IMG/VR virus record: IMGVR_UViG_3300028557_000216
Span: 1 to 21,761 of that record
Length of the DNA: 21,761 nucleotides
From: a virus
Reading direction: 5' to 3' (one strand)
The notes beneath the pieces are model-generated. The model was not told the DNA's origin, made no database searches, and worked only from the letters and a program-made list of their open reading frames with translations. Position 1 is the stretch's first letter, and each line of letters begins with the position of its first letter. The position numbers and the translations under genes are program-made. Of this stretch, positions 1-21,761 are shown piece by piece.

Positions 1-72
1 TGGACCCCACCTCGGACCACACCTTGGACCACACCTTGGACCCCACCTCGGACCCCACCTTGGACCACATAG
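1..72. repeat. 12-bp tandem repeat inside a coding region
   Basis: About six consecutive 12-bp units of the form (C/T)GGACC(C/A)(C/A)ACCT run in from the left edge. On the minus strand each unit encodes four residues, (W/G)-S-(K/E)-V, so changes in copy number keep the frame. Such arrays can expand and contract by slippage or recombination. The number of units beyond the edge is not visible. Confidence 0.85.
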
Positions 73-271
73 CCGCCAAAACAGCTTCATTAGGACTCAA
101 ATACCAATTGAACTTCTTAGGTGCATCAAGTCCCGCCTCTTTATATGCAAGTTTCATCCAATATTCTGTCTTCTCTCTATCCGTTTGTTTTGTGTCGAGT
201 CCAATGGCAATCCATTCATCTCTGTATTGAGAAAGTTTCAATGTTTGTTCTTTTGTCAATGAGTTAGTCAT
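1..271 (-). CDS. Repeat-tailed hypothetical protein (DUF6745-like N-terminus), cut by window edge
   Basis: Ninety codons are visible from an ATG at 271 and the frame is open to base 1, so the C-terminal part is missing. The first ~65 residues include YRDEWIAIGL, TKQTDREK and AYKEAGLDAPKKFNWYLSP. From memory this resembles the N-terminus of DUF6745-type proteins, where a similar helical segment precedes a low-complexity W/G-S-x-V tail. From about residue 68 the protein becomes a run of four-residue repeats (WSKV, GSEV, GSKV). Function is unknown. It is the last visible gene of the leftward cluster, 6 nt after the upstream gene's stop. There is no strong Shine-Dalgarno; the start context AAAGTGTATGAC is shared with the gene starting at 2472. 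The opposite-strand frame over 24-230 is a shadow. Confidence 0.75.
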   Translation of the reverse strand, partial: MTNSLTKEQTLKLSQYRDEWIAIGLDTKQTDREKTEYWMKLAYKEAGLDAPKKFNWYLSPNEAVLAAMWSKVGSEVGSKVWSKVWSEVGS

Positions 272-277
272 ACACTT

Positions 278-424
278 TTAATTATTAGTAAAGAAAGAGC
301 GTTTATGGCCGCAAGTCATGAGGCGCGTTGCTCCGGGACCGAAAGGGAAGAGATAATAAACCTCAACACTTTGAAAGTCCATAAAGAGCATGTCCATGGT
401 TTTTTCTGCGAGTGTTACTTTCAT
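278..424 (-). CDS. Small hypothetical protein, 48 aa
   Basis: ATG at 424, stop TAA at 278-280. AGGA lies 5-8 nt before the ATG, overlapping the end of the upstream gene (stop at 431-433). The product begins MKVTLAEKTMDMLFMDF and contains VYYLFPFGPGATRLMTCGHKR. The pattern is typical of tiny phage proteins that cannot be assigned a fold by eye. No family is recognised. Its place between two overlapping or abutting genes in the same direction is the main reason to call it real. Confidence 0.6.
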   Translation of the reverse strand: MKVTLAEKTMDMLFMDFQSVEVYYLFPFGPGATRLMTCGHKRSFFTNN

Positions 425-430
425 ACAATC

Positions 431-610
431 CTATAAAGCATCTTCTATGCCATATTTAAGTGTTTGATCTTTCGTGTTTTTAGTGTCTAAGCTTTGTTCA
501 TGTGTCAAAATTTCTCTTAACAGCGTTTCCGTTAAAGCTTCCGCCGCGAACGTGTCTTGACGTTCTCTAAAGCGGATAACTTCGTCATAGGTCATTTCGT
601 TCGGGATCAT
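431..610 (-). CDS. Small hypothetical protein, 59 aa
   Basis: The ATG at 610 overlaps the TGA of the upstream gene in an ATGA arrangement, which suggests translational coupling. The product starts MIPNEMTYDEVIRFRERQ, is charged and probably helical, and ends YGIEDAL. No membrane segment or metal site is seen and no family is recognised. Its last ~30 codons and the following start context resemble a non-coding stretch at 1948-2030, suggesting an old duplication (see that entry). Confidence 0.65.
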   Translation of the reverse strand: MIPNEMTYDEVIRFRERQDTFAAEALTETLLREILTHEQSLDTKNTKDQTLKYGIEDAL

Positions 611-897
611 TTTAACGCCAAGTATTCTTTCAAAAAATCCATTTTGACCGGGCTTTGTTCTAAAAGATAGTTTAGTTTGTTTTGCGCTTCTTTTGCATCT
701 TTAGTTTCTAAAACCATTTTAAAATTTAAAAACACACCAATGCTATCTTTGGCCGTTTGAAATCCTTTATGTTCATTCGAACACTTAAACCCTTCCCAGC
801 TTTCGGCTTGTGTTGGCTCTCCCCAAGATTGATAGGATACAAAGCCCCTAGAAGCTGTAAAATCATTAATAAATCCTATCCTATAATGACGCCGCAT
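607..897 (-). CDS. Hypothetical protein, 96 aa
   Basis: ATG at 897, 4 nt after the upstream gene's TAG at 901-903; the TGA stop overlaps the next ATG. The N-terminal part contains YRIGFINDFTASRGF and YQSWGEPTQAESWEGF. The C-terminal half (from about residue 48) is helical and charged, with KDAKEAQNKLNYLLEQ. It may be a small modulator of host or phage metabolism, but nothing in the sequence assigns a function. Confidence in the gene is high because of the tight linkage on both sides. Confidence 0.75.
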   Translation of the reverse strand: MRRHYRIGFINDFTASRGFVSYQSWGEPTQAESWEGFKCSNEHKGFQTAKDSIGVFLNFKMVLETKDAKEAQNKLNYLLEQSPVKMDFLKEYLALK

Positions 898-900
898 AGG

Positions 901-1485
901 CTATTTAAGAAGCCTTGATATTTCTTTTTGAATCTTCTTAGGCTTCTCACGAAGCGCCCTAAGTTCTTTTTGCTTAGCCTTATGTTCCGCCACGCGGCGC
1001 ACCGAATCACATTGCACAATCGCTTCTTTTTCTGTAATAATGTCATCGCTGTAGCAATTTGCGCTATACCCAAGGGTATTGTTTCGATCCCCACCTTCCG
1101 GCCAATAGTCGCGAGCGCCTTTATCAAAGCTTCGCACTGTATAGTTCCCGGATACAATGTTAGCTTTGAGATTCAAAGCGTCAAAACATGCGTTAACGAT
1201 GTTGTTAAACTCCACGCGTTGATCCCAATTAGGGACATCGGTGCGCTTATAGCCTTTAGGGCTCTCACAACGGCGTCCAATACGTGCATTATGGCCATGG
1301 CGACGAGTATCAACGCGGAAACTAGACGAATTAAGGCCGATTTTAACGCTCGACGAAGTAACAATCTTAGCATTAGAGATATATCCGGCTAGTTCAATAT
1401 TAGTGCGGAGGTTATGAACAAGTCTTTCCATTTCTTCGCGGCTAATCACTTTTCCGTTGACGTTACGAATTTTAGTTGCTTTCAT
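901..1485 (-). CDS. Hypothetical protein, 194 aa
   Basis: This is the largest gene of the leftward cluster. The start ATG at 1485 has AAAGGA about 7 nt upstream. The middle of the protein is polar with many Arg/Asn (RRHGHNARIGRRCESPKGYKR, DQRVEFNNIVNACFDALNLK). The C-terminal ~45 residues are a basic helical tail (HKAKQKELRALREKPKK). The basic character would suit nucleic-acid binding, but that is inference and no domain is recognised. Overlapping frames at 876-1157, 928-1392 and 1173-1373 are shadows. Confidence 0.8.
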   Translation of the reverse strand: MKATKIRNVNGKVISREEMERLVHNLRTNIELAGYISNAKIVTSSSVKIGLNSSSFRVDTRRHGHNARIGRRCESPKGYKRTDVPNWDQRVEFNNIVNACFDALNLKANIVSGNYTVRSFDKGARDYWPEGGDRNNTLGYSANCYSDDIITEKEAIVQCDSVRRVAEHKAKQKELRALREKPKKIQKEISRLLK

Positions 1486-1488
1486 TTT

Positions 1489-1698
1489 CTAATCCTTTTT
1501 GTAAAGTGGGCACCATTGGGAATGTCCAGGACCGGGCGTCTTCATACCAATTTTCTCCGATCCGCATTCGCAAGTCAAGGGCTTCGGAGGAGTGTATACA
1601 TATTGACCATTATCTTTATAGTGGCGATATGGATACGGATCATTCTCATCGTCTTGATCGTGTTCTAATAGTTCCAATATCCATTTAGGAGGTCTCAT
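1489..1698 (-). CDS. Small zinc-ribbon-like protein, 69 aa
   Basis: The ATG at 1698 overlaps the upstream stop (ATGA). The stop at 1489-1491 is 3 nt before the next start. The N-terminus is acidic (LLEHDQDDENDPYPY). The C-terminus contains C-x-C-G...H-S-Q-W-C-P, a plausible four-ligand zinc site formed by CECG, a histidine and WCP. Comparable short proteins ending in H..WC are common in phage early regions (family knowledge), usually without known function. Confidence 0.8.
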   Translation of the reverse strand: MRPPKWILELLEHDQDDENDPYPYRHYKDNGQYVYTPPKPLTCECGSEKIGMKTPGPGHSQWCPLYKKD

Positions 1699-1871
1699 CC
1701 AAAAAGTCCTTTCTTTTCCTTCACCAATTCACACCAATAATTAGTAAAGAAATTAACTTCGTCTGTATAGTGATATTTTGTAACAAATTCCATAAGTTCC
1801 GAGAAGTTTACAAAGTATTCTTTATAGACAAAACTTCCCGTGTTTTTTGTATAGCAAAGTTTCCATTTCAT
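1695..1871 (-). CDS. Small hypothetical protein, 58 aa
   Basis: The start (MKWKLCYTKN) and the stop both sit in ATGA overlaps, with the 27-codon ORF upstream and the zinc-ribbon gene downstream. The product is rich in aromatic residues (VYKEYFVNF, YHYTDEVNFFTNYW) and ends KEKKGLFG. No family is recognised. The double stop/start overlap strongly supports it as a real gene, although it is under 60 codons. Confidence 0.7.
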   Translation of the reverse strand: MKWKLCYTKNTGSFVYKEYFVNFSELMEFVTKYHYTDEVNFFTNYWCELVKEKKGLFG

Positions 1872-1951
1872 TTGATAATAACCTTGTATCCAAGCCTAAT
1901 TAGCTTATTAAGGGACTCAACGCTGATTTTCTTTACCTTGATAATCTTCAT
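1868..1951 (-). CDS. Possible leader-size ORF, 27 aa
   Basis: ATG at 1951, TGA overlapping the next ATG. The product MKIIKVKKISVESLNKLIRL is basic. No Shine-Dalgarno is clear; the sequence before the start (TATAGTATTGT) is similar to that before the gene at 424. It may be a genuine microprotein or just a leader coupled to the next gene. It lies about 85-90 nt downstream of the expected start of a sigma70-like promoter at 2044-2073. Confidence 0.4.
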   Translation of the reverse strand: MKIIKVKKISVESLNKLIRLGYKVIIK

Positions 1952-2030
1952 ACAATACTATAATGCATTCGGTATGCCAATGGCTAACTATACGTTTTTA
2001 TTAGGCTTGAGTGTTTTTATGGTGTCGAAG
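1948..2030 (-). pseudogene. Decayed copy of the 3' end of the 59-aa gene
   Basis: Bases 1948-1979 match 421-452 at about 26 of 32 positions, and 2011-2030 match 474-491 apart from one substitution and a 2-nt insertion, in the same order and orientation. In the first block the minus-strand frame ends GIPNAL-stop, against GIEDAL-stop in the intact gene, but an in-frame TAG lies a few codons upstream. This looks like a duplicated and degenerated gene end. A shared regulatory or start context is the alternative. Confidence 0.4.
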
Positions 2031-2043
2031 TTATTGACGATAT

Positions 2044-2073
2044 CTTATAACTATTTGATTTTATTACTGTCAA
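2044..2073 (-). promoter_or_regulatory. sigma70-like promoter, leftward
   Basis: On the minus strand TTGACA (2068-2073) is followed after 18 nt by TATAAG (2044-2049), five of six matches to the -10 consensus. It would fire just after the stop of the 58-aa zinc-finger gene (2090) and supply transcripts to the genes from 1951 leftward. Inferred from sequence only. Confidence 0.5.
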
Positions 2074-2089
2074 AATAATAGACAGTGTT

Positions 2090-2266
2090 TTAATCTTCTT
2101 CAGCTTCTCCGGTCTCTAATAGCTCGTTAGCCTGCTCGTCGCTGTATTCGTTGCCGTCTTCGTCAATCCATACATTCTCCGAATGATCGCGACATTCGGG
2201 ACAAATTCCTGTATCGTGGACTTGTGAAGAGCAACACATAGGACATCCATAAAATAACCTAATCAT
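2090..2266 (-). CDS. Small zinc-finger protein, 58 aa
   Basis: The ATG at 2266 overlaps the upstream TGA (ATGA). The product starts MIRLFYGCPMCCSSQVHD and continues GICPECRDH, giving two CPxC knuckles about 12 residues apart, a convincing zinc ribbon. The tail is acidic (WIDEDGNEYSDEQANELL, ending EAEED). It could be a protein- or nucleic-acid-binding adaptor; function is unknown. An acidic tail on a zinc ribbon is also seen in DNA-mimic and transcription-modulating small phage proteins (inference only). Confidence 0.75.
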   Translation of the reverse strand: MIRLFYGCPMCCSSQVHDTGICPECRDHSENVWIDEDGNEYSDEQANELLETGEAEED

Positions 2267-2472
2267 TGATTTTCTCCCATTCTTTTAAGCGTGTCTTCGG
2301 ACTCGTCATAAAACGGATCTAAACAAACTCCAAGTAGAGCATTATGACTTGAATTATCAGACTTTACAATATTAAGATTAACTAGCGCCTGCCCGAATCT
2401 CATATCCGGATATGCCTCAAGATAATACTTGAGATTGATCAAAATAGCGTCGTTTGCTTCTTTACGTGTCAT
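2263..2472 (-). CDS. DUF1040-like hypothetical protein, 69 aa
   Basis: I start it at the ATG at 2472, which has AGGAG about 11 nt upstream. The open frame extends to a GTG at 2568, but that extension overlaps the 63-aa gene completely. The product MTRKEANDAILINL continues with YLEAYPDMRFGQALVNL and DPFYDESEDTLKRM. The pattern of 'helix, P-D-x-R-x-GQ-x-L-x-N, D-P-F-Y, E-x-L' resembles DUF1040-type phage proteins (from memory). It overlaps the upstream gene by 11 nt and the downstream one by ATGA. Function unknown. Confidence 0.75.
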   Translation of the reverse strand: MTRKEANDAILINLKYYLEAYPDMRFGQALVNLNIVKSDNSSHNALLGVCLDPFYDESEDTLKRMGENQ

Positions 2473-2653
2473 ACACTTTGTATCTCCTGCAGCTAATTTC
2501 GAATAGGCCGCATTTAAACGTCTTATAGACATAATCCCCACGTTTGTGGCTCGAAGCACCAACGCCACACGGTTTCAGCGTACAGAGGATTGTACAGCGC
2601 TCATTGACGTATCCAATAGGTTCTTTACCTTGGATATAAAAGACAAGCGTCAT
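2462..2653 (-). CDS. Cysteine-rich small hypothetical protein, 63 aa
   Basis: ATG at 2653 with AGAGG 4 nt upstream. The product starts MTLVFYIQGKEPIGY and holds five cysteines in the pattern C-x3-C-x4-C...C-x6-C (ERCTILCTLKPCGV, KTFKCGLFEISC). That might form a metal site but matches no ribbon I know. It overlaps the next gene by 11 nt. A GC-rich hairpin with an A/T loop (GGCCTC / GAGGT) lies just before the start. Confidence 0.6.
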   Translation of the reverse strand: MTLVFYIQGKEPIGYVNERCTILCTLKPCGVGASSHKRGDYVYKTFKCGLFEISCRRYKVYDT

Positions 2654-2708
2654 ATAACCTCTTTTTTGAGGCCTTGTACCTTTATATTAACACGTCCTGT
2701 ATTATGAC

Positions 2709-2960
2709 TCATTGTCTAGTCCTTCTAAGGTATTCGTTAAATTTTCCTTCGGACAAAGTTTCAATACGATACATTTTAGATTCTACTCCCGGACGTGTTT
2801 TATGTCCAATGAAAGTAAACCCGTCTCTTTCCATACGGTATGCGTTAATTTCTGCTATGCGTTTGAGATAACTTAAGCAAGCCCTAAGGCTTCCGGTCTC
2901 AATAACAACACTCCCGGCCATAGTTCCGGAGCAACGACGAAGATTATATAGCTTTTCCAT
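2709..2960 (-). CDS. Hypothetical protein, 83 aa
   Basis: I choose the ATG at 2960 (MEKLYNLRRCSGTMAGS). The longer frame needs a TTG at 2996 and would overlap the upstream gene by 29 nt. The product is a small mixed alpha/beta basic protein with LSYLKRIAEINAYRMERDGF and a C-terminal RIETLSEGKFNEYLRR. No family is recognised. Downstream (2654-2708) lies a short gap holding ACAGGACGTG, a motif repeated near 3350. Confidence 0.65.
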   Translation of the reverse strand: MEKLYNLRRCSGTMAGSVVIETGSLRACLSYLKRIAEINAYRMERDGFTFIGHKTRPGVESKMYRIETLSEGKFNEYLRRTRQ

Positions 2961-2967
2961 AATGTGA

Positions 2968-3339
2968 TTAAAGACGAATCTCTTCCAGCGTGTCAAGGTT
3001 AAAGATAGCTATTTGTTTGCGGGCTTTTCCAAGTCTGATAGCGGCTTCTTTATTATGCACAACATCCACTAGGTCAAGATACAAACAGTTATTTTCGGTA
3101 TTTACCCATGCGCCGATGGCTTTATTTCCCATACTATTAGGGACGGAACTAATGAAGTTATCGACAAAAGCAAAGGTATCGCTAATAGAACTATGTCCCT
3201 TGATTTTCTCAAAGCCTAATTCACGGGGAAGGGCAACACAATACCCTTCTTTAAGAACTTCGCCGCTTAGGCTAAGTGTTGCACCGCCGTTCATTGTGAC
3301 AAGGTTAAGAAGCTTATTAGCTAATTCGATGTTTTTCAT
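2968..3339 (-). CDS. Conserved-type phage hypothetical protein, 123 aa
   Basis: ATG at 3339 with AGGA 5 nt upstream. The product runs from MKNIELANKLLNLV through GGATLSLSGEVLKEGYCVALPREL to KQIAIFNLDTLEEIRL. The layout 'short helix; T-x-x-L-x-G...GY-x-V; GAWV-x-T-x-x-x-YLD; AIFNLDT' is like an uncharacterised family frequent in phage early regions (from memory, no name certain). No catalytic motif is evident. It is preceded by an 80-nt intergenic control region with three ATGTCTAA sites. The opposite frame 2990-3382 is a shadow. Confidence 0.75.
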   Translation of the reverse strand: MKNIELANKLLNLVTMNGGATLSLSGEVLKEGYCVALPRELGFEKIKGHSSISDTFAFVDNFISSVPNSMGNKAIGAWVNTENNCLYLDLVDVVHNKEAAIRLGKARKQIAIFNLDTLEEIRL

Positions 3340-3362
3340 ACATTCCTATGTAGCACGTCCTG

Positions 3363-3424
3363 TGCCATGTCTAAGGTATTAATATCCGTATAAAAGCATG
3401 TCTAAGGACTTGACATATGTCTAA
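3363..3424. promoter_or_regulatory. Operator-like direct repeats and palindrome
   Basis: The gap between the genes at 3339 and 3421 contains CATGTCTAAGG at 3366 and 3398, and a 10-bp palindrome GACATATGTC at 3412-3421 followed by TAAA. Related ATGTC(A/T)AA sites recur at 4151, 4168, 4214, 4252 and 4795. Repressor binding or a leftward promoter is inferred. Confidence 0.45.
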
Positions 3425-3762
3425 ACTTTAGTTGACACGTCGTCAAAATAATCAGGATGCCAATGCTTAACACTAGACTTCATTGTATTAAATACCTCAT
3501 CCTCATTAGCGCCATGTTTAGCGGCATATGCCTTAAGAATTCTAGGACAATCGAACAAAAACAGAGGAAAATCACAATCCTCTTCAAAATACAGGTAGTT
3601 ACCTAATTTAATAGCCTTCTTATAAAGATACTCAAAGTCACAAGCATATTCTTTCAATGCCTTAAGTGTCACACGCATTCCGCCATGCCCAGGCGTTGAG
3701 ACAAAGCTAACCCCAGGAGCATATTTGTACACATGATCAATCTCTCCCCAAGGCGAAGACAT
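3421..3762 (-). CDS. DUF7007-like protein, 113 aa
   Basis: ATG at 3762, overlapping by one base the stop of the upstream 25-aa membrane peptide (TAATG). The first ~30 residues, with SPWGEIDHVYKYAPGVSFVS and TPGHGG, closely fit the DUF7007 pattern (S-P-W-G, A-P-G, V-S-T-x-x-H-G-G) known from phage and plasmid proteins. The rest contains two acidic/aromatic helices and a possible interaction surface (EEDCDFPLFLFD). The role of this domain is unknown. It ends in the palindrome at 3412-3421. Confidence 0.8.
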   Translation of the reverse strand: MSSPWGEIDHVYKYAPGVSFVSTPGHGGMRVTLKALKEYACDFEYLYKKAIKLGNYLYFEEDCDFPLFLFDCPRILKAYAAKHGANEDEVFNTMKSSVKHWHPDYFDDVSTKV

Positions 3763-3839
3763 TAGCGCGCACCCTCACGCATAAGCGCCACAATGAGGCT
3801 GGAAACGAGAACAACCATAACAACCGTGAAAGACTCCAT
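3762..3839 (-). CDS. 25-aa single-span membrane peptide
   Basis: ATG at 3839 with AGGAGA 5 nt upstream; the stop TAA shares its last base with the next ATG. The product is MESFTVVMVVLVSSLIVALM followed by REGAR. One hydrophobic helix of about 18 residues ends in a basic C-terminus, so a single-span inner-membrane peptide is likely. Good Shine-Dalgarno spacing and coupling to the DUF7007-like gene make it convincing despite its size. Function unknown; superinfection exclusion or lysis control are possible but unsupported. Confidence 0.65.
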   Translation of the reverse strand: MESFTVVMVVLVSSLIVALMREGAR

Positions 3840-3867
3840 ACATATCTCCTAAGCGTTTATAGGGCGT

Positions 3868-3945
3868 TTAATTGCGTGAATTAGAGGGGAGGAAAAATCC
3901 TAAACCCCAAAAAGAGAACCAAAGAATAGAGATAATCATTAACAT
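3868..3945 (-). CDS. 25-aa hydrophobic membrane peptide
   Basis: ATG at 3945 with GGAG 5 nt upstream. The product MLMIISILWFSFWGLGFFLP ends SNSRN. It is very rich in Phe and Trp and should span or insert into the membrane. It lies 28 nt upstream of a second 25-residue membrane peptide, so the two may act as a pair. No homologue is recognised. Confidence 0.6.
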   Translation of the reverse strand: MLMIISILWFSFWGLGFFLPSNSRN

Positions 3946-3988
3946 ATAATCTCCTACGTGTTATCTGTATATAAAACTAATCGAGAGG

Positions 3989-4025
3989 CTTAATCAAGGG
4001 GATTCTCTGGGGGAGAGTGATTAAG
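3989..4025. repeat. Inverted repeat / hairpin
   Basis: CTTAATCA (3989-3996) pairs perfectly with TGATTAAG (4018-4025), with an inner CTCT/AGAG pair. There is no following T-run on either strand, so it is not a classical terminator. It lies over the 3' half of a possible 21-codon ORF. Confidence 0.5.
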
Positions 4026-4055
4026 CTCCTCTGTTAGGTTTACTTTGTCTAACAT
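3990..4055 (-). CDS. Possible 21-aa ORF
   Basis: ATG at 4055 immediately follows GGAG with no spacer, which is unfavourable for initiation. The product MLDKVNLTEELNHSPPENPL is polar. Its end is embedded in the inverted repeat 3989-4025. It may be a leader peptide for the two membrane peptides or no gene at all. Confidence 0.25.
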   Translation of the reverse strand: MLDKVNLTEELNHSPPENPLD

Positions 4056-4079
4056 CTCCTTTGTTTTGTCTATGGCCTA

Positions 4080-4109
4080 TACATAATACATTAGCACTCT
4101 GTGTGCCAA
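4080..4109 (-). promoter_or_regulatory. Candidate leftward promoter
   Basis: On the minus strand TTGGCA (4104-4109), an 18-nt spacer and TATGTA (4080-4085). It is well placed to drive the membrane-peptide/DUF7007 genes. Both boxes are imperfect. Confidence 0.3.
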
Positions 4110-4146
4110 CATATAACTACTTGTATTTAATAAGACGGAGCATTTA

Positions 4147-4260
4147 TGACATGTCAAACTAATAGGCATGTCTGTATAAACATATGTTATTATTAGCTGT
4201 ATAACTTATTACTATGTCAAAGGTATTATCAGCTTGACTTATTGCAAATACTATGCCAAA
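4147..4260. promoter_or_regulatory. Cluster of palindromes and ATGTCWAA half-sites
   Basis: TGACATGTCA (4147-4156) and AACATATGTT (4179-4188) are perfect 10-bp palindromes with centres 32 bp apart, about three helical turns. GCATGTCTG lies near 4167, ATGTCAAAGG at 4214 and ATGCCAAAC at 4252. Together with the palindrome at 3412-3421 they look like operators for one dimeric regulator (inference). Confidence 0.4.
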
Positions 4261-4261
4261 C

Positions 4262-4272
4262 TTAACAACTAA
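4262..4272 (+). promoter_or_regulatory. TTAACAACTAA motif, copy 1
   Basis: Exact TTAACAACTAA followed by GAATAAG, just upstream of the stem-rich block. It is one of six near-identical sites in the window (see the copies at 5181, 6822, 6843, 15486 and 20300). Confidence 0.45.
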
Positions 4273-4280
4273 GAATAAGC

Positions 4281-4569
4281 CCTTCATTCGATTGAAGGCC
4301 TATAATATCAGGGTAATAGTTTAAAAATCAAGGCCCTGGATATCTTGGAGTGTGTTACAGCGCAAGGCGAAGGCAAGGCTTAGGTAACGTTTAAACGGGC
4401 CTAAGCACACCGAGAGAATACTCTCTGCTTCTTCTAAAGAGGAAGCTCGCATACTCCGAGCGTTGCTATAAGCAATGTATAACGTAGTGGCTTCCTATTG
4501 TCTGAAGCTGGCAGCTAGTTCTTTGTCCGAATAAGAGCCCCGAAGCAGAAAGCGAGAGGGGCGGACAAA
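4281..4569 (+). ncRNA. Possible structured RNA locus
   Basis: Successive stems can be drawn by hand: CCTTCA/TGAAGG (4281-4298); ATATCAGGG/CCCTgGATAT (4305-4343, one bulge); GCTTAGG/CCTAAGC (4378-4406); GAGAG-AATA-CTCTC (4412-4425); GCTTCTTC/GAGGAAGC with a TAAA loop (4427-4446); TTGC/GCAA (4463-4475). A two-part stem closes the block: TTTGTCC/GGACAAA around GCCCC/GGGGC (4522-4569). The block is GC-richer than its surroundings. It is not recognisable as tmRNA, RNase P, a group I intron or tRNA. Strand is assumed from the motif at 4262. An origin is an alternative. Confidence 0.3.
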
Positions 4570-4675
4570 TAATAAGGCTTGTATCTCTTATTAAGTATAC
4601 AATTATAGCTAATTATAGGCTATGTGATATGAGTGAATACAAGCTATTGTAGAATTACTCTCATAAAAAAGAAAG

Positions 4676-4719
4676 GAAGCTGCTAATTTAGACTCATTCT
4701 AAACGTAAAAAACAGCTTC
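4676..4719. repeat. Two-part hairpin
   Basis: GAAGCTG (4676-4682) pairs with CAGCTTC (4713-4719), enclosing TTTAGA-CTCAT-TCTAAA (4687-4703). The loop side is A-rich (plus strand). This may be an RNA structure or an origin/recombination element. Confidence 0.45.
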
Positions 4720-4775
4720 ATAACACATAATTTAGGCTTTGTCAAGTATATAATGTATGTTATACAAAATAACTC

Positions 4776-4860
4776 ATTGACTCAAGGCCTCAAGTATGTC
4801 TATACATTAGGACTTCCGGGCATTTGATGCAGAATACCATAGAGTCCTCCCTCAGTCAAT
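4776..4860. repeat. Three-level nested inverted repeat
   Basis: ATTGACT (4776-4782) with AGTCAAT (4854-4860) encloses AGGACT/AGTCCT (4809-4814, 4843-4848), which encloses GCAT-TTG-ATGC (4820-4830). Three concentric stems within 85 nt argue for selected RNA or cruciform structure. Confidence 0.45.
4777..4806 (+). promoter_or_regulatory. Candidate rightward sigma70-like promoter
   Basis: TTGACT (4777-4782), an 18-nt spacer and TATACA (4801-4806). It overlaps the left arm of the nested inverted repeat. A second weaker candidate, TTGTCA-16-TATACA, lies at 4739-4766. Confidence 0.35.
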
Positions 4861-5022
4861 ATAATATTTCTTAAACAAGACGTAGGGCATTAGGAAATAC
4901 AAAACACCTTTGACGGATATTTGTATCTTGTCCCCCGATCTTATTCTTTATACAGAAATATATAAATTAATGTATTCTTAACATATTCTTAATGTGAAGA
5001 TTACGTTAGGATTGTGTTAATT

Positions 5023-5041
5023 GAGAATGAGAATCATTATT
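5023..5041. promoter_or_regulatory. Fur-box-like site
   Basis: GAGAATGAGAATCATTATT matches the classical 19-bp Fur box consensus (GATAATGATAATCATTATC) at 16 of 19 positions. It lies in AT-rich non-coding DNA about 225 nt before the first rightward gene. Binding by a host Fur protein is inferred. Confidence 0.45.
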
Positions 5042-5119
5042 ATGTGAGGAGGGGGTATACTCCACTTACATCACGGAGTACTTTAGTCTAAGCTCATTTA
5101 AGAATTTTCCCCATCCAAC

Positions 5120-5240
5120 TATAGAAACTTTTCTGTATCTTCTCTCCCATATAAAATACCCCAATAGAAACAAATGGATATTAACAACTTAAATAGAAAC
5201 GATAGGTTGCTATAAGAAGCTTAATGCTATTACTAGAAAC
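5120..5240 (+). repeat. Cluster of four (T)ATAGAAAC direct repeats
   Basis: TATAGAAAC at 5120, AATAGAAAC at 5163 and 5192, and ACTAGAAAC at 5232 are all on the plus strand and precede the gene at 5266. Exact TATAGAAAC recurs at 5918 and 6828. A binding site for a phage transcription regulator or a promoter element is inferred. Confidence 0.45.
5181..5192 (+). promoter_or_regulatory. TTAACAACTTAA motif, copy 2
   Basis: One-base variant of the TTAACAACTAA site, inside the TAGAAAC cluster and about 75 nt before the start of the first rightward gene. Confidence 0.4.
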
Positions 5241-5265
5241 ATAATAAGGCTATTGAAAGGGTTAT

Positions 5266-5472
5266 ATGGAAGAGTCAAATCAAAGAAAATGTAAGGTGTG
5301 TGGATTTTTAAAACGAAGAACACTCGTTGGTAAATTCGATGGTGTTAATAAAAAATACCTAGATGAGCATGGGCTTACTTGGAATGGTAATGTCTGTGGC
5401 AAGTGCCATAGAGTTCGTAGTAAAGAAACTATGCGTAAGAGTCGGCATATGAAGAAAATTTCACATGATTAA
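5266..5472 (+). CDS. Small zinc-ribbon protein, 68 aa
   Basis: ATG at 5266 with AAAGG about 5 nt upstream; first gene of the rightward arm. The product contains KCKVCGFLKRR near residues 8-18 and NVCGKCHRVRS near 42-52, so two C-x2-C knuckles about 30 residues apart form a zinc ribbon. FDGVNKKYLDEHGLTWNG lies between them, and the C-terminus is basic (RKSRHMKK). It resembles small phage proteins that may bind nucleic acid. The spacing recalls HNH-type zinc scaffolds, but no HNH residues are seen. Its end overlaps the next gene by 8 nt. Confidence 0.75.
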   Translation: MEESNQRKCKVCGFLKRRTLVGKFDGVNKKYLDEHGLTWNGNVCGKCHRVRSKETMRKSRHMKKISHD

Positions 5473-5896
5473 TTTTTCGTTATTATTTAATCTATACATA
5501 ACAATGGTGTCGGGCATTAGAAATATACATCCCGAAATTAAGCCCTACGTTCAGGAATATAGAAACGTATATGCTGATGTTTGTAAGGAAGATCTGATTA
5601 TGCCAGATGCTTATAACTTTAATATTACAGACTATGCTTCTGGTGACTATGTCGGTGTTTGTGTATTTATGGGAGGAGTTAGGAATATAGAGTTTAGAAG
5701 TGATGTGTGGGAATATTATGACGGTCACAATAGGAAAATGCTGGTGTTCCACGAATTGTCCCATTGCCTTCTTAATAAGAAACATGTTGACAATACAACA
5801 AATTATATGTATCCTTACTTGACGGACATCTCGGATGATGTCTTATACGAGCAGGTGAGGAAAGACATGTATGGACATTGCAACAAGGGTATATAA
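5465..5896 (+). CDS. Putative zinc metallopeptidase (HExxH), 143 aa
   Basis: HELSH at residues 96-100 followed by a third histidine at 107 (HELSHCLLNKKH) gives an HExxH-x6-H zinc site. NYMYP near 113-117 looks like a Met-turn. Small proteins with HELGHCxLxRxH...SIMYP are known as putative zinc-dependent metalloproteases (family knowledge). The N-terminus (MINFSLLFNLYITMVSG) is hydrophobic and could be a signal or anchor; alternatively translation starts at the ATG at 5504. It overlaps the gene before (8 nt) and the next ORF (26 nt). The substrate is unknown; a host surface protein or a role at lysis are possible. Confidence 0.75.
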   Translation: MINFSLLFNLYITMVSGIRNIHPEIKPYVQEYRNVYADVCKEDLIMPDAYNFNITDYASGDYVGVCVFMGGVRNIEFRSDVWEYYDGHNRKMLVFHELSHCLLNKKHVDNTTNYMYPYLTDISDDVLYEQVRKDMYGHCNKGI

Positions 5897-6044
5897 GATA
5901 TTGCGGGCTGTTAGGGCTATAGAAACACTCGGGCGCACCGCGAAAATTGAGGCAGTAGGGAAGGCCATTACGGATGATGAACAATACAGAAAGCTCGTTA
6001 AACAAGCTGGGAGAGCTGAGAAGTACGATTTTAAGTCTAAATAA
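5871..6044 (+). CDS. Overlapping small ORF, 57 aa
   Basis: ATG at 5871 lies inside the end of the metallopeptidase gene, with GAGG about 10 nt upstream; the stop is at 6042-6044. The product MDIATRVYKILRAVRAIETL continues GRTAKIEAVGKAITDDEQY and ends EKYDFKSK. It is an alpha-helical basic protein of believable composition. It bridges the otherwise empty gap between the metallopeptidase and the 100-aa gene, overlapping the latter by 71 nt in another frame. It contains one TATAGAAAC site (5918). Function unknown. Confidence 0.55.
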   Translation: MDIATRVYKILRAVRAIETLGRTAKIEAVGKAITDDEQYRKLVKQAGRAEKYDFKSK

Positions 6045-6276
6045 AGATATCTACATTGACTGTGAAAAGATCAATGAGATTGGTATTTTAATGAGTTATG
6101 GTACCCATCCTGTATTGGATAAGGACTTTGCTTCTTTACAGGCTAGTATTATGAGGCTTAAGGAAGTCCTTGTATTAAGGCTTGGTGAGTATTTTCAAGA
6201 AGAGGCTAAATTCGGCAATCTTAGAGATTTTCAATTTAGGCGTCTTTATAAATCTATTAAGGATTTAAGGTTTTAG
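5974..6276 (+). CDS. Hypothetical helical protein, 100 aa
   Basis: ATG at 5974 (MMNNTESSLNKLGEL) with AAGG 9 nt upstream. The protein is largely alpha-helical and charged (LQASIMRLKEVLVLRLGEYF, FQFRRLYKSIKDL). No domain is recognised. The stop overlaps by 2 nt the stop of the convergent lysin gene, with no terminator between them, so opposing transcripts may interfere. The first ~24 codons overlap the 57-aa ORF; an internal non-ATG start is possible. Confidence 0.65.
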   Translation: MMNNTESSLNKLGELRSTILSLNKDIYIDCEKINEIGILMSYGTHPVLDKDFASLQASIMRLKEVLVLRLGEYFQEEAKFGNLRDFQFRRLYKSIKDLRF

Positions 6277-6815
6277 ATTAGAAAAACTCTTACTAATCTA
6301 TCTGATCTATTGCCAATATCTAAATGTACCCAATTAGTCCACTTACCCTTGGTTGACTTAGGATCTTCCATCCATAATCCATATTTCTTTAGTAGATCAG
6401 GATTAGCCATAATAAGATTGGCTAGCGTTTGATCTTTATCGTCGATAATATCAACGGCTTTACACACCTGATGTAGAGACTTCTTGGCGGCTCCCGGTAC
6501 GTTCTTATTAATTGCTGCGGGCCTCCAGCCGGACGATACACCAGCGTCTTCTATTCCAAGCTCGGTTAAAAGCCCATTAACAGCTTTTAGCAGGGTTTTA
6601 GCGTTCCCTTGTAAGTCCTCAGTTAATTGGTCTTTAAAGTCTTTATCTCTGCCCATATAAAAGGCCTCTGGCTTAATAATCTCTTTCATAGTATCCTTTC
6701 GAATTTCTACAGTATTTCCACATGTTGGACATTTGTAGTATTTATTAGGTTGCTCTGGGTGTGTATGCATGAAAGACTGACATATGGAACAGAGTCTTTC
6801 ATTTAATATACTCAT
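6273..6815 (-). CDS. M15-type peptidase with N-terminal zinc ribbon (candidate endolysin), 180 aa
   Basis: The C-terminal domain (about 85-170) has the D-Ala-D-Ala carboxypeptidase/M15 signature. SSGWRPAAIN and SLHQVCKAVD give H115 and D122 of the S-x-H-x2-G-x-A-x-D motif, with Cys in place of the usual Gly, and WVHLDIG gives the third ligand H164. These enzymes cut peptidoglycan stem peptides; as a phage protein an endolysin is likely. Residues 9-32 form a C-x2-C...C-x2-C zinc ribbon, unusual in front of a lysin. There is no signal peptide, so release would need a holin. It is the only minus-strand gene in the right half, divergent from the small membrane protein at 6942. The start lacks a Shine-Dalgarno and lies 6 nt after a TAACAACT site. 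Confidence 0.8.
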   Translation of the reverse strand: MSILNERLCSICQSFMHTHPEQPNKYYKCPTCGNTVEIRKDTMKEIIKPEAFYMGRDKDFKDQLTEDLQGNAKTLLKAVNGLLTELGIEDAGVSSGWRPAAINKNVPGAAKKSLHQVCKAVDIIDDKDQTLANLIMANPDLLKKYGLWMEDPKSTKGKWTNWVHLDIGNRSDRLVRVFLI

Positions 6816-6941
6816 ATATACAGTTGTTATAGAAACCCAAATTTAACAACTAATTATAAGCAAAAGAATGCCAACAGCCCTTTGTAGGGTAATTATTAAA
6901 AGAAGTGGCTAATTTCTGATTTGCAAAAAAAAGGAGTTCCT
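6816..6941. promoter_or_regulatory. Divergent regulatory gap with mirror-image TAACAACT sites
   Basis: AGTTGTTA (6822-6829) and TTAACAACTAA (6843-6853) form an 8-bp inverted repeat around TATAGAAAC (6828-6836). One copy therefore faces the lysin on the minus strand and one the terminase operon on the plus strand. A small hairpin CCCT-TTGT-AGGG follows. Divergent late promoters or a shared operator are inferred. Confidence 0.5.
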
Positions 6942-6944
6942 TTG
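6931..6944 (+). promoter_or_regulatory. Ribosome-binding site setting a TTG start
   Basis: AAGGAG (6931-6936) is followed after 5 nt by TTG (6942-6944). This selects TTG 6942 over the in-frame TTG at 6921, which has no site upstream. Confidence 0.7.
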
Positions 6945-7217
6945 AATAAGAATCTTCAGTATTTGTTCTTCCTATTGCCTTCTGTAGCTTTGGCTAAGTT
7001 TATGGTGATTGCTCCCGCTATGCCTGAGGTATTAGCATTGGGGGCTATTGTTGCATTCTTTGGCTTTGCTTTTTGGCGCATGGATAAGCAACAATACCAG
7101 AAAATTGAAGAGCTTGTCAAGGATTCTAACGGAAAAATCGAAGCCCTGGATAAAAAGCTAAAAGAGCAAGAAATGTATCTTTCTTCAATGAAACTAGGTA
7201 ATGGTATTAAACGCTAA
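6942..7217 (+). CDS. Small membrane protein with coiled coil (holin candidate), 91 aa
   Basis: The TTG start is chosen from the AAGGAG spacing. Residues ~6-25 and ~30-46 are hydrophobic (YLFFLLPSVALAKFMVIAP; LALGAIVAFFGFAFW). A charged helical tail with heptad-like spacing follows (KIEELVKDSNGKIEALDKKL). The layout of one or two membrane spans plus a cytoplasmic coiled coil, next to the divergent lysin and ahead of the terminase, fits a holin or a similar lysis membrane protein, but there is no diagnostic motif. The stop overlaps the next ATG (TAATG). Confidence 0.6.
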   Translation: MNKNLQYLFFLLPSVALAKFMVIAPAMPEVLALGAIVAFFGFAFWRMDKQQYQKIEELVKDSNGKIEALDKKLKEQEMYLSSMKLGNGIKR

Positions 7218-7591
7218 TGGATATTAACGACATTACTAATAAGTTCAATAGTGTAGAGGAGTTGCAGGCTTATTGTAAAGCTCAGCATCTCACTATTGTT
7301 GATCTTACAAAGAAGCTAGAGGCCTTGAAGGTGGCTCCAGTTTCCAGCCAGCAATCCGTTATCATTGATCCTAAGGACTTTCTTGATAACGAAGAGGTTA
7401 TCTGTATGGTGCAAATCCATCGCCTTAGGGAGGCGGCAGAGAGCCGTGAGCTTACACTAGAAGAAGCTAAGAAAGTTGAAATCTACAATAAAATTCTTTT
7501 GGCCGCACGAGCCGCAAAGTCTAAGGATGTAAACGGGATTTCTAAAGATGTTCCCGACACAGAACTATTAAAGCAATTAACGGATAAATAA
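7217..7591 (+). CDS. Probable terminase small subunit, 124 aa
   Basis: It is coupled on both sides by TAATG overlaps and lies directly before the large subunit, the usual place for TerS, which recognises phage DNA and regulates packaging. An N-terminal helical section with a coiled-coil-like stretch (IVDLTKKLEAL) leads into DPKDFLDNEEVICMVQIHRL and LTLEEAKKVEIYNKILLAAR. A similar helical block occurs in small terminase-like proteins of other phages (from memory). No helix-turn-helix is obvious by eye. The call rests mainly on position and size. Confidence 0.6.
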   Translation: MDINDITNKFNSVEELQAYCKAQHLTIVDLTKKLEALKVAPVSSQQSVIIDPKDFLDNEEVICMVQIHRLREAAESRELTLEEAKKVEIYNKILLAARAAKSKDVNGISKDVPDTELLKQLTDK

Positions 7592-10107
7592 TGTCAGATA
7601 AAAAACTAGCAATTAAGCACGAGTTGTGGCGAAGGGGCGTTTTGTCCTGGAAGCTCCATAGCGTGCAACTAGAAATGTATGAAACCTATCGCAATGCAAA
7701 AGAGAACAGTACGCTTGTTTGGCTACTCGCCCGCCAAAGCGGCAAATGCCTCGCCGAAGGCACTATGGTATCGACTCCCTCTGGAGCCGTTGAGATTAAT
7801 AAGCTTAAGGCTGGCGACACTGTATACGGGTATAATAAAGATGGCTCTGTCTCCCCGACTAGGGTTGTTACGGTTCAACACCAAGGGACTAAAGAAGTTC
7901 ATGATTTGACAAACCACGGAAGAGTAATGGCGTCTGCAACTTCAGAACATCGCTGGGGAGGGTTTAATACCCTTCATAAAAAGGATCAAGAATTCACAAC
8001 CGAAGATCTAGTTTCTCGTGACTATAGAAAAATCCTTCGTAGATATCCCCAAGTTCAAATGGGGACAGTTAATGAGCCCCACGCATATGCTATTGGTGCT
8101 TTGTTGGGTGATGGATGTTCTAAGCAAAGGGTTGTTGCCGATATTCACATTTCGTCGGAAAACTCAATAATTCCTGCGGCGGTTGCTGATGTTTTGGGCT
8201 GCTCTGTTGTTAAACAAAGTCCCCAAAACCATACATGGTCAATTACTAATGAAACTGCTAATAGAAAACGTGGACGTGACTATAAGCCTGTTCAATGTAA
8301 TTATTATGACGACTGGATGCGAGATCGTTATGCACATGAAAAAATTATAAATCTCGATGTTATTAAAACGTGGGATCGTGAGTCGTGTCTGAAGCTATTG
8401 GCAGGACTTATTGATACCGACGGTGGTCTGATGGTCTGCGGTAGAAAGAAGAACGAACTTAAGCTACACTTCGCAAGTCAATCTAAATCAATCATCGACG
8501 CAATGCAGTACCTAACGCTATCGATGTTCCAGACTGAGTTTTGTTATACACTAGACGACCGTAAAAAATATAAAAACGGTCCCCTCCACGTTATATACCT
8601 AAATAATAATTTCTTTGTCAGTAAGATTCTAAAAGAAATATCCCCCTATATTAAAACCCCCAGAAAACAATGGAAACCCCAATACGAAGCTTTCGTTCCT
8701 CATAATCCGAATCCTGATTATTGCGGAGTCAAAAAAGGTAAAACGTATAAAGCTTCTTGTTGGGATATTCAGGTTGATAACGATACAAACCTTTATCTGT
8801 TAGCCAATGGTCTTGTAACACATAACAGCACCCTGATGGGAGCGCTTGCCCTAGAGCAAGCGTTATCAAAGCCCCATTCGGTAATCAAATTACTAACCGA
8901 TACAAAAATTCACGCAAAGACTATCTTTGACAAGATCTTTATTGAACTTCTTTCTGATTGTCCGGAAGACATTAGACCTTCTTATATTGAATCTCAATAT
9001 ACATATAAATTTCCTAATGGAAGTGAAATTCAGATGGCCGGAACGGATAGCGGCCACTATGAACGTCTTCGGGGGTCTAAAACCCACTTAGCTTTAATCG
9101 ACGAGGCCGGATTCTGTACAAATCTTGAGGACATTGTAAAGTCTGTATTGATTCCAACTACTACGCATACTGGCGGGAAGATTATCCTGGCGTCTACGCC
9201 TCCTGCTGATGGCCGCCATGATTTCTTGAAGTTCATCGAAGCGGCACAGTATAGAGGGAACCTAACAAAGAAAACTATTTATGATAACCCTCTTCTTAAT
9301 GAAGATCAGGTCCGTCGTATTGAAGATGAAATGGGTGGAAGAAATTCCGTTAAGTTCCGCCGTGAATACGAGTGTGAAATCGTCAAAGACGAGGATACTG
9401 TATTATTTCCAGAATTTAATGCGGAACTAAAGCCTAAAGTCTGTATTGAATGGAAGAAGCCTGCATATTACGATTCATACGTCGCTATGGATTTGGGTGG
9501 AAGAGATAGCACTGCGGTATTATTTGGCTATTACGATTTTAAAAAAGACAAGATTATTATTGATGATGAGATTGTTGTTCCTGGTCGTAAACTGAAACTG
9601 CCAGATCTTGTTAACGACATTATTAAAAAAGAAGAAGAGCTGTTTACAAATCCGGTAACAAATGAATTCATGGCTCCGTATAAGCGTGTTAGTGATATTA
9701 ATTACATTGTTACTGATGAGATTCGTCGCATGACGAATAATCGTTTAATGTTCGACGCCCCACGTAAAGACGATAAGATGGCGGCAGTTAATAACCTAAG
9801 AGTTCTTCTTGCTTCTGAGAAAATTATCATCAACCCTAAATGTGAAACTCTCATTAGACATTTAGAAAATGTAAAATGGGATACTGGATCTAAATCGACA
9901 AATTTTGCTCGTTCTCCAGATGATTCACATTACGATAGTTGTGATGCTCTTATCTATATGGTGCGCTCAATAAACTTTAATAAAAATCCATACCCTCCCG
10001 GTTATGGTTATGACCAAAGGGATCTATTCGTTTATAACAAAGATAGTTATTATAAGAACGATCCAATGCAAATTTACCAAAAGATTTTTAATCGGAAAAG
10101 GAAATAA
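7591..10107 (+). CDS. Terminase large subunit, intein-containing (838-aa precursor, 478 aa mature)
   Basis: The ATPase and nuclease motor packages DNA into the prohead. The Walker A motif ARQSGK|ST is split between K52 and S413 by an intein. After it come Walker B LALIDE (500-505), the coupling motif ASTPP (534-538) and the RNase-H-like nuclease with acidic residues at AMDLGG (D634), VTDE (D709) and HYDSCDAL (D782/D785). The extein length of 478 is normal for TerL. The ATG overlaps the TerS stop, and the portal follows after 5 nt. Without protein splicing the P-loop is broken, so activity should depend on intein excision. Confidence 0.95.
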   Translation: MSDKKLAIKHELWRRGVLSWKLHSVQLEMYETYRNAKENSTLVWLLARQSGKCLAEGTMVSTPSGAVEINKLKAGDTVYGYNKDGSVSPTRVVTVQHQGTKEVHDLTNHGRVMASATSEHRWGGFNTLHKKDQEFTTEDLVSRDYRKILRRYPQVQMGTVNEPHAYAIGALLGDGCSKQRVVADIHISSENSIIPAAVADVLGCSVVKQSPQNHTWSITNETANRKRGRDYKPVQCNYYDDWMRDRYAHEKIINLDVIKTWDRESCLKLLAGLIDTDGGLMVCGRKKNELKLHFASQSKSIIDAMQYLTLSMFQTEFCYTLDDRKKYKNGPLHVIYLNNNFFVSKILKEISPYIKTPRKQWKPQYEAFVPHNPNPDYCGVKKGKTYKASCWDIQVDNDTNLYLLANGLVTHNSTLMGALALEQALSKPHSVIKLLTDTKIHAKTIFDKIFIELLSDCPEDIRPSYIESQYTYKFPNGSEIQMAGTDSGHYERLRGSKTHLALIDEAGFCTNLEDIVKSVLIPTTTHTGGKIILASTPPADGRHDFLKFIEAAQYRGNLTKKTIYDNPLLNEDQVRRIEDEMGGRNSVKFRREYECEIVKDEDTVLFPEFNAELKPKVCIEWKKPAYYDSYVAMDLGGRDSTAVLFGYYDFKKDKIIIDDEIVVPGRKLKLPDLVNDIIKKEEELFTNPVTNEFMAPYKRVSDINYIVTDEIRRMTNNRLMFDAPRKDDKMAAVNNLRVLLASEKIIINPKCETLIRHLENVKWDTGSKSTNFARSPDDSHYDSCDALIYMVRSINFNKNPYPPGYGYDQRDLFVYNKDSYYKNDPMQIYQKIFNRKRK
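7747..8826 (+). mobile_element. LAGLIDADG intein in terminase Walker A
   Basis: The 360-residue intein starts at Cys53 (CLAEGTMVSTPSG) and ends LLANGLVTHN, followed by Ser as +1 residue. Splicing block A, block B (ATSEH, T-x2-H), a penultimate His and a terminal Asn are all present, so it should splice. Two dodecapeptides, AIGALLGDG (167-175) and LLAGLIDTDGG (268-278), mark a homing endonuclease of the LAGLIDADG class. Insertion between the Lys and Ser of the P-loop targets one of the most conserved sites of the gene, typical of inteins. Confidence 0.93.
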
Positions 10108-10112
10108 TACTC

Positions 10113-12158
10113 ATGGCAAACGACCCGATTTATTTTGCAGCAGATGAGGCGGAAAAATGCGCAGCCTCCCTAATGAAAAAGGGGACAAGCTTCTATGGAA
10201 CGATGGCTGCAAACTTCTACCTAGAAAAACTTCGCCAAATGTGGCGGTTCTACCACGGTATTTTTAACGATAGTTCAATCGGCGGAGGACACGAAATTAC
10301 GTTCGTTGGTGAACAGGGCGAATTGACTAACCTACCAATTAACCACTTTCGAAATCTAGCGCAACATATGCTAGTGATGATTACGGCTAATCGCCCAATC
10401 ATGGAAGCTCGCGCCGTTAATACGGACTACAAGTCCCTAGCTCAGACATATCTAGCCAACGGCATTCTCGATTATTATATGAGAGAAAAGGGCCTAGAAG
10501 ACAATCTTAAACGTGCCTGTGAGATGGCAGTCGTTCTTGGTGCTGGTTATATTAAGTTAGAATGGAATGCAACGGCGGGCGATGCGTATGACGTTGATGA
10601 CGACGGAAACTTCAATTACGAAGGCGAGCTAGAATTCTCCAATCTATCACCTTTTGATGTCGTATTTGATGGAACCAAGGACTCGTGGTCCAACGATTGG
10701 ATTATGACCCGTACCTTTAAAAACAAATTCGATCTTGCGGCTAAATACCCAGAGATTGCTGAAAAGATCAAAGGACTACAAACTAAAACGCAATACGCAA
10801 ATTTCCGTCTTGCGCTTTGGTCTAACGATGAAACTGACGATATCCCCGTATATGAATTTTACCATAAAAAGTCCGAGGCCCTTCCTGACGGTCGGTATAT
10901 GCTGTTCTTGGCTGACGATATTATCCTATTAGACACGAAGCTCCCATACCGCACGGTTCCCGTTTTTCGTATTGCGGCTGCCGAGATTATTGGAACTCCT
11001 TATGCTTATACCTCAATGTTTGACGTGTTCCCAATTCAAGAAGGTATTAACTCATTGTTTAGTACCATCATGACAAACCAAAACACGTTTGGCGTACAGA
11101 ACATCTGGATGCCTCACGGTTCCGATGTCATTACTGGTCAGCTTGAAGGTGGTATGAACATTATCCAATCAAGTATTAAACCTGAGGCCCTGAATCTCAC
11201 AGAGACTCCTGCCGAAATTTTTAAGTTTGTTGACATGTTAGTTCAGTCAGCCGAAACCATTTCGGGAGTTAACTCTGTGTCCCGTGGGAATCCTCAAGCC
11301 AGTCTAGAGTCTGGTGCGGCTCTAGCGCTTGTTCAGAGCATGTCTTTACAATTCATGTCAGGCCTTCAACAAAGCTATGTAAAGCTGATTGAAGATGTTG
11401 GTACTGGTCTTATTAATATTCTTAAAGACTACGCGAAATCCCCTAAAATTGTAGCGCTTGTTGGTAAAAATAATCGTCCTCTTCTAAAAGAATTTACGGG
11501 CGATGATATTACCGACGTAAACCGCGTTATTGTTGACGTTGGAAATCCTTTATCGCGCACCGTAGCTGGTCGCGTACAGATGGCGGAGCAACTTGCTCAG
11601 ATGAGCCTAATTAAAAATCCTCAGCAATATTTTAACGTAATCAATACTGGCCGTCTTGATATGACGTTTGAAGGAGAAGTGAATGAACTTCTTCTTATTA
11701 AGTCTGAAAATGAAAGGCTCATGAATGGTGACGTTGTTCTTGTTGCTCCAACAGACGACCACCGTCTACATATTTCAGAACATCGTGCTGTATTAGCCGA
11801 CCCGGACCTTCGTAAGAACGTCGATCTTGTTAAGACTGTAATGGATCACCTAGAAGCCCACCTTGATGCTCTGCGTGTTGTTGATCCTGACTTGCTTATC
11901 CTATTAGGCCAACAGCCTCTACCCCCTGCCGGGGCTATGGGTCCTCCGGGATCAATGCCTCCTGGCGGTGCTCCCCAACCAAACCAACCCGCAACATCCG
12001 TTGATGAGCTATTAGTTCCGGCTGGTGGGCCTCAGGTTGCTGGTCAGAATGTTAGTGGTCCAGGTGGATCTGAAAACATGCCTAATATTCCCAAAGTAGA
12101 CCCATCACTATTACCAAATCCCGCGCTTCAAGAAGCCGGTCTAAACAACTTAAAATAA
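10113..12158 (+). CDS. Portal protein, 681 aa
   Basis: It directly follows TerL and has portal size and layout. A helical N-terminal region with MWRFYHGIF and NHFRNLAQHMLVMITANRP is followed by a wing/crown region with FSNLSPFDVVFDG, then a long helical segment (FDVFPIQEGINSLFSTIMTN; SGVNSVSRGNPQASLESGAA). The C-terminal tail is rich in Pro and Gly (PPGSMPPGGAPQPNQPA) and probably disordered. As a dodecamer it would form the DNA channel at the head vertex and dock the terminase. The long tail recalls podovirus-type portals, but the family assignment is inference. Confidence 0.85.
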   Translation: MANDPIYFAADEAEKCAASLMKKGTSFYGTMAANFYLEKLRQMWRFYHGIFNDSSIGGGHEITFVGEQGELTNLPINHFRNLAQHMLVMITANRPIMEARAVNTDYKSLAQTYLANGILDYYMREKGLEDNLKRACEMAVVLGAGYIKLEWNATAGDAYDVDDDGNFNYEGELEFSNLSPFDVVFDGTKDSWSNDWIMTRTFKNKFDLAAKYPEIAEKIKGLQTKTQYANFRLALWSNDETDDIPVYEFYHKKSEALPDGRYMLFLADDIILLDTKLPYRTVPVFRIAAAEIIGTPYAYTSMFDVFPIQEGINSLFSTIMTNQNTFGVQNIWMPHGSDVITGQLEGGMNIIQSSIKPEALNLTETPAEIFKFVDMLVQSAETISGVNSVSRGNPQASLESGAALALVQSMSLQFMSGLQQSYVKLIEDVGTGLINILKDYAKSPKIVALVGKNNRPLLKEFTGDDITDVNRVIVDVGNPLSRTVAGRVQMAEQLAQMSLIKNPQQYFNVINTGRLDMTFEGEVNELLLIKSENERLMNGDVVLVAPTDDHRLHISEHRAVLADPDLRKNVDLVKTVMDHLEAHLDALRVVDPDLLILLGQQPLPPAGAMGPPGSMPPGGAPQPNQPATSVDELLVPAGGPQVAGQNVSGPGGSENMPNIPKVDPSLLPNPALQEAGLNNLK

Positions 12159-12170
12159 TAAAGGATTCAT

Positions 12171-12521
12171 ATGACTTACGCAGCCGATATTTTTGTAAAT
12201 GGTAAAAGTCTTTTCACAAATTATAGCATGGCAACTGCTGGCGACCTGTCTTCGGAAGTTATTGATATCAGAAATGCTATTGGTTATTCGGTGCAGACTC
12301 GCTGGTCTGGGGCCGGTGCGACTGATGCATTAGTTCTTATCCAAGGATCTAATGATGGAACCAATTTCGTTAGCGTCTCATCTGTTTTGGTTGGAGCGGC
12401 TTCTGGTGCAAATTTACTGAACGTTGAGAGGGCTATGTATAAATTTATGCGAGTGGTTTTTGATAAAAACTCCGAGACAACTGGAACTCTTAATGTTGAT
12501 CTTTGTGTAAAGGCACTTTAA
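12171..12521 (+). CDS. Probable virion protein, 116 aa
   Basis: AAAGGA precedes the ATG. The product is beta-rich (GYSVQTRWSGAGATDALVLI, QGSNDGTNFVSV, MRVVFDKNSETTGTLNV) without charge clusters. The segment 'LVLIQGSNDGTNFV' resembles beta-sandwich structural proteins frequent in phage head and tail modules. It lies between the portal and a fibre-like gene, with the stop one base before the next ATG. A head decoration or connector-associated protein is possible. Confidence 0.6.
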   Translation: MTYAADIFVNGKSLFTNYSMATAGDLSSEVIDIRNAIGYSVQTRWSGAGATDALVLIQGSNDGTNFVSVSSVLVGAASGANLLNVERAMYKFMRVVFDKNSETTGTLNVDLCVKAL

Positions 12522-12522
12522 T

Positions 12523-13725
12523 ATGAGCTTTACTAATATACGGGCAGATGTCCCTGTCTATGATTCTGCCGCCAATCTCCCAACTTTTCCAGAACCCGGC
12601 AATGCGGCGTCAACTAGAGACGGAAAGTTCTATGTTGCCGATGATTCTGGCTGGAATGAAATTGGTGGTGGAGGGGGCTCTGGTGACGTTACTGGCCCAT
12701 CTAGCTCAACAACAAACTCCCTGTCCTTTTGGACTGACACCACTGGAAATTCAATCGGAAGTTCAAGTGGTATAATTGCGTATTCTAATAATCAATTAGG
12801 AATTGGCAACTCTAGCCCGGTCGATAACTCATTGTCTGCATATAAAGCCGTAGATGGTGATGATACCTGGAGAAACGTAGAGTCTACTGTGGTTGTTCAG
12901 ACATCGGGAACTGGAGCTTATCAAGAAGCTCTATATGCCTCTGCTCGCGGAGCACATAATACCGGAACTGTGGATTTATTGCGCAACTATCTAACAAGCG
13001 AAATGCACGGAGATGGCACTGTCACCGAGGCCTATGGTGCCAGAGCTATAACTAGGCTATACGACCAAAATGCTCCAGGCGATACCAGTAGCGGTTTAAT
13101 TCAGAGCGGTTATGGATTAGAAGCTTATGTTGGGAACGTATCGACTTCTGGTAAAATCAGAACTGCTATCGGTGTGTATATTTCCCGTGCCCACGCAACC
13201 GGGTCTGATGGCGGCGGCGGTCTGCACCGCGCCGTGGGGCTTAAAATTGATAACGTCGTAGCATCGGGCGGGGACTCTAATGAGGCCTATACGATTGACA
13301 CCTCCGACTCGTCCGCTCCCATACTTTTCGGCCAGGACATCACGTTCGACACTGGATTCAGTTATTTTATCGGTAACTATAGCCAGCCAGTTGGAACTAT
13401 CTGGACCGGGGGGTTAAAATTCAGAGGAAACGGATACGCCATCTTGTTTGAGACTAACAATCTAGCACAAGATTACACGCTCCGCTGGCCGGACACGTTA
13501 GGTTCTTCTGGACAAACCATGGTCATTGATTCGGGATCAAACCTAAAATTCGGTTCGGTTGCCGATGTTGCAATTCAAACTACGGGAACTAGACCAACAG
13601 CTTCCAGCGACTTACGTGGAAAAATTTGGTTAGAGCAGGGTGGAGCTGGCGTTGCTGATGTTTTAAGTATCTGCGTAAAAGATGCGTCAGATAACTACGT
13701 ATGGAAAACTATTTCAATAACTTAA
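12523..13725 (+). CDS. Fibre-like virion protein, 400 aa
   Basis: The N-terminal ~45 residues (VPVYDSAANLPTFPEPGNAAS, DGKFYVADDSGWNEIG) look like a short attachment domain, followed by a Gly-rich linker (GGGGGSGDV). The rest is Gly/Ser/Thr/Asn-rich repetitive beta sequence, as in trimeric fibres. The C-terminus (DLRGKIWLEQGGAGVADVLS, ICVKDASDNYVW) matches a pattern common at the ends of phage fibre and head-fibre proteins (from memory). Because it sits in the head module before the scaffold, a head fibre or appendage is as likely as a tail fibre. Confidence 0.65.
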   Translation: MSFTNIRADVPVYDSAANLPTFPEPGNAASTRDGKFYVADDSGWNEIGGGGGSGDVTGPSSSTTNSLSFWTDTTGNSIGSSSGIIAYSNNQLGIGNSSPVDNSLSAYKAVDGDDTWRNVESTVVVQTSGTGAYQEALYASARGAHNTGTVDLLRNYLTSEMHGDGTVTEAYGARAITRLYDQNAPGDTSSGLIQSGYGLEAYVGNVSTSGKIRTAIGVYISRAHATGSDGGGGLHRAVGLKIDNVVASGGDSNEAYTIDTSDSSAPILFGQDITFDTGFSYFIGNYSQPVGTIWTGGLKFRGNGYAILFETNNLAQDYTLRWPDTLGSSGQTMVIDSGSNLKFGSVADVAIQTTGTRPTASSDLRGKIWLEQGGAGVADVLSICVKDASDNYVWKTISIT

Positions 13726-13743
13726 TTTCAAAGGAATTTATTT

Positions 13744-13932
13744 ATGAGTGATGTTTGGGATGATGAGTCTAAAAAATATGTAAGCGAAGAAGAGCTAGAA
13801 AAACGTAAAGCTCGTCGAAAAGCTTTAGAAGGTATGGGCCTTCGTTCTGATAAGGCAGAAAAAACACAGGACGGTGCTCGTAAACAGACGCGTTCTTGGT
13901 CAATTTTTGATAAGGTTAAAGGTAATGGGTAA
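13744..13932 (+). CDS. Small charged hypothetical protein, 62 aa
   Basis: AAAGGA 8 nt before the ATG. The product MSDVWDDESKKYVSEEELEK is highly charged, with an Arg/Lys helix (KRKARRKALEGMGLR), and ends SWSIFDKVKGNG. It overlaps the next gene by 8 nt. No family is recognised. In the head operon it may be a minor structural or assembly factor. Confidence 0.65.
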   Translation: MSDVWDDESKKYVSEEELEKRKARRKALEGMGLRSDKAEKTQDGARKQTRSWSIFDKVKGNG

Positions 13933-14416
13933 TAAACTAAAGAAAAATCCAGAGGACGTTGGACCGAAGCGTCGAGAATATTATGACGCTTCGCCCGAAG
14001 AACAAGCACTTTTAGATAAAATCGCAATGCTCGAATCTAGTGGAGGGAAGGATATGGCTCATGACGAGATTCAATCCCCAAATAGTATCCATTCCGGAGA
14101 CTCGGCATATGGAACTTTTGGTTTAATGCCCAATACTATTGAGCAGATTACCAAAGTTTCACCACGTATGGGCATTGCTTCACCCGAACTTCGCAGTATT
14201 AAAGGTCTACCTGCAGATCAACAACTAGAAGAAGTAAAGAAAAATCCAGATTTAGAGCAAGAATCGGCTTTAAACCTACTTCGGATGATTAAAAGACAAA
14301 AGCCAACAGAAGAGCAGGCAGCTTATATGTGGCAATATGGACATAATAAGGTTCCGCCTAAGGAAAAAGTAGAAAAAAGCGACCGTGGTCGTAAATTTAA
14401 AGCCCTTAAAAAATAA
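13925..14416 (+). CDS. Lytic transglycosylase-like protein, 163 aa
   Basis: I start at the ATG at 13925, which overlaps the previous stop. The longer frame from 13874 lies mostly inside the previous gene. It contains KIAMLESSGGKD with the candidate catalytic Glu37, AYGTFGLMPNT (61-71) and later AAYMWQYGHN, the pattern of an SLT-type muramidase domain. A cluster of Lys/Glu follows at the C-terminus. In a virion operon such enzymes open the cell wall during DNA entry. Part of the domain is short compared with typical SLT domains, so activity is not certain. Confidence 0.7.
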   Translation: MGNKLKKNPEDVGPKRREYYDASPEEQALLDKIAMLESSGGKDMAHDEIQSPNSIHSGDSAYGTFGLMPNTIEQITKVSPRMGIASPELRSIKGLPADQQLEEVKKNPDLEQESALNLLRMIKRQKPTEEQAAYMWQYGHNKVPPKEKVEKSDRGRKFKALKK

Positions 14417-14490
14417 TATTATATAAGCGATACGCAATTACGCATTCGCTAACCGTAGCTATCCCAAATGGGACGCAACAAGGAGAATAT
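14417..14490 (+). promoter_or_regulatory. Leader of the scaffold gene
   Basis: The 74-nt gap has TATATAAGCG, a 5-bp stem AGCGA/TCGCT, a small TCCC-AAAT-GGGA hairpin and AAGGAG 5 nt before the ATG. A promoter is possible but no -35 is clear. Confidence 0.3.
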
Positions 14491-15489
14491 ATGTCAGACG
14501 AAATGTCCACACAATCCGCCCCGGCACCACAAAATAGCCAAGAACCATCGGAAACTGAAGTTCCTGAGCTTTCAAATGAAGGTCTAGAGAACGAACCTGG
14601 TGGTGAAGAGCAACAAGCGCTTTCATCTAGCGAAGAAAAAGATCTTAAAAAGCTAGAAAGTAAAGAAAAGCTCACTAAAAGCGAAGCCAAACGCTTAAAA
14701 ACCCTTAAAATTAAGGTAGATGGTGTTGAATATGACGAAGAATTGCCATTTGAAATCCCTGATGACGCTAAATCTGTGGATTATATGCGTAAACAGCTCC
14801 AAATGTCAAAGTCTTCGCATAAAAGATATCAAGAACACGCAAAACTTGAGCGCGATGTCAATGAATTCCTAGAAGTTCTTCGTAATAATCCGGAGCAGGT
14901 ACTAAGCGACCCCTCTCTCGGTATTGATATTAAGAAACTTGCACAACAAGTCATTGAACGTGAAATTGAAAATGCCAAAAAGTCACCTGAACAGCTAGAA
15001 CGTGAAAAACTTGAACAAGAACTTAAAGCTCTTCGTGATGAACGTGAAAAAGAAAAGAAAGATGGTGAGGCTAAGCGTCGTGAAATGCTAGAAGAACAGG
15101 CTTTCCAACGTTACGACTCACAACTTGACGCGGCCCTAGCCAAATCAGACATTCCTAAGTCTCCGTATACTATTAAACGTATTGCTGACTGGATGATGCT
15201 TGCTATTGAGAACGATATCGACGTAAGTCCTGAGGAAGTAATTCCTTTGGTACGGGATGAGTTTATTAACGATACCCGTGCTATGTTTGGATCTATGCCT
15301 TTAGAAGTTATTGAGGGCATTGTCGGAAAAGATACACTTAATAAGATCCGTAAACAGACTGTAGCGGCTAAAAAGGCCCAAATGCCCCCCACGCCGTTTA
15401 AAAGTGCCGTAAAGGAGACGGCTAAAACGGGTCAAAAGGAAAATCAAGAAGACAAGAAGGTTTCTTATAAAGATTTCTTCAAAATTTAA
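14491..15489 (+). CDS. Capsid scaffolding protein, 332 aa
   Basis: It lies before the capsid genes and is very rich in Glu, Lys and Gln. The N-terminus is disordered and acidic (SNEGLENEPGGEEQQALSSS). A central long coiled coil spans roughly 160-210 (SPEQLEREKLEQELKALRDE and following). The C-terminus is basic, with KKVSYKDFFKI ending the chain, reminiscent of the coat-binding ends of scaffolds. It would guide capsid assembly and leave the head before packaging. There is no protease motif. Homology cannot be judged from such low-complexity sequence, so the call rests on position and composition. Confidence 0.8.
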   Translation: MSDEMSTQSAPAPQNSQEPSETEVPELSNEGLENEPGGEEQQALSSSEEKDLKKLESKEKLTKSEAKRLKTLKIKVDGVEYDEELPFEIPDDAKSVDYMRKQLQMSKSSHKRYQEHAKLERDVNEFLEVLRNNPEQVLSDPSLGIDIKKLAQQVIEREIENAKKSPEQLEREKLEQELKALRDEREKEKKDGEAKRREMLEEQAFQRYDSQLDAALAKSDIPKSPYTIKRIADWMMLAIENDIDVSPEEVIPLVRDEFINDTRAMFGSMPLEVIEGIVGKDTLNKIRKQTVAAKKAQMPPTPFKSAVKETAKTGQKENQEDKKVSYKDFFKI

Positions 15490-15496
15490 CAACTAA
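15486..15496 (+). promoter_or_regulatory. TTAACAACTAA motif, copy 5, before the capsid genes
   Basis: The exact motif includes the scaffold stop codon and opens a 127-nt gap before the decoration-like gene. The gap also contains CTTATAATAAGC and AAAGGA 7 nt before the next ATG. Late promoter or operator function is inferred. Confidence 0.5.
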
Positions 15497-15616
15497 CTAT
15501 TGATAGGCTTATAATAAGCGGCTTCTTTCTACCCTTAGGCGAAAGAATACCAAATATCTAGAGGCATGTCAAGAAAAAAGCAACAACACAACATTATTAT
15601 ATAAAAGGAAAAACAA

Positions 15617-16093
15617 ATGGCATACGAATCAAAAGATTCACAAGTTCGCAGCCGCCAACTAAAGGTCCAGAAGGTATCCATCCCTTTCCAGATCGTTGGT
15701 AGTGCTACCCCCGCCGCTAAAGTTCTTACTAGCGACGAGCCCTCGCTCCTGTTCTTGGCTGTAGAAGGTATCGACAATATTACGGTCGCCTCAGGTGCCC
15801 TAAATTCTGACGACACCGTTCCTACGCTAGCAAGTGCTGCCGACGCAACTGGGATTTTCTCAGTTCTCGTCCGCATCCAAGAACAAGTCGAAAAAGTTGT
15901 CTCTGCTAAGGTATCGTGCCTTAGCTCTGCCGACCTAGTTACATGCACTCTTCCCTCAGCTCCAGCAAGCGGCATTGTCGCTGGCGGTGCTTTGGATAAG
16001 ATTGTACTAAACGTCGATTCTGGCCTAGCTCTAACCTCTGGAACCCGTCAACTCTGCCTAGAGCTAGAGTACGTTGTTGCAGAAGACGCTTAA
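15617..16093 (+). CDS. Probable capsid decoration or minor head protein, 158 aa
   Basis: It is situated directly before the major capsid gene. Residues ~17-60 and ~90-158 are beta-rich (KVQKVSIPFQIVGSATPAAK; SAKVSCLSSADLVTCTLPSA), ending QLCLELEYVVAEDA. It shares with the capsid gene a C-ending codon preference and higher GC than neighbours, a mark of abundant virion proteins. No family is recognised; head-decoration (cement) proteins often sit here. Confidence 0.6.
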   Translation: MAYESKDSQVRSRQLKVQKVSIPFQIVGSATPAAKVLTSDEPSLLFLAVEGIDNITVASGALNSDDTVPTLASAADATGIFSVLVRIQEQVEKVVSAKVSCLSSADLVTCTLPSAPASGIVAGGALDKIVLNVDSGLALTSGTRQLCLELEYVVAEDA

Positions 16094-16122
16094 TAAACTT
16101 AATAAATAGGAGAAAATAACAA

Positions 16123-18781
16123 ATGTCTACTTCAGTTAATACTTTTGGTACGCCAAACAATACGGTTGGCAACCTTAACGGCCTCTTTAGTTAATTTGAA
16201 GAGGTCGGGTAAACCCCCGACAAGCGAAAGCTTGTAAAACTGCGTGAATTGCTGGAAATCCTACGGGACAATCAGCAGCCAAGGCTCTCTAGAAGAGCAA
16301 GGTCCAGAGACTAAAAATTTAGAATAATCCTGATCGCATAGCGAGTTGGAGAATAAAATGCTTAATAAAGATAAAAGAAGTCTTATCCTATCCATGGTTT
16401 TGGGAGACGGATGTCTGCACTATATAAAAAATGCGGGATCAGTCTATGGCGGTCTTTCGATTGACCACGGAACTTCCCAAGCCGATTATGTTGCCTGGAA
16501 AGCTCAAATCGTTTCATCCATAACTGGTAGAAACGTTAAAGTTAGACAAGGACATAAAGGGAAATCTGTACAATTCCAAGTTTGTTGGAAGCGTCTCAGA
16601 GCATGGAGAAAGTTTACATATCCCAATGGAAAAAAGGAGATTATAAAAATCCTTCCTTTTTTAAAGCATCCGGAGTTTGCCGCAGCAGTGTGGCTTATGG
16701 ATGACGGATATGTTGAGACTAGTGGATTCCAAATGATCCATGGAGTAAAGACCACGAAGAGTGCAAGGTTTAGAATCTTTACATATAGCGAATCTATTTC
16801 AGATCATGATGTATTAATCAAATGGTTTGAAACACAGCTTGGAGTAAAGCCCAAAGTTAGGTTTATGAATGATAAAAGGACATCTAAAACCTATCCATTC
16901 CTAGCCTTTACGGAAAAAGACTCCTTAAAGATATGGCATACAATCCGAGACACGGTTCTTGGACTTAAAAGTATGCAACATAAATTTAGATATATTGAGC
17001 AAGTTTATCAATTCAGAATTTTACAGCGCGCGGCTGGCAATAAGCCAGATGATATAGTCCGACACTCCAAGTAATTGGAGCAAACAGTTCGAAAGAAACT
17101 TATGCGAATAAGCTTAAAGAACTTATTCCGGATGGCGTAAAGCTAGTAAATCGCGTGGCATTCATGGAGAAATCCAAGATGCCTGGCAATTTGTACCATC
17201 AGCCAGTTATTTTGGGGATGGAGCACGGTAAAGTTTAATGCCGTGCTAATAAATTGGTGAAAAAACTTGGAAAGCTAAGTTAGATGTGATAGGATAGATA
17301 TATGAGATACGGAATAATCTACAAAATTAAGAATAATGTGAACGGAAAAGAGTATGTTGGTCAAACAACTGGCTCAGTTTCTCGTCGCTTTAATTCTCAT
17401 TGTGTAGAAAAACGTAATCGTCATATTTCTAATGCTATCCGAAGCTATGGAAAAGAAAACTTTACTGTTGGGGAAATCTGTAAAAATACAGGCAGGAGAA
17501 AAAGTAGCTTAGGGTGGAAGTTTTTCTATCTATCTGAATATGCCAATCAGAGCGGAAGTGTTGGACTTAAAAGTTCTTCACACGCGCAACGACTAGGAAT
17601 TGAACCCGCGAAAGCGGAATAGAATATTCCCACGAGTCACCGACAGAAGCTCATGGCTTCTGAAAAGATAGTCTGAACTTATAGGAAACTATAAGAAGTA
17701 GGGGATAAAGAGCCCTTACGATAACAAAATGGTTACTTTCGCCGCTTCTGACGAAGATGCGTTCAACCTTAACCCCGCCGTCGCTGGCGTAATCAAGGAC
17801 GCTCAGATCCGTGGGAACCCTATCCTCATGCGTTCTGTCCTTGGTTATTCTGCCGCTTCGCGTGCTTCACAAGGTACGGCTCAAGCCTTCATGGACGCCA
17901 CCAAGTATCTTGTAGCGAACATGCTCCGTTCACTAGCCAAAAAGCTAGAGATCGAAATGTTCTACGGTCAAGTTGGTTACGCCACCGTTGCTAGCGTCTC
18001 TGCTGCTGATATCACGATCACCACTGCCGAGTGGGCTCCTGGTATCTGGGCCGGTGCTGAGAACATGCCTATCGAAATTCGTGATGCCTCTGGTGCCGTT
18101 TCTCGCGGAGAATTCTCTGTTAAGAACGTCAACATGGACACTCGCGTAGTTACCCTTAAGACCTCTGCTGGTGCCGCTGGCGTAGTTGCCACCGACGTAA
18201 TCTGGCACAAAGGCGCTTACGGTAACGAATTCCCTGGCGTACATAAGATCCTAACCTCAACTGGTACGTTGTTCAACATCGACACCGCTACCTACAACCT
18301 CTTCAAGGGTAACGAATACTCTGCTAGCTCTGGCGCTCTTAGCTTCCCCAAGCTTAACAACGCCGTTGCTCGTGCAGTAGAAAAGGGCCTTGACAGCAAA
18401 GTAATTTGCTACGTCAACCCCCGTACCTGGAGTTCACTCCTTTCCGACCAAGCGGCTCTCCGTAAGTATGATTCGTCATACAGCGCTGCTAAAGTTGAGA
18501 ACGGTAGCAAGAGCATCCTCTTCCATTCACAGAATGGTGACATTGAAATCGAACCCTCGATCTATGTCAAAGAAGGCTACTCTTACCTCCTAAGCCTCGA
18601 TGACTGGAGCCGTGTCGGTAGTTCTGACATGACCTTCACTCTTCCCGGCCAAAAAGACGAGTTCTTCCGCCATCTCTCTGAGAGCGCCGGATTTGAGCTT
18701 CGCCTTTGGAGCGATCAGGCCCTCTTCTGCTCCGCTCCTGGTAAGAGCACGCTCATCTACGCAATTGTTAACCCCGTATAA
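16123..18781 (+). CDS. Major capsid protein, split by two group I introns (417 aa after splicing)
   Basis: Three exons: 16123-16188, 17092-17229 and 17732-18781. Joining them gives MSTSVNTFGT...NGLF | KETYANKLKELIPDG...GMEHG | VTFAASDEDAFNLNPAV and onward, uninterrupted to the stop. Both junctions fall between codons. The order scaffold/decoration/this gene/terminator and the content (LYHQPVILGMEHG, NMLRSLAKKLEIEMFYGQ, CYVNPRTWSSLLSDQ) support a major capsid protein, possibly of the N4 gp56-like family (uncertain). Codons are strongly C-ending, unlike the introns. AGGAG lies 10 nt before the ATG. The ATG at 17729 spans the intron 2 end, so the 350-codon frame starting there is not the true protein. 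Confidence 0.88.
16189..17091 (+). mobile_element. Group I intron 1 in the capsid gene (903 nt)
   Basis: P1: exon end CCTCTTT (16182-16188) pairs with GAAGAGG (16198-16204), with U.G at the splice site. P2 is GTCGGG/CCCGAC (16204-16221); CAAGC-GAAA-GCTTG follows. Core elements: P AATTGCTGGAAATCC (16247), Q AATCAGCAGCC (16270), R CCAGAGACTAAA (16304), S GATATAGTCC (17051). GACTA/TAGTC forms P7. P9 is CTCCAA/TTGGAG (17065-17080). The intron ends in G17091. P10 could use AAA of exon 2 with TTT at 16195-16197. The endonuclease gene sits between R and S (P8 region). Confidence 0.9.
16358..17074 (+). CDS. LAGLIDADG homing endonuclease in intron 1, 238 aa
   Basis: I start at the ATG at 16358 with TTGGAG 6 nt upstream; an in-frame TTG at 16346 lies inside that site. 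The two LAGLIDADG dodecapeptides are LILSMVLGDG (9-18) and AAAVWLMDDGY (108-118), the LAGLIDADG_2 type known from phage and organelle introns. The spacing of about 100 residues is right for a single-chain enzyme. The last ~8 codons (PDDIVRHSK) overlap the S element of the intron core, so ORF and ribozyme share bases. It should cut intronless capsid genes to spread the intron. Confidence 0.9.
   Translation: MLNKDKRSLILSMVLGDGCLHYIKNAGSVYGGLSIDHGTSQADYVAWKAQIVSSITGRNVKVRQGHKGKSVQFQVCWKRLRAWRKFTYPNGKKEIIKILPFLKHPEFAAAVWLMDDGYVETSGFQMIHGVKTTKSARFRIFTYSESISDHDVLIKWFETQLGVKPKVRFMNDKRTSKTYPFLAFTEKDSLKIWHTIRDTVLGLKSMQHKFRYIEQVYQFRILQRAAGNKPDDIVRHSK
17230..17731 (+). mobile_element. Group I intron 2 in the capsid gene (502 nt)
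   Basis: P1: exon GCACGGT (17223-17229) pairs with GCCGTGC (17240-17246), all seven positions with U.G at the cut. P10: exon 3 GTTA (17732-17735) pairs with TAAT just before the guide. R CAACGACTAGG (17587-17597) and S AAGATAGTCTGAAC (17665-17678) form P7 through GACTA/TAGTC and match the td-like (group IA2) pattern. Between them are CCGC-GAAA-GCGG, GGAATA/TATTCC and AGAAGC/GCTTCT. P9 CTTATAG-GAAA-CTATAAG follows. The intron ends in G17731. P and Q are not resolved. Confidence 0.88.
17302..17622 (+). CDS. Short GIY-YIG homing endonuclease in intron 2, 106 aa (probably internally deleted)
   Basis: AGGA lies about 7 nt before the ATG. GIIYKI (4-9), EYVGQTT (17-23), RRFNSHC and AIRSYGKENFTVGEI form the GIY-YIG catalytic core. 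At residues ~60-76, CKNTGRRKSSLGWKFFYL resembles the end of an IENR1-type DNA-binding module. I-TevI-like enzymes are about 245 aa, so the linker and most of the DNA-binding part are missing; activity is doubtful. The final ~13 codons overlap the R element of the intron, like the td intron arrangement with the ORF inserted in the P6 loop. Confidence 0.82.
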   Translation: MRYGIIYKIKNNVNGKEYVGQTTGSVSRRFNSHCVEKRNRHISNAIRSYGKENFTVGEICKNTGRRKSSLGWKFFYLSEYANQSGSVGLKSSSHAQRLGIEPAKAE

Positions 18782-18804
18782 GCAGCCGTAGCTGTTTAGA
18801 TTTG

Positions 18805-18844
18805 GAGGCCTGGGTAGAAATACTCGGGCCTTCTTTTTGTCTTT
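18805..18844 (+). terminator. Intrinsic terminator after the capsid gene
   Basis: GGCCTGGGTA (18807-18816) pairs with TACTCGGGCC (18821-18830), ten pairs including two G.U, closed by a GAAA loop and followed by TTCTTTTTGTCTTT. It ends the capsid transcript before the free-standing endonuclease. Confidence 0.9.
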
Positions 18845-18853
18845 AAATGGAGC

Positions 18854-18883
18854 TTGACAGAATAGTGTGTTCTGTGTTATAAT
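18854..18883 (+). promoter_or_regulatory. Consensus sigma70 promoter
   Basis: Perfect TTGACA (18854-18859), an 18-nt spacer and perfect TATAAT (18878-18883). The expected start point is at or next to the ATG at 18890, so the message would be leaderless or nearly so. Confidence 0.85.
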
Positions 18884-18889
18884 TTCATT

Positions 18890-20275
18890 ATGAAAAATAA
18901 AATTGATAAATCAAAGCCTAGGGATTGGCTTCCCGAGAATGTCATTGTCCATTCTTCTACAGATCTTTCAGCCCCAAAAACTAAGAAACAAAAATTCATT
19001 GACATTTTGTACGGTGAGTTTGAAACTTCCCTTAAATATCTTCAAATTGCGGCGCAAAGCACGCATCCCGATAGGAAAAACGAAAACCGCACCAAAACGA
19101 TGCTTTCTAAATACGGAGTAGTTAATAATTCCCAACTTCCGGAATACAAAGAGAAGTTTCGTTCCACTATGCTGTCGCGTTATGGTGTTGAGAACGCTTT
19201 AAAGAGTCCTGAGCTTCGTGATAAAGTGAAGAAGACAAATGTGTCCCGTTATGGGGCTGATTGGAAGCATGTTCAGACTGAAAAGGCACGCGCCGGGCTT
19301 CTTAAGAAATACGGAGTTAATAATCCGGGCAAAATTAATGCAAGGCCGGTGTTTTCGGGCAAAAATGCGCACGAAATTTCGAAAGAAAAGGATGTCCCAG
19401 TTTGTCTTATTTATCGTTATTTAAAAGAGCATGGAATTGAAGCCACAGAAGATTGGATTGAGAATCATAAATCGTACAAATCAATCCTAGAAACGCAATT
19501 CCAAAAGACCATAGAAAATCTTCCATCTTTTAATAAAAAGATTTGCGATGATCTGAAATACAAGCCGGACTTTAAACTATCAGAGGATACATATATTGAC
19601 GTTGATGGATTAATTTACCATTCAGATTTATACAAGAAAGATAATAAATATCACATTAATAAACGAATTGATTATGAAAATGTTGGATTGCGGCTTCTAC
19701 AATTTCGACAAGACGAGATTAAAGAACGCCCCCTTATTATTCAAAGCATGATTGGTAATATCAAGAAATCGAATACAAGAATCTTTGCTCGAAAATGCTC
19801 TCTTCAAGAAATCGAGTTTAAAGAAGCCTCAGAATTCCTAGAAAGGACTCACTTGATGGGGAAAGGTCCAGCTTCCAGAGCCCTCGGTCTTTTCTATGAT
19901 AATAAACTCGTTTCTGTCATGACTTTTAAAGAAACAAAAACGGGCTCTGAGATTGTTCGTTATTCAAATGAACTTAATACGTCCATTATTGGTGGCTTTT
20001 CTAAGCTCTGCAAGTTTTTAGAGGCTTTTGGTGGAGAAATCGTCTCATTTGTTGACCTTCGCTACGCCACCGGAGAGTCTTTAGAAAAGAACGCATTTAA
20101 ACGCTCTGGGACCACTCTTGGGTGGAAATGGACAGATGGGGTAAAGACCTTTAATAGACTGTATTGTAAGGCTAATATGGACGCCAGGGGGCTTTCCGAG
20201 AAAGAATACGCTAAAGAGTTAGGACTTTATAAGATATACGATGCCGGTCAGGCTAAATATGTAAAAACGTTATAG
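18890..20275 (+). CDS. Free-standing VSR/EDxHD-like homing endonuclease, 461 aa
   Basis: Three parts are visible. Residues ~65-150 carry four repeats of a 'KYGVxN...' unit (YG at 75, 98, 121 and 141), as in the DNA-binding regions of phage endonucleases. Residues ~195-280 are a PD-(D/E)XK/VSR-like nuclease: LETQFQ, KPDFKL, YIDVDGLIYHS, KYHINKR and LLQFRQDEI. Residues ~296-435 match a C-terminal module often fused to such nucleases (ARKCSLQEI, FLERTHLMGKG, IIGGFSKLCKFLE, GWKWTD). It resembles the I-Bth0305I class (from memory). It has its own sigma70 promoter, lies between a terminator and a structural gene and has no Shine-Dalgarno. It probably homes into a nearby gene. Confidence 0.85.
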   Translation: MKNKIDKSKPRDWLPENVIVHSSTDLSAPKTKKQKFIDILYGEFETSLKYLQIAAQSTHPDRKNENRTKTMLSKYGVVNNSQLPEYKEKFRSTMLSRYGVENALKSPELRDKVKKTNVSRYGADWKHVQTEKARAGLLKKYGVNNPGKINARPVFSGKNAHEISKEKDVPVCLIYRYLKEHGIEATEDWIENHKSYKSILETQFQKTIENLPSFNKKICDDLKYKPDFKLSEDTYIDVDGLIYHSDLYKKDNKYHINKRIDYENVGLRLLQFRQDEIKERPLIIQSMIGNIKKSNTRIFARKCSLQEIEFKEASEFLERTHLMGKGPASRALGLFYDNKLVSVMTFKETKTGSEIVRYSNELNTSIIGGFSKLCKFLEAFGGEIVSFVDLRYATGESLEKNAFKRSGTTLGWKWTDGVKTFNRLYCKANMDARGLSEKEYAKELGLYKIYDAGQAKYVKTL

Positions 20276-20299
20276 GCCCTATACTTTTATAGTTGGCGG

Positions 20300-20310
20300 T
20301 TAACAACTAA
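20300..20310 (+). promoter_or_regulatory. TTAACAACTAA motif, copy 6
   Basis: Exact motif ending 4 nt before the ATG at 20315. No Shine-Dalgarno is visible there (GGCGG is 15 nt away), as also seen at the minus-strand copy before the lysin. Confidence 0.45.
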
Positions 20311-20314
20311 TGTT

Positions 20315-20809
20315 ATGCCAATTATTACTATTTCAGGTACACCTATCGCATTCCCGGATTCTGGGGAAAGTCCAAATTGGTCTGAGGCTATTATTGCTTT
20401 CGCCGAAGCAGTCGAACAGGCCCTTTCTGGTATTGTTGGTCCCTATGACGTTCCTCCTCAGGTACTTAATATTGACGCTTATAACGTTGTAACTGACCAG
20501 CCTATTACGGCTCTACAATTCCCGGTACTATTAGTTCGGGCCTTCACTGTTACTTATGCTGTTTATCGTGAAGGGGACTCACCAACTACCCACCTATCTG
20601 AGGCCGGTGAGTTTACTGCCGTTTACGACCCAGACAATTCATCAGGCTCTAAATGGTCGGTTACACGCATGGCCACGGCCCCTGGAGCCAATATTGAATT
20701 TTCAGTTTCCGATGCTGGAGCCGTTTCTTTCACTACAACTGCCGTTGGTACTATCAACCATACAGGCACTATTTCTTTTAGCGCAAAAGCTATCCTTCAA
20801 CAAGATTAA
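20315..20809 (+). CDS. Probable virion protein, 164 aa
   Basis: The N-terminus MPIITISGTPIAFPDSGESP precedes a helix (WSEAIIAFAEAVEQALSGIV) and then a beta-rich C-terminal domain with Thr/Val/Ala-rich strands (AGEFTAVYDPDNSSGSKWSV; GAVSFTTTAVGTINHTGTIS). This 'short N-terminal anchor plus helix plus beta domain' layout occurs in phage fibre and collar-like proteins. It is followed 10 nt later by a fibre-like gene with AGGGG before its start. The precise role is unknown. Confidence 0.6.
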   Translation: MPIITISGTPIAFPDSGESPNWSEAIIAFAEAVEQALSGIVGPYDVPPQVLNIDAYNVVTDQPITALQFPVLLVRAFTVTYAVYREGDSPTTHLSEAGEFTAVYDPDNSSGSKWSVTRMATAPGANIEFSVSDAGAVSFTTTAVGTINHTGTISFSAKAILQQD

Positions 20810-20819
20810 AGGGGTATAA

Positions 20820-21761
20820 ATGTCTGCCAATGTTTTCACTAAAATTTGGAAGGGTTTAAACCTTCGTCCAGAATCCGCCTCCACAGCCGACGACCAGGGT
20901 GATTTGGATGTCACTAGCGGAGATGGAAAGCTTAATTATCATAATGGAACATCTTCTAGTCCGGTTGTAACGGAAGCCCACGCAGCCACGCTTACAAATA
21001 AAACGATTGACGGAGACAGCAACACCGTACAAGATCTTGCACTATCTTCACTTAAAACTGAAGTTGGTGACGCTAATAAAATCCTTGCTCGTAATGGTTC
21101 TGGAACGGTAATCTCGTCCGGTCTTCTATTAGACGGTAATGGTATTGTAGTCACTGACCAAAACGACGCCTCTACTGGCAACGTTGACGCTCTTGTAAAC
21201 GCTACTTATGGTTCGATTCGCCTTACCGGCGCTGTCACGTCGTTGCGCGGTATTGTTGCAGCTTCCGGAGATAAAGTTCTTTATGTCATCAATGCTAGCG
21301 GCAGTGATATTAGTATTCCAAACGAAGATTCAAATCCTTCTGCCGCCAACCGTATTATTACTGGAAACGGTTCGACTATTTCCCTTAAAAACGGCGGTGT
21401 TGTCATTCTTAAATATGACGATTCAACCGCACGATGGCGCGTAGTCGGTGGTTCTGGGGGCATTGCGGCTTCTGGTGTTGTTGTTGATGACCGCGTTGCT
21501 CGTTGGGATGGAACGACTGGTAACTTTATTCAAAGTAGTACCGTTGCTCTTAATGATGCCGGAGCCATGTCAGGAATTACGCAGCTAGATGTCGATAACA
21601 TTCGCGTTGATGGTAATGAAATTTCTAGCACGGATACTAATGGGAATATTAGCATTAACGCTAACGGAACGGGTCTTATTAGTTTAGAAGACGCCGCTCG
21701 TATGGTAGAACTTTCAACTCCTACCACTGGTCCTACTGTTGCTTCTGGTTATGGAAGCTTC
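20820..21761 (+). CDS. Fibre/appendage-like virion protein, cut by window edge
   Basis: It begins at the ATG at 20820 with AGGGG upstream; 314 codons are open to the right edge. The product begins MSANVFTKIWKGLNLRPESA and then consists of Gly/Asn/Asp/Thr-rich beta repeats (VVTEAHAATLTNKTIDGDSN; WDGTTGNFIQSSTVALNDAG; ISSTDTNGNISINANGTGLI). This is typical of trimeric tail or head fibres, and phrases such as 'WDGTTGxxIQSSTV' are common there. The N-terminal ~25 residues are probably the attachment domain. The C-terminal receptor-binding or chaperone region lies beyond the window. Confidence 0.75.
   Translation, partial: MSANVFTKIWKGLNLRPESASTADDQGDLDVTSGDGKLNYHNGTSSSPVVTEAHAATLTNKTIDGDSNTVQDLALSSLKTEVGDANKILARNGSGTVISSGLLLDGNGIVVTDQNDASTGNVDALVNATYGSIRLTGAVTSLRGIVAASGDKVLYVINASGSDISIPNEDSNPSAANRIITGNGSTISLKNGGVVILKYDDSTARWRVVGGSGGIAASGVVVDDRVARWDGTTGNFIQSSTVALNDAGAMSGITQLDVDNIRVDGNEISSTDTNGNISINANGTGLISLEDAARMVELSTPTTGPTVASGYGSF

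Follow-up and report, generated by a model that had tools for sequence, protein, structure and literature searches.

Analysis of a 21,761-base IMG/VR virus record, a metagenomic contig treated over its full length as the window, indicated that its capsid gene would be transcribed as a precursor RNA with two group I introns of different families, yielding a 417-amino-acid protein after self-splicing. Judged from the sequence, we give this reading a probability of about 0.94.

Exons, splice boundaries and gene product

Joining exons 1 to 3 (Table 1) produced a 417-aa frame with no internal stops. The boundaries at 22.0 and 68.0 (codon.phase) were found again, with intron lengths of 903 and 502 nt, by an independent spliced-profile search in which site and phase had been left free. 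A sequence-only reading had proposed that two different group I introns split the gene into three exons, and had placed both introns at base level from the U.G pair in P1, the terminal G and codon-exact joins. Both proposals held: the two ribozymes belong to different families, and all three base-level marks were confirmed, together with P10 pairings and a P3/P7 core. The exon of only 66 nt that it had emphasized does have this length. It represents just the coding part of the first exon and no internal micro-exon, the internal exon being 138 nt long.

Table 1 Features of the interrupted capsid gene in the window (positions count from the first base).
Feature	Positions	Strand	Evidence
AGGAG ribosome-binding site ahead of the capsid start codon	16108..16112	+	sequence
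Exon 1, coding part, 22 codons, 3′ end ...CTC TTT	16123..16188	+	gapless alignment to intronless relatives; spliced search
P1 of intron 1: exon CGGCCTCTTT with guide GAAGAGGTCG, U16188.G16198	16179..16207	+	sequence pairing
Group I intron 1, 903 nt, family A, site 22.0	16189..17091	+	RF00028 E 4.1e-8; S-PM2 psbA intron match; same-site introns L034, L038
Intron 1 core, P3 to 5′ strand of P7, common to the S-PM2 psbA intron	16245..16313	+	RF00028; sequence match
LAGLIDADG endonuclease of intron 1 (predicted), 238 aa; 3′ end overlaps P8, P7 and P9	16358..17074	+	PF03161 E 3e-12
Intron 1 P8 hairpin, P7 3′ strand (GATATAGTC 17051-17059), P9 hairpin	17034..17080	+	sequence; RF00028 partial match 16948-17081
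Exon 2, 46 codons, 138 nt, sole internal exon of the window	17092..17229	+	alignment; spliced search
P1 of intron 2: exon GCACGGT with guide GCCGTGC, U17229.G17240	17223..17246	+	sequence pairing
Group I intron 2, 502 nt, family C, IA-type, site 68.0	17230..17731	+	RF00028 E 5.7e-5; covariation; streptococcal phage matches
P10 of intron 2: GTTA 17732-17735 with TAAT 17236-17239		+	sequence pairing
Intron 2 P3: TTGGTGA 17254-17260 with TCACCGA 17637-17643	17254..17643	+	both-sided changes in 5/7 pairs
GIY-YIG frame of intron 2, 106 aa	17302..17622	+	PF01541 E 2.7e-6; alignment
Intron 2 P7: GACTA 17591-17595 with TAGTC 17669-17673; P7.1 and P7.1a between	17591..17673	+	covariation
Exon 3, codons 69-417 and stop	17732..18781	+	ORF call; alignment; spliced search

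The alignment suggested alongside that reading, of the spliced protein with intronless relatives, was gapless through residues 22/23 and 68/69 in all 24 IMG/VR sequences compared, and residues 18–100 showed zero gaps across them. Because these 24 relatives align without gaps through both joins, relatives lacking the exon 1 or exon 2 residues, which would speak against a three-exon gene, were not seen. An exact search of viral contigs for the spliced exon 1-2 junction, as expected of cDNA, gave no match.

As anticipated from the sequence alone, a standard ORF call started at 17729 and returned a 350-codon frame that loses the first 68 residues. This is precisely the call expected if the gene were broken or began at 17729, with the 350-codon frame as the functional capsid protein and remnants upstream. 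We consider such a gene very improbable, since ATG 17729-17731 constitutes the last bases of intron 2, so that the frame begins on the intron's own ATG, 3 nt before exon 3. In addition, residues 18–68 are conserved in nearly all relatives, the upstream pieces retain intact frames in exact codon phase, and the same architecture occurs at other sites in other relatives. Because the window is a metagenomic contig, a chimeric assembly joining endonuclease or intron DNA into the capsid gene was also considered. Its likelihood is close to nil, as a second, 70-kb contig (L003) is 99.97% identical to the window over 10,670 bases with an identical two-intron layout, and precise introns, each having a P1 and a P10 of its own, are present in about 20 further contigs.

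The protein matched PHROG 14242 (major head protein, E 1.8e-12); its nearest cultured relative is 29% identical. An AlphaFold model of the intronless relative L004 (pLDDT 66, pTM 0.65, low for residues 54–117) found phage capsids and encapsulins of the HK97 fold as its best PDB matches (top E 3.7e-7), and supports the fold class only because the TM-scores are low (0.2–0.35). On these grounds, the gene product is predicted to be the HK97-fold major capsid protein of an uncultured tailed phage. Two genome-collection matches were discarded as a clue to the host, as they are probably binned virus contigs.

Ribozyme structure and intron-encoded endonucleases

The group I covariance search proposed as a further check matched Rfam RF00028 in both introns (43.1 bits for intron 1 and 32.6 bits for intron 2). 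Each match lies below the gathering score of 50, probably because the endonuclease frames interrupt the ribozyme cores. Two of Rfam's placements fell inside these frames, namely 16345-16414 for the 3′ half of intron 1 and 17421-17500 for the 5′ half of intron 2; both were discarded, and same-site introns were compared in their place.

P1 comprises 9 bp in intron 1 and 7 bp in intron 2, each plus the U.G pair, and for either intron its own donor was the single best partner of the guide among 93 exon Ts. P10 measures 3 bp and 4 bp, respectively; across 37 introns of the family it averaged 4.2 bp, compared to 0.66 bp when paired with the exon starts of other sites. Both introns end in G (G17091 and G17731). 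Covariation was assessed for intron 2, using P3, P7, P7.1, P7.1a, P8, P9, and P9.1 in eight ORF-trimmed family members. In these, 91% of cells were paired, versus 32–46% with the partner slid, and 23 pairs had changed on both sides, including a compensatory exchange of the P7 strands GACUA/UAGUC for GCAUA/UAUGC in relatives. P7.1/P7.1a, which likewise covaries, follows the 5′ strand of P7 and precedes the 3′ strand of P3, the place of the P7.1/P7.2 extension typical of subgroup IA, and intron 2 is accordingly of IA type. The fold of intron 1, which has three same-site members, is based on RF00028 and the S-PM2 match. Both introns would be capable of guanosine-initiated self-removal, with the 5′ site set by P1 and the 3′ site by P10. 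An in-frame stop follows the 5′ splice site after 6 nt in intron 1 and 9 nt in intron 2, so that a ribosome on unspliced RNA would halt before the ribozyme and release only a short peptide.

The sequence-only reading had assigned unrelated endonuclease classes, LAGLIDADG and GIY-YIG, to the two introns. Profile matches bear out both classes; the two frames differ in probable activity. The intron 1 frame matched LAGLIDADG_2 (PF03161) with 47.2 bits against a cut-off of 25, contains both motifs (LGDGCLHY and LMDDGYVE), which are conserved among same-site relatives, and shares 56–58% identity with its counterparts in the L038 and L034 introns at this site. This endonuclease is apparently intact, and intron 1 is probably still mobile by means of it. 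The intron 2 frame encodes 106 aa, compared to about 220 aa in four full-length relatives. It kept the GIY and YIG motifs, but about 115 residues following residue 58 are deleted in frame, among them the region expected to hold the catalytic glutamate, leaving it without a complete nuclease domain (catalytic Glu and DNA-binding part). The GIY-YIG enzyme is therefore probably inactive, and intron 2 has the look of a longer-established insertion with a decayed enzyme. In L039 and L096, the same intron (68.0) occurs entirely without a frame. Homing introns are known to pass through a cycle of gain, decay and loss, and the frame states of the 68.0 intron fit this cycle.

Further elements resembling mobile DNA were observed in the window. 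The TerL gene (7591-10107) carries an intein-like insert of about 360 aa at the Walker A P-loop (QSGK/CLAEG...VTHN/STLMG, with slashes at the insert boundaries), with a weak Hint_2 match; TerL is uninterrupted at this position in nine relatives. Directly 3′ of the capsid gene lies a free-standing homing endonuclease-like gene (18890-20275; PHROG 3339, DUF7487), and distant versions of it are found shortly past the capsid gene in L038, L039, L041, L031, and L035.

Introns at the 5′ end of related capsid genes

To collect relatives, viral contigs were scanned three times, the queries being the whole protein, exon 3 and the C-terminal part; where there were 114 and 261 matches, the best 80 of each were listed, so that rarer arrangements may have escaped notice. 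Because the sources are metagenomic contigs, all counts refer to contig types and not to independent events. Among the matches listed, 20 of 78 distinct exon-3 types carried introns, 44 altogether, and further introns come from L163, L170, L174, and L182; roughly one in four of the listed capsid genes of relatives (about 24 genes) is intron-bearing. At least 17 insertion sites were identified (22.0, 25.1, 35.0, 50.0, 54.0, 55.2, 58.0, 60.0, 62.2, 64.0, 68.0, 68.2, 78.1, 80.2, 87.0, 93.2, and, in L174, 60.2), and all lie in codons 22–93 of 417, that is, in the first ~280 nt. No introns were found in codons 94–417 among the matches listed. Likewise, 13 of 13 Rfam group I matches in 19 related records (475 kb) fell within the capsid gene. 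Assuming that a long helix at 117–148 of the L004 model corresponds to the HK97 spine helix, all sites would precede this helix, and the region that they occupy would correspond to the N-arm and E-loop.

Two or more introns were present in 15 of the 20 intron-bearing genes, with a maximum of four (L115). The shortest internal exons measure 13 nt (L115), 14 and 18 nt (L022), 16 nt (L042), and 18 nt (L031), followed by 24 nt (L039, L096) and 30 and 42 nt (L035-L037); in L022, the upstream intron's P10 and the downstream intron's P1 together take up nearly all of the 14-nt exon. The main allele at almost all sites meets an in-frame stop at most 11 nt past the 5′ splice site, whereas 23% of random intron positions have a stop within three codons. 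P1 is weak at 35.0, 50.0, 55.2, 62.2, 78.1, and 80.2. HNH-type frames, recognized by eye in L031:371-1219 (site 64.0) and L096:1812-2681 (site 60.0), bring all three endonuclease classes into the hotspot.

Several cases were set apart. The ORF-less intron at site 54.0 of L052 (L052:4811-5094) would end in A instead of G and was retained as doubtful. L170:5992-7465 is a 1.5-kb insert in the capsid gene with GIY-YIG-like and LAGLIDADG-like frames, representing one intron or two, and its site was left out of the site count. Apparent introns at codons 110–119 and in L095 and L106 in the spliced search were indel alignment artefacts, as plain tblastn runs through them.

A strict BLAST threshold grouped the introns into three families, with a few singles remaining. 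Family A occupies 22.0, family B 58.0, 60.0, 62.2, and 64.0, and family C 35.0, 54.0, 55.2, 68.0, 68.2, 78.1, 80.2, 87.0, and 93.2, with links that partly run via shared endonuclease frames; the window carries one intron each of families A and C. Intron presence changed at least 12 times on the exon-3 tree, with the number of changes at most sites roughly equal to the number of occurrences. For example, L038 (introns at 22 and 58) and L039 (50, 60, and 68) are 95.8% identical in exon 3 and have no intron in common, while L041, 90.8% identical to L038, has introns at 64 and 78. Conversely, identity between L039 and L096 reaches 98–100% in their 68.0 introns and only 74% in exon 3, which points to recent lateral movement. 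We read the 5′ end of the capsid gene as a probable homing hotspot with fast turnover, in which introns would be gained and lost quickly enough for near-identical alleles to share none.

Why the introns gather at the 5′ end was weighed against three explanations. Homing targets usually lie in conserved DNA, and clustering might merely mirror the most conserved part of the gene. Pairwise identity at the sites is indeed slightly above the gene mean (0.725 vs 0.660), but nt 400–450 and 500–550 are equally or more conserved and intron-free, and nt 60–290 hold 29% of the comparably conserved positions, yet 16 of 16 tested sites. The p-value attached to this comparison assumes that sites are independent and serves as a guide only. 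Sequence conservation alone fails to account for the clustering, and we regard this explanation as unlikely.

The simplest alternative is local spread: a few introns entered and moved to similar neighbouring sites, aided by co-conversion, without selection on position. In line with this, the family B sites are adjacent, L022 and L031 each carry this family twice within a single gene, and the L115 introns at 55.2 (L115:4175-4422) and 80.2 (L115:4775-5680) have a common donor, ACCT, and guide, AGGGTCC, which suggests local jumping. Against it stands the convergence of three ribozyme families and three endonuclease classes on one 215-nt stretch. A purely historical origin is a serious possibility, if at somewhat less than even odds.

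A third and tentative proposal regards the 5′ fifth of the gene as an arena, in which neighbouring sites are contested by unrelated group I introns and internal exons may have shrunk to about one P10 plus one P1 (13–18 nt). Introns would persist only upstream of the capsid core. One reason may be that a failed splice there releases a harmless short peptide and not a truncated subunit able to poison assembly; another, that splicing has to be coupled to the first ribosomes.

Significance and relation to known phage introns

The capsid gene is the most intron-laden gene seen in these genomes. Splicing must nevertheless be efficient, given the very large quantities of capsid protein produced late in infection. 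The 13–18 nt internal exons of the relatives probe the minimum exon between two group I ribozymes and the enforcement of splicing order, and the allele series, with exons 91–96% identical and disjoint intron sets, offers a natural experiment on how introns are gained, compete and are lost. Capsid genes of this type are cut short or split by gene callers, and marker-gene surveys of viruses are biased as a result.

Sequence similarity links both introns to elements in cultured phages. A 69-nt core resembling that of intron 1 (78% identity) is found in the psbA intron of Synechococcus phage S-PM2, an intron that sits in a different host gene and has different contents. The 3′ domain of intron 2 resembles sequences that interrupt the terL and portal genes of streptococcal phages (91–93% identity over ~70 nt up to the 3′ boundary); here too the host genes are different, and the 5′ domains are not alike at the search sensitivity used.

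Interrupted capsid genes have precedents. In mycobacteriophage LittleE, the major capsid gene holds a probable group I intron bearing a LAGLIDADG-like frame, and splicing was shown by RT-PCR and the protein N-terminus (PMC3706429). LittleE has one intron at one site with the frame on the opposite strand, whereas here two introns of different families and a 17-site hotspot in relatives are known from sequence. A capsid group I intron of lactococcal phage Tuc2009 is cited in PMC3706429 and two late-gene group I introns of Lactobacillus phage JCL1032 in PMC6669764; these are likewise group I introns of phage late genes, one per gene according to the citing texts.

Several group I introns in one phage gene are likewise known from Twort orf142 and the Bastillevirinae, where they are mostly IA-like and accompanied by a small internal exon and exon skipping (PMC11878797). 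They reside mainly in polymerase, terminase and nucleotide genes, in contrast to the capsid gene and the 13–18 nt internal exons of the relatives described here. The authors of that study ask why introns colonise only such core genes, and the hotspot counters the view that phage introns lie chiefly in genes of DNA and nucleotide metabolism (PMC11878797). Jug and crAss-like gut phages contain many group I introns and inteins, with splicing partly confirmed by metatranscriptomes (PMC12363816); their introns are spread across many genes, whereas here all 13 Rfam matches from 19 contigs fall in one. Two introns in a phage capsid gene are thus of a kind already known, to which the relatives add an unusually dense hotspot with apparently fast turnover.
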